Source: Pseudomonas putida (GTDB taxonomy: Bacteria; Pseudomonadota; Gammaproteobacteria; Pseudomonadales; Pseudomonadaceae). Taken from it: a stretch of 64,000 nt of DNA. Every line of letters begins with the position of its first letter. Positions within the stretch are counted from its first letter, which is position 1. The stretch spans positions 1,798,001 to 1,862,000 of the forward strand of contig NZ_CP113097.1 in the NCBI RefSeq assembly GCF_026625125.1, in the 5' to 3' direction. The notes beneath the pieces are model-generated. The model did not search any database. It had not been told where the DNA came from and saw nothing but the letters and a program-made list of their open reading frames with translations. Shown here piece by piece: positions 1 to 64,000 of this stretch. Made by a program: the position numbers and the translations under genes.

Positions 1-307
1 CGATGCCGACGAAATCGACCTCGGCAAAGCCGCTGCCGGTGCCGCGGCGCAGCAGGTTGCGCGGGTCCGAGGTAGGGATTTCGCCATCGGCATCTGGCAC
101 CTTGGCTTCGCGGCCAATGTCATTGAGCCGCGGCACAGTGCCGAACAGCGCCAGGCACAGAGCGTCGAGCAAGGTGCTCTTGCCGGCACCGGTAGGCCCG
201 GTGATGGCGAACAGGCCTGCGCTGGCCAGGGGTTCGGCGGTGAAGTCGATGTCGACCGGGCCGGCCAGGGATGCCAGGTTCTTCAGGCGGATGGCGAGAA
301 TCTTCAT
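1..307 (-). CDS. sbcC: Exonuclease SbcC, N-terminal part (cut by window edge)
   Basis: The first 102 residues of the large SMC-like ATPase subunit of the SbcCD nuclease, which processes hairpins and blocked DNA ends. The Walker A motif GPTGAGKST is at about residues 35-43, followed by LLDALCLALFGTVPRL, as in the Rad50/SbcC ATP-binding head. The ATG at 305-307 overlaps the sbcD stop as ATGA, so the two subunits are translationally coupled. The coiled coil and C-terminal ATPase lobe lie beyond position 1. Confidence 0.93.
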   Translation of the reverse strand, partial: MKILAIRLKNLASLAGPVDIDFTAEPLASAGLFAITGPTGAGKSTLLDALCLALFGTVPRLNDIGREAKVPDADGEIPTSDPRNLLRRGTGSGFAEVDFVGI

Positions 308-1542
308 GGCTGTTCCTCTTCCAGCTGGACGTCCTGCAGCAGCAGGGCGAAGTCGGCCAGGGCCTGCTCGTCGGCCGGGTTGCCGTAAGCCTGTTCCCAG
401 GCGCGGCTGAACAAGTCCTGCGGGGTCATCTGCGACAGTTCGACGAACTCAAGCTCGCTTTCTTCGTCGTTACCACGGCCGGCATATTCGGCGCTGATGC
501 GGATCAGCCGCACCGCCTTGCCGTGCAGGGCGCTTTCGATCTGCTGGCGCAGGTCTGGCTGCGGCTCGTCCAGCAGCACGCGCACTTCGAGCCACGGCTG
601 GCGGTTGGGGTCGTCGAGCAGGTCGATCACCGGCAGTTCGGCAAGCTGCTCCAGCAGTTCGCCCAAGGGCGCAGGGCCGATGCGCTGCAGGGCCACGGCG
701 CGCGGCACCGGGCGCGGCTCGACGCTGACCAGCTCGGCGCCGTCGAGCTCGACTTCCAGCACCTGGTGCGGGTAGTTGATTTCGGCGAACGACAGTGGGA
801 TCGGCGAGCCGCTGTAGCGGATGCGGGTTTCGCGGTTGACCTTCTGCGGCTTGTGCAGGTGGCCCAGGGCAACGTAGCTGATGGCCTTGTCGAACAGTTT
901 GGCCGGAAGGGCTTCGGCGTTACCGATGATCAGGCTGCGCTCGGAGTCTTCGGACACCGCGCCACCGGCCATGTGCGCGTGGCTGATGGCGATCAGCGCC
1001 TGGTCCTTCTTGCGTTTTTTCTGCGCGGCCGCGATCAATTGCTGGTGCACCTGGTTGATGCCCTGCAGGTAGTCGTCACCCAACTGCGGGCCGGTGACTT
1101 CGGCTGGACGCAAAAAAGGCAGCGCCAGGCACCAGGCTGCGACCTTGCCGCGGCCGTTGGTCAGCGGGATCAGCAGGCGTTCGGCGTCCAGCTGGCCCTC
1201 ATCCAGCCAGTGCACGCGCCCTAGCGCGTGGGTGCGCAGACGCCGCATGAGCGCGGCGGGTAGCTCGATGCGCGAGCCGGAGTCATGGTTGCCGGCGATC
1301 ATCACGATGTCCAGCTTCGGCTGTTGCTCGTGGGCTTGGACGATGAAGTCGTATAGCCGCTCCTGAGCTTTGACCGGCGGGTTGACCGTGTCGAAGATGT
1401 CGCCGGCGATCAGCAGCGCGTCGGGCTGGCGCAAGCGCAGCTGGCCGAGCAGCCAGTCGAGGAAGCAGGCGTGTTCGAAGTCGCGTTCCTGGCCGTGCAG
1501 GCTTTGGCCCAGGTGCCAGTCGGAGGTGTGAAACAGACGCAT
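304..1542 (-). CDS. sbcD: Exonuclease SbcD, metallophosphoesterase subunit
   Basis: Mre11-like nuclease partner of SbcC. The protein begins MRLFHTSDWHLGQ and carries phosphoesterase motifs in order: SDWHLG, LIAGDIFD, AGNHDSGSR and GHLHKPQ, whose Asp, His and Asn residues bind two manganese ions. About 412 residues, normal for the family. I chose the ATG at 1540-1542 because family members start at this MRLFHTSDWH; an in-frame ATG at 1566 would add eight residues with no similarity. It is the first gene of an sbcDC operon and its stop overlaps the sbcC start. Confidence 0.93.
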   Translation of the reverse strand: MRLFHTSDWHLGQSLHGQERDFEHACFLDWLLGQLRLRQPDALLIAGDIFDTVNPPVKAQERLYDFIVQAHEQQPKLDIVMIAGNHDSGSRIELPAALMRRLRTHALGRVHWLDEGQLDAERLLIPLTNGRGKVAAWCLALPFLRPAEVTGPQLGDDYLQGINQVHQQLIAAAQKKRKKDQALIAISHAHMAGGAVSEDSERSLIIGNAEALPAKLFDKAISYVALGHLHKPQKVNRETRIRYSGSPIPLSFAEINYPHQVLEVELDGAELVSVEPRPVPRAVALQRIGPAPLGELLEQLAELPVIDLLDDPNRQPWLEVRVLLDEPQPDLRQQIESALHGKAVRLIRISAEYAGRGNDEESELEFVELSQMTPQDLFSRAWEQAYGNPADEQALADFALLLQDVQLEEEQP

Positions 1543-1852
1543 GGATGACCTGTTGGATTGGGACATGAAGGCTTCGGTGCTTGGCGTCATGACAGCGCCA
1601 AGGTGGCCTTCGAAGGAGGGCGGTATGGTAACTCAAGTGGCTTGGCGATTGTCTGGAGCCTGGCCGTGTTCGGTGCATTCAAAGGGCGGGGCAGTGCGCT
1701 ACAAGGGCAATCCATTATGCGAACGGGTCGACATAGTGGCCATCTGCTTGCTTGATGCCAGCCATCGCCGATGCTCTAATCCCTTACCCCGGCCGCGGCG
1801 CGTGCAGTGCTGCGGGTGTGGGCTACCGGATCCCATCTGAAAAGGAATTTTT
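1543..1852. other. Intergenic region between divergent sbcD and DUF2628 gene
   Basis: About 310 bases without a coding gene that I can support. It must hold the promoters of both divergent units. A good sigma-70 candidate for the rightward gene is described separately. I see no hairpin with a T-run and no repeat here. Confidence 0.6.
1752..1780 (+). promoter_or_regulatory. Candidate sigma-70 promoter for the DUF2628 gene
   Basis: TTGATG at 1752-1757, a 17-base spacer, then TCTAAT at 1775-1780. This is four and five matches to the -35 and -10 consensus with ideal spacing, about 70 bases before the ATG at 1853. Confidence 0.5.
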
Positions 1853-2284
1853 ATGCAAAGCACGCCACAAATCCAGGCCGACTACGCCAACCTCAAGCCT
1901 AAATGGCAGGAGCGGTTCGCCTTCTTCGATCAGCACGGCGGCCCACGTGAAGCGACCTACAAAGCGGCGTTCCGCGCTTTGCCGTTTCGCAAGAAACTGT
2001 TGATCAACAACAATTTCCTCGGATTCTTCTTTGGCCCGATCTACTGGTTCGTCCTGGGCATGTGGAAGAAGAACCTGGTCATGCTGGCCATCATCATTGG
2101 CGTCGGGCTGCTTGAAGGTGTTTACGAGGCTGCCACGGGTAATGCAGTGCCTCGGGCGCTGGATCAAGGCTTCAGTGTGGCCTTTGCCGTGTTGTACGGC
2201 ATGTTGACCAATTACGCTTATTACCTGAAACAGACCAAAGGCGAGCAGGGCTGGAACCCGTTTCAGGGTCACCGCTTCATCTGA
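1853..2284 (+). CDS. DUF2628 domain membrane protein
   Basis: A 143-residue protein of unknown function. A soluble N-terminus (about 1-50, charged) is followed by LPFRKKLLINNNFLGFFFGPIYWF, then hydrophobic stretches at about residues 60-95 and 108-125, the pattern of the DUF2628 family of small inner-membrane proteins. The ATG at 1853 has an AAGGAA Shine-Dalgarno seven bases upstream. It is monocistronic, convergent with the bat operon. No partner gene suggests a role. Confidence 0.75.
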   Translation: MQSTPQIQADYANLKPKWQERFAFFDQHGGPREATYKAAFRALPFRKKLLINNNFLGFFFGPIYWFVLGMWKKNLVMLAIIIGVGLLEGVYEAATGNAVPRALDQGFSVAFAVLYGMLTNYAYYLKQTKGEQGWNPFQGHRFI

Positions 2285-2344
2285 TCGCTCAGGGTTGTCG
2301 CAGAGCGGGAGCAGTCAGGATCGCATCCTGGTTTGGACGGGCTT

Positions 2345-2372
2345 GTCTGACGTGCGCTACAGCACGCTAGAC
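2345..2372. terminator. Hairpin between convergent DUF2628 gene and batD
   Basis: GTCT-GA-CGTGC, loop GCTACA, GCACG-CT-AGAC: a 4+5 bp stem with a small internal loop in the 109-base convergent gap. There is no strong T-run, so its role as a terminator is only likely. Confidence 0.4.
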
Positions 2373-2393
2373 GGGCCCGCGCCCCTCTCCCAA

Positions 2394-4019
2394 TCACTTC
2401 GGATAAAGCGGTGGCAAGCCCCCTGGCTCCCCAGACGGCAGTAACACGTGTTCTGCCGGTGGAATCGTCCCTATCGCCCGCCACAGATCCTCTCCCTGCC
2501 AATATTGGCCGCTCTCGCTATACAACGCCCCGTTCAAACCATCCAAAGCATCCGACAGCGGCACGAACCGCGCCGCCATCTCCGCCAGGGTCTCTGGCTG
2601 TTGCCGCGCCCAGGCATCGAGCGCCTGGCGGGTGGCCTGTGGGTCGTTGGCCTGGCAGGCGCGCTTGAGGTCGTCCAGCAGGGTGCGTGGGCTGGGGCCA
2701 GTCTGGGCGGCCCGCAGCACGGCCGGTTGCGAGCGGGCGCGCCACCACAGGGTGAAGCCCAGTAGCGTGGTCAGGGCGAACACCAGGGTGGCGAGCTGCC
2801 AGGGCCACAGCCGGCTGCTGCCCGTGCTGGCATCACCGACCGGGCTCTCGGCGCTCAGGGCCGGGTTGTCCTGCACGTTAAGGGTGCGCGCAGGCAAGCT
2901 GGAATGCTCCAGGTGGTCTTCGCGGGTGTTCCACCAGGTGACTTCCAGTGCCGGCAGCGCCAGCTCGCCACTGTGGGTCGGCACCAGTGCTTCGCGCTCC
3001 TCGCGGTTGGCGGTCATGCCGCGCTCGCTGATTTCGTTGCGCAGCAGCGGTTGGTCCGGGTAGCGGCGCAGGCCGACGATTTCGGTGGCCGGCAATTGCG
3101 GCAGTTGGGTGCTGGACAGCCCCTCGGCGCGCAGGGTGATGCTGCGGGTCAGGGAGTCGCCTATCTGGGTTGGCTGTGTGCCGGGGTCGGGGTTCCAGTG
3201 TTCTTCGAGGGCCAGGCTACGGGCTGGCAACCACGGTTCGGCTGCGGGCCAGGCGGCGGGGATAGGGCGAACGTTCAGGCGCAGCGGCAGCGAACTGACC
3301 TGTACCTGGCGGCCTGTACGTGCGCTGCCCGCAGGCTGCTGCGCATTATCGGCGGCAGTGGCGGTGAACGTGAGGGGCGCGATGTCCAGGCTGCCGCTCT
3401 GCTGCGGATAGAGTGCGTAGCGTGTCTCGATCACCCCGTGGCGTACGCCGTTGATGTCCTTCTCATAGGTACGCGAGTCCCCCAGCGGTTCGACTTTGGC
3501 GTTTTCCAGGCGCAGCGGGCTAAGGCTGCTGTCGTCGTACAGCGACACCGAATGGTAGATGCGCAAGGTCAGCACGGCCTGCGCCTGGACATAGACATCA
3601 CTGGTGTCCAGGGTAGCCTCGATGAACACCTGGGACGCGCTGTCCGGGCGGTCGGCATCCGCTTGCACCACCTGCAGGTCGATGGCCTGGCTGCGCGATT
3701 GCCCCAGTTGCAGCTCAGGGATACGCAAGCTGCCGCTGCGCCGCGGCAGCAGGGTAATGATCCAGCGAGTGCTGGCCCGGGTCTCGCCATCGAGGGTGTG
3801 CAGGCTGTTCAGTTGACGCGTGCCGCGTACTTCGAAGTCGCCGTCCAGGGCGCGCAGGTCGGGCTTGCCGAACTGGGTCACGTCCTGGCTTTCGAGGGTC
3901 AGCTCCAAGGTTTCACCGGCCTCCAGGCGGGTGCGGTCGACACTGGCCTGCAGGGTCGGTTCGGCCTGGGCGAGCACGGCCCATATCAGGCTGAGGAGAA
4001 AGACGCCAAGGCGACTCAT
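2394..4019 (-). CDS. batD: BatD-like protein (oxygen tolerance family)
   Basis: A 541-residue membrane-anchored periplasmic protein ending the bat operon. A signal peptide (MSRLGVFLLSLIWAVLAQA, cleaved near residue 19) is followed by beta-rich repeats typical of BatD, such as TRLEAGETLELTLES. A transmembrane helix lies near residue 400 (LWPWQLATLVFALTTLLG) and a cytoplasmic tail of about 120 residues follows. The ATG at 4017-4019 overlaps the stop of batB/C as ATGA. Bat genes with MoxR are linked to stress or oxygen tolerance in some bacteria; the molecular role here is unproven. Confidence 0.82.
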   Translation of the reverse strand: MSRLGVFLLSLIWAVLAQAEPTLQASVDRTRLEAGETLELTLESQDVTQFGKPDLRALDGDFEVRGTRQLNSLHTLDGETRASTRWIITLLPRRSGSLRIPELQLGQSRSQAIDLQVVQADADRPDSASQVFIEATLDTSDVYVQAQAVLTLRIYHSVSLYDDSSLSPLRLENAKVEPLGDSRTYEKDINGVRHGVIETRYALYPQQSGSLDIAPLTFTATAADNAQQPAGSARTGRQVQVSSLPLRLNVRPIPAAWPAAEPWLPARSLALEEHWNPDPGTQPTQIGDSLTRSITLRAEGLSSTQLPQLPATEIVGLRRYPDQPLLRNEISERGMTANREEREALVPTHSGELALPALEVTWWNTREDHLEHSSLPARTLNVQDNPALSAESPVGDASTGSSRLWPWQLATLVFALTTLLGFTLWWRARSQPAVLRAAQTGPSPRTLLDDLKRACQANDPQATRQALDAWARQQPETLAEMAARFVPLSDALDGLNGALYSESGQYWQGEDLWRAIGTIPPAEHVLLPSGEPGGLPPLYPK

Positions 4020-5734
4020 CGTTGGGATTCCTGATGCAATTGCTGTTCGTACCAGAATTTTCGTCGCAGCAGCTGCGCCGGGTTGTCGGGGATCTCCCGC
4101 AGCCATTGTTCCAGGGCTTGGCGTTGTTCGGCATCGAGGCTGGTCGATACCGGCCGCTTGGGCGGCTGGGTGATGCTGTCATCGTCGCCCACCTGGTTAC
4201 CGGGTGCGGCCTGGTTGTTGCCACTGCCTTCAACGGGTTGATCGGTGTTTGTCTGTTCTTCGCTGCCCGGCGAACCCTGGGCGGGGCTGCTCGCCGAGCT
4301 GCTGTTGCCCTCGGTCTCGCTGCCCGGCGTGCCTTGGGCATCGTCTTGGGCCGGTTGTTCCTCGGCCTGGCCTTGACGCTGCTGTAACAGTTGCTGGACC
4401 AGGGCCTGGTTGTCCAGCGCCGGCTTCAGGTCGGGTTGATGCTCCAGGGCCTGCTCGTAAGCATCCAGGGCGGCTTCCAGCTCACCGCTGCGAGCCAGGG
4501 CGTTGCCTCGATTGTAGTGGGCAGCGGCGGTATTGGCTTGGCCGAAGGCGGTGGCGGCAGCGGCATAGTCACCGGCCTGGTACAGCGCCATGCCGCGCCA
4601 TTGCGGGTCCTGGAAGTGCCGCGCGGCTTCCACCGGGCGGTTTTGTTCAAGCAGGCGTTGGCCTTGCTGATCGGGGCGCAACCACAGGTCATTGAACTCG
4701 AACGCCTGGCTCGGCTGCGGCAGGGCCAGCAGCAGCGGCAGGCAGAACAGCCAGCCGCGCCGACCGGCGCAGGCGGCCAGCAGCAACAGGGGTATCAACA
4801 GCCAGTAGCCTTGGTCGGCCCAGCTGTCGAGCTGCAGGTTCTGGCCGTCATTGCGCAGGATGCGCGGGTTGTCGTACAGGCCGAGGCCACGCAGGTCGAG
4901 GTCGTCGATCCGGGCATGACGGTAGCGTCCTCCGGTGCCGTTGATGAACGCCCTGAGCCCGCCGCTGTCCAGGCGCGGTACCAGAATGCCGCCTTGCTCG
5001 TCCTTGAGAAACTCGCCGTTGGCCTGGCGGACCGGCGCCCCTTCGCGGGTACCGATGCCGAGCATCAACAGGCTCGGGCCCTGGCGGCCAAGGGCCTGGA
5101 CAATGCCCTGGCGTTCCGGGTCGCTCAATGCCGAACCGATCAGCAACAGGCGGCCTTCGCCCAGGCCGCTTTGCGCCAGCAGGGCCAGGCCCTTCTGCAC
5201 GGCCAGGTCGGCGCGCTGGCCGGGCTGCGGCATGATCGACGGGTCGATGGCCTCGAGCAGGTTGCGCGTGGTGCTCAGGTCGTCGGACAGCGGCACCAAG
5301 GTGTGTGCGCTGCCGGCGTAGACGATCAAGGCCGTCTGGCTGTCGCGACGGTGTTCGAGCAGGTCAAGGACCTTGCGCCGCGCCTGCTGCAGCCGGTTGG
5401 GCGGCGTGTCCTGGGCAAGCATCTGCGGGGTCAGCTCCAGCAGGATCACCAGCGGGTCGGCCGGGCGTTGGCGGGTTTCTTCCAGGCGCTGCCAGCTCGG
5501 CCCGAGCAGCGCCAGCACCGTCAGTAACCAGGCAAGGCCCAGTGCGACCCAGGGCATTTTGCTGTGGCTGCCGCTGCCGCCACCGAGCAGCACCGGGTGG
5601 AAGGCCGGCGGCAGGATCATCTGCCAGCGCCCGGCGCGCCTGCGCCGGTGCCAGAGCTTGAACACCAGCCAGGCGAGCAGCGGTACCACCAGCAGCCAGA
5701 GTGGGCGCAACCAGTGCGGCCAGAGGTCGATCAT
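4016..5734 (-). CDS. BatB/BatC-like fusion: VWA domain plus TPR repeats
   Basis: A 572-residue protein combining a BatB-type von Willebrand A domain (about 90-300) with a BatC-type TPR region (about 375-450, including MALYQAGDYAAAATAF and HYNRGNALARSGELEAAL). The N-terminal hydrophobic segments (about 10-25 and 62-78) and another near 305-340 flank the VWA domain. A Gln/Glu/Ser/Gly-rich tail spans about 455-520. The metal site expected as DxSxS reads ELTPQM at 100-105, so the MIDAS is degenerate, unlike neighbouring BatA. Both ends overlap neighbours as ATGA, so the operon is translationally coupled. Confidence 0.82.
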   Translation of the reverse strand: MIDLWPHWLRPLWLLVVPLLAWLVFKLWHRRRRAGRWQMILPPAFHPVLLGGGSGSHSKMPWVALGLAWLLTVLALLGPSWQRLEETRQRPADPLVILLELTPQMLAQDTPPNRLQQARRKVLDLLEHRRDSQTALIVYAGSAHTLVPLSDDLSTTRNLLEAIDPSIMPQPGQRADLAVQKGLALLAQSGLGEGRLLLIGSALSDPERQGIVQALGRQGPSLLMLGIGTREGAPVRQANGEFLKDEQGGILVPRLDSGGLRAFINGTGGRYRHARIDDLDLRGLGLYDNPRILRNDGQNLQLDSWADQGYWLLIPLLLLAACAGRRGWLFCLPLLLALPQPSQAFEFNDLWLRPDQQGQRLLEQNRPVEAARHFQDPQWRGMALYQAGDYAAAATAFGQANTAAAHYNRGNALARSGELEAALDAYEQALEHQPDLKPALDNQALVQQLLQQRQGQAEEQPAQDDAQGTPGSETEGNSSSASSPAQGSPGSEEQTNTDQPVEGSGNNQAAPGNQVGDDDSITQPPKRPVSTSLDAEQRQALEQWLREIPDNPAQLLRRKFWYEQQLHQESQR

Positions 5735-6807
5735 CGCCGCCTCCTCAGGCGCAGCCTTTTGAGGCGCTCACGCCATTGCGGGTGGGGCTGCAGGAAGCGT
5801 GGCCGGCGCAGCGCACGCTGCAGCAGGTTGTCTGGCCATTGCACCGCCACCACCAGCAGCACGCTGAGCAGCAAGGCCAGGGCCAGTGGCCAGGCGTACA
5901 AAGCAGTTGCCGTGCGGGCCTGGGTTGGCTGCTGGGCGACCGGTTCGAGCTGGTCGAGGGTATCGCCGATCGCATCCAGTTCGGCGCCGTCGTGGGCACG
6001 GAAGTAGGCGCCATGGGTCAGGTCGGCGATTTCCTTCAGTGAGGCTTCGTCCAGGTCCAGGCTGGGGTTGAGGCCGAGCAGGCCCGGCGTACCGCTGGCC
6101 TCGGGGTTGGCGCCGATGCCGATGGTGTAGATGCGCACGTCTTCCTGGGCGGCCAGGCGGGCAGCGGTCAATGGATGGATCCGCCCGCCGTTGTTGGCAC
6201 CGTCGGTGATCAGTACCAGCACCCGGCTCTGCGCCGGCCGCTCGCGCAAGCGCTTGACCGCCAGGCCGATGGCGTCGCCGATGGCGGTGTTCTTGCCGGC
6301 GATGCCAATCTGCGCTTCGTCGAGGAAGGTGCGTACGGTACGCCGGTCAAAGGTCAGGGGGGCCTGCAGGTACGCCTGGCTGCCGAACAGGATCAGGCCG
6401 ACGCGGTCGCCTTCGCGGTTTTGCAGGAAATCGCCCATCAGCGCCTTGACCAAGTCGAGGCGGCTGACCTCTTCGCCCTGCCACTGCATATCGGGGAAAT
6501 CCATGGAGCCGGACACATCCACCGCCACCAGCAGGTCCCGGCCGCTGGCGGCCACCGGTAGCGGTTCGCCCAGCCACTGCGGACGGGCAGCGGCGAGCAG
6601 CAGCAACAGCCAGATCAGCGCGAACGGTGCCTGCTGGCGCAAGGTCGGCAGGTTCAGCCGTGCCCGACGCCCGGCCAGGCTTTCGAGTTCGTTGAGAAAG
6701 CCTACCTTGAGCACCGGTTCGCCGCTGTCGGCGGCAGGCAGCAGCAGGCGCGCCAGCCTCGGCAGCGGCAGCAGCAGGAAAATCCACGGCCAGGCCAGTT
6801 CAAACAT
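5731..6807 (-). CDS. batA: BatA-like VWA domain membrane protein
   Basis: A 358-residue membrane protein with an intact MIDAS, DVSGSM at 97-102, followed by the conserved TDG (LVLITDGANNGG). Hydrophobic helices near the N-terminus (MFELAWPWIFLLLPLP and about 60-75) and at about 320-342 place the VWA domain in the periplasm. I start it at the ATG 6805-6807, which overlaps the end of the DUF4381 gene by eight bases, because MFELAWPW matches the family start. It probably forms a MoxR-dependent complex with the adjacent VWA/TPR protein and BatD. Confidence 0.85.
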   Translation of the reverse strand: MFELAWPWIFLLLPLPRLARLLLPAADSGEPVLKVGFLNELESLAGRRARLNLPTLRQQAPFALIWLLLLLAAARPQWLGEPLPVAASGRDLLVAVDVSGSMDFPDMQWQGEEVSRLDLVKALMGDFLQNREGDRVGLILFGSQAYLQAPLTFDRRTVRTFLDEAQIGIAGKNTAIGDAIGLAVKRLRERPAQSRVLVLITDGANNGGRIHPLTAARLAAQEDVRIYTIGIGANPEASGTPGLLGLNPSLDLDEASLKEIADLTHGAYFRAHDGAELDAIGDTLDQLEPVAQQPTQARTATALYAWPLALALLLSVLLVVAVQWPDNLLQRALRRPRFLQPHPQWRERLKRLRLRRRR

Positions 6808-7294
6808 GTTTGCGGATCCAGGTTTCGACGGCCTGACTGAGCCCGGCAATGGCCTTGTCGTCAAGCTTGCATTCCGGCTTGTACGCGCCTTCTACCAGCA
6901 CCATCCAGCGGGTCAGGCCGGCAGCGGGGCAGCGGTTGTCGAGGAACGCCAGCCACTGGCGGCCATTGAGGGTATGGCTGTTGGCGCCAGGGTAGTGGTT
7001 GCGGCACAGGCGCTTGAGCAAGGCGTTGATCTGTTGCAGCCAGGCCCCGGCCGGTGCGCCGTCGTAGGGGCGCGGCAGCAGGGCCAGCTCGGCCAGGGCT
7101 TCCAGGCGTACCGGGTCCAGCGGTTGCTCGGCACGCACTATCCTGCGCTTGCCGGGGCGCCAGCGGCGCAGCCGCCACAGGCCCCAGGCCAGGAAGGGGA
7201 GGACGCCAAGCAGCAGCCACCAGCCAGGTGCCGGTGGCCACAGGCCGATCGCTGAAGGAGGTATCAGCGGTTGCAACTGGTCCAGAGGGTTCAT
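6800..7294 (-). CDS. DUF4381 membrane protein of the bat operon
   Basis: A 164-residue protein: the short N-terminus NPLDQLQPLIPPSAIGLWPPAPGW is followed by one transmembrane helix (WWLLLGVLPFLAWGLW), a basic stretch and a cytoplasmic domain. This is the DUF4381 pattern, regularly found between DUF58 and batA. I prefer the ATG at 7292-7294; an in-frame start at 7336 would overlap the DUF58 gene. Function unknown beyond its fixed place in MoxR/Bat operons. Confidence 0.78.
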   Translation of the reverse strand: MNPLDQLQPLIPPSAIGLWPPAPGWWLLLGVLPFLAWGLWRLRRWRPGKRRIVRAEQPLDPVRLEALAELALLPRPYDGAPAGAWLQQINALLKRLCRNHYPGANSHTLNGRQWLAFLDNRCPAAGLTRWMVLVEGAYKPECKLDDKAIAGLSQAVETWIRKHV

Positions 7295-7307
7295 TGGGCG
7301 CTGCTCT

Positions 7308-8252
7308 TCATGAACCGCTCCGTGGGCGCTGTGCATTCAGGTATTCGCGCAGTTGCTCGATCATTTCGCTCTGGGTGCTCAGGGGCATCAGCAGCACGCG
7401 CAGCTTCTGGGCCATCAGCTCCCAGCGTTCTATGCGTGCTTCGGCCTGCTGACGGTAGGCCTGGCGCAGGTTGGTGTCCAGGGTGTCGAGCTCCAGGTGC
7501 GCGCCGCGCTGGGAGAAACGCAGCAGGCCTGCTGCAGGCAAGGCATGGTCGAGGGGGTCGGACACTGGCATCAGCAGCAGGTCACAATGGCGCGAGAGCA
7601 TCGCCAGGTGCTGTTCAGCCTGGGGGCTGAGTGAGCGCTCGTCGCAAATGACGATGGCCAGGCTGCCTGGGCGCAGTACTTCACGCGCGCGGCGTAGCGC
7701 CAGGCCCAGGCTGTCGGCGTGGGGCGCGGCTTCGGTGTGCAGCGCCTGATTGACCTTCGCCATACGGTTGAGCAGCTGCAGCAGGCTCTGCTTGCTGCGC
7801 CGCGGCTTGATTTCGTGGTGCTCATCATCGCCGAACACCAACCCGCCGATGCGGTCGTTGTGGCCCAGCGCCGCCCAACCGAACAGCGCCGCGGCCTGGG
7901 CCGCAAGCACTGACTTGAACATCAGCCCCGAGCCGAAGAACAGGCGCTGGCTTTGCTCGACGAGGATGAAGATCGGCCGCTCGCGCTCTTCATGGAACAG
8001 CTTGGTATGCGGCTCTTGGGTGCGTGCGGTGACCCGCCAGTCGATGTTGCGTACGTCGTCACCGGCCTGATAGACGCGCACCTGGTCGAAGTCCACGCCG
8101 CGCCCGCGCAGCTTGGAGTGGTGCAGGCCGACCAGCGGGCTGCGCTGGCCAGGCCGGGAGAACAACTGGATTTCGCGCACGCGGTGGCGCATGTCGATCA
8201 GCTCGGCGAGGCCGATGCGGATGCCGGGTTCGGCCTGCTGAGCGGTGGGCAT
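7308..8252 (-). CDS. DUF58 domain protein of the bat operon
   Basis: A 314-residue soluble protein with the DUF58 core: VRVYQAGDDVRNIDW, then RTQEPHTKLFHEERERP, and a degenerate VWA-like strand ILVEQSQRL. DUF58 proteins partner MoxR AAA+ ATPases. The start is the ATG at 8250-8252, four bases after the moxR stop; upstream in-frame codons lie inside moxR and encode no conserved sequence. It follows moxR and precedes the DUF4381 gene. Confidence 0.85.
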   Translation of the reverse strand: MPTAQQAEPGIRIGLAELIDMRHRVREIQLFSRPGQRSPLVGLHHSKLRGRGVDFDQVRVYQAGDDVRNIDWRVTARTQEPHTKLFHEERERPIFILVEQSQRLFFGSGLMFKSVLAAQAAALFGWAALGHNDRIGGLVFGDDEHHEIKPRRSKQSLLQLLNRMAKVNQALHTEAAPHADSLGLALRRAREVLRPGSLAIVICDERSLSPQAEQHLAMLSRHCDLLLMPVSDPLDHALPAAGLLRFSQRGAHLELDTLDTNLRQAYRQQAEARIERWELMAQKLRVLLMPLSTQSEMIEQLREYLNAQRPRSGS

Positions 8253-8256
8253 GGGG

Positions 8257-9216
8257 TCAGGCAACGGCGACGACGTCAAGGATGCGCTGGACCACGCGAT
8301 CCTGGTCGACCCCGGCCGCTTCGGCTTCAAAGGACAGGATGATGCGATGGCGCAGCACGTCGAACAGTACGGCCTGGATATCCTCGGGGCTGACGAAGTC
8401 GCGCCCGGCCAGCCAGGCATGCGCCCGTGCACAACGATCCAGGGCGATGGAGCCGCGCGGGCTGGCGCCATAGGCGATCCAGTCGGCCAGCTCGGTATCG
8501 AACTTGGCCGGTGTGCGCGTGGCCATCACCAGTTGCACCAGGTATTCCTCTACCGCGTCGGCCATGTACAGGCCGAGGATTTCCTTGCGTGCGGCAAAGA
8601 TGGCCTGCTGGCTGACACGCCGTTCAGGTTTGACTTCGCCTCCCAGCGCTTCACCGCGGGCCTGGGCAAGAATGCGTCGCTCCACTGCCGCATCGGGGAA
8701 ACCGATCTTCACGTGCATCAGAAAACGGTCGAGCTGGGCCTCCGGCAGCGGGTAGGTGCCTTCCTGCTCGATCGGGTTCTGCGTGGCCATGACCAGAAAC
8801 AGCGGCGACAGGTCGTACGTACTGCGCCCGACACTGACCTGGCGTTCGGCCATTGCCTCGAGTAACGCCGACTGCACCTTGGCGGGTGCCCGGTTGATTT
8901 CGTCGGCCAGCACCAGGTTGTGGAAGATCGGCCCCTGCTGGAAGACGAAACTGCCGGTTTCCGGGCGATAGATTTCAGTGCCCGTGATGTCGGCCGGGAG
9001 CAGGTCGGGCGTGAACTGGATGCGATGGAACTGCGCTTCGACACCTTCGGCCAGCTCTTTGATGGCCTTGGTCTTGGCCAGGCCCGGGGCGCCCTCAACC
9101 AGCATGTGGCCGTCGGCCAGCAGCACGATCAACAGCCGCTCGACCAGTTTTTCCTGGCCTAGGATCTGGGAGGAAAGAAAGGTGCGTAGCGCGATCAGCG
9201 CTTCACGGTGTTCCAT
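8257..9216 (-). CDS. moxR: MoxR-family AAA+ ATPase
   Basis: First gene of the bat operon, 319 residues. Walker A is GAPGLAKT (42-49), Walker B is LVLADEINRAP, sensor 1 is VMATQNPIEQEGTYPLPEAQ, and the lid domain follows. MoxR ATPases act as chaperones that help assemble metal-bound or VWA-domain complexes. The start ATG at 9214-9216 has AGGAA upstream. The order moxR-DUF58-DUF4381-batA-batB/C-batD, with overlaps or gaps below 15 bases, argues for one transcript. Confidence 0.9.
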   Translation of the reverse strand: MEHREALIALRTFLSSQILGQEKLVERLLIVLLADGHMLVEGAPGLAKTKAIKELAEGVEAQFHRIQFTPDLLPADITGTEIYRPETGSFVFQQGPIFHNLVLADEINRAPAKVQSALLEAMAERQVSVGRSTYDLSPLFLVMATQNPIEQEGTYPLPEAQLDRFLMHVKIGFPDAAVERRILAQARGEALGGEVKPERRVSQQAIFAARKEILGLYMADAVEEYLVQLVMATRTPAKFDTELADWIAYGASPRGSIALDRCARAHAWLAGRDFVSPEDIQAVLFDVLRHRIILSFEAEAAGVDQDRVVQRILDVVAVA

Positions 9217-9293
9217 CGGCGGCGGTTCCTGGGATTGGGCCAGGGCGGGCGCGTAGCGCGACGGACCTGGCAGGGGTGGATACTTTAATCTAT

Positions 9294-9328
9294 CCGGGGG
9301 GTGGCGACCAATTACGCCCCGGTTTTTT
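9294..9328 (+). terminator. Orphan intrinsic terminator-like hairpin
   Basis: CCGGGG (9294-9299) and CCCCGG (9317-9322) flank a 17-base loop and are followed by six Ts. It reads on the plus strand, but the gene to its left (moxR) runs away from it, so it has no obvious upstream transcript. Confidence 0.4.
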
Positions 9329-9435
9329 ATGCGCATCGAAAGGTCGCACTATCCGCATGCCATTGCGGTGTTCTCTGATTTGCGCTGGCGGTGATCTGGC
9401 GCTTGCTTGTGCCCTTCGAATCATGAAGGCGCGTG

Positions 9436-10743
9436 ATGATGAGCAAGCAGTCCGCTGTGCCTGCCCCGGTTACCGTGCGGGTGGGCGTTTTTTTCGACGG
9501 CACCGGCAACAATCAGGGCAATGCTGCACCCTTGGCCGCCACCGGCCACGGCTGCGCAGGGGGCAGTTACGCCAATGCGCGCAGTAACATTGCCTTGCTG
9601 CACGCGCTTTATCCCTGCGGGCCCGTGCACGGGCAGGTCCATTTCAACGTGTATGTGGAAGGGATCGGTACAACCCACGGTGGCCCTGACTCGCCCTTCG
9701 CCCAGGCGACGGGGCGCGGAAGCGCGGGGGTGGCGGCGCGAGTAGAGCAGGCGCTGGCAGAGGTTGGCAGGCAGCTGCGCGATTATCGGGCTGAGCATCC
9801 CCAGGTTGTACCCAACTGCATCGAATTCGACCTGTTCGGTTTCAGCCGCGGTGCGGCGGCGGCCAGGCACCTGGCCAATCGCCTGGGCACGAATGAGACG
9901 GGCCTGCCGGCTGAGCTGCACGGGCCGAGGGCGATCAACTTCATTGGCCTGTTCGATACCGTGGCGGCAATCGTTGCACCCTTGCGAGGCAGCTTCGGCC
10001 CAGCCAGCGATCGCCACGGTGGCTTGCGCCTCGGGCTGGACACGCGTGTCGCCCGGCAGGTCGTGCAACTGGTGGCAGGTGATGAGCAGCGCCACAACTT
10101 CCCGCTGGTGCGTAGCGACAACGACATTGTCGTGCCGGGTGTGCACTCGAATATCGGTGGCGGCTATGTGGAGCGCATGCGTGAGCAGGTACTGTTGTGC
10201 AAACCGCATTCGAGCCGGGTCGCGCACACGACACCGGCCCACTGCACGCGCGCCCATGCGGCAGTCACTGGGCTGCTGAGCTCGACCTTTGCAAGCGTGG
10301 TCGATCCGCGGCCCCGGCTGCTCAGCTGGGAGGTGCCGATCGAAGGCAGCCGAGCCAGGCGCGATACCCCGGAAAAGCAGGTGTACGCCGCTGTGTACCG
10401 AGAACGTGAAGTCAGTGGCCATCTTTCACGTGTGTACCTCAGCATCATGCGTGAACTGGCCGTGCGCGGTGGGGTAGCGTTCGCCCCTCTGGGCGGTGAC
10501 GATGCGCATCGCCTGCCGGCAGAATTGCTGCCTGTCAGCCGCAAGCTGCATGAGTTTGCCCTCGGTCAATGTGCGCAATTGCACCTGACGCCCCAGGAGC
10601 GAGCGTTGTTGCAGGCGAAATACGTGCACACATCGGCGCACTGGAACGCCGTGAAAGGGCTGGATAACAGTTCGCTGGACGCATTGTTCATCGACCGGCC
10701 GGGCAAGGCGGGCAGGGTGCTGCACAGGAACCCGGTGGGTTGA
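9436..10743 (+). CDS. DUF2235 alpha/beta hydrolase, T6SS Tle-like phospholipase candidate
   Basis: About 435 residues. Diagnostic DUF2235 motifs occur in order: FFDGTGNN near residue 20, the nucleophile elbow GFSRGA near 135-140 (serine about 137), LFDTV near 173, the GVHSNIGGGY motif near 235-244, and the C-terminal YVHTSAHWN. Many DUF2235 proteins are type VI secretion phospholipase effectors. No VgrG, PAAR, adaptor or signal peptide is encoded beside it, so delivery is unknown. Three starts are in frame (GTG 9433, ATG 9436, ATG 9439); GAAGG at 9425-9429 suits 9436 or 9439. It stands alone, divergent from moxR and convergent with the small gene at 10828-11184. Confidence 0.83.
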   Translation: MMSKQSAVPAPVTVRVGVFFDGTGNNQGNAAPLAATGHGCAGGSYANARSNIALLHALYPCGPVHGQVHFNVYVEGIGTTHGGPDSPFAQATGRGSAGVAARVEQALAEVGRQLRDYRAEHPQVVPNCIEFDLFGFSRGAAAARHLANRLGTNETGLPAELHGPRAINFIGLFDTVAAIVAPLRGSFGPASDRHGGLRLGLDTRVARQVVQLVAGDEQRHNFPLVRSDNDIVVPGVHSNIGGGYVERMREQVLLCKPHSSRVAHTTPAHCTRAHAAVTGLLSSTFASVVDPRPRLLSWEVPIEGSRARRDTPEKQVYAAVYREREVSGHLSRVYLSIMRELAVRGGVAFAPLGGDDAHRLPAELLPVSRKLHEFALGQCAQLHLTPQERALLQAKYVHTSAHWNAVKGLDNSSLDALFIDRPGKAGRVLHRNPVG

Positions 10744-10746
10744 CGT

Positions 10747-10771
10747 ACCTGCCGCCATTTCAAGGGCAGGT
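10747..10771. terminator. Hairpin downstream of the DUF2235 gene
   Basis: ACCTGCC (10747-10753) pairs with GGCAGGT (10765-10771) across an 11-base loop, starting three bases after the DUF2235 stop, in the convergent gap. No T-run follows. Confidence 0.35.
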
Positions 10772-10827
10772 CTCAAGCAGGCTTGAATGCGCCGACACGT
10801 CCACCGGGCGGTCGACGCGCCCGTCGT

Positions 10828-11184
10828 CTATCGAAGCTCGCTGACGAAGGTCCCTGTGCCATCCAGAATAGTGCGCAAGGTCAGCTCGACCTCTTCCAGG
10901 TCCGTCCCCGCCGACGTCAGCACGATCTCCAGGGTTTCGTCACCCTTCAACGCATCCCGATCCCCGGCTGCCACTTCGATCAGCAGGCGCTGGGCGCTCA
11001 AGGTCACTTTCAGGCCATCGAGGGTCGACGGTTCATCGTCCAAGGTCAGGTCCACGGTGTCCTCGTCCGGGTAGCGGGTGAGCAGGAACATCTGCCCTTT
11101 GTCGCTATGGCAGCACAAGGTCGCCATGTTGTCTTCCTCGTCATCGCAAGGGGTGGCGAACAGCAGGGCGGTGTGGATTTGCAT
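10828..11184 (-). CDS. Conserved hypothetical protein
   Basis: A 118-residue acidic soluble protein that I cannot assign. It starts MQIHTALLFATPCDDEEDN, has alternating beta-like segments (MFLLTRYPDEDTVDLTL, LLIEVAAGD, LEIVLTSAG), and ends in LRTILDGTGTFVSEL. I chose the ATG at 11182-11184; the only earlier start is a TTG at 11202 with no ribosome site. In P. aeruginosa, as I recall it, a similar-sized hypothetical gene (PA3069) sits between gdhB and moxR. This is therefore probably a conserved neighbour rather than an immunity gene for the convergent DUF2235 protein, though that is not excluded. Confidence 0.65.
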   Translation of the reverse strand: MQIHTALLFATPCDDEEDNMATLCCHSDKGQMFLLTRYPDEDTVDLTLDDEPSTLDGLKVTLSAQRLLIEVAAGDRDALKGDETLEIVLTSAGTDLEEVELTLRTILDGTGTFVSELR

Positions 11185-11231
11185 GAGGGCGGCTCGGGTC
11201 AATGGAAACGAAAGTGAATTCTGACAGCCTT

Positions 11232-11262
11232 GGGGGGATCGATAAACGTAAAGTTTCCCCCC
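11232..11262. promoter_or_regulatory. G/C-run inverted repeat upstream of gdhB
   Basis: GGGGGGA at 11232-11238 faces TTCCCCCCC ending near 11262, with an AT-rich 16-base centre. It lies in the divergent region between the small gene and gdhB, about 170 bases before the gdhB ATG. It could be an operator or a hairpin; there is no T-run. Confidence 0.25.
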
Positions 11263-11433
11263 CTTGACCGAAATTGTCGCAGCGCTGCAAGCGGTGATGA
11301 CCGATCAGTCGTTAAGCTTCCGCGAGCCCTGAACATTACCGTCCGGCTTGCCATGGGTTGGCTATCGTTGATCCGTGATCGTCGGACGTACGCGACGCTT
11401 CAACTATTACAAAGCCCAAGCGGAGTACCACAG

Positions 11434-14400
11434 ATGGCGTTCTTCACCGCAGCCAGCAAAGCCGACTTCCAGCACCAACTGCAAGCGGCCCTGGCGCAGC
11501 ACATCAGCGAGCAGTCCCTGCCACAAGTGGCGCTGTTCGCCGAGCAGTTCTTCGGCATCATTTCCATGGACGAACTCACCCAGCGCAGGCTTTCGGACCT
11601 CGCCGGCTGTACCCTTTCCGCCTGGCGCATCATCGAGCGCTTCGACCCCGAGCATCCACTGGTGCGGGTGTACAACCCCGATTACGAGCGCAATGGCTGG
11701 CAGTCGACCCACACCGTGGTCGAGGTGCTGCACCATGACCTGCCGTTCTTGGTGGATTCGGTGCGTACCGAGCTCAACCGCCGCGGCTACAGCATCCATA
11801 CCCTGCAGACCACCGTGCTGAGCGTGCGTCGTGATGCCAAGGGCAACCTGCTCGAACTGCTGCCCAAGGGCACCCAGGGCGAGGGTGTGTGCCATGAGTC
11901 GCTGATGTACCTGGAGATCGACCGCTGCGCCAACGCTGCCGAATTGACGGTGCTCACCCGCGAAATCGAGCAGGTGCTGGCCGAGGTGCGGGTGGCGGTG
12001 GCCGATTTCGAACCGATGAAAGCCAAGCTGCAAGAAGTCATGGAGCTGGTGGAGCGAACCGCTTTCGCGCCGGTTCACCATGAAAAGGATGAGGTCAAGG
12101 CCTTCCTCGAGTGGCTGTTGGACAACCACTTCACCTTCCTCGGTTATGAAGAATTCACCGTGCAGGCCGACAGCGCCGGCGGCCAGATGGTCTACGACGA
12201 GCAGTCGTTCCTTGGCTTGCCGCGCCGCCTGCGTGTGGGCCTGACGCCAGAAGAGCTGCGTATCGAAGACTACGCGGTGGCGTACCTGGCCGAACCGCTG
12301 CTGTTGTCGTTCGCCAAGGCCGCACTGCCCAGCCGGGTCCACCGCCCGGCCTACCCGGATTACGTCTCGATCCGCCAGCTGGACGCCGATGGCAAGGTGG
12401 TCAAGGAACACCGCTTCATGGGCCTTTACACCTCCTCGGTGTACGGCGAGAGCGTGCACGCCATTCCTTACATCCGGGTCAAGGTCGCCGAGGTCGAGCG
12501 CCGCTCCGGCTTCGACGCCAAGGCCCACCTTGGCAAGGAACTGGCGCAGGTGCTCGAAGTGCTGCCACGCGATGACCTGTTCCAGACCCCGATCGACGAG
12601 CTGTTCAGCACGGTCATGTCGATCGTGCAGATCCAGGAGCGCAACAAGATCCGTGTGTTCCTGCGCAAGGACCCGTACGGGCGCTTCTGCTATTGCCTGG
12701 CCTACGTGCCACGGGAAATCTATTCCACCGAAGTGCGGCAGAAGATCCAGCAGGTGCTGATGGAGCGCCTGAAGGCCAGCGACTGCGAGTTCTGGACGTT
12801 CTTCTCCGAATCGGTGCTGGCGCGCGTGCAGCTGATTTTGCGCGTCGACCCGAAGAACCGCATCGCCATCGACCCGCAGCAACTGGAAAACGAAGTGATC
12901 CAGGCCTGCCGCTCGTGGCATGACGACTACGCCGCGCTGGTGGTGGAAAACTTCGGTGAAGCCCAGGGCACCAACATCCTCGCCGATTTCCCCAAAGGCT
13001 TCCCGGCCGGCTACCGTGAGCGCTTCGCCGCCCATTCGGCGGTGGTCGACCTGCAACATGTGCTGGCACTGTCCGAAAGCAAGCCGCTGGCGATGAGCTT
13101 TTACCAGCCGCTGACGCGTCTGGGCGAACGCTTGCTGCATTGCAAGCTGTACCACGCGGACACGCCCTTGGCGTTGTCGGACGTGCTGCCGATTCTTGAA
13201 AACCTCGGCCTGCGCGTGCTGGGCGAGTTCCCCTACCGCTTGCGTCACGCCAGTGGTCGTGAGTACTGGATCCACGACTTCGCCTTCACGTACAGCGAAG
13301 GCTTGAGCCTGGACATCCAGCAACTCAACGACGTCCTGCAGGATGCGTTCATCCATATCGTCCAGGGCGATGCCGAGAATGACGCGTTCAACCGCCTGGT
13401 GCTCACCGCTGGCCTGCCATGGCGCGATGTGGCGCTGCTGCGCGCCTATGCCCGCTACCTCAAGCAGATCCGCCTGGGCTTCGACCTCGGCTACATCGCC
13501 AGTACCCTGAACAACCACACCGACATCGCCCGTGAGCTGACCCGGCTGTTCAAGACCCGCTTCTACCTGGCGCGCAAGCTCACGGCCGATGACCTGGACG
13601 ACAAGCAGCAACGCCTGGAGCAAGCCATCCTCAGCGCCCTGGACGATGTCCAGGTGCTCAACGAGGACCGCATCCTGCGCCGCTACCTGGACCTGATCAA
13701 GGCCACTCTGCGCACCAACTTCTACCAGCCGGATGCCAACGGCCAGAGCAAGTCGTACTTCAGCTTCAAGTTCAACCCTAAACTGATCCCCGAACTGCCC
13801 AAGCCGGTACCCAAGTTCGAGATATTCGTCTACTCGCCGCGGGTCGAGGGTGTGCACCTGCGCTTCGGCAACGTGGCACGCGGTGGCCTGCGCTGGTCGG
13901 ACCGTGAAGAGGACTTCCGTACCGAGGTGCTTGGGCTGGTCAAGGCCCAGCAGGTCAAGAACTCGGTGATCGTGCCGGTCGGTGCCAAGGGCGGCTTCCT
14001 GCCACGGCGTTTGCCGCTGGGCGGCACGCGTGACGAAATCGCCGCCGAAGGCGTGGCCTGCTACCGCATTTTCATCTCGGGCCTGCTCGACATCACCGAC
14101 AACCTCAAGGACGGCGGCGTGGTGCCGCCGGCTAACGTGGTGCGTCACGATGACGATGACCCGTACCTGGTGGTGGCGGCCGACAAGGGCACCGCAACCT
14201 TCTCCGACATCGCCAACGGCATCGCCATCGATTACGGCTTCTGGCTGGGCGACGCCTTCGCCTCGGGTGGCTCTGCCGGCTACGACCACAAGAAGATGGG
14301 CATTACCGCCCGTGGTGCCTGGGTGGGCGTGCAGCGCCACTTCCGCGAGCGCGGCATCAATGTGCAGCAGGACCCGATCACGGTGATCGGCGTCGGTGAC

Positions 14401-16299
14401 ATGGCCGGTGACGTGTTCGGCAACGGCCTGCTGATGTCCGACAAGTTGAAACTGGTCGCGGCGTTCAACCACCTGCACATCTTCATCGACCCGAACCCGG
14501 ACCCGGCCAGCAGCTTCGCCGAGCGTCAGCGCCTGTTCGACCTGCCGCGTTCGGCCTGGACCGATTACGACACCAGCATCATGTCCGAAGGCGGCGGGAT
14601 CTTCCCGCGCAGTGCCAAGAGCATCGCCATCACCGCGCAGATGAAGGAACGCTTCGCCATCGAGGCCGACCGCCTGACGCCGACCGAGCTACTGCATGCA
14701 TTGCTCAAGGCGCCGGTGGATCTGCTGTGGAACGGGGGTATCGGCACCTACGTCAAGGCCAGCAGCGAAAGCCACGCCGATGTTGGCGACAAGGCCAATG
14801 ACGCGTTGCGGGTCAACGGCAATGAACTGCGCTGCAAGGTGGTGGGCGAGGGCGGCAACCTCGGCATGACCCAGCTTGGCCGTGTCGAGTTCGGCCTCAA
14901 CGGCGGTGCCACCAATACCGACTTCATCGACAACGCCGGTGGCGTGGACTGCTCCGACCACGAGGTCAACATCAAGATCCTGCTCAACGAAGTGGTGCAG
15001 GGTGGCGACATGACCGAGAAACAGCGCAACCAGCTGCTGGGCAGCATGACCGATGAAGTGGGCGCGCTGGTGCTGGGCAACAACTACAAGCAGACCCAGG
15101 CGCTTTCGTTGGCGGCGCGTCGCGCCCGCGAGCGGATCGCCGAGTACAAGCGCTTGATGGCCGACCTCGAGAGCCGTGGCAAGCTGGACCGTGCGATCGA
15201 GTTCCTGCCAACCGAGGAGCAGTTGGCCGAGCGCCTGGCGGCAGGCCAGGGCCTGACCCGTGCCGAACTTTCGGTGCTGATTTCCTACAGCAAGATCGAC
15301 CTCAAGGAACAGTTGCTCAAGTCGCTGGTGCCTGACGACGACTACCTGACCCGCGACATGGAAACCGCTTTCCCGCCGTCGCTGGTCAGCAAGTTCGCCG
15401 AAGCCATGCGCCGCCATCGCCTGAAGCGCGAGATCGTCAGCACCCAGATCGCCAACGACCTGGTCAACAACATGGGCATCACCTTCGTCCAGCGGCTGAA
15501 AGAGTCGACCGGCATGAGCCCGGCCAATGTCGCCGGGGCCTATGTGATCGTGCGTGACATCTTCCATTTGCCGCACTGGTTCCGTCAGATCGAGGCGCTG
15601 GACTACCAGGTGCCGGCAGAAATCCAGCTTACCCTGATGGACGAGCTGATGCGCCTGGGCCGCCGCGCGACCCGCTGGTTCCTGCGCAGCCGGCGCAACG
15701 AGCAGGATGCCGGGCGCGACACCGCGCACTTCGGGCCCAAAATCGCCCAGCTGGGGCTCAAGCTCGACGAGCTGCTGGAGGGGCCGACCCGCGAACGCTG
15801 GATGGTCCGCTACCAGAGCTTCGTCGATGCCGGCGTCCCGGAGTTGCTCGCACGCATGGTGGCGGGTACCAGCCACCTGTACACGTTGCTGCCGATCATC
15901 GAGGCGGCAGACGTGACCGGCCACGAGCCGGCCCAGGTGGCCAAGGCGTTCTTCGCCGTGGGCAGTGCGCTGGACTTGACCTGGTACTTGCAGGAAATCA
16001 GCAACCTGCCGGTCGAGAACAACTGGCAGGCCCTGGCCCGCGAGGCGTTCCGCGACGATATCGACCTGCAGCAACGGGCCATCACCATCTCGGTGCTGCA
16101 GATGGCCGATGCCCCGCAAGACATGGATGCGCGGGTGGCGCTGTGGGCCGAGCAGCATCGGGTCATGGTCGAGCGCTGGCGCGCCATGCTCGATGACCTG
16201 CGCAATGCGACGGGAACCGACTATGCGATGTATGCGGTGGCCAACCGCGAGCTGGTCGACCTGGCAATGAGCGGGCAGGCGGTGGCGGTGCCGTCCTGA
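11434..16299 (+). CDS. gdhB: NAD-specific glutamate dehydrogenase, large class
   Basis: A 1621-residue enzyme of the roughly 180-kDa class that oxidatively deaminates glutamate to 2-oxoglutarate and ammonia. The long N-terminal half holds ACT-like regulatory segments. The catalytic GDH core begins around residue 800 (HLRFGNVARGGLRWSDREED at about 806-825), with VGAKGGF following, and NAD-binding VIGVGDMAGDVFGNG near 983. The ATG at 11434 has GGAG at 11422-11425 and matches the expected MAFFTAASKADF start; the frame is open further upstream but without conservation. It converges on ppsR with a shared strong terminator between them. Confidence 0.95.
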   Translation: MAFFTAASKADFQHQLQAALAQHISEQSLPQVALFAEQFFGIISMDELTQRRLSDLAGCTLSAWRIIERFDPEHPLVRVYNPDYERNGWQSTHTVVEVLHHDLPFLVDSVRTELNRRGYSIHTLQTTVLSVRRDAKGNLLELLPKGTQGEGVCHESLMYLEIDRCANAAELTVLTREIEQVLAEVRVAVADFEPMKAKLQEVMELVERTAFAPVHHEKDEVKAFLEWLLDNHFTFLGYEEFTVQADSAGGQMVYDEQSFLGLPRRLRVGLTPEELRIEDYAVAYLAEPLLLSFAKAALPSRVHRPAYPDYVSIRQLDADGKVVKEHRFMGLYTSSVYGESVHAIPYIRVKVAEVERRSGFDAKAHLGKELAQVLEVLPRDDLFQTPIDELFSTVMSIVQIQERNKIRVFLRKDPYGRFCYCLAYVPREIYSTEVRQKIQQVLMERLKASDCEFWTFFSESVLARVQLILRVDPKNRIAIDPQQLENEVIQACRSWHDDYAALVVENFGEAQGTNILADFPKGFPAGYRERFAAHSAVVDLQHVLALSESKPLAMSFYQPLTRLGERLLHCKLYHADTPLALSDVLPILENLGLRVLGEFPYRLRHASGREYWIHDFAFTYSEGLSLDIQQLNDVLQDAFIHIVQGDAENDAFNRLVLTAGLPWRDVALLRAYARYLKQIRLGFDLGYIASTLNNHTDIARELTRLFKTRFYLARKLTADDLDDKQQRLEQAILSALDDVQVLNEDRILRRYLDLIKATLRTNFYQPDANGQSKSYFSFKFNPKLIPELPKPVPKFEIFVYSPRVEGVHLRFGNVARGGLRWSDREEDFRTEVLGLVKAQQVKNSVIVPVGAKGGFLPRRLPLGGTRDEIAAEGVACYRIFISGLLDITDNLKDGGVVPPANVVRHDDDDPYLVVAADKGTATFSDIANGIAIDYGFWLGDAFASGGSAGYDHKKMGITARGAWVGVQRHFRERGINVQQDPITVIGVGDMAGDVFGNGLLMSDKLKLVAAFNHLHIFIDPNPDPASSFAERQRLFDLPRSAWTDYDTSIMSEGGGIFPRSAKSIAITAQMKERFAIEADRLTPTELLHALLKAPVDLLWNGGIGTYVKASSESHADVGDKANDALRVNGNELRCKVVGEGGNLGMTQLGRVEFGLNGGATNTDFIDNAGGVDCSDHEVNIKILLNEVVQGGDMTEKQRNQLLGSMTDEVGALVLGNNYKQTQALSLAARRARERIAEYKRLMADLESRGKLDRAIEFLPTEEQLAERLAAGQGLTRAELSVLISYSKIDLKEQLLKSLVPDDDYLTRDMETAFPPSLVSKFAEAMRRHRLKREIVSTQIANDLVNNMGITFVQRLKESTGMSPANVAGAYVIVRDIFHLPHWFRQIEALDYQVPAEIQLTLMDELMRLGRRATRWFLRSRRNEQDAGRDTAHFGPKIAQLGLKLDELLEGPTRERWMVRYQSFVDAGVPELLARMVAGTSHLYTLLPIIEAADVTGHEPAQVAKAFFAVGSALDLTWYLQEISNLPVENNWQALAREAFRDDIDLQQRAITISVLQMADAPQDMDARVALWAEQHRVMVERWRAMLDDLRNATGTDYAMYAVANRELVDLAMSGQAVAVPS

Positions 16300-16323
16300 T
16301 CGGTCAGCTGGTCAGCTGAAATG

Positions 16324-16357
16324 AAAAAGCCCCGGCAGTGATGCCGGGGCTTTTTTT
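16324..16357. terminator. Bidirectional intrinsic terminator between gdhB and ppsR
   Basis: AGCCCCGGCA and TGCCGGGGCT pair around the loop GTGA. An A-run precedes and a seven-T run follows, so it can stop transcription from both convergent genes. Confidence 0.9.
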
Positions 16358-16405
16358 GTCTGCGTTCCACCTGAGGGATGAGCGCGGCCCCGGTAGGGCC
16401 GGGCG

Positions 16406-17224
16406 TCATTTGAAGCGGCGCTCCACGCCTTTTTCCACCAGGATCTTCGCCGAAATCTCCTCTACCGAAAAATGCGTGGAGTTGATGTTGGGGATGTTCT
16501 CCCGCCGGAACAGGCTCTCGACCTCGCGGACCTCGAACTCGCACTGGGCAAAGCTCGAATAACGGCTGTTGGGCTTGCGCTCATGGCGGATGGCGGTGAG
16601 GCGGTCGGGGTCGATGGTCAGGCCGAACAGCTTGTTGTGATGCTTCTTGAGCACCGCCGGCAATTGCAGGCGCTCCATGTCGTCTTCGGTGAGCGGATAG
16701 TTGGCGGCACGAATGCCGAACTGCATCGCCATGTACAGGCAGGTCGGGGTCTTGCCGCAACGCGACACGCCGACCAGGATCAGGTCGGCCTTGTCGTAGT
16801 AATGGGTGCGCGCGCCGTCGTCGTTATCGAGGGCAAAATTCACCGCCTCGATGCGCTCCATATAGTTGGAATTGCCGCCAATGGAGTGGGACTTGCCGAC
16901 GGAATACGACGAATGGGCAGTCAATTCCTGCTCAAGCGGGGATAAAAACGTCGAAAAAATGTCGATCATGAAGCCGTTCGACGTCGCCAGGATCTCACGG
17001 ATGTCCTGATTGACGATGGTGTCGAAGATGATCGGGCGCATGCCGTCGCGCTCGGCGGCGGTATTGATTTGCTGCACCATCGTACGTGCCTTGTCGGGCG
17101 TATCGATGTACGGACGCGTGAATTTGTTGAACGGAATGCTATCGAATTGCGCGAGCAGGCTTTGGCCCAGGGTTTCGGCAGTGATGCCGGTGCCATCGGA
17201 GATGAAGAACGCGGTTCGTTTCAT
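16406..17224 (-). CDS. ppsR: PEP synthase regulatory protein (kinase/pyrophosphorylase)
   Basis: A 272-residue DUF299 protein that inactivates PEP synthase by ADP-dependent phosphorylation and reactivates it by phosphate-dependent removal. It begins [20 protein letters not shown] and has the P-loop GVSRCGKT at 152-159. The ATG at 17222-17224 gives the normal family length. It is divergent from its target gene ppsA, and both promoters must lie in the 175-base gap between them. Confidence 0.93.
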
Positions 17225-17399
17225 TTGCGATCTGGGCCTTAAGCTGATGACGTTTCTTGGATATGATAAGTTCGGTTTGCCGAATGCGGCTGTCGGCATT
17301 CTCACTTATTTTCCAGGTACAGGCCACAAGCGTCCGGCCCAGTCAAAAGGCAGGCGGGCGCCCTTGAGCTTTTCCAACACAGTTAGTGGAGAGATCACC

Positions 17400-19775
<2,376 letters not shown>

Positions 19776-19785
19776 TGCAGTAAAT

Positions 19786-19822
19786 GCGGGGGCACCTCTG
19801 GTGTGCCCCCGCCTGGTTTTTT
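19786..19822 (+). terminator. Intrinsic terminator after ppsA
   Basis: GCGGGGGCAC (19786-19795) pairs with GTGCCCCCGC (19803-19812), followed by CTGG and TTTTTT. It lies ten bases after the ppsA stop. Confidence 0.85.
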
Positions 19823-19877
19823 CCAGGGCGAGTTCCAGCGATGGACCCCGCCCTTTTTTGTGCACCAAGCAAACCTT

Positions 19878-20870
19878 ATGCAAAGCAGCAGTGTTCTATT
19901 TCCCGTGGCCTTGCTCAGTGCCGAGCGCCGCGGCGACCTCAGTGAAGACGTCTACCGGATCAAGGCCGGCAACAGCCCTGATCCGAGCGTGGAGCTGGCC
20001 TTGACCCGCCTGGGCCTGGCGGACCAGGCGGGCGCCCAAGGCGTGCCGGTGATCCTCCTGCACGGCAGTTTTTCCAATCGGCGCTTCTGGTATTCGCCCA
20101 AGGGCATTGGCCTGGGGGCTTACCTGGTGCGTGCGGGTTTCGATGTGTGGATCCCTGAGATGCGCGGTCACGGGCTGTCGCCGCGCAACCACGATTGGCG
20201 GCACAACCGGGTCGCTGACTATGCCCGCTATGATTTGCCGCTGATCGCGGCCTTCGTTGAGGAGCAGTCCGGCACCGCACCTCACTGGATTGGCCATTCG
20301 CTTGGCGGTACCACCTTGGCGGCAGCGCTTGGCGGTGGTTTCCTGGATGCCAGGCAGGTCGCCAGTGCCGCGTTTTTCGGCACGCAGATCAGCCGGGTGT
20401 ACTGGCCGTTGAAGGTGCCGCCCGTGGCTTGGGGCGCCAAGCTGCTGCTCAAGCGTTGGGGGCAGATTTCCGGGCCGCGGTTCAAGCGTGGGCCTGAGGA
20501 CGAACCGATTGGTCTGGCGCTGGAAAGCATGCGTTGGCATGGCCTGTTTGGCCGCTTCGGTGACAAGGACAGTGACTGGTGGGCGGGGCTCGCGGAGGTG
20601 GATGTGCCGGTGCTGGCAGTGGCTGGCGCGGGAGACTTCCAAGACCCGGTGTGGGCTTGTCGCAAGCTGTTCGATCAGTTGGGGGGTGAGCGCAAGCAGT
20701 TCCTCAGGCTGGGCCGCGAGGAAGGCTTCGAGGCGTTCGGGCATGTCGACATGCTGGTGAGCAAGGCGGCGCAGGCGCAGGTGTGGCCATTGGTGGAGCG
20801 CTGGTTGCGCCAGCCGTTGCTGCCGGTGCACGAGGCGACCGTGGTTGCCGAGCCTGTGCCGGTAAGCTGA
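19878..20870 (+). CDS. Alpha/beta hydrolase
   Basis: A 330-residue single-domain hydrolase. VILLHGSFSNRRFW (59-72) supplies the oxyanion-hole HG, and GHSLGG at 139-144 is the nucleophile elbow with Ser141. A catalytic Asp is likely in AVAGAGDFQDPV, and the final His in FEAFGHVDML. Substrate unknown; the fold resembles lipase/esterase-type abH proteins. The ATG at 19878 follows the ppsA terminator, and upstream in-frame codons overlap that terminator, so they are not used. It is monocistronic. Confidence 0.82.
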   Translation: MQSSSVLFPVALLSAERRGDLSEDVYRIKAGNSPDPSVELALTRLGLADQAGAQGVPVILLHGSFSNRRFWYSPKGIGLGAYLVRAGFDVWIPEMRGHGLSPRNHDWRHNRVADYARYDLPLIAAFVEEQSGTAPHWIGHSLGGTTLAAALGGGFLDARQVASAAFFGTQISRVYWPLKVPPVAWGAKLLLKRWGQISGPRFKRGPEDEPIGLALESMRWHGLFGRFGDKDSDWWAGLAEVDVPVLAVAGAGDFQDPVWACRKLFDQLGGERKQFLRLGREEGFEAFGHVDMLVSKAAQAQVWPLVERWLRQPLLPVHEATVVAEPVPVS

Positions 20871-21009
20871 TTTTCTGCTGGTTGTGGTGGCCCGTGCGGG
20901 CCACGGCAGGCGAAATACAGATGACCGAGCAGTCCCGGATGACTGCGACAGCCTCCCCGGTGTAGCCTTGGCAGACACCCGCTTTCGTTGTGACTGACAG
21001 GAGCTTCCC

Positions 21010-21501
21010 ATGCAGCATTACGTAACGCCCGACCTGTGCGACGCCTACCCCGACCTGGTCCAGGTGCTGGAACCGATGTTCAGCAACTTCGGTGGCCGCG
21101 ATTCATTCGGTGGCCAGATCGTTACCATCAAGTGCTTCGAGGACAACTCGCGGGTCAAGGAGCAGGTCGAGCTCGACGGCAAGGGCAAGGTTCTGGTGGT
21201 CGATGGCGGCGGTTCGCTGCGCTGCGCGTTGCTCGGTGACATGCTTGCCGAAAAGGCTGCCAAAAACGGCTGGGAAGGCCTGGTGATCTATGGCTGCGTG
21301 CGTGACGTCGATGTGCTGATCCAGACCAGCGTCGGTGTGCAGGCGTTGGCCAGCCATCCGATGAAGACCGACAAGCGCGGCATAGGCGACCTCAATGTGG
21401 CCGTGACCTTCGCCGGCGTGACGTTCCGCCCTGGCGAGTATGTGTATGCCGACAACAATGGTGTGATCGTCTCGCCAAGCCCGCTGGAAATGCCGCAGTG
21501 A
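21010..21501 (+). CDS. rraA: RraA-like protein (ribonuclease E activity regulator / HMG aldolase family)
   Basis: A 163-residue protein of the RraA fold. It begins [15 protein letters not shown] and contains [18 protein letters not shown] and [10 protein letters not shown], the conserved GxxRD region. In E. coli RraA inhibits RNase E; related pseudomonad proteins with the same Arg-Asp can be 4-hydroxy-4-methyl-2-oxoglutarate aldolase/oxaloacetate decarboxylases, so the activity is not decided by sequence. The ATG has AGGAG nearby. The CorA-type gene follows after 27 bases, suggesting co-transcription. Confidence 0.85.
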
Positions 21502-21528
21502 TGCGCCGCACGCGCTGATGGAGCTTTG

Positions 21529-22524
21529 ATGTTCGAGGAAGACAACGCGCAGTGGGGCTTGGTGCACGCCCTGGTGCTCGATGGCAAAGGCGGCGCGCGC
21601 TCGATCCCCCGGACCGAGCTGGACGACCTGCAATTGCAGCCACAGGAGAGCCTGTGGCTGCACTGGGACCGCAGTCATCCCCAAACCCGTACCTGGCTGC
21701 TGCAAGAGAGCGGGCTGAGTGAGTTCGCCTGCGAGCTGCTGCTGGAGGAAAACACCCGGCCGCGCCTGCTGCCGCTGGCCGATGAACAGCTGCTGCTGTT
21801 TTTGCGAGGGGTGAATCTCAACCCGGGCGCCGAGCCTGAAGACATGGTGTCGGTACGTATTTTTGCTCAGGCGCGGCGGGTGATTTCGTTGCGCTTGCGG
21901 CCTTTGCGCGCCAGTGACGAAATTCTGCGTCTGCTGGACGAGGGGAGGGGGCCAACGTCGGCCTCCGAGCTGCTGCTGTTGATGGGCGAATTGCTCACCG
22001 AGAAAGTCCAGGGTCTAGTCAACGATCTGTCGGAACTGGTCGATCTGGAGGAAGAGAAAGTCGAATCCGACGAACGGTATAGTCCTGAGCATGGCAGCTT
22101 GCAACAGATTCGTCGTCGGGCCGCTGGCCTGCGGCGTTTTCTCGCCCCACAGCGGGAAATCTATGCCCAGCTGTCGCGCAGCCGGTGGAGTTGGTTCGCC
22201 GATGCGGACGCTGACTACTGGAACGAGCTGAACAACAGCCTGATCCGCTACCTCGAGGAGCTGGAGCTGGCCCGTGAGCGCGCCGCGCTGGTCCTGGAAA
22301 GTGAGGACCGGCGGCGCAGCGAGCGGATGAACCGGACCATGTACCGCTTTGGCATCATCACCTGCATTTTCCTGCCCATGAGCTTCGTCACCGGGTTGCT
22401 GGGGATCAATGTCGGCGGCATTCCGGGGGCGGAAAACCCCTATGGTTTCCTGCTTGCCTGCATCGTCGTGCTCGGCCTTGCGGTGGGGCAGTGGTGGCTG
22501 TTCAGACGGCTGCGGTGGGTTTGA
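21529..22524 (+). CDS. CorA/ZntB family divalent cation transporter
   Basis: 331 residues. A large soluble, helix-rich N-terminal domain (1 to about 265) ends with two transmembrane helices, the first carrying the family signature as GLLGINVGGIPG near residues 288-299. This is the layout of CorA/ZntB cation channels; the pattern around GIN is more ZntB-like than classical Mg CorA (GMN), so zinc transport is plausible but unproven. ATG 21529 follows GGAG by six bases. Confidence 0.85.
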   Translation: MFEEDNAQWGLVHALVLDGKGGARSIPRTELDDLQLQPQESLWLHWDRSHPQTRTWLLQESGLSEFACELLLEENTRPRLLPLADEQLLLFLRGVNLNPGAEPEDMVSVRIFAQARRVISLRLRPLRASDEILRLLDEGRGPTSASELLLLMGELLTEKVQGLVNDLSELVDLEEEKVESDERYSPEHGSLQQIRRRAAGLRRFLAPQREIYAQLSRSRWSWFADADADYWNELNNSLIRYLEELELARERAALVLESEDRRRSERMNRTMYRFGIITCIFLPMSFVTGLLGINVGGIPGAENPYGFLLACIVVLGLAVGQWWLFRRLRWV

Positions 22525-22636
22525 ATGCTAATTGGAATGTACCGGGCTTATCGCCGGCAAACCGCCCCCTGCATCGGCCGATGTGTGACCCATCGCCCGC
22601 CGCCCTCGTCTCTGACTGACATTGCGCGAGGTGCAC

Positions 22637-22900
22637 ATGCACGATCCGTTTGAACAATCCCTGCGTGACCTGCTCAACGCGTCGCCATCCGGTGAAGACC
22701 GGGACGACGCTGCGTGCCTGGGTCGCGTGCTGAAAACCGCCAACCGCCAGGTCGGCGCCGGTGACCTGTTCAGCCTGCTTGGCCGTTGGAGCCAGGCGCT
22801 GCTGATCGCCGTGAACAATGGCTCGGCGCATGTCGCGCCGGTGCGCCGCACTTCTGCCCGTAACGCTGCCGCTGGTAGCAAAGCTGATAAGGCCGATTGA
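22637..22900 (+). CDS. crfX: CrfX-like small protein
   Basis: An 87-residue protein beginning MHDPFEQSLRDLLNASPSG and ending in a basic/Ala-rich tail (VRRTSARNAAAGSKADKAD). Position and size match crfX of P. aeruginosa, which lies immediately before cmpX and sigX. GAGGTG precedes the ATG. It ends two bases before the cmpX ATG, so they are one operon. Biochemical role not established. Confidence 0.8.
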   Translation: MHDPFEQSLRDLLNASPSGEDRDDAACLGRVLKTANRQVGAGDLFSLLGRWSQALLIAVNNGSAHVAPVRRTSARNAAAGSKADKAD

Positions 22901-22902
22901 AT

Positions 22903-23727
22903 ATGGAACTCGATCTCTGGACCCAGAGCCTGGTCACTGCCATGACCGCCCTATGGACCAAGGTGGCGAACTTCATCCCCAACCTGTTCGGCGCGCTGGT
23001 CGTGGTGCTGCTCGGTTTCGTGGTGGCCAAGCTGCTCGATACGCTGCTGTCCAAGCTGCTGGCCAAGTTCGGCCTGGACCGCCTGATGGCTGGTACCGGC
23101 CTGACCAAAATGCTCAGCCGTGGCGGCATTCAGGTGCCGATCTCGACCTTGATCGGCAAGATCGTCTACTGGTTCGTCTTGCTGATTTTCCTGGTTTCTG
23201 CCGCCGAATCCCTTGGCCTTGAGCGGGTGTCTGCCACCCTCGACATGCTCGCCCTGTACCTGCCCAAGGTGTTTGGCGCGGCGTTGGTGCTGTTGGTGGG
23301 CGTGCTGCTGGCGCAAGTGGCCAATGGCCTGGTGCGTGGTGCCGCCGAAGGCATCGGCCTCGAGTATTCCGCAGGGCTTGGGCGCATCACCCAAGGCCTG
23401 GTGATCATCATCAGCATCTCGGTGGCGATCAGCCAGCTTGAGGTCAAGACCGACCTGCTCAACCACGTGATCGTGATCGGGCTGATTACCGTTGGTCTGG
23501 CCGTTGCGCTTGCGATGGGGCTCGGCAGTCGTGAAATCGCTGGGCAGATTCTGGCCGGTATCTATGTGCGTGAGCTTTACCAGGTCGGCCAGCAGGTGCG
23601 AATTGGAGAGGTCGAGGGGCAGATCGAGGAGATCGGCACGGTCAAGACGACGTTGCTGACCGATGATGGCGAATTAGTGTCGCTGGCTAATCGAGTGTTG
23701 CTCGAGCAGCGCGTCAATAGCCGCTAA
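22903..23727 (+). CDS. cmpX: CmpX, MscS-like cytoplasmic membrane protein
   Basis: A 274-residue membrane protein with TM_helix-type repeats: four or more hydrophobic helices between about 20 and 190 (LFGALVVVLLGFVVAKLLD, VYWFVLLIFLVSAA, VFGAALVLLVGVLLAQVA, VIVIGLITVGLAVALAMGLG), then a short MscS-like beta domain (VRIGEVEGQIEEIGTVKTTLL). The ATG at 22903 follows the crfX stop by two bases. In P. aeruginosa, loss of cmpX alters sigX expression and envelope properties. Here it sits 89 bases before sigX. Confidence 0.88.
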   Translation: MELDLWTQSLVTAMTALWTKVANFIPNLFGALVVVLLGFVVAKLLDTLLSKLLAKFGLDRLMAGTGLTKMLSRGGIQVPISTLIGKIVYWFVLLIFLVSAAESLGLERVSATLDMLALYLPKVFGAALVLLVGVLLAQVANGLVRGAAEGIGLEYSAGLGRITQGLVIIISISVAISQLEVKTDLLNHVIVIGLITVGLAVALAMGLGSREIAGQILAGIYVRELYQVGQQVRIGEVEGQIEEIGTVKTTLLTDDGELVSLANRVLLEQRVNSR

Positions 23728-23816
23728 TTGCCCAAAAGCTGTTAATGTATGCCGCCGCTGAAATCCGCCCACGTGGCCGAGCGGTGACATTGACCTGACT
23801 GTCGGCCAGATCCGTT

Positions 23817-24407
23817 TTGAATAAAGTTCATTCGCCGCCCATGCGTTACGACCCGCGCGAGCTCACCGACGAGGAGTTGGTGGCGCGTTCGCATGAGGAG
23901 CTGTACCACGTTACCCGCGCCTATGAAGAGCTCATGCGGCGCTACCAGCGGACCCTGTTCAACGTGTGCGCGCGTTATCTGGGGAACGACCGGGATGCTG
24001 ACGATGTCTGTCAGGAGGTGATGCTCAAGGTGCTTTACGGTCTGAAGAACTTCGAGGGTAAATCCAAGTTCAAGACCTGGCTCTACAGCATTACCTATAA
24101 CGAATGCATCACCCAGTACCGCAAGGAGCGCCGCAAACGTCGGTTGATGGATGCCTTGAGTCTTGACCCTGTTGAAGAGGCGTCTGAAGACAAGGCACCG
24201 AAACCCGAAGAAAAGGGCGGTCTGGACAAGTGGCTGGTGTATGTGAACCCGATCGATCGGGAAATTCTGGTGCTGCGCTTTGTCGCGGAACTGGAGTTTC
24301 AGGAGATCGCGGATATCATGCACATGGGCCTGAGCGCGACGAAAATGCGCTACAAGCGCGCGCTGGACAAGCTTCGAGAGAAATTTGCAGGTTTGGATGA
24401 AACTTAG
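23817..24407 (+). CDS. sigX: ECF sigma factor SigX
   Basis: A 196-residue extracytoplasmic-function sigma factor. Region 2 contains YQRTLFNVCARYLGNDRDAD and DVCQEVMLKVLYGL; region 4 contains PIDREILVLRF and EIADIMHMGLSATKMRYKRAL. The sequence is almost identical to the SigX I know from P. aeruginosa, which controls oprF, fatty acid composition and membrane fluidity. The start is a TTG at 23817 giving MNKVHSPPMRYDPREL; the internal ATG at residue 9 would remove conserved sequence. No anti-sigma gene is adjacent. Confidence 0.93.
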   Translation: MNKVHSPPMRYDPRELTDEELVARSHEELYHVTRAYEELMRRYQRTLFNVCARYLGNDRDADDVCQEVMLKVLYGLKNFEGKSKFKTWLYSITYNECITQYRKERRKRRLMDALSLDPVEEASEDKAPKPEEKGGLDKWLVYVNPIDREILVLRFVAELEFQEIADIMHMGLSATKMRYKRALDKLREKFAGLDET

Positions 24408-24517
24408 CCCCTTGCGAATATCTCTAACGAATCGGCGAGTTCTGCTAGACTTGCCGTCGAGTTGTCCGCCGGATTTTGGTGGGACTGCTTAACTATCACC
24501 AGATGGGGATTTAACGG

Positions 24518-25555
24518 ATGAAATTGAAAAACACCTTGGGCTTGGCCATTGGCTCGCTCGTAGCAGCTACTTCGTTCGGCGTTCTGGCTCAAGGCCAAGG
24601 CGCTGTCGAGATCGAAGGCAACGTCACCAAGCAGTACTACGACAGCGAGCGTAACTTCAAGAACGACGGCACCAATCCTGGTGTTCGCCTCGGTTACTTC
24701 CTGACCGACGACGTCTCCCTGGACCTGGGCTACAACGAGACTCACAACGCTCGTGGCGAAGTCTTCAACAAAGACATCAAAGGTTCCAAAGCCAAGCTCG
24801 ACGCTACCTACCACTTCGGTACCGTTGGCGACGCTCTGCGTCCGTACGTTTCCGCTGGTTTCGCTCACGAGAGCCTGGGCCAGGCCACTCGTAGCGGCCG
24901 TGACCACTCCACCTTCGCCAACGTTGGCGCTGGCGCCAAGTGGTACATCACCGACATGTTCTTCGCCCGTGCTGGCGTTGAAGCCATGTACAACATCGAC
25001 AACGGCAACACCGAGTGGGGCCCAACCGTTGGTGTGGGTCTGAACTTCGGTGGCAGCGGTGGCAAAGTTGCTCCGGCTCCAGCCCCAGTTGCTGAAGTCT
25101 GCTCCGACAGCGACAACGACGGCGTTTGCGACAACGTCGACAAGTGCCCAGACACCCCAGCCAACGTTACCGTTGACGCTGATGGCTGCCCGGCTGTTGC
25201 CGAAGTCGTTCGCGTTGAGCTGGACGTCAAGTTCGACTTCGACAAGTCGGTCGTCAAGCCTAACAGCTACGGCGACATCAAGAACCTGGCTGACTTCATG
25301 AAGCAGTACCCACAAACCACCACCGTGGTTGAAGGTCACACTGACTCCGTGGGCCCAGACGCTTACAACCAGAAGCTGTCCGAGCGTCGCGCCAACGCTG
25401 TTAAAGAAGTGCTGACCCAGCAGTACGGTGTTGAGTCGACTCGCGTTGACTCGGTTGGCTACGGCGAAACCCGTCCGGTTGCCGACAACGCCACCGAAGA
25501 AGGCCGTGCTGTCAACCGTCGCGTTGAAGCTCAGGTAGAAGCCCAAGCCAAGTAA
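24518..25555 (+). CDS. oprF: Major outer membrane porin OprF
   Basis: 345 residues, outer membrane. A 24-residue signal peptide (MKLKNTLGLAIGSLVAATSF then GVLA) precedes an eight-strand OmpA-like barrel (about 25-185). A Pro/Ala and Cys-containing TSP3-like linker (SDNDGVCDNVDKCPDTP) leads to a peptidoglycan-binding OmpA C-domain with VVEGHTDSVGPDAYN and LSERRA. GGGGAT precedes the ATG. Codon usage is strongly biased to a few C-ending and GCT/GTT codons, as in very highly expressed genes. The 110-base gap after sigX should hold its own promoters. Confidence 0.96.
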   Translation: MKLKNTLGLAIGSLVAATSFGVLAQGQGAVEIEGNVTKQYYDSERNFKNDGTNPGVRLGYFLTDDVSLDLGYNETHNARGEVFNKDIKGSKAKLDATYHFGTVGDALRPYVSAGFAHESLGQATRSGRDHSTFANVGAGAKWYITDMFFARAGVEAMYNIDNGNTEWGPTVGVGLNFGGSGGKVAPAPAPVAEVCSDSDNDGVCDNVDKCPDTPANVTVDADGCPAVAEVVRVELDVKFDFDKSVVKPNSYGDIKNLADFMKQYPQTTTVVEGHTDSVGPDAYNQKLSERRANAVKEVLTQQYGVESTRVDSVGYGETRPVADNATEEGRAVNRRVEAQVEAQAK

Positions 25556-25573
25556 TTGGTTGAAGCTTCAATG

Positions 25574-25599
25574 AAAAACCCGGCCTCGGCCGGGTTTTT
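25574..25599. terminator. Bidirectional intrinsic terminator between oprF and cobA
   Basis: AAAAACCCGGCC and GGCCGGGTTTTT pair around TC. The A-run and T-run let it serve both convergent genes. Confidence 0.9.
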
Positions 25600-25653
25600 C
25601 TTTATCTGCAATGTGTAGTTTCCAGGCAAGCCTTCAGGCCTAAAAACACCGCA

Positions 25654-26394
25654 TCACCCGGCTGCCGCGATCCACGGATGAGCCATCACGTTCCCTGCCA
25701 CCTCGCCAATCACCAGTATCGCCGGGCTGCGCAAGTTGAATGCTCGTGCATCCTCCAGCATACCCCGCAGGTCGCTGCGCCACTCGCGCTGCTCGGGCAG
25801 TGACGCGTTCTCGATCATCGCCACCGGCATCCCCGGTGCCATGCCGCCGTCCAGCAAGCCCTGGCGGATCTGCTCCAGCCGCGCAACGCCCATGTACACC
25901 ACCAGGGTCGTGCCACCCTGTGCCAGCGCGGCCCAGTTCAGCGCGCTGTCATCCAGTGTGTGTGCGGTCACCAGCGTTACCCCACGGCTAATCCCGCGAG
26001 CGGTTAGCGAGATGCCACACTGGGTCGCGCCGGCCAGGCCAGCAGTGATGCCATTGACCACTTCGACCTCGATGCCATGCCCTTGCAGCCACGAAGCCTC
26101 CTCGCCGCCACGGCCAAAAATGCACGGGTCGCCGCCTTTGAGCCGCACGACGCAGCGGCCTTGCCGCGCATGGCGCAGCATCAGGCGCTGAATGAACGCC
26201 TGGGGTGTGGAGCGGCAGCCCCCCCGTTTGCCCACGGCAATCACCCGTGCCTGTGGGCAGTGGTCCAGCACGGCCGGGTTGACCAGGTCGTCGATCATCA
26301 CCACATGCGCCTGTTGCAGTGCACGCACCGCTTTGAGGGTGAGCAGTTCGGGGTCACCGGGGCCGGCACCGACCAGCCAGACTTTTGCATTCAT
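25654..26394 (-). CDS. cobA: Uroporphyrinogen-III C-methyltransferase
   Basis: A 246-residue SAM-dependent methyltransferase making precorrin-2, the branch point to siroheme and cobalamin. Motifs: VGAGPGDPELLTLKAV at 8-23, VRLKGGDPCIFGRGGEE, and VVNGITAGLAGATQCGI. It lacks the CysG dehydrogenase/chelatase domain. The ATG has GAGGAAA. It is last in the nas locus: siroheme is the cofactor of assimilatory nitrite reductase, which explains its position. Confidence 0.93.
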   Translation of the reverse strand: MNAKVWLVGAGPGDPELLTLKAVRALQQAHVVMIDDLVNPAVLDHCPQARVIAVGKRGGCRSTPQAFIQRLMLRHARQGRCVVRLKGGDPCIFGRGGEEASWLQGHGIEVEVVNGITAGLAGATQCGISLTARGISRGVTLVTAHTLDDSALNWAALAQGGTTLVVYMGVARLEQIRQGLLDGGMAPGMPVAMIENASLPEQREWRSDLRGMLEDARAFNLRSPAILVIGEVAGNVMAHPWIAAAG

Positions 26395-26421
26395 CAGGGT
26401 TTCCTCATGGGCAAGGCGTGC

Positions 26422-28089
26422 TCAGCCCTTGAACAGGCTGAACAGCAATATCAGGTTGAGCAACAGCGACAGTAGGGCCAGGGTGCGCCAGACCTTCAGC
26501 GGCTCGCGTTCCAGCAATGGGCGTGGATGGCTGTGCAGCGTCTGGCGGTCACCACGTTCGAGCAGCAGTAACCACTGTTCGGCGGTTTCGAAGCGTTGCG
26601 CCGGGTCCGTGGCCACGGCTTGTTGCAGGTTGTGCTGCAGCCACTCTGGCAAGTCGGGGCGATAGCGCGCCGCATTGACCGGTTGGCCAAAGCGTGGGCG
26701 CTGGAAGGCTTCGACCTCCCCATAGGGGTAATGCCCGGTCAGCAGGTGGTAGAGCGTCACTCCCGCGGCATACAGGTCTTGGCGCGGGCTCGGCGGCTGG
26801 CCTTCGAAGGCTTCCGGGGCGATGTAGGAGGGCGTGCCGGGTAGTTCGTGGCATGGGTCTTCGGACAGCCCCGGGCAGTACGCCAGGCCGAAGTCCAGCA
26901 GGCGCAGTTGGCCGTCTGTGCCCAGGTGCAGGTTGTCGGGCTTGATGTCACGGTGCAGCAGGTTGCGCCGGTGCAGCACGCCGACGGCCTGCAGTAACTG
27001 GCGCGCCACTTCCAGCCACTGGGCCAGCGGCAACGGGCCCTGCTCGGCCAGTTGTGCGGCGAGGGTTCGACCGCTGTGCTCGCGCATCACGTAGTACAGG
27101 TGCTGGCGCTGGCTGGCGGCGTGCAGTTCGGGGAAATGGCGGCCGGCTACGCGGCGCAGGAACCATTCCTCGAGCAACAGCGCCTGTGCAGCACCCGGCT
27201 CCTGTTCGCGTTCGGCAGGCAGGGTTTTCAGTAGCCACGGCTGGCCTTGGCCGTCGCGCACGCGGTACAACAGCGATTGGCGACTGTGCGCCAGCCGCGC
27301 CTCGACCTGCCAGCCATCGATTACCTGGCCGTCGCGCAGTTCGCGGGGCAACGGCCATTGCTGCAGTTGGACCAAGGTGTCGCCAAGGTTGGCCGTACCC
27401 ACTTGTTCGATCCGTACCAGCAGGGCACTGGCATTGTCCTGGCTGCCATGGTGATGGGCGCTGGCGACCAGTGTATCTGCAGCCAGTTGCAAGTCGGGTT
27501 GCTCACGCAGCACGGCCTTGATGTGCTGGTCACCCAGGCTGGCCCACACGCCGTCACTGAGCAACAGGTAGCATTCGCCTGGCTGCAGTTCACCGTCCAG
27601 GTAGTCCACCAGCAGGTGTTGGTCCAGGCCCAGCGCCCGTTTGAGCACATGCTGCATGCCGGGTTGGTCCCACACATGGTCTTCACTCAGGCACTGCAGG
27701 TGGCCGTGGTGCCAGCGATAGGCGCGGCAATCGCCGACGTGTGCCAAGGTGAAGCGGCGCCCGCGCAGCACCAGCGCACTGAGCGTGGTCAGTAGCGGCT
27801 GGCTGCCCTGAGCGCGCAGCCAGCGGTTCTGCGCCGACAGCAGGCGGTCCAGTGCCTGCGCCACGCTCCAGGTTGCGGGGGTGGCGTAGTAATCCATGGC
27901 CAGGGCCTGCAGGCTGGCCCGGGCCGCAAGGCCTCCGTCAGCACAGTGGCTGACGCCGTCGGCAAGGGCGAACAGGTAGCCCTTGCTGGCGGCAAGCTCG
28001 GGCGCCGGGGTTACCAGGCGCAAGGCGTCCTGGTTTTCCTCGCGCGGGCCGGTGGCGCTGGCCTGGGCGAAACTCAGTTGCAGGCTCAT
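26422..28089 (-). CDS. Bifunctional PP2C phosphatase / Ser-Thr protein kinase fusion
   Basis: A 555-residue protein. Residues 1 to about 230 form a PP2C phosphatase with metal-binding FALADGVSH, LAHVGDCRAYR, LLLSDGVWASL and SQDNASALLV. Residues about 255-515 form a Hanks-type kinase with WLLKTL (Lys), HRDIKPDN at 379-386, LLDFGLAY and GTPSYIAPEA. A C-terminal hydrophobic anchor (about 531-552) tethers it to the membrane. Its start is nine bases from the nasA stop, so it is in the nitrate assimilation operon. Substrate unknown; a role in controlling nitrate uptake is an inference from position. Confidence 0.9.
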   Translation of the reverse strand: MSLQLSFAQASATGPREENQDALRLVTPAPELAASKGYLFALADGVSHCADGGLAARASLQALAMDYYATPATWSVAQALDRLLSAQNRWLRAQGSQPLLTTLSALVLRGRRFTLAHVGDCRAYRWHHGHLQCLSEDHVWDQPGMQHVLKRALGLDQHLLVDYLDGELQPGECYLLLSDGVWASLGDQHIKAVLREQPDLQLAADTLVASAHHHGSQDNASALLVRIEQVGTANLGDTLVQLQQWPLPRELRDGQVIDGWQVEARLAHSRQSLLYRVRDGQGQPWLLKTLPAEREQEPGAAQALLLEEWFLRRVAGRHFPELHAASQRQHLYYVMREHSGRTLAAQLAEQGPLPLAQWLEVARQLLQAVGVLHRRNLLHRDIKPDNLHLGTDGQLRLLDFGLAYCPGLSEDPCHELPGTPSYIAPEAFEGQPPSPRQDLYAAGVTLYHLLTGHYPYGEVEAFQRPRFGQPVNAARYRPDLPEWLQHNLQQAVATDPAQRFETAEQWLLLLERGDRQTLHSHPRPLLEREPLKVWRTLALLSLLLNLILLFSLFKG

Positions 28090-28098
28090 CGGTTCGCC

Positions 28099-29310
28099 TC
28101 AGACCCGCGCCGCAGTGACCGCGGCAGAGCCCCAGGTGGTGCGCCAGCGCTGCTTGACCCCGTGCAGCCCGAACCAGGCCAGCAGGCCCAGGCTAGCGAA
28201 CAGCCACAGGCCCATCTGGTAGTCACCGGTGTGCTGCTTGATGGTGCCGAGCCCGGCCGCCAGCAGGAAGCCGCCGATGCCGCCAGCCATGCCGATCAGC
28301 CCGGTCATCACACCGATCTCCTGGCGGAAGCGTTGCGGGACCAACTGGAACACCGCGCCGTTGCCCGCGCCCAAGCCAAGCATGGCACTGACGAACAACG
28401 CCAGGGCCGCGGTGGCGCTGGGCAGGTTGAAGCCCACGGCAGCGATGCAGATGGCGGCCACGCTGTACATGCCAAGCAGGGTGCGGATGCCCCCGAAACG
28501 GTCAGCCAGGGCGCCGCCCAGCGGGCGCATCAGGCTACCGGCGAACACGCAGGCGGCGGTGTAGTAGCCTGCGGTGATCGGGCTGAGGCCATACTGGTCG
28601 CTGAAATAGCCGGGCAGGGCGCTGGCCAGGCCGATGAAGCCGCCGAAGGTGACGCTGTAGAAGAACATGAACCACCAGCTGTCGCGATCACCCAGCGCCT
28701 TGAGGTAGTCGGCCATGGCCTTTGGCTTGGGCCGTTGTGGTGCATTACGCGCGAGCAGGGCGAACACGACCACCGTTAGCAGCAGCGGGATCACGGCGAA
28801 ACCGAACACATTGTTCCAGCCAAAGCCTGCAGCCAGCACCGGGGCCAGCAACGCGGCGAAGACGGTGCCGGAGTTGCCTGCGCCAGCGATGCCCATCGCC
28901 TTGCCCTGATGCTGCGGCGGATACCATTGCGAGGCCAGCGGCAGCGACACGGCGAACGAGGCGCCGGCAACGCCGAGGAACACGCCGAGCAGCAGGGCTT
29001 GTTCGAAGCTGTGCACGCCCAGGTACCAGGCGCAGGCCAGGGCGACAATGACGATGACCTGGCCGATCAGCCCGGCGGTTTTCGGTGAGAGGCGGTCGAC
29101 CAGCAGCCCCATGACGAAGCGCAGCACGGCACCGGCGAGGATGGGTGTCGCGACCATCAGGCCCCGCTGTTGTGCACTCAGTTGCAGGTCGGCGGCGATC
29201 TGGACGGCCAGCGGGCCGAGCAGGTACCACACCATGAAGCTCAGGTCGAAATACAGGAACGCAGCGAACAGCGTGGGCACATGCCCGGATTTCCAGAAGC
29301 TGGTACTCAT
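28099..29310 (-). CDS. nasA: Nitrate/nitrite transporter, NarK family MFS
   Basis: A 403-residue, twelve-helix inner-membrane transporter. Both nitrate-signature regions are seen: GIAGAGNSGTVFAALLAP and GLGAGNGAVFQLVPQRF. The cytoplasmic loop VDRLSPKT is the MFS motif. The ATG at 29308-29310 follows GAGGTG; eight additional in-frame residues upstream are not conserved. Expression is predicted to depend on sigma-54 and on NasT antitermination in the 120-base leader, both described separately. Confidence 0.92.
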   Translation of the reverse strand: MSTSFWKSGHVPTLFAAFLYFDLSFMVWYLLGPLAVQIAADLQLSAQQRGLMVATPILAGAVLRFVMGLLVDRLSPKTAGLIGQVIVIVALACAWYLGVHSFEQALLLGVFLGVAGASFAVSLPLASQWYPPQHQGKAMGIAGAGNSGTVFAALLAPVLAAGFGWNNVFGFAVIPLLLTVVVFALLARNAPQRPKPKAMADYLKALGDRDSWWFMFFYSVTFGGFIGLASALPGYFSDQYGLSPITAGYYTAACVFAGSLMRPLGGALADRFGGIRTLLGMYSVAAICIAAVGFNLPSATAALALFVSAMLGLGAGNGAVFQLVPQRFRQEIGVMTGLIGMAGGIGGFLLAAGLGTIKQHTGDYQMGLWLFASLGLLAWFGLHGVKQRWRTTWGSAAVTAARV

Positions 29311-29342
29311 CGAACACCTCACTCGGCAATGCAACGGAAACG

Positions 29343-29393
29343 AAAAGACGCCGCTACCCGGTCCACTGGCGTGGAGGGGTGAGCGACGTCTTT
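29343..29393 (-). terminator. Intrinsic terminator in the nasA leader (NasT-controlled)
   Basis: On the minus strand AAAGACGTCGCT (29393-29382) pairs with AGCGGCGTCTTT near 29355-29344, with further pairing inside (TCCAC/GTGGA), and the right arm ends in CTTTTCGTTT. It lies 33 bases before the nasA ATG, so it is an attenuator. Its 5' arm overlaps the second ANTAR-type hairpin. Confidence 0.8.
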
Positions 29394-29426
29394 GTCGGGG
29401 TTTGTGGGCAACCGCCGTTGGCTACC
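29384..29426 (-). promoter_or_regulatory. Two-hairpin ANTAR (NasT) RNA target in the nasA leader
   Basis: Minus strand. Hairpin P1 (29426-29407): GGTAGCC, loop AACGGC, GGTTGCC. Hairpin P2 (29397-29384): CGAC, loop AAAGAC, GTCG. Both loops are six bases with A at position 1 and G at position 4, the known signature bound by ANTAR domains. P2 uses bases of the terminator's 5' arm, so P2 and the terminator exclude each other. When NasT stabilises P1-P2, nasA would be transcribed. Confidence 0.8.
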
Positions 29427-29440
29427 GGTGCGATATCTTC

Positions 29441-29457
29441 AGCAAGAGCTGGGCCAA
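29441..29457 (-). promoter_or_regulatory. Sigma-54 (-24/-12) promoter for nasA
   Basis: Minus strand TTGGCCCA-GCTC-TTGCT: GG and GC with the required ten-base spacing, close to the TTGGCACG-N4-TTGCA consensus. Transcription would begin near 29430, just before the first ANTAR hairpin. Nitrate assimilation genes in pseudomonads are known to need RpoN and NtrC. Confidence 0.75.
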
Positions 29458-29474
29458 CATTGTACGGCCGCTGC

Positions 29475-30050
29475 CTAGCCCAGCATCTCGTGCATGGCGA
29501 TGATCTGCTCAGCCACCTGGATCAGCTTCTGCTGGCGGCTCATGGCCTGACGGCGCATCAGGGTGTACGCCTGTTCTTCATTACAGTCTTTCATTTTCAT
29601 CAACAGGCCCTTGGCCTGCTCGATACGCTTGCGCTCGGCCAGTTGCTGGTCGCGGGCCTGCAGCTGGGCCTTGAGCGCCTGGTCGCTCTCGAAGCGGGCC
29701 ATGGCTACATCCAGGATGGGCTGCAAGCGGGCGGCGTGAATACCCTCGACGATGTACGCGCTGACCCCGGCCTGGATCGCCTGGCGCATCACCCCGGGGT
29801 CATGCTCGTCGGTGAACAGCACAATTGGCCGTGGCTGGTCGCGGCTGACCATCACCACCTGTTCCATCACGTCGCGGTCGGGTGAATCGGTATCGATCAA
29901 TACCACGTCCGGGTGCACCATTTCGACGCAGGCCGGCAGGTCGATGGTTAAGTCTGGCGCCTCGATCACCTCGAAGCCGGCCTCGCGCAGTGCAGCCTTG
30001 AGGCGGCCGAGTTTGTTCTGGGTATCGTCGATCAGCAGGATGCGCAGCAT
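29475..30050 (-). CDS. nasT: NasT, ANTAR-domain antiterminator
   Basis: A 191-residue response-regulator-like protein. The receiver domain (MLRILLIDDTQNKLGRL; VVLIDTDSPDRDV) is followed by a coiled linker and a C-terminal ANTAR RNA-binding domain (about 130-185, with KGLLMKMKDCNEEQAYTLMR). NasT binds leader RNA hairpins to prevent termination when freed from NasS by nitrate. The start is ATG 30048-30050, eleven bases after nasS. Its predicted RNA target lies directly downstream, before nasA. Confidence 0.93.
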   Translation of the reverse strand: MLRILLIDDTQNKLGRLKAALREAGFEVIEAPDLTIDLPACVEMVHPDVVLIDTDSPDRDVMEQVVMVSRDQPRPIVLFTDEHDPGVMRQAIQAGVSAYIVEGIHAARLQPILDVAMARFESDQALKAQLQARDQQLAERKRIEQAKGLLMKMKDCNEEQAYTLMRRQAMSRQQKLIQVAEQIIAMHEMLG

Positions 30051-30061
30051 GGCGGTGCCCC

Positions 30062-31264
30062 TCACAGGCCGATACGGGCATCGGGCGTATCGCCCAAGGC
30101 GTGCAGGCTGAAGCTGCGGGCATAAGCGTAGGGGTCGCTGCCATCCCAACCGATACCGTCGATCAGCACGCTGCTGCGCATCGGCGTGCCAGGGCAAGCC
30201 ACGCCGAGTGCATCGGCGGCTTGCTGGTAAAGCGCCAGCTGCTGGACCTGGCGCGCGACGCCGAGGTAGTCGGGATCATCGCGCAGCAGCCCCCAGCGAC
30301 GGAACTGGGTCATGAACCACATGCCATCGGACAGGTAAGGCACATTGGCCCGCCCCTGATCGAACAGGCGCAGGGCATGCGGGTCCTGCCAGTGGTTGCC
30401 AAGGCCGTCCTGATACACCCCGAGCAGGCGCGGTTCGACGTTTTCAAGGGGCGTATCCAGGTAGGCGCTGCTACTGAGCAGCTGCGCGGTGCCGTGGCGA
30501 TTTTCCTGGCTTTGTTCAATGAAGCGGCTGGCGGCGAGGATCGCTTTGATCAGCGCCCGGGCGCTGTTGGGGTATTGCTCGGCGAAGGTGCGGGCGCAGG
30601 CCAGGACCTTTTCCGGGTGGTCGGCCCAGATCGACTGGCTGGTGGCCAAGGTAAAACCCTGGCCCTGCGCCACGGCGGCGGCGGCCCAGGGTTCACCGAC
30701 GCAGAAGCCATCGATACGGCCAGCCTGGATGTGCGCCATCATCTGCGCCGGTGGCACCACCACGCTGTTGACGTCGTGCAGGGGGTGAATACCTTGGCTT
30801 GCCAGCCAGTAATACAGCCACATGGCATGGGTGCCAGTGGGGAAGGTCTGGGCGAAGGTCAGTTTTGCACCCTGCTGGTGCACTTGGCGTGCCAGTGCTT
30901 CAGGTGTGGTCACGCCCTTGCGTTGAAGTGCGGGGGACAGGTTGATGGCCTGGGCATTCTGGTTCAGCCCCATGAGCACCGCCATGTCCCTGGCCGGTAC
31001 CCCGCCGATGCCCAGGTGCACGGCATAGACCAGGCCATAGAGGCAATGCGCGGCATCCAGTTCACCGCTGGCCAGTTTGTCCCGCAGGCCTGCCCATGAG
31101 CCCTGGCGTTTGAGGTTCAGGGTCAGGCCGTGTTGCTGGGCGAAGCCCTGGGTGGCTGCGACCACCACCGACGCACAATCGGTCAATGCCATGAAACCGA
31201 TGTCGAGGCTGGTTTTTTCGGGTGCGTCGCTGCCGTTGACCCATGCCAGGGGTGATGTATTCAC
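30062..31264 (-). CDS. nasS: NasS, nitrate/nitrite sensor (NrtA-like binding protein)
   Basis: A 400-residue cytoplasmic protein of the NrtA/NMT1 binding fold (LDIGFMALTDCASVVVAATQ; FPTGTHAMWLYYWLASQGI; GRIDGFCVGEPWAAAAV). There is no signal peptide, which distinguishes the sensor NasS from transporter subunits. It sequesters NasT without nitrate. I start it at GTG 31262-31264 with GAGGAT six bases upstream; in-frame upstream codons run into the pyrD promoter region without conservation. Confidence 0.88.
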   Translation of the reverse strand: MNTSPLAWVNGSDAPEKTSLDIGFMALTDCASVVVAATQGFAQQHGLTLNLKRQGSWAGLRDKLASGELDAAHCLYGLVYAVHLGIGGVPARDMAVLMGLNQNAQAINLSPALQRKGVTTPEALARQVHQQGAKLTFAQTFPTGTHAMWLYYWLASQGIHPLHDVNSVVVPPAQMMAHIQAGRIDGFCVGEPWAAAAVAQGQGFTLATSQSIWADHPEKVLACARTFAEQYPNSARALIKAILAASRFIEQSQENRHGTAQLLSSSAYLDTPLENVEPRLLGVYQDGLGNHWQDPHALRLFDQGRANVPYLSDGMWFMTQFRRWGLLRDDPDYLGVARQVQQLALYQQAADALGVACPGTPMRSSVLIDGIGWDGSDPYAYARSFSLHALGDTPDARIGL

Positions 31265-31329
31265 GTAGATCCTCGCCTGTACTGAATAGGCTGTGTACAG
31301 GCGATGTAGCAACGCATGTGCCAAGGCGC

Positions 31330-31358
31330 TGTCATGCCGGCCGCACGCTGGCTATAAT
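31330..31358 (+). promoter_or_regulatory. Candidate sigma-70 promoter for pyrD
   Basis: A perfect TATAAT at 31353-31358, 33 bases before the pyrD ATG, with a weak -35 (TGTCAT, 31330-31335) at 17-base spacing. Confidence 0.55.
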
Positions 31359-31391
31359 CGCACCCTCACTCACCCCGAGCCTTGCCCGCCC

Positions 31392-32417
31392 ATGTATACC
31401 CTGGCCCGCCAGCTGTTGTTCAAGCTTTCCCCGGAAACCTCCCATGACCTGTCCCTGGACCTGATCGGCGCCGGTGGCCGCCTCGGGCTCAACGGCGTGC
31501 TGTGCAAGCAGCCGGCGGCATTGCCGGTGTCGGTGATGGGCTTGAACTTCGCCAACCCGGTTGGGCTGGCGGCAGGCCTGGACAAGAATGGCGCGGCCAT
31601 CGATGGCTTTGCCCAGCTGGGCTTCGGTTTTGTCGAGATCGGCACCGTGACCCCGCGAGCGCAGCCGGGCAACCCGAAGCCGCGTTTGTTCCGCCTGCCA
31701 GAGGCAACGGCAATCATCAACCGCATGGGCTTCAACAACCTGGGCGTCGATCACCTGCTCGAGCGGGTGCGCGCCGCGCGTTACAGCGGCGTGCTGGGCA
31801 TCAACATCGGCAAGAACTTCGACACCCCGGTTGAGCGCGCGGTCGACGATTACCTGATCTGCCTGAACAAGGTCTATGGCCACGCCAGCTACATAACGGT
31901 GAACATCAGCTCGCCCAATACCCCGGGCCTTCGCAGCCTGCAGTTCGGTGATTCGCTCAAGCAACTGCTCGATGCCCTGGCCGAGCGCCGCGAACAGCTG
32001 GCTGGCGAGCATGGCAAGCGTGTACCGCTGGCGATAAAGATCGCGCCGGACATGAGTGATGAAGAAACTGCGCTGGTGGCAGCAACGCTGATGGAATCGG
32101 GCATGGATGCGGTGATCGCCACCAACACCACCATGGGCCGTGAAGGCGTTGAAAACCTGCCGTATGGCGGGGAGGCGGGCGGCCTTTCCGGTGCACCGGT
32201 GCTGGAAAAGAGCACCCATATCGTCAAGGTCTTGTCGGCCGAGCTCAACGGCAAGATGCCGATCATCGCTGCCGGTGGTATCACCGAAGGCCGTCACGCC
32301 GCAGAGAAGATCGCCGCTGGCGCGAGCCTGGTGCAGATCTACTCAGGCTTCATCTATAAAGGGCCGGCGCTGATCCGTGAAGCGGTGGATGCGATCGCTG
32401 CCATGCCGCGGGCATGA
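31392..32417 (+). CDS. pyrD: Dihydroorotate dehydrogenase (quinone), class 2
   Basis: Oxidises dihydroorotate to orotate in pyrimidine synthesis, membrane-associated, FMN and quinone dependent. 341 residues. The N-terminal amphipathic helix ([21 protein letters not shown]) is the class 2 membrane domain. [37 protein letters not shown] (catalytic Ser) and [12 protein letters not shown] follow. I use ATG 31392; upstream codons overlap the promoter. It is divergent from nasS. Confidence 0.95.
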
Positions 32418-32428
32418 TCACGCAGGCA

Positions 32429-32455
32429 TAAAAAAGGGCCCCATCAAGGGGCCCC
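32429..32455 (-). terminator. Intrinsic terminator for rmf
   Basis: GGGCCCC (32436-32442) and GGGGCCC (32448-32454) pair around ATCAA. The A-run at 32429-32435 is a U-run on the minus strand, so it terminates rmf transcription, about 60 bases after its stop; it may also form after pyrD. Confidence 0.8.
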
Positions 32456-32515
32456 TGGGCCTTAGCCCGCCGCCCGGATGGGGCGTGCATGGTGACTCGA
32501 ATTCAGTATCCTCGT

Positions 32516-32731
32516 TCAGCCAACGGCGTGATTTTCGTTGAGTCTATGGATGCCAGCGGTGCCAGTCATTCCGTCCCAGTTATCACCGCGACCTTCACGC
32601 CAGCCGTTGATCCAGGCTTGGCGAACAGAAGGAAGATTGAAGGGGCAAAGTTCGCGGGATTTGCCGGTGACCCCGTATTGGTAGCCACGTGAATATGCTC
32701 TTTCCAACGGATCACGCTTAAGTCTTCTCAT
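32516..32731 (-). CDS. rmf: Ribosome modulation factor
   Basis: A 71-residue basic protein that drives dimerisation of 70S ribosomes into inactive 100S particles in stationary phase. The core matches RMF: MRRLKRDPLERAYSRGYQYG, then SRELCPF and RQAWINGWREGRGDNWDG. The ATG at 32729-32731 has GAGGGCAG upstream. It is monocistronic, with its own terminator and a structured leader upstream. Confidence 0.95.
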   Translation of the reverse strand: MRRLKRDPLERAYSRGYQYGVTGKSRELCPFNLPSVRQAWINGWREGRGDNWDGMTGTAGIHRLNENHAVG

Positions 32732-32768
32732 AGGGTGCTGCCCTCACTTGTTGACTGTAATGTCCCGT

Positions 32769-32860
32769 CGGCCTCTCCGAGGCCGGGCAGAGTCTTTCTG
32801 CCGGTTTGCGCCCGCTGCCGGCGTGGCGGGCTGAAAGTGCCGCCTCGTTGCGAAGCGGCC
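32769..32860 (-). ncRNA. Structured rmf leader (rmf RNA motif candidate)
   Basis: Four consecutive hairpins lie 38-130 bases before the rmf start: CGGCCTC/GAGGCCG (32769-32785), GCAGA/TCTGC (32787-32801), GCCCGC/GCGGGC (32810-32831) and GCCGC/GCGGC (32839-32859). A conserved RNA structure called the rmf motif is described from the 5' regions of Pseudomonas rmf genes; position and hairpin density fit it. I cannot check the covariance model. Confidence 0.6.
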
Positions 32861-33293
32861 TGAGACCAGTTCTAACGAATGCGAGTCACCGAGGGAATGA
32901 TCGATTTGTCATAAGGACGTAACGTTTCCAAGGGTGAGGGGATAAGTAAATAAATGCGACTCAACCTTGTTTGACGTTGAGCCCGCTATGATCGGGGTTT
33001 GCTGAACCTTGACGTCATTTCGCCAGCGTTGCGCTGCGATGAAAGAAATATCTGGTAATGCGACGAAGGGTCACATCAACCCTGAAATCGGTAGAAATTT
33101 TATGCACTGCCTGATGATCTAAGCTCTCTCTGCCACTGGCGAGAGTGGATCGATCAGGCGGCCCGGCCCATCAGCTGCTGCATGTCGCGCAGCCAAAGGC
33201 CACTCGGACGCTTGCTGGAAGGGCGTTCGGGCAAACATCGGCGGGGCGATGCGTCACCTCGTCAATCAAATAGCCCAAGGCTCTGGAATACAC
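32861..33293. other. Intergenic region between divergent rmf and rlmKL
   Basis: About 430 bases with no supported gene, holding upstream sequences for both genes. A six-base inverted repeat CTCAAC/GTTGAG (32960-32965, 32976-32981) lies next to TATGAT at 32987-32992, a possible -10 on the plus strand without a good -35. The region around 32935-32960 is AT-rich. Nothing else is recognisable. Confidence 0.5.
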
Positions 33294-35486
33294 ATGTCGG
33301 ACCGTTTCGAACTTTATCTCACCTGCCCCAAAGGCCTGGAAGGCCTGCTTGCCGAAGAGGCCAAGGCCCTGGGCCTTGACGATGTGCGCGAGCACACCTC
33401 GGCCATCCGCGGCGCGGCCGACATGGAAACCGCCTACCGCCTGTGCCTCTGGTCGCGCCTTGCCAACCGCGTGCTGTTGGTGCTCAAGCGCTTCAACATG
33501 AAAAACGCCGACGACCTCTACGACGGTGTGAACGCTGTCGACTGGGCCGATCACCTGGCGGCCGACGGTACTCTGGCGGTCGAATTCAGTGGCCATGGCT
33601 CGGGCATCGACAACACCCACTTCGGCGCTCTGAAGGTCAAGGACGCCATCGTCGACAAGCTGCGCAACCGTGAAGGCTTGCGCCCGTCGGTGGAGAAGGT
33701 CGATCCGGACGTGCGTGTACACCTGCGCCTGGACCGTGGCGAGGCAATTCTTTCGCTCGACCTCTCCGGCCACAGCCTGCACCAGCGCGGATATCGTCTG
33801 CAGCAGGGTGCTGCGCCACTCAAGGAAAACCTGGCAGCGGCAGTGCTCATCCGTGCCGGGTGGCCCCGTATCGCCGCCGAGGGTGGCGCTCTGGCCGACC
33901 CGATGTGCGGTGTAGGTACCTTCCTGGTCGAGGCTGCCATGATCGCCGCCGATATGGCACCCAACCTCAAGCGCGAGCGCTGGGGCTTCAGCGCCTGGCT
34001 TGGCCATGTACCGGCGACCTGGCGCAAGGTTCACGAAGAGGCGCAGGCCCGTGCACAGGCTGGTCTGGCCAAGCCGCCGCTGTGGATTCGCGGCTACGAG
34101 GCAGACCCACGGCTGATCCAGCCGGGGCGCAACAACGTCGAACGCGCAGGCCTGAGCGACTGGGTCAAGATCTACCAAGGGGAAGTTGCCAGCTTCGAGC
34201 CGCGCCCTGATCAGAACCAGAAGGGCCTGGTCATCAGTAACCCGCCCTATGGCGAGCGTCTGGGTGACGAGGCCAGCTTGCTGTATCTCTACCAGAACCT
34301 CGGCGAGCGCTTGCGCCAGGCGTGCATGGGCTGGGAAGCGGCGGTGTTCACCGGTGCGCCAGAGCTGGGCAAGCGCATGGGCATCCGCAGCCACAAGCAA
34401 TATGCGTTCTGGAACGGCGCACTGCCGTGCAAACTGCTGCTTTTCAAGGTGCAGCCTGACCAGTTCGTCACCGGCGAGCGTCGCGAGGCCCAGGCCGAGA
34501 GCGGCGATACCCGCCGACCGCTGCCGGTAGCCAATGAGCCTGCACGCCTGTCCGAAGGCGCTCAGATGTTCGCCAACCGCCTGCAGAAGAACCTCAAGCA
34601 ACTGGGCAAGTGGGCGCGCAAGGAGCAGATCGACTGCTACCGCGTGTACGATGCCGATATGCCTGAATATGCCTTGGCGGTCGACCTCTATCAGGATTGG
34701 GTCCACGTGCAGGAGTACGCCGCGCCACGCTCGATCGACCCGGAAAAGGCCCAGGCGCGCCTGCTCGATGCCTTGTCGGCGATCCCCCAGGCGCTGGGCG
34801 TCGACCCGCAGCATGTGGTGCTCAAGCGCCGTGAGCGGCAGAGCGGCACCCGCCAGTATGAGCGCCAGGCCACCGAAGGGCGCTTCCATGAGGTCAGTGA
34901 AGGTGGTGTCAAGCTGCTGGTCAACCTCACCGACTACCTCGACACTGGCCTGTTCCTCGACCACCGCCCGATGCGCATGCGCATCCAGCGTGAGGCCGCC
35001 GGCAAGCGCTTCCTGAACCTGTTCTGCTACACCGCGACGGCCAGCGTACATGCCGCCAAGGGCGGTGCGCGCAGTACCACCAGCGTCGACCTGTCCAAGA
35101 CCTACCTGGACTGGGCGCGGCGCAACCTGTCGCTGAACGGTTTCTCCGAGCGCAACCGCCTGGAGCAGGGTGATGTCATGGCCTGGCTGGAAGCCAATCG
35201 CGACACCTACGACCTGGTCTTCATCGACCCGCCAACCTTCTCCAACTCCAAACGCATGGAAGGTGTGTTCGACGTGCAGCGTGACCACGTGCAACTGCTC
35301 GACCTGGCCATGGCGCGCCTGGCCCCCGGCGGTGTGCTGTATTTCTCCAACAACTTCCGCAAGTTCCAGCTCGACGAGCACCTGGCTGCGCGGTACGTGG
35401 TGGAGGAAATCACGGCGCAGACACTGGACCCGGACTTTGCCCGCAACAATCGCATCCACCGCGCCTGGCGCCTGCAACTGCGCTAA
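33294..35486 (+). CDS. rlmL: Bifunctional 23S rRNA methyltransferase RlmKL
   Basis: 730 residues. It modifies 23S rRNA G2445 (m2G, RlmL half) and G2069 (m7G, RlmK half). A THUMP domain covers about 45-155; the first methyltransferase has DPMCGVGTFLVEAAMIA and NPPYGERLG; the second has FLNLFCYTATASVHAAKGGA and DPPTFSNSKRM. The start is ATG 33294 (MSDRFELYLTCPKGLEGLLAEE matches the family); fifteen more in-frame codons upstream are unconserved. Confidence 0.94.
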   Translation: MSDRFELYLTCPKGLEGLLAEEAKALGLDDVREHTSAIRGAADMETAYRLCLWSRLANRVLLVLKRFNMKNADDLYDGVNAVDWADHLAADGTLAVEFSGHGSGIDNTHFGALKVKDAIVDKLRNREGLRPSVEKVDPDVRVHLRLDRGEAILSLDLSGHSLHQRGYRLQQGAAPLKENLAAAVLIRAGWPRIAAEGGALADPMCGVGTFLVEAAMIAADMAPNLKRERWGFSAWLGHVPATWRKVHEEAQARAQAGLAKPPLWIRGYEADPRLIQPGRNNVERAGLSDWVKIYQGEVASFEPRPDQNQKGLVISNPPYGERLGDEASLLYLYQNLGERLRQACMGWEAAVFTGAPELGKRMGIRSHKQYAFWNGALPCKLLLFKVQPDQFVTGERREAQAESGDTRRPLPVANEPARLSEGAQMFANRLQKNLKQLGKWARKEQIDCYRVYDADMPEYALAVDLYQDWVHVQEYAAPRSIDPEKAQARLLDALSAIPQALGVDPQHVVLKRRERQSGTRQYERQATEGRFHEVSEGGVKLLVNLTDYLDTGLFLDHRPMRMRIQREAAGKRFLNLFCYTATASVHAAKGGARSTTSVDLSKTYLDWARRNLSLNGFSERNRLEQGDVMAWLEANRDTYDLVFIDPPTFSNSKRMEGVFDVQRDHVQLLDLAMARLAPGGVLYFSNNFRKFQLDEHLAARYVVEEITAQTLDPDFARNNRIHRAWRLQLR

Positions 35487-35500
35487 TGCGACAGGCAACG

Positions 35501-35529
35501 TTGCATCGCTAATGGCCAATAGCTATAAC
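35501..35529 (+). promoter_or_regulatory. Sigma-70 promoter for the GGDEF gene
   Basis: TTGCAT (35501-35506), a 17-base spacer and TATAAC (35524-35529), about 50 bases before the ATG at 35581. Confidence 0.6.
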
Positions 35530-35580
35530 TCAGCACAGGGCCATGATTTTCGCAGGACGCTGACGTGACGAGACCGATCT

Positions 35581-37971
35581 ATGTCGAAGTATGGCGTGCG
35601 TGCGAAGGTGTTGGGCCTGTGCAGCCAGGCGATGGCTGCCTGGGCAGTGGCGTTGGTGGCGCTGGTGGCCGGCAGCTTGCTGTCGATTGCCCTGGCGCTG
35701 GCCACGCATGCGTTTTACAAGCAGCAACTGCGCCAGCGCTTCGAGCTGCTGGCCAGCGAGCGTTATAGCCGCATCGCCGAGCGCTTCGATGACCAGGAGC
35801 AGCGCCTGGACAGCTTGCGCCGTTTTTTCAGCTTCTCCAACGACGTCACCCCAGGCGAATTCAACGGCTACGCCCGCCCCTTGCTGCGTCGTACCCAGGC
35901 TTACTCGTGGGCGCCGCGAGTCGAAGGCGCGCAGCGGCGGGCGTTCGAGCGCCAGGCCAGTGCTGCGTTGGGTCAGACCTACCTGATCCGTGACCTGGAC
36001 GAGCGGGGCGATTGGCACCCGGCGCCGCCGCGTGATCACTACTACCCGGTGCTTTACACCCAGGCAACCCAGATGCAGGGGCAACCTTACGGTATGGACC
36101 TGCGCGGCCAAGCGGTACGTGACCAGACCCTGATGCGTGCCGTGGAGCCCGGCAGCATGGCAGTGTCGGCGCCGCTGGACATGATCAGTGTCGCGCCGGG
36201 CTACGCCCGCGGGCTGTTGATGGTCGCGCCGGTGTTCTACACCGCGCAGGCTGACGGGCCTGCAGGGTATGTCATGGCGCTGCTGAACCTGCGGCAACTG
36301 ATCACGGACGGCCTGCCGGCCATTGCCGAGGACAACCTGGTGGTACGCATCGTCGACCCCAGTGGGCGTGATGGCCATGAGCTGTTGTTCGACTCGCAGA
36401 ACCCGGCCGCGCCGTTGGCGTTGGTCAGCACGCAGCTGCTGCACCTGGCCGACCATCATTACCAGCTTGATATCCGCCCCAGCCAGGTATTCATGCAGGG
36501 CAACCGCTCCTCGGCAGCACTGGCTGTGGGCTTGCTCGGTGGCCTGCTGAGCCTGTTGCTCAGTGCGTTACTGTACAGCCTGTTCAGCCAGCGGCAACGG
36601 GCGCTCAAGCTGGTGGAGCAGCGTACCGCGCAGTTGCGGGTCAGCGAGCAGTCGTTGCGCGAGACGCATAATCAGCTGCGCAGTGTGCTTGATGCTGCTA
36701 CCCAGGTCGCGATCATCGCGACCAGCCTCAAGGGCGTGGTCAGTACCTTCAATGCCGGTGCCGAACGCATGCTGGGTTACGCGGCCAGCGAAGCGGTCGG
36801 GCACCTTCATCTGGAACACCTGGTCCTGCCTGAGGAACTCAGCCAGCGCGCCCATGCCCTGAGCCTGCGCTACGGGCGTCAGATTGACGGTGGCCAGGCG
36901 ATGTTCGCCGAGACCTTGCAGGGCGGTGGCGCGCAGCCAGGCGAGTGGACCTTGGTGCGCAAGGACGGCAGCCAGCTGTTGGCCAACATGCTGGTCACCG
37001 CAGTGCTCGACGAGCAAGGGCTTTGGGTGGGTTACCTGGCAATTTGCATCGATGTCACCGAGCAGCGTCGTGTGCATGAGGCGCTGGCGATGCGTGATCG
37101 GCTGCTGGAGAAGCTCAGTGCCGAGGTGCCGGGCGGCATTTATCAGTATCGCCTGGACGCCAACGGCCACTCATGTTTCCCCTACGCCAGCCAAGGGCTG
37201 TTCGATATCTACGAGATCGACTTGCAGTTGCTGCAGAAGGACGCCACGGTGGTGTTCGAGCGCATTCATGCCGATGACCTTGAGCGCGTGCGACGTTCCG
37301 TGCGCGACTCGGCCGAACACCTGTCCCCTTGGCGTGAAGAGTACCGCGTGTGCCTGCCCAAAGCCGGTTTGCGCTGGGTGCGCGGCGAGGCCACGCCCGA
37401 GGTCGGTGAAGACGGTTGTACGCTCTGGCATGGTTACCTGACCGACATTTCCGACCTCAAGGGTGTGGAGGAGGATTTGCGTAAGCTGTCGGTGACCGAC
37501 GCCCTGACCGGTATCCACAACCGCCGCTACTTCCAGGAGCGGCTGAAGGCCGAACTGGACCGAGCCCAGCGTGATGATCAGGAACTGGCAGTGATCATGC
37601 TCGACATCGACCACTTCAAGAGGATCAACGACCAGTACGGCCATGCCGTGGGGGATCATGTGCTGCGCAGCTTGTGCCAGCGCATCGGTCAGCGCTTGCG
37701 GCGTACCGACGTTTTCTGCCGGCTTGGCGGGGAAGAGTTCATGGTGCTGTGCCCAGGCAGCAGCGCCGAACAGGCGCGGCTGTTGGCGATGGAACTGTGG
37801 CACGGCGTGCGCAACGTGCCTGTCGAAGGCGTTGGCAAAGTGACCGCCAGTTTTGGCGTGGCTGGATGGCGGCCGGGGGAGGGTGCCGATGCCCTGTTGC
37901 TGCGGGCTGATGCTGGCGTCTATGCAGCCAAGCAGGCAGGCAGGGATCGTGTCGAGGCAGAATTGAGCTGA
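35581..37971 (+). CDS. CHASE-PAS-GGDEF diguanylate cyclase
   Basis: A 796-residue membrane sensor predicted to make cyclic di-GMP. Helix 1 (about 18-46) and helix 2 (about 315-337) bound a periplasmic CHASE domain (RRTQAYSWAPRVEG; YGMDLRGQAVRDQTLMRA). Two PAS domains follow (about 365-485 and 500-620). The GGDEF domain has GGEEF, the active variant, preceded at the correct distance by RRTD, an RxxD inhibitory site. No EAL domain is present. It has its own promoter and ends before the REP patch. Ligand unknown. Confidence 0.9.
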   Translation: MSKYGVRAKVLGLCSQAMAAWAVALVALVAGSLLSIALALATHAFYKQQLRQRFELLASERYSRIAERFDDQEQRLDSLRRFFSFSNDVTPGEFNGYARPLLRRTQAYSWAPRVEGAQRRAFERQASAALGQTYLIRDLDERGDWHPAPPRDHYYPVLYTQATQMQGQPYGMDLRGQAVRDQTLMRAVEPGSMAVSAPLDMISVAPGYARGLLMVAPVFYTAQADGPAGYVMALLNLRQLITDGLPAIAEDNLVVRIVDPSGRDGHELLFDSQNPAAPLALVSTQLLHLADHHYQLDIRPSQVFMQGNRSSAALAVGLLGGLLSLLLSALLYSLFSQRQRALKLVEQRTAQLRVSEQSLRETHNQLRSVLDAATQVAIIATSLKGVVSTFNAGAERMLGYAASEAVGHLHLEHLVLPEELSQRAHALSLRYGRQIDGGQAMFAETLQGGGAQPGEWTLVRKDGSQLLANMLVTAVLDEQGLWVGYLAICIDVTEQRRVHEALAMRDRLLEKLSAEVPGGIYQYRLDANGHSCFPYASQGLFDIYEIDLQLLQKDATVVFERIHADDLERVRRSVRDSAEHLSPWREEYRVCLPKAGLRWVRGEATPEVGEDGCTLWHGYLTDISDLKGVEEDLRKLSVTDALTGIHNRRYFQERLKAELDRAQRDDQELAVIMLDIDHFKRINDQYGHAVGDHVLRSLCQRIGQRLRRTDVFCRLGGEEFMVLCPGSSAEQARLLAMELWHGVRNVPVEGVGKVTASFGVAGWRPGEGADALLLRADAGVYAAKQAGRDRVEAELS

Positions 37972-37979
37972 GGCGTGCG

Positions 37980-38240
37980 TGCCGGCCTCATCGCCGGCAA
38001 GCCGGCTCCCACCCCAACCGCGCAGTTCTCAAGGCCTGCGCTTTGCCTGTGACAGCCCCCGCCTTGCCCAATTTCTAAAAGCCGGCGCAAATCCAAGTGG
38101 CAGCCAGCTTGCCGGCTCCCACCGCGACCGCGCAGAGCCTAAGGCCTGCGCTGTACCTGTGGAGGCAGCGGTCCTGCCCAATTTCTGAAGCCGGCGCAAA
38201 TCCATGTGGGAGCCGGCTTGCCGGCAATGAGGCCGGATCT
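37980..38240. repeat. REP elements with a 110-bp imperfect tandem duplication
   Basis: REP-type units GCCGGCCTCATCGCCGGCAA (37981-38000) and its inverse ending near 38236 flank two copies of a 110-bp unit, each starting GCCGGCTCCCACC (38001 and 38111) and sharing GGCCTGCGCT, TGCCCAATTTCT and GCCGGCGCAAATCCA. They lie between the convergent GGDEF and dacB genes, where REPs commonly stabilise or terminate mRNAs. Confidence 0.85.
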
Positions 38241-38252
38241 GTTGGAGTCAGA

Positions 38253-39716
38253 TCATGGGTTGACGCCTGCCGTCCGGTTACCGGCTTTGGGTTGGCGATA
38301 CAGGTCCAGCAGTACCTGGTCGAGTACCTGCGATGCACCCCAGGGTTTCGGGTCGTTGAGGATCGCCGCCACTGCCCAGGTATTGCCGTTGCTGTCACGG
38401 CTGAAACCCGCGATGGCGCGTACGGTATTCAAGGTGCCCGTCTTGATGTGGCCTTCGCCGGCCATGGCGGTGCGCTTGAGGCGCTTGCGCATGGTGCCGT
38501 CCATCCCCACCAATGGCATCGAACTGATGAACTCGGCGGAGTAGGGGCTATTCCACGCCGCTTGCAGCAATGCAGCCATTTCCCGGGTGCTTACCCGTTC
38601 CGCACGCGACAGGCCCGAGCCGTTTTCCATCACCAGGTGCGGCGCGGTGATACCTTTCTTGGCCAACCACTGGCGAATCACGCGTTGGGCGGCGCGGGCA
38701 TCGTCGCCATCGGCGTCGGTACGGAACTGTGCGCCAAGGCTCAGAAACAGCTGTTGGGCCATGGTGTTGTTGCTGTACTTGTTGATGTCGCGGATCACCT
38801 CCACCAGGTCGGGCGAGAAGGCCCGTGCCAGCAGGCGAGCGCCCTTGGGCACGTTCTCGATGCGGTCACGGCCCTGGATGCTGCCACCCAGCTCGTTCCA
38901 GATCGCGCGCACGGCACCGGCGGCGTAGGTCGGGTGATCGAGCAGCGCGAGGTAGGTCTGCGAGTTGCAGCCATCGCCCAACTGGCCGCTGACCACCACA
39001 CTCATGCCATCGGCTTGAGGCACCGGGTTGTAGCGTACATCGCCAGTGCACTTTCTGGAGGCAACTGCCTTGACCTGGTTGTCGATGCGAATGCTCGCAA
39101 TGGGTGGCTCAACGGCGACAGTCACTTTGCCGCCATCGTTGCGGGCGACGAAGCGCAGGGCCTTGAGGTTGACCAGCAAGGAGTCGGGCTTGACCAGGAA
39201 GGGCTTGTTCATGTCGCCGCCGTCATCATTGAAATGCGGCAGGTTGGGCTGTACGAAGTGGCTGCGGTCCAGCACCAGGTCGCCGGTAATGGTGCGCACG
39301 CCGTTGGCGCGCAGGTCACGCATCAGCAGCCACAGTTTCTCCATGTTCAGCTTGGGGTCACCGCCGCCCTTGAGGTACAGGTTGCCGTTGAGCACGCCGT
39401 TGCTCAGGGTGCCATCGGTGTAGAACTCGGTCTTCCACTGGAAGGTCGGGCCGAGCAGTTCGAGGGCTGCATAGGTGGTGACCAGCTTCATGGTCGAGGC
39501 CGGGTTGACCGACACATCGGCGTTGAACACGGTCGGCGTGCCAGGGCCATTGAGCGGCAGCATCACCAGTGACAGTGCGCTGTCCTGCAGTTTGCTGGCT
39601 TTGAGCGCTTGCTGAACCTTGGGTGGCAGCGTGGTGTTTACAGCCGCAGCCTGGCTGGGCAGGGCGAACGGCAGGAGCATGCCGGCGAGAACGAGGGGGC
39701 GGAGCGATTTGATCAT
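38253..39716 (-). CDS. dacB: D-alanyl-D-alanine carboxypeptidase/endopeptidase (PBP4)
   Basis: A 487-residue periplasmic penicillin-binding protein of the S13 class that trims or cleaves peptidoglycan cross-links. Signal peptide MIKSLRPLVLAGMLLPFALP (cleaved about 23-25). Catalytic motifs: STMK at 74-77, SNN (YSNNTMAQQL) and KTG (HIKTGTLNTV). The family's extra domain between the first two motifs is present. The start is ATG 39714-39716. Terminated by the REP patch. Confidence 0.93.
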   Translation of the reverse strand: MIKSLRPLVLAGMLLPFALPSQAAAVNTTLPPKVQQALKASKLQDSALSLVMLPLNGPGTPTVFNADVSVNPASTMKLVTTYAALELLGPTFQWKTEFYTDGTLSNGVLNGNLYLKGGGDPKLNMEKLWLLMRDLRANGVRTITGDLVLDRSHFVQPNLPHFNDDGGDMNKPFLVKPDSLLVNLKALRFVARNDGGKVTVAVEPPIASIRIDNQVKAVASRKCTGDVRYNPVPQADGMSVVVSGQLGDGCNSQTYLALLDHPTYAAGAVRAIWNELGGSIQGRDRIENVPKGARLLARAFSPDLVEVIRDINKYSNNTMAQQLFLSLGAQFRTDADGDDARAAQRVIRQWLAKKGITAPHLVMENGSGLSRAERVSTREMAALLQAAWNSPYSAEFISSMPLVGMDGTMRKRLKRTAMAGEGHIKTGTLNTVRAIAGFSRDSNGNTWAVAAILNDPKPWGASQVLDQVLLDLYRQPKAGNRTAGVNP

Positions 39717-39903
39717 ATGAGATTCATACCCTGCGGACGAGGGAAAAAGACATAGGGGCTGTAAGAGATGATGGCCCCCCTACGAAATATAGTGCGCATT
39801 ATGCCCCAAGCGCAGCACTGATGCGCCACGTTCGACGGAAAAGCGCCGTTGTACTGCGGAAACTGTTAAAGTGCCGCGCGTTATTACTCAAGAGGATTGT
39901 TTC

Positions 39904-40248
39904 ATGGCTACCAACCGTTCCCGTCGTCTGCGCAAGAAGCTGTGCGTTGATGAATTCCAGGAGCTGGGTTTCGAATTGAACCTGGGTTTCAAGGAAGACC
40001 TGTCCGACGAAGCCATCGATGCCTTCCTCGACGCCTTCCTGGCAGAAGCCATGGACGCCAACGGCCTGGACTATGTCGGTGGTGATGATTTCGGCCTGGT
40101 TTGCCTGGCAGAACGTGGCTCGGTCAGCGAAGAGCAACGTGCCGCTGTCGAAGCCTGGCTCAAAGGCCGTAGCGAACTGACCTCCATCGAAGTCAGCCCG
40201 CTGCTGGACGCCTGGTACCCGGAAAAGCCGATCAACCCGGCTTCCTGA
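39904..40248 (+). CDS. yggL: YggL family 50S ribosome-binding protein (DUF469)
   Basis: A 114-residue protein with a basic N-terminus (MATNRSRRLRKKLCVDEFQE) and the YggL core (ELGFELNLGF; FLAEAMDANGLDYVGGDD). YggL homologues bind the 50S subunit; the precise role is unclear. The ATG at 39904 has AGAGGA upstream. It is divergent from dacB and convergent with the hybrid kinase. Confidence 0.9.
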   Translation: MATNRSRRLRKKLCVDEFQELGFELNLGFKEDLSDEAIDAFLDAFLAEAMDANGLDYVGGDDFGLVCLAERGSVSEEQRAAVEAWLKGRSELTSIEVSPLLDAWYPEKPINPAS

Positions 40249-40257
40249 TGCTCGGCT

Positions 40258-40286
40258 GAAGCGGCGCCCGTTCGGGCGGCCGCTTC
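40258..40286. terminator. Hairpin between convergent yggL and hybrid kinase
   Basis: GAAGCGGC-GCCCG, loop TT, CGGGC-G-GCCGCTTC: a near-perfect 13-bp stem filling the 39-base convergent gap. No T-run, but position and strength suggest a shared terminator. Confidence 0.65.
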
Positions 40287-40287
40287 A

Positions 40288-43200
40288 TCAAGGCTTGGTC
40301 AGTTCTCTGGCCAAGGCTTTCTCTACGCGGCGCATGTGCCGTGCCAAAGCCTGTCGCCGCTGTTTCAGCTGCGCTGCGGGCAACCCGTTCTGTTCCAAGG
40401 CCTCACAGGCCGCCATCAAGTGCTGCGCTTCCAGCATCCGCGCCGCGCTGAGGATCTTGTGTGCCTGCTCGGCGATGGCCTCGGGCTGGGCTTCAGGGTT
40501 CAGGCCCATGAGCGTTGCCAAGTCCTGCTGCAGGCTCATCAGCAACGCCTTGAGAAACCGCTCACGGTCGTTGGGGTTATCGCCAACGATATTGCGCAGA
40601 CCTTTGAGATCGAACGGTGCCTCCTTTGCGGGCCGCTCCCGCCGGGGGGCGATATTGGCCAGGCGTTGGCTCAAGGTGCGCAGGCTGATGGGTTTGAGCA
40701 GGCAGTCGTCCATCCCGACACTGAGGCATTTCTGCCTGACTTCGGGCTGGGCGTTGGCGGTATAGCCCAGGATAACGCAGGGAGTGCGCCCGTTCTGGCG
40801 TTCTTCGGCGCGCACAGCAGCGGCAAGCTGATAACCGTTCATGTGCGGCATGTTGCAATCGAGGACGATCACGTCGAATTGCCCTTCGCGCCATTTTTCC
40901 AGGCCTTCGCTGCCATCGCTGGCAGTGGCCTGGCTCAGGCCAAGGTAGCCCAGCTGTTGCGCCATCAGCATCAGGTTGGCCGGGTGGTCGTCGATCACCA
41001 GCACCTTCAGCCGGGCATCGGGGACGTCCATGTCATCGGCTTCCAGCACCTGCGGCGGCAGAGCGTCTACACGTTGCAGCGGGACGCTGAAGCGAACCTG
41101 CGTGCCGAAATCCGGCACGCTCTTGATGCTCAGGCTCGCGCCCATCATTTCGCACAGGCTACGGCAGATGGCCAGGCCCAGGCCGGTGCCGGCGCGAGCG
41201 CCCTGGCTGTGTGGGTTGGCCTGAACGAAGGGATTGAACAGCCGTTGCAAGTCATCGTCGTGAATGCCGATGCCGGTGTCACGCACTTCCAGCTCCAGGC
41301 TCGGAGGCACTGAGGGGGCTTCTTCATGCAGGCTGAGGCTGATGCGCACCTGACCCTGCCCGGTGAACTTGATGGCATTGCTGATCAGGTTGGACAGGAT
41401 CTGCTTGAAGCGTAAGGGGTCGAGCAGGACGTGGCAGCGGGCGCTGGGGTCGATCTCGACGTCGAAGGCCAGGCCTTTTTGCCGTGCCTGGCCATCGAAC
41501 ACGCGGCTCACCGATTCGACCAGCGCCGCAAGGTCGACCGGCTCGGGTGCAAGGGACAGGTGGCCAGACTCGATACGCACGATATCCAGGATGTCACCGA
41601 TCAGGCCCAGCAGGTCCTTGGCCGAATGGTGGGCGACTTCCAGGGAGGTGCGATCGATCTGCCCTTGATGAGCACGCTTGACCGCCAGTTCGAGCATGCC
41701 GATGACCGCGTTCATCGGGGTGCGGATCTCATGGCTGATGGTAGCCAGGAAGGTACTTTTGGCGCGGTTGGCATCATCAGCCAATTGCTTGGCCTCGCGC
41801 AGCTCCTGCACCAGCTTGCGCCGCTCGCTGATGTCGATCCAGCCACCGATGATACCCTGGACCTCACCGAGTGAATCACGGTACGGCAGGATCCAGTGGT
41901 AGATGGTGATTTCGCGATCCTTGAGCCGCAAGGGGCGGTCGATGATCAACGGAACGCCGGCGGCCATCACCTGCAGATAGTCGGCATGGATCTGGCGAGT
42001 GCTGTCCGACCCTGCGAACAGGCTGTCCTCCAGGCGCTTGCCGATGACCTCTTCGTGGGTCGCCTGCACCGCTTCCAGGTAACTGGCATTGCAGCTTTGC
42101 AAACAGCCCGCTCTGTCCCTTACGTACATGGGGTGCGGGGTGCCGTTGAGCAGTGCGCCCATGAACTCCAGTTGATCGCTCAGGGCGCGTTCGGCGTGCT
42201 GGCGCTGTTTGATCTGGCGGCGCAACCGGGCGTTCCACAGCAGCGCGGCCAACAGCAGCACAGCGGTCCCCAGCAACACTTGCATGGCAAGGCGCTTGAA
42301 ACCCAGCCAGTTGCTGTCGTCATGCTGGCTGTAGCCACTCCAGCGGTTGTTGATCACCCCCAGCTCTTCCGGCGAAATACTCAGCAGCGCCTTGTCCAGG
42401 ATCGATGCCAATTCTGTTTCCTGTGCGGAGGTGGCCATGGCGAAGCTCGCAGGCTCGGTACCGACCGTGCTGCGGATCACCAGTTTGGCGTTACCTGCCA
42501 CGGCATGATTGGCATCGATCAAGGTCGTGATGACGGCATCGACTGCACCACTGCTCAGCAGTGCCATGGAATAGTAGGGGCTCTCGGTCTCGATCCAGCC
42601 GGTCTGCGGGTATCGGGTTGTCAGCAGTTCGGACATTTCGCTGTAGCGGGTGATGGCGATGCGCCGACCCTGCAAGTGTTCCAGTGAGGTGTACTGGGGC
42701 GTTTCGGTGCGCGTCACCAGCACATAGGTGCTTTCCAGGTACGGCCGGCTGAGCTGCAAGTGCTCCTCGCTCATGTCATCCACGGCAAGCGCTGCGATCA
42801 TGTTCACGCGCCCGTCCTCGAGTCGGGCGATCATCTCAGCGATGCCGTTGGCGCGTTGCACTTCGAAGCGCAGGCCTGTACGCAGGCGGATCAGGTCCAG
42901 CAGGTCGGCGGTGATCCCGCGGAAATGGCCATTGCCGTCGAAATACGACAGCGGTGCAGCCGTTTCGTCGATAGCCACCTGCATCACAGGGTGGCGGCGC
43001 AACCACTGCTCTTCTTCGGCCGTGAGCTGCAGTTTGCGCTCGCTCAGCAGCAGGTCGCTGCCGGCACTCCAGCGTTTGAAGATGCTGGCGCGCACGGCAG
43101 CTGGCTGGCGATCCAGGGCCAGGTTCACCAGATCCTTGAGAATGGTATCTTGCGCACGCATCGCAAAACTGAAGCCGACGCTTTCATGTTTGCCGAAGCT

Positions 43201-43890
43201 GGCCATGCGCAGGCGCGGCAGGTGGCCGCGGTTGAGCTGATAGTGCGTGGAGATGGTATCGCCGATGAACACGTCAGCCTGCCCGAACGCTACGGCATTG
43301 AGGGCTTGGGAAGATGAACCGAAGGCCAGCAGTTCTGCTTTGGGATAGACAGTGCTGACTTCTTCTCGGGGCAGATAGTGATACAGCATGCCCAGGCGCA
43401 TCCCCGCCATGCCCGGGTTGAGTGTGCGGCGTTCGTCTTCGCGGGTCACCAGCACTGGCTGGTCCACGGCATAAGGGTCCGAAAGCGCCAGGCCATCGCT
43501 CGCTGCTTCATAGCCATTGGCGCTGCCGAGCAGGTCGATCTCACCTTTCTTGAGCGCCTCTACCGCAGCTTGCCGGTTGGGGTAGCGCAGCACTCGAATC
43601 GGCACTTGCAGGACCTTGCCGATCAGGCTGGCATATTCGGCGGTAAGGCCTTGATAGTCGCGGCCGCCACTGGTTATGTCGAACGGCGGATAGTCGGGTG
43701 CAGACGTGCCCAGCTTCAGGTATTGGCGGGCCATCAGCCATTCCCGCTGTTGCGCGGTCAGTTGTGGGGTGACCGGTGGGGCCGAGGAGCGGGAAAGCAG
43801 GGAATACGGCACCGCCTCAAGCTGAGAAGCCTGCGCTGCGCAGCAGGCCAATGGCAGTGCAAGGGCCAGCCAGGCAAGAAGTCGCGCCAT
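40288..43890 (-). CDS. BvgS-like hybrid sensor histidine kinase
   Basis: A 1200-residue membrane phosphorelay sensor. Signal/anchor at 1-21, two tandem periplasmic Venus-flytrap (SBP_bac_3) domains (about 55-275 and 290-525), a transmembrane helix (about 537-555), PAS (about 575-690), HisKA with SHEIRTPMN (His720), HATPase with NAIKF and GTGLGLAICRSL, a receiver with VIVLDCNMPHMNG (Asp1011), and an Hpt domain with AEQAHKIL (His1144). This is the BvgS/EvgS layout. The cognate LuxR-type regulator lies eight bases upstream in the same operon. Ligand unknown. Confidence 0.92.
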   Translation of the reverse strand: MARLLAWLALALPLACCAAQASQLEAVPYSLLSRSSAPPVTPQLTAQQREWLMARQYLKLGTSAPDYPPFDITSGGRDYQGLTAEYASLIGKVLQVPIRVLRYPNRQAAVEALKKGEIDLLGSANGYEAASDGLALSDPYAVDQPVLVTREDERRTLNPGMAGMRLGMLYHYLPREEVSTVYPKAELLAFGSSSQALNAVAFGQADVFIGDTISTHYQLNRGHLPRLRMASFGKHESVGFSFAMRAQDTILKDLVNLALDRQPAAVRASIFKRWSAGSDLLLSERKLQLTAEEEQWLRRHPVMQVAIDETAAPLSYFDGNGHFRGITADLLDLIRLRTGLRFEVQRANGIAEMIARLEDGRVNMIAALAVDDMSEEHLQLSRPYLESTYVLVTRTETPQYTSLEHLQGRRIAITRYSEMSELLTTRYPQTGWIETESPYYSMALLSSGAVDAVITTLIDANHAVAGNAKLVIRSTVGTEPASFAMATSAQETELASILDKALLSISPEELGVINNRWSGYSQHDDSNWLGFKRLAMQVLLGTAVLLLAALLWNARLRRQIKQRQHAERALSDQLEFMGALLNGTPHPMYVRDRAGCLQSCNASYLEAVQATHEEVIGKRLEDSLFAGSDSTRQIHADYLQVMAAGVPLIIDRPLRLKDREITIYHWILPYRDSLGEVQGIIGGWIDISERRKLVQELREAKQLADDANRAKSTFLATISHEIRTPMNAVIGMLELAVKRAHQGQIDRTSLEVAHHSAKDLLGLIGDILDIVRIESGHLSLAPEPVDLAALVESVSRVFDGQARQKGLAFDVEIDPSARCHVLLDPLRFKQILSNLISNAIKFTGQGQVRISLSLHEEAPSVPPSLELEVRDTGIGIHDDDLQRLFNPFVQANPHSQGARAGTGLGLAICRSLCEMMGASLSIKSVPDFGTQVRFSVPLQRVDALPPQVLEADDMDVPDARLKVLVIDDHPANLMLMAQQLGYLGLSQATASDGSEGLEKWREGQFDVIVLDCNMPHMNGYQLAAAVRAEERQNGRTPCVILGYTANAQPEVRQKCLSVGMDDCLLKPISLRTLSQRLANIAPRRERPAKEAPFDLKGLRNIVGDNPNDRERFLKALLMSLQQDLATLMGLNPEAQPEAIAEQAHKILSAARMLEAQHLMAACEALEQNGLPAAQLKQRRQALARHMRRVEKALARELTKP

Positions 43891-43898
43891 GTGACACC

Positions 43899-44519
43899 TC
43901 AGACCAGCGCGTTGCGTTTGGCCATTTCAATAAGGTCGACCAAGGTGTCGACCTGGAGTTTCTGCATCAGGCGCTTCTTGTAGGTGCTGACGGTCTTGTT
44001 GCTCAGAAACATGCCTTTGGCAATTTCCTTGTTGCTGCGCCCTTGGGCGAAAAGTTGCAGCACCATAAGTTCACGATCATTGACCTGGCGGAAAAGCCGC
44101 AAATCGGTATCCGCTGTTTCGTGGTCGATGTGGATGGCCTGGCTGGGGAAATAGTTGTATCCGGCAAGTACCGCCTTGATAGCGCTGAGCAACTCGCTCA
44201 GGTCTTCCTGCTTGCACACATAGCCTGCTGCACCCGAGTGCATGCAGCGTATGGCGAACAGCGCGGGCGATTGCGCGGTGAGGACCAGCACCTTCAGCGG
44301 CAACGCCATGGCCTGAAAGCGCGAAAGGACCTCCAGGCCGTCTAGCTTGGGGATGCTGATATCCAGAATCACCAGGTCGGGCAGCGTTTCGCGGATCATC
44401 TGCATGGCGTCCACGCCATTGTCCGACTCGCCGACGACTTTGTAGTTCTGGTTTTCAAGCAGCATACGGACAGCCAGGCGGATGACGGGGTGGTCATCGA
44501 CAATAAATACGGAGTGCAT
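43899..44519 (-). CDS. BvgA/EvgA-like LuxR-family response regulator
   Basis: 206 residues. The receiver starts MHSVFIVDDHPVIRLAVRML and is phosphorylated at Asp53 (DLVILDISIPKLDG). A GerE/LuxR helix-turn-helix follows (LFAQGRSNKEIAKGMFLSNK then TVSTYKKRLMQKL). The ATG at 44517-44519 has GGGAAG six bases before it; a longer open frame upstream is unconserved. First gene of an operon with the BvgS-like kinase. Targets unknown. Confidence 0.92.
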   Translation of the reverse strand: MHSVFIVDDHPVIRLAVRMLLENQNYKVVGESDNGVDAMQMIRETLPDLVILDISIPKLDGLEVLSRFQAMALPLKVLVLTAQSPALFAIRCMHSGAAGYVCKQEDLSELLSAIKAVLAGYNYFPSQAIHIDHETADTDLRLFRQVNDRELMVLQLFAQGRSNKEIAKGMFLSNKTVSTYKKRLMQKLQVDTLVDLIEMAKRNALV

Positions 44520-44558
44520 GTTCAACTTCCCTACGGCGGATGACGGGGCAGGGGGCAC

Positions 44559-44755
44559 CTTAACCCAGTTGCATCTGACATGGGGTGTGAAGTGGGGCGA
44601 TTAAACGTATATGGGAAATGGCTTACAGTGGAAAGCAATTTGAGCTACGAAGCGTAAGAGTTTGATTCAGTGTCAAAGGTCCATTGGTAACTTTTTATTT
44701 GGAGATACTCTTTCTGTTTAACAGTTGACGATATTTGTAGGAAATATCCTTCAAT
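44559..44755. promoter_or_regulatory. AT-rich region with a 7+7 palindrome upstream of the BvgA-like gene
   Basis: Clearly lower in GC than its surroundings (for example 44630-44760). It includes GATATTT (44730-44736), spacer GTAGG and AAATATC (44742-44748). Such AT-rich promoters are typical targets of MvaT/TurA xenogeneic silencers or of autoregulation; neither is proven here. Confidence 0.4.
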
Positions 44756-44786
44756 AAAAGGGGCCGCATGCGTAAAGGCATGCGGC
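44756..44786 (-). terminator. Intrinsic terminator after dgt
   Basis: GCCGCATGC (44763-44771) and GCATGCGGC (44778-44786) pair. On the minus strand the stem is followed by CCCC and TTTT, eleven bases past the dgt stop. Confidence 0.75.
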
Positions 44787-44797
44787 AGCACCCAGGT

Positions 44798-46129
44798 TCA
44801 GGTCGGGCTGGAGCGGCCGGTCATCTCGCGGGCCATCTCGCTGGCATAGCTGTCGGTCATGCCGGCGATGAAATCGATCATGCGCAGGTAGGCTTTGTGC
44901 AGAGAATCATGCGGGTGGGGGGCATTGTTACCAATCAGATCCAGTACGCGGCGGCTCTTGAAGGACGGCGTGCGCCCGCCATGCTGCTCCAGGGCGGCAG
45001 CACAGAAGGTGTTGAGGAGGATTTCCAGGGTGGTGTAGGCACCGATTTCGTGCAGCGTTTTACGCTTGTCCTGGAATATCTTGTTGCGTGCCATGTCCTT
45101 GGCCTGAAGCACGCAGCGCTTGGCCGGGCCATGCATGTGCTCGACCAGGTCGCCGCTCAATTGCCCGGCAAGCAAGGCCTGCTGTTGCTCGACGAAAGCG
45201 CTCGCAGCGGCGTTGGTCAGGTGCTCGATGGCCTTGCCACGCAAGATCGCCAGCTTGCGTCGCCGCGAATCTGCAGGGCCAAGCTGGCGATAGGTTTCTG
45301 GCAAGTCATCGCCGACCAGGTCCAGCAACAGTGCTTCCACTTCGGCGTACTGCAGCAGCTCCATCTCCAGGCCATCTTCCAGGTCGATCAGGCCGTAGCA
45401 GATGTCATCGGCTGCCTCCATGAGATAGACCAGCGGATGGCGCGCCCAGCGTTGCTCCTCCAGTAAGGGCAGGCCGAGCTTCTGGGCGATCTGTTCTAGC
45501 AGCGGCAGTTCGCTTTGGTAGCAGCCGAACTTGTGCTTCTTGTACCCCAGGGCATCGGCATGCCGGGCGGTCCAGGGGTATTTCAGATAAGTACCCAGGG
45601 TGGCGTAGGTCAGGCGGGTACCGCCGTCGAACTGGTGATACTCAAGCTGGGTGAGCACGCGAAAGCCTTGGGCATTGCCTTCGAAGTTGAGGAAGTCGCC
45701 GCGCTCGTCATCCGTCATGTCATCCAGCCAGCCGCGCCCTGCAGCCTGCTGGAACCAATGGCGGATGGCATCTTCGCCTGAATGGCCGAACGGTGGGTTG
45801 CCGATGTCGTGGGCCAGGCAGGCGGACTGCACGATCATGCCCAGATCACTGGGTTCGCACCAGTCTGGCAGGCTGCCCCGTAACGTTTCGCCGACGCGCA
45901 TGCCCAGTGAGCGCCCTACACAGCTAACCTCGAGGGAATGGGTCAGGCGTGTGTGAATGTGGTCGTTGCTGGAAACCGGGTGAACCTGGGTCTTGCGCCC
46001 CAGGCGGCGAAACGCGCCTGAGAAGATGATCCGGTCGTGGTCCTTGTGGAAGGGGCTACGCCCCAGTTCCTCAGGGCTGTACAGGGCTTTGCCCAGGCGC
46101 TCGCGGGTGAGCAGGGTATGCCAGTCCAA
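44798..46129 (-). CDS. dgt: Deoxyguanosinetriphosphate triphosphohydrolase-like protein
   Basis: A 443-residue HD-domain hydrolase that removes triphosphate from dNTPs. The metal-binding motifs H...HD...D are visible in [16 protein letters not shown] and [18 protein letters not shown]. An N-terminal [12 protein letters not shown] is also typical. Related enzymes control dNTP pools and can restrict phages. The start is ATG 46127-46129. It is monocistronic, with a terminator downstream. Confidence 0.92.
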
Positions 46130-46228
46130 GGCTCGCTCTCCTGTAGGTCGAATGGCGTAGCTTCCGGTGTCGCGCGGGGCTGTGCAAGCGGAAAATCGCT
46201 ACCGGCCTTATCGTCGGCAAGTCGTCGC

Positions 46229-46271
46229 TCACAGGTGCGAGCCACGCTGCAAACGCGTGGGTCACCTGTGA
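46229..46271. terminator. Strong two-part hairpin between yqjK-like gene and dgt
   Basis: TCACAGGTG (46229-46237) pairs with CACCTGTGA (46263-46271); inside it CCACGC (46242-46247) pairs with GCGTGG (46255-46260). It lies 21 bases past the stop of the yqjDEK operon. There is no T-run. Confidence 0.5.
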
Positions 46272-46291
46272 TTGACGGCTCTGGTGGTGGC

Positions 46292-46621
46292 TCAGGAGCG
46301 CCGTGGGCCTTGCAGATACAGCTTCACCAGCGGCAGCAGGGTAGTGCCCAGGCGCACCAGCCGCGATAGGTTGCCGCTGCGCACCCCTTTACCGGTCAGA
46401 AAGCCCAGCGCCACCACCGCACCAATGCCCCATAGAGGGGCGTGCTTGATGCCCAGGCCATCATGCAGTGAGCCGCCCATGCCGCGCAGGCGGTGCAGTG
46501 GCTGCAGCATTTGCCCGGACTCCTGGCGGATTTGCTGGCGGTGCATCTCCATGCGCAGGCGCAGCAGGGCTTTGCGCAGCTCTCGTGGGTTACGTGTATT
46601 GGGTAGTTCAGGCAGGCTCAT
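46292..46621 (-). CDS. YqjK-like small membrane-associated protein
   Basis: 109 residues. The basic N-terminal half (RNPRELRKALLRLRMEMHRQ) is followed by a hydrophobic segment (APLWGIGAVVALGFLTG) and a Leu-rich tail. Its place as third gene after yqjD and yqjE fits a YqjK-type protein, but direct similarity is weak by eye. The ATG overlaps the yqjE stop as ATGA. Confidence 0.6.
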   Translation of the reverse strand: MSLPELPNTRNPRELRKALLRLRMEMHRQQIRQESGQMLQPLHRLRGMGGSLHDGLGIKHAPLWGIGAVVALGFLTGKGVRSGNLSRLVRLGTTLLPLVKLYLQGPRRS

Positions 46622-46992
46622 GGCAGCAGACGCTCCCGATCCTTGGCAAGTTCTTCGAGGGTGGCGCCAAACGGCGAAGACTCGTCGAACACCGCGGCTT
46701 TCAAGCGGAGGCCGCAATACAGCGCAGCCACACCATAAAACACACACAGGCCGATTATCCCGGCCAGGCGGTAGCTGTCCCACAGCAACACCAGCAGCAG
46801 GCCTGACAGGGCTGTCAGCAGCAGCAGGGCGAACACCAGCGCCAGGCCGGCGAACAGCAACAGGCTCAGGGTGCGTCCTTTCTGCTCCTGCAGTTCGATA
46901 CCGAACAGTTCGATATGGCTATGCAGCAGCCCCAGTATCGCGGCGCCCAGGCGCCTGCCCGAAGCGCCGGTGCCAATGGCGTCATTGTCCAT
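46618..46992 (-). CDS. yqjE: YqjE family phage-holin-like membrane protein
   Basis: 124 residues with two hydrophobic segments (about 44-72 and 74-95: LLLFAGLALVFALLLLTALS; LAGIIGLCVFYGVAALYCG) following ELFGIELQEQKGR, the pattern of the YqjE/holin-X superfamily. It sits between yqjD and the yqjK-like gene in one operon. Likely inner membrane; function unknown. Confidence 0.82.
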   Translation of the reverse strand: MDNDAIGTGASGRRLGAAILGLLHSHIELFGIELQEQKGRTLSLLLFAGLALVFALLLLTALSGLLLVLLWDSYRLAGIIGLCVFYGVAALYCGLRLKAAVFDESSPFGATLEELAKDRERLLP

Positions 46993-47001
46993 GGAAGCTC
47001 C

Positions 47002-47316
47002 TTAACGCCGATTGGCCAACAGGCCAATCAGCAGGCCGACACCTGCGGCAATGCCGATGGCCTGCCAAGGGTTTTCCTGTACGTAGTGCTCGGCACTGCC
47101 CAAGGCCGCCTGGCCCCGCTCACGTACCGACTCCTGGGTCAGTTGCAAGGTTTCTCGGGCCTGGGTAAGGCGCTCGTGAATCTGCTCACGCAGCTCATCG
47201 GCCTGGTCGCCCGCCAGATTGGCGGTGTCGGCCAGGAGCTTCTCTGTGTCACGGACCAAAGCCTGAAAGTCCGCCATCAATATCTCTTGTGCAGTCTTTG
47301 CCGATTTGCTGGCCAT
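47002..47316 (-). CDS. yqjD: DUF883 protein, YqjD/ElaB family (ribosome anchor)
   Basis: A 104-residue protein: a helical N-terminus (FQALVRDTEKLLADTANLAG) and a C-terminal membrane helix with the family signature (ENPWQAIGIAAGVGLLIGLL, ending in ANRR). E. coli YqjD and ElaB tether ribosomes to the inner membrane in stationary phase. First gene of the yqjDEK-like operon. Confidence 0.9.
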   Translation of the reverse strand: MASKSAKTAQEILMADFQALVRDTEKLLADTANLAGDQADELREQIHERLTQARETLQLTQESVRERGQAALGSAEHYVQENPWQAIGIAAGVGLLIGLLANRR

Positions 47317-47630
47317 GGTGCTCTCCCTGTGTCGATATGTAGGTCATTCGAGTTTCGCTGAGCGCTGAAGGTTCACTTCCGTTGCTGGTATGGGCCTTGC
47401 TAAAGAAGATTGCCACAACGCGGGGCGTAAACCGCAGCGGTGCGCCGATAAAGGGCAACGACCCCGGCATATACCGATAAACCTTAACCCAATCCACGAC
47501 AAACCCAAGAAAAACCACGCAGGCTTCGCTCGGTTCACCGTACCCGGGCAGTGGGCTGGCACCGATCCGGTGCATGGATGCAGGTTCTTGAACTGTCCTG
47601 GTGCCTTTTTTCAGTCAGGTCTGCCTTTTC
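47317..47630. other. Divergent intergenic region between yqjD and the ammonium transporter
   Basis: 314 bases with no supported gene. I looked for sigma-54 elements because of the transporter. A TGGCAC near 47554 has no GC at ten-base spacing, so I do not call one. No notable repeat or hairpin. Confidence 0.5.
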
Positions 47631-48839
47631 ATGGACAACATGCACAGCGCCATGGACACCCTGGTCCACGGTTCCAATACACTTTTCATCCTCATGGGCG
47701 CCATTCTGGTGCTTGCCATGCACGCGGGCTTCGCGTTTCTCGAAGTGGGCACCGTGCGCCACAAGAACCAGGTCAATGCCTTGTCGAAGATACTCAGCGA
47801 TTTCGCCATCTCGGCGCTGGTGTACTTCTTCATCGGTTACTGGGTTGCCTATGGTGCGAGTTTTCTGGCCCCGGCATCCCAACTGGCCGCCGACCACGGC
47901 TATGCGCTGGTCAAGTGCTTTTTCCTGCTGACGTTCGCAGCAGCCATACCGGCGATCATCTCCGGGGGCATCGCCGAGCGTGCGCGGTTCGTGCCTCAGC
48001 TGTGTGCCACAGCGTTGATCGTAGCCTTCATTTACCCGTTCTTCGAGGGCGTGGTATGGAATGGCAACTTCGGTGCTCAGGCATGGCTGCAGGCGCGCTT
48101 CGGTGCGCCGTTCCATGATTTCGCAGGGTCGGTGGTGGTGCATGCGATGGGCGGCTGGCTGGCACTGGTGGCAGTGCTGCTGCTTGGGGCTCGGCGGGGG
48201 CGGTACCGTGAGGGTCGGCTGGTGGCCTTCGCGCCATCGAGCATTCCGTTCCTGGCACTGGGCTCGTGGATCCTGATCATCGGCTGGTTCGGCTTCAATG
48301 TCATGAGCGCGCAGACCTTGCAAGGCGTCAGTGGCCTGGTGGCGATCAATTCGCTGATGGCCATGGTCGGCGGCACCCTGGCAGCCTTGTTGGCCGGGCG
48401 CAACGACCCGGGTTTCCTGCACAACGGGCCGCTGGCTGGGCTGGTGGCGATCTGTGCAGGTTCGGACCTGATGCATCCGCTCGGTGCGCTGGCTACTGGC
48501 CTAGTGGCGGGCGTGTTGTTCGTGTGGAGCTTCACTGCCGCGCAAAACCGCTGGAAGATCGACGACGTACTGGGCGTATGGCCTTTGCACGGGCTGTGCG
48601 GCGTATGGGGCGGGATCGCCTGTGGCATCTTCGGGCAGGCGAGCGTAGGCGGTATGGGCGGCGTCAGCCTGATCAGCCAGTTGATCGGGAGCCTGTCAGG
48701 GGTGCTGATCGCGCTGCTTGGCGGCTTTGTGGTGTACGGGCTGATCCGTGCGGTCCTCGGCCTGCGCCTGAGCCATGAGCAGGAGTTCCAGGGCGCCGAC
48801 CTGTCGCTGCACCGCATCGGTGCCACCAGCCAGGATTGA
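47631..48839 (+). CDS. amt: Ammonium transporter, Amt family
   Basis: 402 residues, eleven predicted transmembrane helices. The conserved pore histidines are seen in VVVHAMGGW and WPLHGLCGVWGG; IISGGIAERARF and VWNGNFGAQAW are Amt signatures. There is no glnK beside it, unlike the usual glnK-amtB pair, and the sequence differs from standard AmtB, so it is a second, stand-alone Amt. I use ATG 47631 (MDNMHSAMDTLVHGSNTLFI); ten earlier in-frame codons are unconserved. Confidence 0.88.
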   Translation: MDNMHSAMDTLVHGSNTLFILMGAILVLAMHAGFAFLEVGTVRHKNQVNALSKILSDFAISALVYFFIGYWVAYGASFLAPASQLAADHGYALVKCFFLLTFAAAIPAIISGGIAERARFVPQLCATALIVAFIYPFFEGVVWNGNFGAQAWLQARFGAPFHDFAGSVVVHAMGGWLALVAVLLLGARRGRYREGRLVAFAPSSIPFLALGSWILIIGWFGFNVMSAQTLQGVSGLVAINSLMAMVGGTLAALLAGRNDPGFLHNGPLAGLVAICAGSDLMHPLGALATGLVAGVLFVWSFTAAQNRWKIDDVLGVWPLHGLCGVWGGIACGIFGQASVGGMGGVSLISQLIGSLSGVLIALLGGFVVYGLIRAVLGLRLSHEQEFQGADLSLHRIGATSQD

Positions 48840-48912
48840 GCGAGCCAGGTGCACATGGGGCGGTAGCGACCTAGAATAGGCTTCTCATCCACGCCAAACC
48901 GGGTCCCGCCCC

Positions 48913-49152
48913 ATGCTGCCTGAATGCCAACTCTTCGGCACCGTCGGGTGCCACTTGTGCGAAGTGGCCGAATCGGTGCTCATGCCGTTCGTCGATCATG
49001 GTCTGCTGGTCGAGCTGGTCGATATCGCCGACAGCGAGGCGCTGTTCGAGCGCTACGGGCTGATCATTCCCGTATTGCGTCGTTGCGATACGTCGGCGGA
49101 GCTGCACTGGCCGTTCGATCCTGAACAGGTCGTGGCCTTCCTCGCGCAATGA
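48913..49152 (+). CDS. Glutaredoxin-like protein (DUF836)
   Basis: A 79-residue thioredoxin-fold protein. It begins MLPECQLFGTVGCHLCEVAE, so the redox motif is CHLC at about 13-16; GLIIPVLRRC supplies the cis-proline region. Small DUF836 proteins of this kind are common but uncharacterised. Probably cytoplasmic. Confidence 0.82.
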   Translation: MLPECQLFGTVGCHLCEVAESVLMPFVDHGLLVELVDIADSEALFERYGLIIPVLRRCDTSAELHWPFDPEQVVAFLAQ

Positions 49153-49209
49153 TGGCGGCAGGGGAAGCATCGCCTGCCTGCATGCGCTGAGCTGTTGCTC
49201 GAAGATGCC

Positions 49210-49232
49210 GTACCGGCGACAGACGCCGGTAC
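49210..49232. terminator. Perfect 9-bp hairpin before the M15 peptidase gene
   Basis: GTACCGGCG, loop ACAGA, CGCCGGTAC, ending 24 bases before the next ATG. It may end the glutaredoxin transcript or structure the next leader. Confidence 0.45.
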
Positions 49233-49256
49233 TTCATCATCGTCGAGAATGCAGTC

Positions 49257-49688
49257 ATGTTCATCACACCAAACTTTACCCTGGAAGAGATGGTTGCCTC
49301 GCAGGTCGCCTCTCGCGAAGGGCTGGACAATACGCCACCGCAGCAAGTCATCAGTAACCTTCATCTACTCTGTCACGCCCTTGAGCAGGTGCGAGCATTG
49401 TTCGGTCTGCCGGTGATCGTCAGCAGTGGTTACCGCTCACCCGCGCTGAACAAACGGATAGGCGGCTCTTCGCGTAGCCAGCACCTGCACGGGCTGGCTG
49501 CAGATTTCAAGATATTCAGCATCAGTCATCGGGAGGTGGTCCGCCGGGTGAGCGCAAGCGCAGTGAATTTCGACCAGATGATCCTCGAGTTCGACAGTTG
49601 GGTCCACCTGTCGGTAACCCCGGACGTGCCGCGTCGTGAAGTGCTGACCATCCGCAGGGGCACAGGCTACCTGCCAGGTTTGCGGTGA
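49257..49688 (+). CDS. Peptidase M15-type protein, phage-endolysin-like
   Basis: A 143-residue single domain with zinc-binding motifs of the M15_3 family: SGYRSPALNKRIGGSSRSQH, HGLAADF (SxHxxGxAxD) and WVHLSV. Relatives are phage endolysins or D,D-/L,D-peptidases. It has no signal peptide, so on its own it would stay in the cytoplasm, as phage lysins do before holin action. No holin or phage structural gene is adjacent. It is followed by the SOS-box gene 70 bases on. Confidence 0.82.
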   Translation: MFITPNFTLEEMVASQVASREGLDNTPPQQVISNLHLLCHALEQVRALFGLPVIVSSGYRSPALNKRIGGSSRSQHLHGLAADFKIFSISHREVVRRVSASAVNFDQMILEFDSWVHLSVTPDVPRREVLTIRRGTGYLPGLR

Positions 49689-49700
49689 GGCGTGGATCAA

Positions 49701-49730
49701 TTGACGGCGGGGTGTGCAAGTTCGTATGCT
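49701..49730 (+). promoter_or_regulatory. Sigma-70 promoter of the SOS-box gene
   Basis: TTGACG at 49701-49706, an 18-base spacer, TATGCT at 49725-49730. It starts 12 bases after the preceding stop, and the LexA box overlaps the -10. Confidence 0.65.
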
Positions 49731-49744
49731 GTATATAAATACAG
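49729..49744. promoter_or_regulatory. LexA (SOS) box
   Basis: CTGTATATAAATACAG, which differs from the gammaproteobacterial consensus CTGTATATATATACAG at one base. It overlaps the -10 and start site of the promoter at 49701-49730 and lies 15 bases before the ATG at 49760, an ideal repressor position. Confidence 0.85.
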
Positions 49745-49759
49745 TATCGAGGTAAGCCC

Positions 49760-50068
49760 ATGCTCAATGTCGAGCAACTCAAGTACAGCGTCAACCGCAT
49801 GCCGGTGGAGCGGGTATGTGACGCCGTGCTGGAACTGCGCCTCGAAGGCCTGGTCACCGATGACCGTACGCCGTTCGGCAAGGTCCATTTCAACACCTGC
49901 TTCGCCGAGATCGAGGCCCTGTTTCAGCGGGCCGGGTACCATCGAGGGTTGGATGTGGTGGGTTACCAAGGCTTGCTGTATGCGCTCTATGATCCAGGCC
50001 GCTGGGAGCCCGTGCAGGTTCTGCGCTGGCTGAAGGCACGCAGCGAGGCCGTGGTCCAGGCTGGTTGA
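49760..50068 (+). CDS. SOS-controlled protein of unknown function
   Basis: 102 residues, soluble. I do not recognise the family. It begins MLNVEQLKYSVNRMPVERVC and continues with a helix-rich region (VCDAVLELRLEGLVTDD), CFAEIEALFQRAGY and a Trp-rich end (RWEPVQVLRWLKARSEAVV). GAGGT lies seven bases before the ATG. The strong LexA box at its promoter predicts induction by DNA damage. It does not resemble SulA, YebG, UmuD or DinI. The RluA-type gene follows after 51 bases and might be co-transcribed. Confidence 0.82.
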   Translation: MLNVEQLKYSVNRMPVERVCDAVLELRLEGLVTDDRTPFGKVHFNTCFAEIEALFQRAGYHRGLDVVGYQGLLYALYDPGRWEPVQVLRWLKARSEAVVQAG

Positions 50069-50119
50069 GCTGGCGGGGTTGGGGGATAATGCCCGGCCCT
50101 GCCTGCCCCGAGTCTCGCC

Positions 50120-51004
50120 ATGACCACGCCATTCGACCCCGCCCGCCAGCAAGCCAGCACGGTCTGCCTGCCACCTGGCAACTGGGCGACGGTACTTGAT
50201 TGCCTGTGCGACCATTTCAAGGCGATCGAGCGTGCCCAGTGGCTTGACCGTTTTGCTCGTGGCCGGGTGCTCGACGCCGAAGGCCGGGCGGTCGCAGCCG
50301 ACCTGCCTTACCGCCGCGGCATGCGTCTGCACTATTTTCGCGAGGTGCCCAACGAGCGGCCGATCCCGGTTCAGGAAACCATCCTGCATGTGGATGAGCA
50401 TCTGGTGGTGGCCGACAAACCGCATTTTCTGCCGGTTACGCCGACCGGTGAATATGTCGAACAGACTTTGCTGCGCCGTCTGATCCGGCGTCTGGACAAC
50501 CCTCACCTGGTGCCGTTGCACCGCATCGATCGGCATACCGCAGGGCTGGTGTTGTTTTCGGCCAACCCGCAAACCCGCAGCGCGTACCAGCGTCTGTTTC
50601 CCGAGCGTCGTATCGACAAGCGCTATCAGGCCATCGCCCCGGCCTTGCCCCAGCATGATTTTCCGCGGGTGCATAAAAGCCGCCTGGTGCATGGCGAGCC
50701 GTTTTTCCGTATGCATGAGGTACAGGGCGACGATAACAGCGAAACCCTGGCCGAGGTGCTGGAGAAGCGGGGGGAGTTGTGGCGCTACGGCCTTTCGCCG
50801 GTGACTGGCAAGACCCATCAACTGCGGGTGCACATGGCGGCACTGGGGGCGGGGATTTGTAACGACCCGTTCTATCCAGCGCTTCTCGAGGTGGAAGATG
50901 ATTACCAGCGGCCATTGAAGCTGCTGGCACACAGCTTGCGCTTTGCCGACCCGTTGACGGGGGACGAGCGGTTTTTCGAGAGCCGCCTGACCCTCGGTTG
51001 GTAG
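50120..51004 (+). CDS. RluA-family pseudouridine synthase
   Basis: 294 residues. It has a short S4-like N-terminus, then ILHVDEHLVVADKPHFLPV and the catalytic HRIDRHTAGLVLF (the second Asp-containing motif HRxD, nucleophile Asp), and SPVTGKTHQLRVHMAALG near the end. It isomerises uridine in rRNA or tRNA; the exact site cannot be told from sequence. Confidence 0.88.
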   Translation: MTTPFDPARQQASTVCLPPGNWATVLDCLCDHFKAIERAQWLDRFARGRVLDAEGRAVAADLPYRRGMRLHYFREVPNERPIPVQETILHVDEHLVVADKPHFLPVTPTGEYVEQTLLRRLIRRLDNPHLVPLHRIDRHTAGLVLFSANPQTRSAYQRLFPERRIDKRYQAIAPALPQHDFPRVHKSRLVHGEPFFRMHEVQGDDNSETLAEVLEKRGELWRYGLSPVTGKTHQLRVHMAALGAGICNDPFYPALLEVEDDYQRPLKLLAHSLRFADPLTGDERFFESRLTLGW

Positions 51005-51005
51005 T

Positions 51006-51035
51006 GCCCCTTCAAGGTTAGTGCCGCGAAGGGGC
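51006..51035. terminator. Hairpin between convergent RluA-type gene and aer
   Basis: GCCCCTTC (51006-51013) and GAAGGGGC (51028-51035) pair around a 14-base loop in a 40-base convergent gap. Confidence 0.55.
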
Positions 51036-51044
51036 GCTGTGTTG

Positions 51045-52610
51045 TCAGCGGTTGAAGCGCTCCACCAGTGAGTATTGGCCACCGGCGGTAGTGGTCAATG
51101 CTTCGCTGAGCTGTGCAGAGTGCTGCGCCTGTTCGGCTGTCTGGTCGGCCAGTTCGGCGATCGTGCTGATGTTGCGGCTGATCTCGTCGGCCACGGCAGT
51201 CTGCTCTTCAGTGGCGGCTGCGATCTGGGTCGCCATGTCGGTAATGTTGGCCACCGCCTCGCTGATCCCCACCAACGCCTGGTCCGCCTGCATCACACGT
51301 TCTACGCCCTCCTGAGCCTGGCGATGGCCAGACTCCATGGTGAGCACGGCGTTGTTGGCCGTCTGTTGCAGCTTGGCAATCAGGCCATGGATCTGCCCTG
51401 TGGACTCAGCGGTGCGCTGGGCCAGCTGGCGCACTTCATCGGCTACCACGGCGAAGCCACGGCCCATCTCGCCAGCGCGGGCCGCTTCGATGGCGGCGTT
51501 CAGTGCCAGCAGGTTGGTCTGGTCGGCGATGCCCTTGATCACATCGACCACGCCACCGATTTCGTCGCTGTCCTTGGCCAGTTGTGTCACGGTTTCGCCG
51601 GTTTCACCCACGGCCGCCGACAGGCGCTCGATGGCGTCGCGGGTTTCACCGGCGATCTGCCGGCCCTGGCTGGTCAGGCGGTTGGCTTCCTGCGTGGCAT
51701 CGGCAGTGCGCTGTACATGGTTGGCCACCTCCTGGGTCGTGGCGGCCATCTGGTTGACGGCAGCGGCAACCTGCTCGGTCTCGACCCGCTGGCGCTCCAG
51801 CCCCGAGGAGCTCTTATGGGCCAGGACATCGGACTGGCGTGCCTGATCGCTGAGGTGTTCGGCGCTGTCCTGCAGGCGGGTCAGGCAGGTTTTCATACGC
51901 GCGTCCTGGCTGAGCAGGGCCATTTCCAGGCGCGCCTGCACGCCACGGCTGTCGGTGAACATCTGCGCGATCAAAGGGTCGGAGGTGGTCTGTTCGGCCA
52001 GGCGCAGCAGGCGTTTGAGGCCGCGTTGTTGCCAGCCCAGGCCCAGCAGGCCGAGCGGCACCGACAGGGCGGCGGCCAGGGCGAAGCCCCAGGAATGCCC
52101 GAGCCAGTTACCGATCAGGAAACCGACCTGGCTGACCAGGATGAAGGGCAGCCAGTCCTGCAGCACTGGCAGCCACTTGTCACGCCGCGGAACGGCCGGT
52201 TTGCCCTGGTTGATGCGCTGGTACAGGGCTTCGGCGCGGCGGATCTGCTCGGCGGTGGGCTTGACCCGCACCGACTCGAAACCGGTCACCTGGTTGTTGT
52301 CGAAGATCGGCGTGACATAGGCGTTGACCCAGTAATGGTCACCCGACTTGCAGCGGTTCTTGACGATACCCATCCAGGGCTGGCCTTGCTTGAGGGTCTG
52401 CCACATGTGGGCGAACACCGCAGGGGGCACATCCGGGTGGCGTACCAGGTTGTGCGGTGCGCCGACCAGTTCCTCGCGCGTGAAGCCGCTGATCTCGACG
52501 AACGCATCGTTGCAATAGGTGATCACACCTTTGGCATTGGTGGTCGAGATCAGGCGTTGTTGGGCAGGGAAAGTCCTTTCCCGTTGAGTGATCGGCTGGT
52601 TGTTACGCAT
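51045..52610 (-). CDS. aer: Aerotaxis/energy-taxis receptor Aer
   Basis: A 521-residue chemoreceptor. An N-terminal cytoplasmic PAS domain (about 20-125, with [19 protein letters not shown]) of the FAD-binding Aer type is followed by a hydrophobic hairpin (about 155-195), a HAMP-like segment, and the methyl-accepting signalling domain with [20 protein letters not shown]. There is no periplasmic domain. I choose ATG 52608-52610; a TTG 18 bases upstream is in frame but less likely. A FliA-type promoter lies upstream, tying it to the motility regulon. Similar to P. putida Aer proteins. Confidence 0.9.
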
Positions 52611-52640
52611 GGGCTGAGTAATCCGCAAGGCTTTCGACAG

Positions 52641-52667
52641 ATATCGGCAAGCCAGCGTTTTTATTGA
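52641..52667 (-). promoter_or_regulatory. FliA (sigma-28) promoter for aer
   Basis: Minus strand TCAA (52667-52664), 15 bases, then GCCGATAT (52648-52641): a close match to the pseudomonad flagellar sigma-factor consensus TCAAG-N14-GCCGATA/TAAA-N15-GCCGATAA. It is 31 bases before the aer ATG. Confidence 0.75.
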
Positions 52668-52833
52668 ATGGAGATTTAACTTCGTTGATCTGGCGCAGGA
52701 ACAGGCGGCTTTGATTGCGTTAGCAGCCTGGCACGTTCGCGAAAGAAGGCGCCACTATTGGCGATGTATTGCAGATGATGACGTGCGGGTCAAATCATGA
52801 CTGATTGGTAGGCCAAGCGCCAGGCGTCGAAAC

Positions 52834-52856
52834 AAAAAGGGGCGCATGTGCGCCCC
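52834..52856 (-). terminator. Intrinsic terminator after acnA
   Basis: GGGGCGCA and TGCGCCCC pair (52839-52856); on the minus strand TTTTT follows, 12 bases after the acnA stop. Confidence 0.85.
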
Positions 52857-52868
52857 GGTCACTGAGTT

Positions 52869-55610
<2,742 letters not shown>

Positions 55611-55833
55611 TGCCAACTCCTTATGCACCGGTGCCCGGCATTGGCTGGTTGATGCCGGTGTCACCGCGGTGTTTCGGCCCGCACGGTACGGACCTGGCTG
55701 AAGAGTCAGGTTAGACCGGTTTGTCTGCCCTGACCCTATTCTGGACCGGCGGGGCATGTCGCAGGTTCCGATCTTCCTTTATCATCGCCGCCCTGCCGGC
55801 GCCTTTGGTGCGTCAGCCGTAGTGGAGTGAGAG

Positions 55834-56901
55834 ATGAATACCCTGTTCATGCATAGCCGGCCCGGGTTCGAGGGCGAGGTCTGCGCGGAGATCAGCGAAC
55901 ACGCTGCCCGCCTGGGGGTTGCCGGTTATGCCAAAGGCAAGCCGCAGAGCGCCTGCGCCGAGTTTGTCTGCGCCGAAGCCGACGGTGCCGAGCGGTTGAT
56001 GGCGCAGTTGCGCTTTGCTCAACTGATCTTCCCGCGCCAGTGGGCGCGGGGGAGCTACATCGAACTGCCTGAGACCGATCGGGTCAGCGTGTTGCTTGAG
56101 CATCTGCGGGCATTGCCGGTGTTTGGCAGCCTGTGGCTGGAGGTGCTCGACAGCAACGATGGCAAGGAGCTGTCGACGTTTTGCCGCAAGTTCGAGGTGC
56201 CGCTGCGCAAGGCGTTGGAAAAAGCCGGGCGCTTGGTCGATAACGCCAGCCTGCCTCGGCTGTTGCTGACGTTCATCAGTGGTCGTCGGGTATTCGTTGG
56301 CGTTGCCGATGCGAACAACAGTGCGCTGTGGCCGATGGGCATTCCTCGCTTGAAATTCCCGCGGGAGGCGCCGAGCCGCTCGACGTTGAAGCTTGAAGAG
56401 GCGTGGCACCAGTTCATTCCGCGCGAGCAGTGGGAGCAGCGGTTGGGCGATGACATGACCGGTGTTGATCTTGGGGCATCGCCGGGTGGCTGGACTTACC
56501 AACTGGTACGCCGGGGCATGCTGGTCACTGCGATCGACAACGGGCCGATGGCCGAGAGTTTGATGGACACTGGTCTGGTGCAACACTTGATGGCCGATGG
56601 CTTCACCTGGCAGCCCAAGCAACCGGTGGACTGGATGGTCTGCGATATCGTCGAGAAGCCTGCGCGTACTACTGCGTTGATCGAGACTTGGTTGGGGGAG
56701 GGCTTGTGCCGGGAGGCGGTGGTCAATCTGAAATTGCCGATGAAGCAGCGATATGCCGAAGTGCGTCGGCTGCTGGACCGCATGGAGGCGACCTTCAAGG
56801 CGGGCAAGGTCAAGGTTTCGATTGCCTGCAAGCAGCTGTATCACGACCGTGAGGAAGTGACCTGCCATCTGCGCAGGCTGGACCTGAAGCCGCGAAAATA
56901 A
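55834..56901 (+). CDS. rlmM: 23S rRNA 2'-O-ribose C2498 methyltransferase
   Basis: A 355-residue SAM methyltransferase: an N-terminal THUMP-like region and a C-terminal Rossmann domain with MTGVDLGASPGGWTYQL. The KDKE-type catalytic residues fit WMVCDIVEKP and VVNLKLPMK. GGAG precedes the ATG. Monocistronic and divergent from acnA. A repeat locus begins directly after its stop. Confidence 0.93.
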   Translation: MNTLFMHSRPGFEGEVCAEISEHAARLGVAGYAKGKPQSACAEFVCAEADGAERLMAQLRFAQLIFPRQWARGSYIELPETDRVSVLLEHLRALPVFGSLWLEVLDSNDGKELSTFCRKFEVPLRKALEKAGRLVDNASLPRLLLTFISGRRVFVGVADANNSALWPMGIPRLKFPREAPSRSTLKLEEAWHQFIPREQWEQRLGDDMTGVDLGASPGGWTYQLVRRGMLVTAIDNGPMAESLMDTGLVQHLMADGFTWQPKQPVDWMVCDIVEKPARTTALIETWLGEGLCREAVVNLKLPMKQRYAEVRRLLDRMEATFKAGKVKVSIACKQLYHDREEVTCHLRRLDLKPRK

Positions 56902-56931
56902 GCCGCTGCCGCTGCCGCTGCCGCTGCCGCT
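56902..56931. repeat. Hexamer tandem repeat (GCCGCT) x5
   Basis: Five perfect GCCGCT copies right after the rlmM stop, followed by GTCTTGCTCTTGCTTTT, which leads into the left arm of the large inverted repeat. Confidence 0.95.
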
Positions 56932-56940
56932 GTCTTGCTC

Positions 56941-57594
56941 TTGCTTTTCAGTGCGCGGTAGATCAGACGCTGCAGATTGCGACTTCAGGAGGCCGAACGG
57001 AGGTCTTGCGGAGGGAGGTGACGGGCATGGATGCCCGTCAAGCGCTTCGGCCCATGGATGGGCCGTGAGCGCGGTCCTCCCGGGAGCAAGGCCGGAGTGA
57101 GGGAACCCCGGAGCGAAGCGTAGGGGCCGGATGATGGGAGCGGGCGGTTTTTGTGGGCCTGCCCCGTGATTCAGCGCCTCCCCGGCAAATGGATCTTCAC
57201 GCTAGCTGAAAGCCACAAGCCACAAGCCACAAGCCACAAGCCACAAGCCAGAAGCCAGAAGCCAGAAGCCAAAGCTTATGCTGGGGTTTTTATTCATCTG
57301 GGCATATCCATTTGCTGTGGCGACGCTCACTCACCTTTCCGCCCTTACGGCGGGTCACTTTTTGGCAAACGCCCCAAAAAGTAACCAAAAAAGGCTGGCT
57401 CCTATCATCCGGCCCCTACGCTGCGCTTCGGGGTTCCCTCGCTCCGGCCTTGCTCCCGGGAGGACCGCGCTCACGGCCCATCCATGGGCCGAAGCGCTTG
57501 ACGGGCATCCATGCCCGTCACCTCCCTCCGCAAGACCTGCGCTCGGCCTCCTGAAGTCGCAATCTGCGGTGCCTGAACTACCGCGCGCTGAAAA

Positions 57595-57598
<4 letters not shown>
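56941..57598. repeat. Long inverted repeat, two 212-bp arms with a 234-bp spacer
   Basis: Left arm 56941-57152 is the imperfect reverse complement of 57387-57598. The central 97 bases (57001-57097 and 57442-57538) are identical; outside this there are scattered substitutions. The spacer holds a heptamer array, the palindromes CCGCC/GGCGG (57339-57353) and ACTTTTTGG/CCAAAAAGT (57357-57382). I recall similar sequence as dispersed repeats in P. putida-group genomes; no transposase or terminal duplication is visible. Confidence 0.9.
57212..57267. repeat. Heptamer tandem repeat inside the inverted-repeat spacer
   Basis: Five copies of GCCACAA (57212-57246), then three of the variant GCCAGAA (57247-57267). 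Confidence 0.95.
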
Positions 57599-57684
<86 letters not shown>

Positions 57685-57793
57685 GCGAGGTCGCGGCGAA
57701 GGCGAGGGACATTGCGCTTGCAGCGCAGGGGCGGGTGGGTATTGGTGCGTGCCGCGCTATGCGCCACAATAGCGATCATTTGCGGAGCCACCC

Positions 57794-58036
57794 ATGACAG
57801 ACTTCACCCCCGACGCCATCCTCGATGCCACTGGCCTGAACTGCCCAGAACCGGTGATGATGCTGCACACCCACGTACGCAATCTGGCCGCCGGCGGCCT
57901 GCTCAAGGTCATCGCCACCGATCCCTCCACCCGCCGCGACATTCCCAAGTTCTGCAACTTCCTTGGCCACGAACTGCTCCAGCAGCAGGAAGAAGCCGGT
58001 ACCTACCTGTACTGGATTCGCAAGAAAGCCGACTGA
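57794..58036 (+). CDS. tusA: Sulfur carrier protein TusA
   Basis: An 80-residue TusA/SirA protein passing sulfur for tRNA thiolation and other thio-cofactors. The CPxP motif is [10 protein letters not shown] with the active Cys at about 18. The usual [17 protein letters not shown] follows. GGAG lies before the ATG. It starts about 110 bases after the hexamer array, so its promoter lies next to repeats. pdxB follows after 60 bases. Confidence 0.94.
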
Positions 58037-58096
58037 TCCACGCTGGATCGTGCCGGGCATAGCACCTACACTGCGTTCCCCAGACAGGAGAGCGCC

Positions 58097-59239
58097 ATGC
58101 TGATAGTTGCCGACGAGAATATCCCGCTGCTCGATGCATTTTTCCAAGGTTTCGGCGAGATCCGCCGTTTCCCCGGCAGAAGCATGGACGCCGCCAGCGT
58201 CAAAGAAGCCGACGTGCTGCTGGTGCGCTCGGTGACCAAAGTCGACCGGCAACTGCTCGAAGGCAGCAAGGTGCGCTTCGTCGGCACCTGCACCATCGGC
58301 ACCGACCACCTGGACCTGGACTACTTCGCCGAAGCGGGCATCCACTGGAGCAGCGCCCCGGGCTGCAATGCCCGCGGTGTGGTCGACTACGTGCTCGGCA
58401 GCCTGCTGACCCTCGCCGACCTGGACGGCGCGGCGCTGCCCCAGCGCACCTATGGCGTGGTTGGCGCAGGGGAGGTCGGTGGCCGGCTGGTGCGCGTGTT
58501 GCACGGCATGGGCTGGAAGGTGCTGGTCTGCGACCCGCTGCGCCAGGCGGCTGAGGGCGGCGATTTCGTCAGCCTGCAAACAGTGCTTGAACAATGCGAT
58601 GTGATCAGCCTGCATACCCCCTTGCAGCGTGACGGCGAGCACCCCACCTGGCACCTGCTGGGCCAAGCGCAGCTCGCGCAACTGCGCCCTGGCGCATGGC
58701 TGATCAACGCCAGCCGTGGGCCGGTGGTCGACAACCTTGCCCTGCGAGAGCTGCTGTTGGACCGCGAAGACGTGCACGCCGTGCTCGATGTATGGGAAGG
58801 CGAACCCCAGGTCGACCTGCAACTGGCCGACCTCTGCACCCTGGCCACGCCGCACATCGCCGGCTACAGCCTCGATGGCCGCCAGCGCGGCACGGCGCAG
58901 ATCTACCAGGCATTGTGCCGCTTCCTGGGTGAAGACGAGCGCGTGCAGTTGCAGGATCTGCTGCCCAAACCGCCGCTGGCGCAGATCGAGTTCGATGGCG
59001 AAGCGGACCTGGGCTGGGCCTTGGCGACCTTGTGCCGGGCGGTGTACGACCCGCGCCGCGACGATGCCGATTTCCGTCGCAGCCTGAGCGACGACGCAGC
59101 CGAGCAACGCGCGGCCTTCGACCTCTTGCGCAAACAGTACCCGCCACGCCGTGAAATCGAAGGGTTGGCGGTGCGGTTGCCAGGCGAGGCTGCGCAGTTG
59201 GTGCAGATGGCCAACGCCTTGGGTGCAGTGGTCGTTTGA
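58097..59239 (+). CDS. pdxB: Erythronate-4-phosphate dehydrogenase
   Basis: A 380-residue NAD-dependent D-2-hydroxyacid dehydrogenase in the DXP-dependent pyridoxal phosphate pathway. NAD motif [27 protein letters not shown] (catalytic Arg), and the C-terminal PdxB dimerisation domain are present. The start is ATG 58097 ([16 protein letters not shown]) with AGGAG upstream. Confidence 0.95.
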
Positions 59240-59266
59240 TGAGCAGGCAGAACATCACGGGCAAAT

Positions 59267-59293
59267 AAAAACCCGGCGCCAGCGCCGGGTTTA
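59267..59293. terminator. Bidirectional terminator between pdxB and the 57-residue gene
   Basis: ACCCGGCGC, loop CA, GCGCCGGGT, flanked by AAAA and TTTAAA: serves convergent pdxB and the small minus-strand gene. Confidence 0.8.
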
Positions 59294-59307
59294 AATCAAT
59301 TCTTCAC

Positions 59308-59481
59308 TCAGCCCTTTTGTACCTTTTTCACCCGGCTGGCTTCCAGGTCCTTGCAGGCCTGCTGGATCATTTGCTCGGTAATCGGTACTTCACGCCCCTG
59401 GGCATCGATGATCGAGCCACAGACCTTCTGTTGCGGGGTGTTCTGGGGCTTCTGGGTGTCGCTGCCATGCTGCAAGCTCAT
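59308..59481 (-). CDS. Small conserved protein (PA1571 family-like)
   Basis: A 57-residue gene with a good ribosome site (GAGGAGA) before the ATG at 59479-59481. It begins MSLQHGSDTQKPQ and contains SIIDAQGREVPITEQMIQQA, ending in a basic tail VKKVQKG. The IIDAxGREVPIT core resembles what I recall as the Pseudomonas PA1571 family, of unknown function. A terminator lies just beyond its stop. It is short enough to be missed by automatic calls. Confidence 0.8.
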   Translation of the reverse strand: MSLQHGSDTQKPQNTPQQKVCGSIIDAQGREVPITEQMIQQACKDLEASRVKKVQKG

Positions 59482-59684
59482 TTAACGTCTCCTCATCAGG
59501 TCCAATATCAAGGTAAACCTGTGCCGTGACTGGCCTGTGACAGCGGCGCTTGGAGGCCACGGCAGTTACAGTCCACCAGAAAGAGCGATAAACCTCCAGC
59601 GATGGCTTAGAACGATGGGCTATAGCCACTGCCAGGCGGGATGAATGGTAGGCTGCTGTTTCACTGTCATTGTGGTCCATCGCC

Positions 59685-61448
59685 ATGCCCGAACCGGTAT
59701 CTTCACGTCAGCGTCGCGCTTTGTTTCTCTGCTGGCAATTCATGCGCCCATACCGAGGCCAAGCGCTGTTGGCGCTGCTGGCTCTGGTAGTGACCGCCGG
59801 CATAACGCTGTCCATGGGGCAGGGCATCCGCCTATTGGTGGACCAAGGATTCATGACCCGTTCGGCGCACCAGCTCAATCAGACCATCGGCTTGTTCCTG
59901 TTATTGGTGTTGGCGCTGGCGGTCGGTACATTCAGCCGCTTCTACCTGGTTTCCTGGATCGGTGAGCGGTGCGTGGCCGATATTCGCCGCGCCGTCTTCG
60001 ATCACCTGATAGGCCTGCACCCTGGCTTTTTCGAAGACAACCGCAGCTCGGAGATCCAGTCCCGGCTGACCGCAGATACCACCTTGCTGCAGGCGGTCAT
60101 CGGCTCATCGCTGTCGATGTTCCTGCGCAACGCCCTCATGGTGATCGGCGGTGTCGTGCTGCTTTTCATCACCAACCCCAAGCTCACCGGCATCGTCGTG
60201 GTGGCCCTGCCGTTGGTACTGGCACCGATCCTGCTGTTTGGCAGGCGCGTGCGCAGCCTGTCGCGGCAGAGCCAGGACCGGGTGGCGGATGTGGGCAGCT
60301 ATGTGGCCGAGACGCTGGGGCAGATCAAGACCGTGCAGGCGTACAACCACCAGGCGCTCGATCGCCAGCTGTTCGCCGATACGGTTGAGGCGGCTTTCGC
60401 CGTGGCGCGTCAGCGCATCGCGCAGCGGGCCTGGTTGATCACCCTGGTGATCGTGCTGGTGCTGGGCGCGGTGGGGGTGATGTTATGGGTCGGCGGCACG
60501 GATGTGATCGCCGGGCGCATCTCCGCAGGCGAACTGGCAGCCTTCGTGTTTTACAGCCTGATCGTCGGCAGTGCCTTCGGAACGCTGAGCGAAGTCATCG
60601 GCGAACTGCAGCGCGCTGCCGGTGCGGCCGAGCGTATCGCCGAACTGCTGGCGGCGCGCAGCAGCATCATCGAGCCCGAGCAGCCGTTGGCGCTGCGTCG
60701 GCAGGGCACTGGCGGGCATATCGAGCTGAAGAACCTGGTATTCGCTTACCCTTCCAGGCCATCGGTCGCCGCCATCGACAACCTGAGCCTGGTCATCGAG
60801 CCAGGCCAGACCGTGGCGCTGGTGGGGCCATCCGGCGCCGGCAAATCGACCCTGTTCGACTTGCTGCTGCGTTTTTACGACCCTCAGCAGGGCGCCATCG
60901 TTGTGGATGGCCAGCCAATCACCAGCCTGGCGCTGGGCGATCTACGCCGCCAGTTCGCGCTGGTAGCGCAGAACCCTTCACTGTTTCGCGCTACGGTCGA
61001 GGCCAATATCCGCTATGGGCGCCCCGAGGCCAGCCTGGCCGAAGTAGAGGCAGCGGCGCGTGGCGCGCATGCCGACGCGTTCATCCGGCAATTGCCGCAG
61101 GGTTACCAGACACCACTGGGCGAGGGCGGTATCGGCCTGTCGGGCGGGCAGCGGCAACGCCTGGCGATTGCCCGGGCGTTGCTGGTGGATGCGCCGATCC
61201 TGCTGCTCGACGAAGCCACCAGCGCCCTCGATGCGCAGAGCGAACACTTGATCCAGCAGGCCCTGCCGAGCCTGATGGCGGGCCGCACCACGCTGGTCAT
61301 CGCCCACCGCCTGGCCACGGTGCAGCATGCTGACCGCATCGCAGTCATCGACAAGGGGCACCTGGTGGCAGTGGGTACTCACCGTGAACTGCTCGAAAAA
61401 AGCCCTCTGTACGCCAGGCTCGCCTCACTGCAGTTCAACAACGCTTGA
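59685..61448 (+). CDS. MsbA-like ABC exporter (fused permease-ATPase)
   Basis: 587 residues. Six transmembrane helices (about 20-310) with the ABC_membrane coupling region (RLTADTTLLQAVIGSSLSMF) precede a nucleotide-binding domain: Walker A GPSGAGKST, Q-loop LVAQNPSLF, signature LSGGQRQR, Walker B ILLLDEATSALD and the H-loop VIAHRL. It acts as a homodimer exporting lipids or drugs; the substrate cannot be told. I use ATG 59685; five extra codons upstream are unconserved. Confidence 0.9.
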   Translation: MPEPVSSRQRRALFLCWQFMRPYRGQALLALLALVVTAGITLSMGQGIRLLVDQGFMTRSAHQLNQTIGLFLLLVLALAVGTFSRFYLVSWIGERCVADIRRAVFDHLIGLHPGFFEDNRSSEIQSRLTADTTLLQAVIGSSLSMFLRNALMVIGGVVLLFITNPKLTGIVVVALPLVLAPILLFGRRVRSLSRQSQDRVADVGSYVAETLGQIKTVQAYNHQALDRQLFADTVEAAFAVARQRIAQRAWLITLVIVLVLGAVGVMLWVGGTDVIAGRISAGELAAFVFYSLIVGSAFGTLSEVIGELQRAAGAAERIAELLAARSSIIEPEQPLALRRQGTGGHIELKNLVFAYPSRPSVAAIDNLSLVIEPGQTVALVGPSGAGKSTLFDLLLRFYDPQQGAIVVDGQPITSLALGDLRRQFALVAQNPSLFRATVEANIRYGRPEASLAEVEAAARGAHADAFIRQLPQGYQTPLGEGGIGLSGGQRQRLAIARALLVDAPILLLDEATSALDAQSEHLIQQALPSLMAGRTTLVIAHRLATVQHADRIAVIDKGHLVAVGTHRELLEKSPLYARLASLQFNNA

Positions 61449-61525
61449 CGCGCCCAAGGCTTGTAACATTTTTGTAGCAATTGCTTGAGAGTATCCCTTC
61501 AACTGTTGCGTAAGTGCTCGACCTG

Positions 61526-61555
61526 GCTGCTATCGATCGATGGCAGCTTTTTTTT
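61526..61555 (+). terminator. Intrinsic terminator between ABC exporter and chemoreceptor genes
   Basis: GCTGC-T-ATCG, loop AT, CGAT-G-GCAGC, followed by eight Ts (61548-61555). It ends 83 bases before the chemoreceptor ATG, so the receptor promoter must lie in that short stretch or the terminator is an attenuator. Confidence 0.8.
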
Positions 61556-61638
61556 GGCCTGCGAACGAGGACATGGACGTCTGTGGCGGCGCTGCCAGCG
61601 GCACGCTGTTTCCTCAATCCTTGTTCCCGAGATCTGCG

Positions 61639-63255
61639 ATGCTGCGAAAATCCCTCAGAGTACAAATTCTTGCCCTGCTCGGCGGCAGCTTGGTGGCGAT
61701 GCTGCTGATTGCCTTGGTGTGTTTCCAGTTTCTGTCCTCCAGTGTGCGCAGCTATGCCACGCTGGTCGATGGACCACTGCAGGCCTCGCAATCGATCGAC
61801 GAAGCCAACCTGCAGTTCAAGATCCAGGTGCAGGAGTGGAAGAACGTGCTGCTGCGCGGCCGTCAGCCGGCCGAACTGGAGAAGTACTGGCAGCAGTTCC
61901 AGGCCCGTGAGCAGCAGGTCCAGCAATTGCTTGGGCAACTGATCGACAGCAGTGATCAGAAGCTCAAGGAGCCTTTGCAGCAGTTGCGTGACAGCCATCG
62001 GCAACTAGGCGCGGCCTACGCGCAGGGGCGCCAGGCGTTTCTGGCGGCAGGGGGTGACCCGGCCGCTGGCGATCTGGCGGTCAAAGGTGTCGACCGTGCT
62101 GCCAGCGAGCAGATGAGCGCGTTGGTCGAGCAGTTGCGCGCCGACGCCCGTGAGCGGGCCGTCAGCATCAATGCCAGTGCCGAGCGTACGGTATGGCTGG
62201 GTATGCTGGTGATGCTCGGTTCGGCGCTGTTGGTGGGTTTGCTCAGCCTGTGGCGGGTCAACCGCAGCCTGATCGAGCCCATCAGTCAGTTGATCGAATA
62301 CGTTGCCCAACTGAGCCAAGGCCATTTTGCGGCGCGGGTCGACAGCCGTCGGGAGGATGAGCTGGGGCGCCTTGCGCGTGCCGCCAATACCTTGCGTGAT
62401 TTCCTTGCCGACACCGTTGGCCGCCTCAAGGACAATGCTCAAGAGCTCGAAGGCGCCAGTGGCCAGCTGCGCCGCATCGCCGGCGACATGGCGCGCGGTA
62501 CCCATGACCAGTTCCAGCGTACCGATCAGGTGGCGACGGCGATGCACGAGATGTCCGCCACTGCCCAAGAGGTTGCCCGTCACGCCGCCGAAGCCGCGCG
62601 GGCGGCCGATGAAGCCGACCACAGTGCCCAGGCCGGCGAGCAGGTCATGCAGCAGACCATCGACATCATTGGCGTGGTCAACCAGGAGATCGCAGGGACT
62701 GCGGCGGTAATCCGCGATCTTGAGAATGACAGTTCGCGCATCGGCAAGGTGCTGGAAGTGATCCGTGGGATCGCCGAGCAGACCAACCTGCTGGCGCTCA
62801 ATGCGGCCATCGAAGCGGCCCGTGCGGGTGAGGCCGGGCGCGGCTTTGCGGTGGTCGCCGACGAGGTGCGTAGCCTGGCTCAGCGCACGGCGGCGTCGAT
62901 CGCCGAAATCCATCAGATCATCGAGGCGGTTCAGTCTGGTGCCGTGGAGGCGGTCAAGGCCATCGAAAGCGGGCAGCAGCGCAGCGAGGAGGGTGCCGAG
63001 CAGGTGCAGCAGGCAGGGCAGATGCTGCAGCGCATCACCGTCGCGGTCGAAGCCATCCGTGACATGAACCGGCAGATCGCCACGGCAGCTGAGGAACAGA
63101 CCAGTGTGGCCGAGGATATTTCGCGTAACCTGATCGAGATTACCCGCATCGCAACTGCCAACCAGGAGGCAGTGCAGCACACCGAGCAGGCTGGCCAGCG
63201 CCTGCATGGGCTGTCGGGGCAGTTGGGTGAAGTCACGTCGCGTCTTACCGCGTAG
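61639..63255 (+). CDS. Methyl-accepting chemotaxis protein with helical-bundle sensor
   Basis: 538 residues. Transmembrane helix 1 (about 10-30) and helix 2 (about 190-210) bound a roughly 155-residue helix-only periplasmic domain of the 4HB type. HAMP (SLIEPISQLIEYVAQLSQGH) and a cytoplasmic signalling domain with [20 protein letters not shown] follow. The first in-frame ATG giving a normal signal anchor (MLRKSLRVQILALLGG) is 61639. There is no C-terminal CheR-binding pentapeptide. Ligand unknown. Confidence 0.9.
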   Translation: MLRKSLRVQILALLGGSLVAMLLIALVCFQFLSSSVRSYATLVDGPLQASQSIDEANLQFKIQVQEWKNVLLRGRQPAELEKYWQQFQAREQQVQQLLGQLIDSSDQKLKEPLQQLRDSHRQLGAAYAQGRQAFLAAGGDPAAGDLAVKGVDRAASEQMSALVEQLRADARERAVSINASAERTVWLGMLVMLGSALLVGLLSLWRVNRSLIEPISQLIEYVAQLSQGHFAARVDSRREDELGRLARAANTLRDFLADTVGRLKDNAQELEGASGQLRRIAGDMARGTHDQFQRTDQVATAMHEMSATAQEVARHAAEAARAADEADHSAQAGEQVMQQTIDIIGVVNQEIAGTAAVIRDLENDSSRIGKVLEVIRGIAEQTNLLALNAAIEAARAGEAGRGFAVVADEVRSLAQRTAASIAEIHQIIEAVQSGAVEAVKAIESGQQRSEEGAEQVQQAGQMLQRITVAVEAIRDMNRQIATAAEEQTSVAEDISRNLIEITRIATANQEAVQHTEQAGQRLHGLSGQLGEVTSRLTA

Positions 63256-63272
63256 TACTGATCGCGCACAGC

Positions 63273-63300
63273 AAAAAGCCCGCACGATGGCGGGCTTTTT
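63273..63300. terminator. Bidirectional terminator between chemoreceptor and tRNA-Pro
   Basis: AAAAAGCCCGC and GCGGGCTTTTT pair around ACGATG. It serves both the plus-strand receptor and the minus-strand tRNA. Confidence 0.88.
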
Positions 63301-63308
63301 GAAGGATC

Positions 63309-63385
63309 TGGTCGGAGAGACAGGATTCGAACCTGCGGCCTTCTCGTCCCGAACGAGACGCGCTACCTGGCTGCGCTACACTCCG
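63309..63385 (-). tRNA. tRNA-Pro (anticodon CGG)
   Basis: A 77-base minus-strand cloverleaf with encoded CCA. The acceptor arm is CGGAGTG/CTCTCCG (one U-U mismatch at 6-67), D-arm GCGC/GCGC, anticodon stem TCTCG/CGAGA with loop TTCGGGA (anticodon CGG, reads CCG), T-arm GCAGG-TTCGAAT-CCTGT. It has its own position between a receptor gene and a lipoprotein gene; no integrase is adjacent. Confidence 0.95.
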
Positions 63386-63467
63386 ATGAACAAAATCCTA
63401 CTGCATGGTTTTTTCGAACGCAAGCCCTTGTTGTTAAAAGGCCTTAGGCCCGAAACAGGGCGTTCGA

Positions 63468-63689
63468 TCAGAGCTCTTTGACGGTACGAACCTGGTCTTT
63501 GTTCAGCCGTGTACGCTTGCCATCGAGTTGCTCGAACTCATAGAAGCCAGAGTCCTCGTCGAAGGACGGAGTGTCCACAGCCTGGATCTCGCGGCCGTCG
63601 TTCAGGGTGATAACGGTCGGCGAGGCGCAGCCAGCGAGGGCGCCCAGGCCCAGGGCGAGCATGAAGGCGGGAAGGGTCCGTTTAATCAT
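63468..63689 (-). CDS. YgdI/YgdR-type small lipoprotein
   Basis: A 73-residue lipoprotein: signal sequence MIKRTLPAFMLALGLGALAG with lipobox LAGC (Cys at 21), then a small SH3-like beta fold (VITLNDGREIQAVDTP; YEFEQLDGKRTRLNKDQVRT) as in the DUF903 family. Asp is not at +2 (Ala), so outer-membrane sorting is likely. Function unknown. Confidence 0.88.
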   Translation of the reverse strand: MIKRTLPAFMLALGLGALAGCASPTVITLNDGREIQAVDTPSFDEDSGFYEFEQLDGKRTRLNKDQVRTVKEL

Positions 63690-63775
63690 CGTGTTTCTCC
63701 AGTGCGATGGTGCTAGATGACGTTAAGACGCAAGGCGTCTGCGCAAGTTCCTTGCACAGTGCAGCATAGCGCCAA

Positions 63776-63796
63776 ACCCAGGGTATTGACCTGGGT
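63776..63796. promoter_or_regulatory. Hairpin upstream of moaB
   Basis: ACCCAGG, loop GTATTGA, CCTGGGT, in the divergent region between the lipoprotein gene and moaB. A TATAAA at 63827-63832 downstream is a likely moaB -10. Confidence 0.4.
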
Positions 63797-63864
63797 CTGT
63801 CGGAGTTGTCGCAGGGCAGGCTGTGATATAAATGCGCCATCCCTTTCCCCTGCGATGGACACTC

Positions 63865-64000
63865 ATGAAAGCCAAGGCAGATACCCCCTTCGTGGCCCTG
63901 AACATTGCCGTGCTGACCGTCAGCGACACCCGGACCTTTGAAACCGACACCTCCGGGCAGACCTTCGTCGACCGCCTGACTGCGGCGGGCCACCAGTTGG
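63865..64000 (+). CDS. moaB: Molybdenum cofactor biosynthesis protein MoaB, N-terminal part (cut by window edge)
   Basis: The first 45 residues of a MogA/MoaB-fold protein for molybdopterin adenylylation: MKAKADTPFVALNIAVLTVS, then DTRTFETDTSGQTFVDRLTAAGH, matching the conserved VSDTRxxxxDxSG motif. The ATG at 63865 is the first in frame. The gene continues beyond the window. Confidence 0.9.
   Translation, partial: MKAKADTPFVALNIAVLTVSDTRTFETDTSGQTFVDRLTAAGHQL

Follow-up and report, generated by a model that had tools for sequence, protein, structure and literature searches.

A LexA box accompanies PA0922-family genes in the Pseudomonadaceae and predicts SOS control of a 102-residue protein in Pseudomonas putida

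We suggest that a small gene of Pseudomonas putida, at positions 49,760 to 50,068 of the forward strand of the window (here the whole 64,000-nt stretch analysed, positions 1,798,001–1,862,000 of the forward strand of NZ_CP113097.1, assembly GCF_026625125.1), is controlled by LexA, and we put the probability of this at about 0.95, based on the conservation of its LexA box and on the reported regulon membership of its P. aeruginosa counterpart, PA0922. Judged from sequence comparison, the gene appears to belong to the SOS core of the Pseudomonadaceae. In the SOS response, RecA bound to single-stranded DNA brings about the self-cleavage of LexA, upon which the SOS genes are transcribed.

The open reading frame (102 codons, with the stop codon ending at 50,068) is preceded on the same strand by a −35-like hexamer, TTGACG (49,701–49,706), and a −10-like hexamer, TATGCT (49,725–49,730). 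The promoter scan found these as an 18-base-spaced pair agreeing with 9 of 12 consensus bases, the one promoter-like pair in 49,500–50,300 against a mean of 0.2 in shuffled sequence. The LexA box, CTGTATATAAATACAG (49,729–49,744, forward strand), was recognized by sequence match and by its retention beside the gene in related genomes. It differs from the consensus CTGTATATATATACAG at one position (15/16), and 15 bases separate it from the ATG at 49,760, both as first described; a ribosome-binding site, GAGG (49,749–49,752, forward strand), lies 7 bases 5' of the ATG. The box had also been said to overlap the −10 element, and an overlap does exist, but it amounts to merely 2 bases, the box lying mainly on the stretch just 3' of the −10. 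From known SOS biology, LexA seated there would block the promoter, and after DNA damage RecA on single-stranded DNA would cause LexA to cut itself, so that the gene would be transcribed. The closeness of the box to consensus suggests tight repression.

The genes on either side are in the same orientation. Upstream, an M15 peptidase gene (49,257–49,688; PF08291, E 1.6e-27), which ends 40 bases 5' of the box, is an accessory neighbour; it resembles phage endolysins (phrog_894, E 5.8e-39), and in some lineages it is inserted between a glutaredoxin-like gene and the PA0922-family gene. Downstream, an RluA-family pseudouridine synthase gene (50,120–51,004; PF00849, E 7.3e-29) starts 51 bases past the stop codon. 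The scan of 49,500–50,300 gave no terminator-like site, and read-through from the 102-codon gene into the RluA-family gene is possible; such a gene is found near the PA0922-family gene in 76 of 129 loci. We considered whether it might be the mutator RluA of P. putida and rejected this: that report (PMC7822408) places the catalytic Asp at residue 57, and the 294-residue window protein has its HRIDRHTAG motif near residue 138, so that it seems to be a different RluA-family enzyme.

Sites of the loose LexA pattern, one mismatch allowed, show no enrichment within the window (16 observed, 23.1 expected), and the window by itself therefore does not prove the box; decisive support comes from the comparison across genomes, controls included. 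At the scale of the single-contig genome (5.86 Mb), there are 54 exact CTGT-N8-ACAG sites and 20 matches to the reversed control, and among the 50 listed of these 54 sites CTGTATATAAATACAG is the best match to consensus (15/16), two further sites scoring 14/16. Fourteen genomic LexA-like sites were fetched, and placement at an SOS gene was recognized for some of them. Among the other high scorers, CTGTCTTTTTATACAG precedes lexA itself and CTGTAAATTCATACAG precedes dinB, and CTGTATGTGTATACAG separates umuD and umuC from an SRAP-like gene (SRAP read by eye). The umuD-umuC pair and the SRAP-like gene diverge from this last box in the P. putida genome itself (G000:C1:3678598-3680300; L207, L219); published work, by contrast, describes P. 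putida as being without Pol V. Further good LexA-like sites lie at 2895595, 3355882, 3879029, 2243843 and 933685 of G000:C1. The genome carries two LexA genes with PF01726, one of them with its own box at the start. A second exact CTGT-N8-ACAG in the window, CTGTTCTTCATTACAG (29,571–29,586), has a poor core and is probably a chance match.

For the comparison across genomes, 100 loci were drawn from 172 gene-bearing genomes of the genus (30 best-scoring, 30 mostly the most divergent, and 40 across the listed range), and the best 16-mer was sought from 200 bases upstream to 30 bases inside the gene. Exact CTGT-N8-ACAG was found in 92 of the 100, at distances of 30 to 185 bases, and a near-exact GTGT-N8-ACAG (GTGTTTATTTGTACAG) in four more (L041, L044, L051, L054). 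The automatic count had been 94 exact boxes; two of these were chance matches, CTGTGGCTGGGCACAG, within an upstream gene (one of them at L041), so 92 is the number used. The four loci with no nearby box (L073, L075, L083, L096) have the gene as the last member of a umuD-like operon that is itself headed by a LexA box, 521–531 bases upstream in L073, L083 and L096 and 1793 bases upstream for L075, as read from longer flanks of the same region (L171 and L248). Once operons are counted, then, a LexA-type box stands over the gene in 100 of 100 loci. Five control palindromes were found in 0/100 of the upstream regions, and the LexA box in 0/100 of the gene interiors. In the 27 close loci (L001–L027) the flanking bases vary while the box and TTGACG are nearly fixed, the hexamer being the same at 6/6 bases when the loci are aligned on the box.

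Analogous counts elsewhere gave comparable results. In the sister genus (g3) the exact box is present at 24 of 24 loci. Among 80 named loci, which share genomes with the 100 and are not independent of them, 76 have the exact box within 200 bases, and the other four (L169, L170, L171, L180) are of the umuD/umuC type. For 20 of the 27 genomes that lack the gene, the region upstream of the RluA-family gene was examined, and in 19 no CTGT-N8-ACAG lies within 1500 bases; one keeps such a site, CTGTATCCCTTAACAG. The search for homologues with the same box that had been proposed as a check was thus answered by 92 exact, four near-exact and four operon-headed cases in 100, together with 24/24 in the sister genus. 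With the box retained alongside the gene and the counterpart PA0922 reported in the LexA regulon, the original prediction of SOS control is strongly supported.

The box also appears to belong to the PA0922-family gene and not to its neighbours, as it is the gene alone with which it is conserved. The gene occurs in three chromosomal settings, with the box retained in each, and because the gene tree groups by neighbourhood, the gene has evidently moved between surroundings on a few occasions, each time with its box. When 129 loci were tested for a set of upstream neighbours, the nearest one proved to be a divergent lipoprotein gene (51 loci), a glutaredoxin-like gene (46), the M15 gene (24), umuD (three), umuC (one) or divergent dinB (two); none was recognized at the remaining two loci. 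At the window locus the neighbours are the amt, glutaredoxin-like, M15 peptidase and RluA-family genes. Where the small divergent lipoprotein-like gene is the neighbour (L033, L199 and 49 others, 51/129 loci), it has the intergenic region and the box in common with the PA0922-family gene; the L199 copy has no Pfam match. No antitoxin-like partner gene recurs beside the family in the 129 loci.

The rare umuD-type operons deserve a separate description. The umuD-like genes found in an operon with the PA0922-family gene lie at L248:2831-3268 and 1569-2858 (G126) and at L249:1941-2408 (G073). Compared with the UmuD of the window's own P. putida genome, the catalytic-lysine position holds V in L248 and L in L249; at the serine position L248 has G, and L249 has S. 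In the operon of L075, umuC accompanies umuD, and in L249 no umuC stands between the umuD-like gene and the PA0922-family gene. The umuD(C) genes look like insertions that separated the PA0922-family gene from an older promoter.

The identity of the gene follows from its relative in P. aeruginosa. The homologue there, WP_003086015.1 (104 residues, NZ_CP131792.1), is 73% identical over 96 of the 102 residues, and the gene order is dinB (reverse strand), tRNA-Met, the homologue (forward) and then mprF (forward), mprF lying two genes on; P. aeruginosa mprF is PA0920. A LexA box, CTGTATATTCGTACAG, lies 69 bases 5' of the ATG in L244, with the identical 16 bases in L247, and it sits together with tRNA-Met between dinB and the divergent homologue. 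The record is 847 kb long and typed as a conjugative plasmid, and it contains this chromosomal-looking dinB-PA0922-mprF stretch. In the literature, PA0922 is described as divergent from dinB, with a LexA box, and as a member of the LexA regulon with reference to Cirz et al. 2006 (PMC8944484), and dinB is given as PA0923 (PMC3224232). Since the homologue is divergent from dinB and PA0922 is so described, the counterpart is PA0922, and we regard the window gene as almost certainly the same gene, from sequence and gene order. Two other candidates from the literature, the P. aeruginosa SOS genes PA2288 and PA3414, were set aside when the dinB neighbourhood came to light. The two genes are alike in sequence, length and upstream LexA box, and differ in their neighbours, which are dinB, tRNA-Met and mprF on the one side and amt, glutaredoxin-like, M15 and RluA-family genes on the other. 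Two further reports record PA0922 as 3.7-fold up on an array after hydrogen peroxide (PMC1250226) and as a hypothetical protein with a value of 8.9 in a gene-chip table (PMC12431658). The gene had been presented as uncharacterised, which holds in that it matches no known SOS function, but not entirely, as the counterpart had already been credited to the LexA regulon in the 2006 reference cited above; SOS membership is soundly taken as already known by orthology.

The family is widespread within a narrow group. It is present in 172 of 199 genomes of the genus and in 24 of 25 of the sister genus, and its absence from the other 27 indicates that the gene is not essential to the SOS response. Re-searching 20 of these 27 with a profile gave five partial matches, the best at E 0.01 and none convincing. 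An order-wide search matched 15 of 390 genomes, all from one family (genera g1 and g3), with no match in three genomes from two other genera of the same family, and a class-wide search, scoring at most 13 candidates from each genome, matched one of 369, namely the P. putida genome itself. Among the order and class genomes searched, sequence matches to the family were thus found in the Pseudomonadaceae only. The genome of the window belongs to the P. putida group, the nearest named relatives being P. putida and its kin, with up to 99% protein identity. No homologue was found in 50,697 phage records and no relative in viral contigs; among 72,556 plasmid records a single one carries a homologue, amid chromosomal-type genes beside dinB. 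A dependence of the gene on dinB was not supported, as its presence does not track dinB: a dinB-type polymerase is found in 20 of 20 gene-less genomes examined, and G013 has the gene, yet its single dinB-type match is weak and ImuB-like.

No significant match to the 102-residue protein was found in NCBIfam, Pfam, PHROGs, PADLOC or PDB sequences, in agreement with the earlier statement that it fits no known SOS function. Pfam listed DUF3151 alone, at E 0.2. DinI, YebG and SulA are small LexA-controlled proteins, and the window protein has small size and (predicted) LexA control in common with them; it has no Pfam match to any of the three at E ≤ 5. Matches to Csm6_6H (10 of 40 relatives, best E 0.0058), to RPA_C (2 of 40, E 0.14) and, by profile, to RPA32 (E 0.85) were taken as chance. 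Across 134 diverse sequences 28 residues are invariant, among them H43, N45, C47, E50, E52, H61 and D65. Structure prediction, another of the checks proposed at the outset, gave a confident, compact helix-strand domain without a significant fold match: the model made from the 134 sequences has a pLDDT of 93.5 (three of the five models fall at 73–80; an earlier model from 40 sequences had 52.5), with helices at 16–29, 41–46 and 48–57 and strands at 31–33, 65–69 and 73–77. Against the PDB, Foldseek returned 0 of 363 rows at E ≤ 0.001, with TM of about 0.2–0.4; a viral structure library gave one row, an uncharacterised phage protein (E 0.005, TM 0.53).

We tentatively propose, at somewhat below even odds, that the product, once induced in the SOS response, serves as an adaptor for a conserved protein of replication or repair. 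It would be a small single-domain protein binding one strongly conserved partner through its near-invariant core, the candidates being a translesion polymerase, RecA or the replisome, and it would act as adaptor or modulator. This reading derives from the 28 invariant residues, the confident compact model, the approximately balanced charge of the protein, the position of E50 and E52 within helix 48–57, and a strongly conserved stretch that forms one face. A weak link to damage-tolerance polymerases comes from two unrelated settings, dinB being the neighbour in P. aeruginosa and umuDC preceding the gene in G126. The proposal goes no higher because polymerase neighbours are rare (dinB at 2/129 loci and umuD/umuC at 4/129, together 6/129), the umuD(C) genes look inserted, and the gene does not track dinB. 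The findings lean towards a protein-binding helper over other roles, without deciding the matter.

That the protein is instead a winged-helix DNA-binding transcription regulator, through which LexA would govern a second tier of damage genes, is in our view unlikely. The modelled order of elements does resemble that of a winged helix, the top Foldseek PDB rows include winged-helix proteins (ArsR, MarR-type, TubR, kleisin), and many database source names read "transcriptional regulator"; however, none of those rows is significant, the names are automatic labels, and neither the window protein nor any of 40 relatives is matched by a regulator model of Pfam or NCBIfam. Moreover, helices 41–46 and 48–57 are one residue apart, which makes a true helix-turn-helix doubtful, and the helix at the recognition position bears the invariant E50 and E52 where a DNA-reading helix would be basic. 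An SOS-induced inhibitor of growth or division, a SulA-like or toxin-like checkpoint protein, is improbable: the near-consensus box and strong ribosome-binding site do point to a tightly repressed gene with a high induction ratio, predicted by analogy with sulA, but no Pfam, PADLOC or PHROGs family matches, the sulA position just behind lexA is filled by an ordinary gene in this genome (read by eye), no antitoxin-like gene recurs, and conservation over the whole sequence is unusually high for toxins. A small enzyme whose substrate is a nucleotide or a damage product, and in which H43, C47, H61 and D65 are catalytic or bind a metal, would accord with the seven named invariant residues, but their invariance also fits a binding surface, and as no enzyme family or solved structure matches, we consider it a poor candidate. 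That the box arose by chance as a palindrome, or that a neighbouring gene alone makes use of it, is very improbable, for although the window has no more loose matches than chance would give, the box follows the gene and not its neighbours, the control palindromes are absent from all 100 upstream regions, and the box is lost in 19 of 20 gene-less genomes.

A bolder form of the adaptor proposal casts the PA0922 family as a manager, specific to the Pseudomonadaceae, of DNA-damage polymerases or of the stalled replisome, an adaptor partly in the role that UmuD has elsewhere. We think this a long shot, though it would explain the near-invariant core, the private LexA box, the dinB adjacency in P. 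aeruginosa and the few operons in which the gene stands behind a umuD-like gene that has lost some of its protease residues. UmuD and the S24 peptidases are likewise small proteins of the SOS response with a tie to a Y-family polymerase, and a umuD-like gene is co-operonic with the family in a few genomes; they are unrelated in sequence, however, the 102-residue protein having no S24 match. Also counted among the closest known systems is PA2723 of P. aeruginosa (PDB 6tcb).

Most LexA-controlled genes of Pseudomonas have a known job, and for the PA0922 family no published function was found in the open-licence literature. While the SOS assignment itself was already known, the present analysis adds that the window gene corresponds to PA0922, that its box is conserved throughout the family and that the gene has changed neighbourhood; it also adds the umuD/umuC operons and the confident model. 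The family thus becomes a precise target, a small and well-modelled protein present in 172 of 199 genomes of a genus in which damage-induced mutation bears on antibiotic tolerance and biodegradation.
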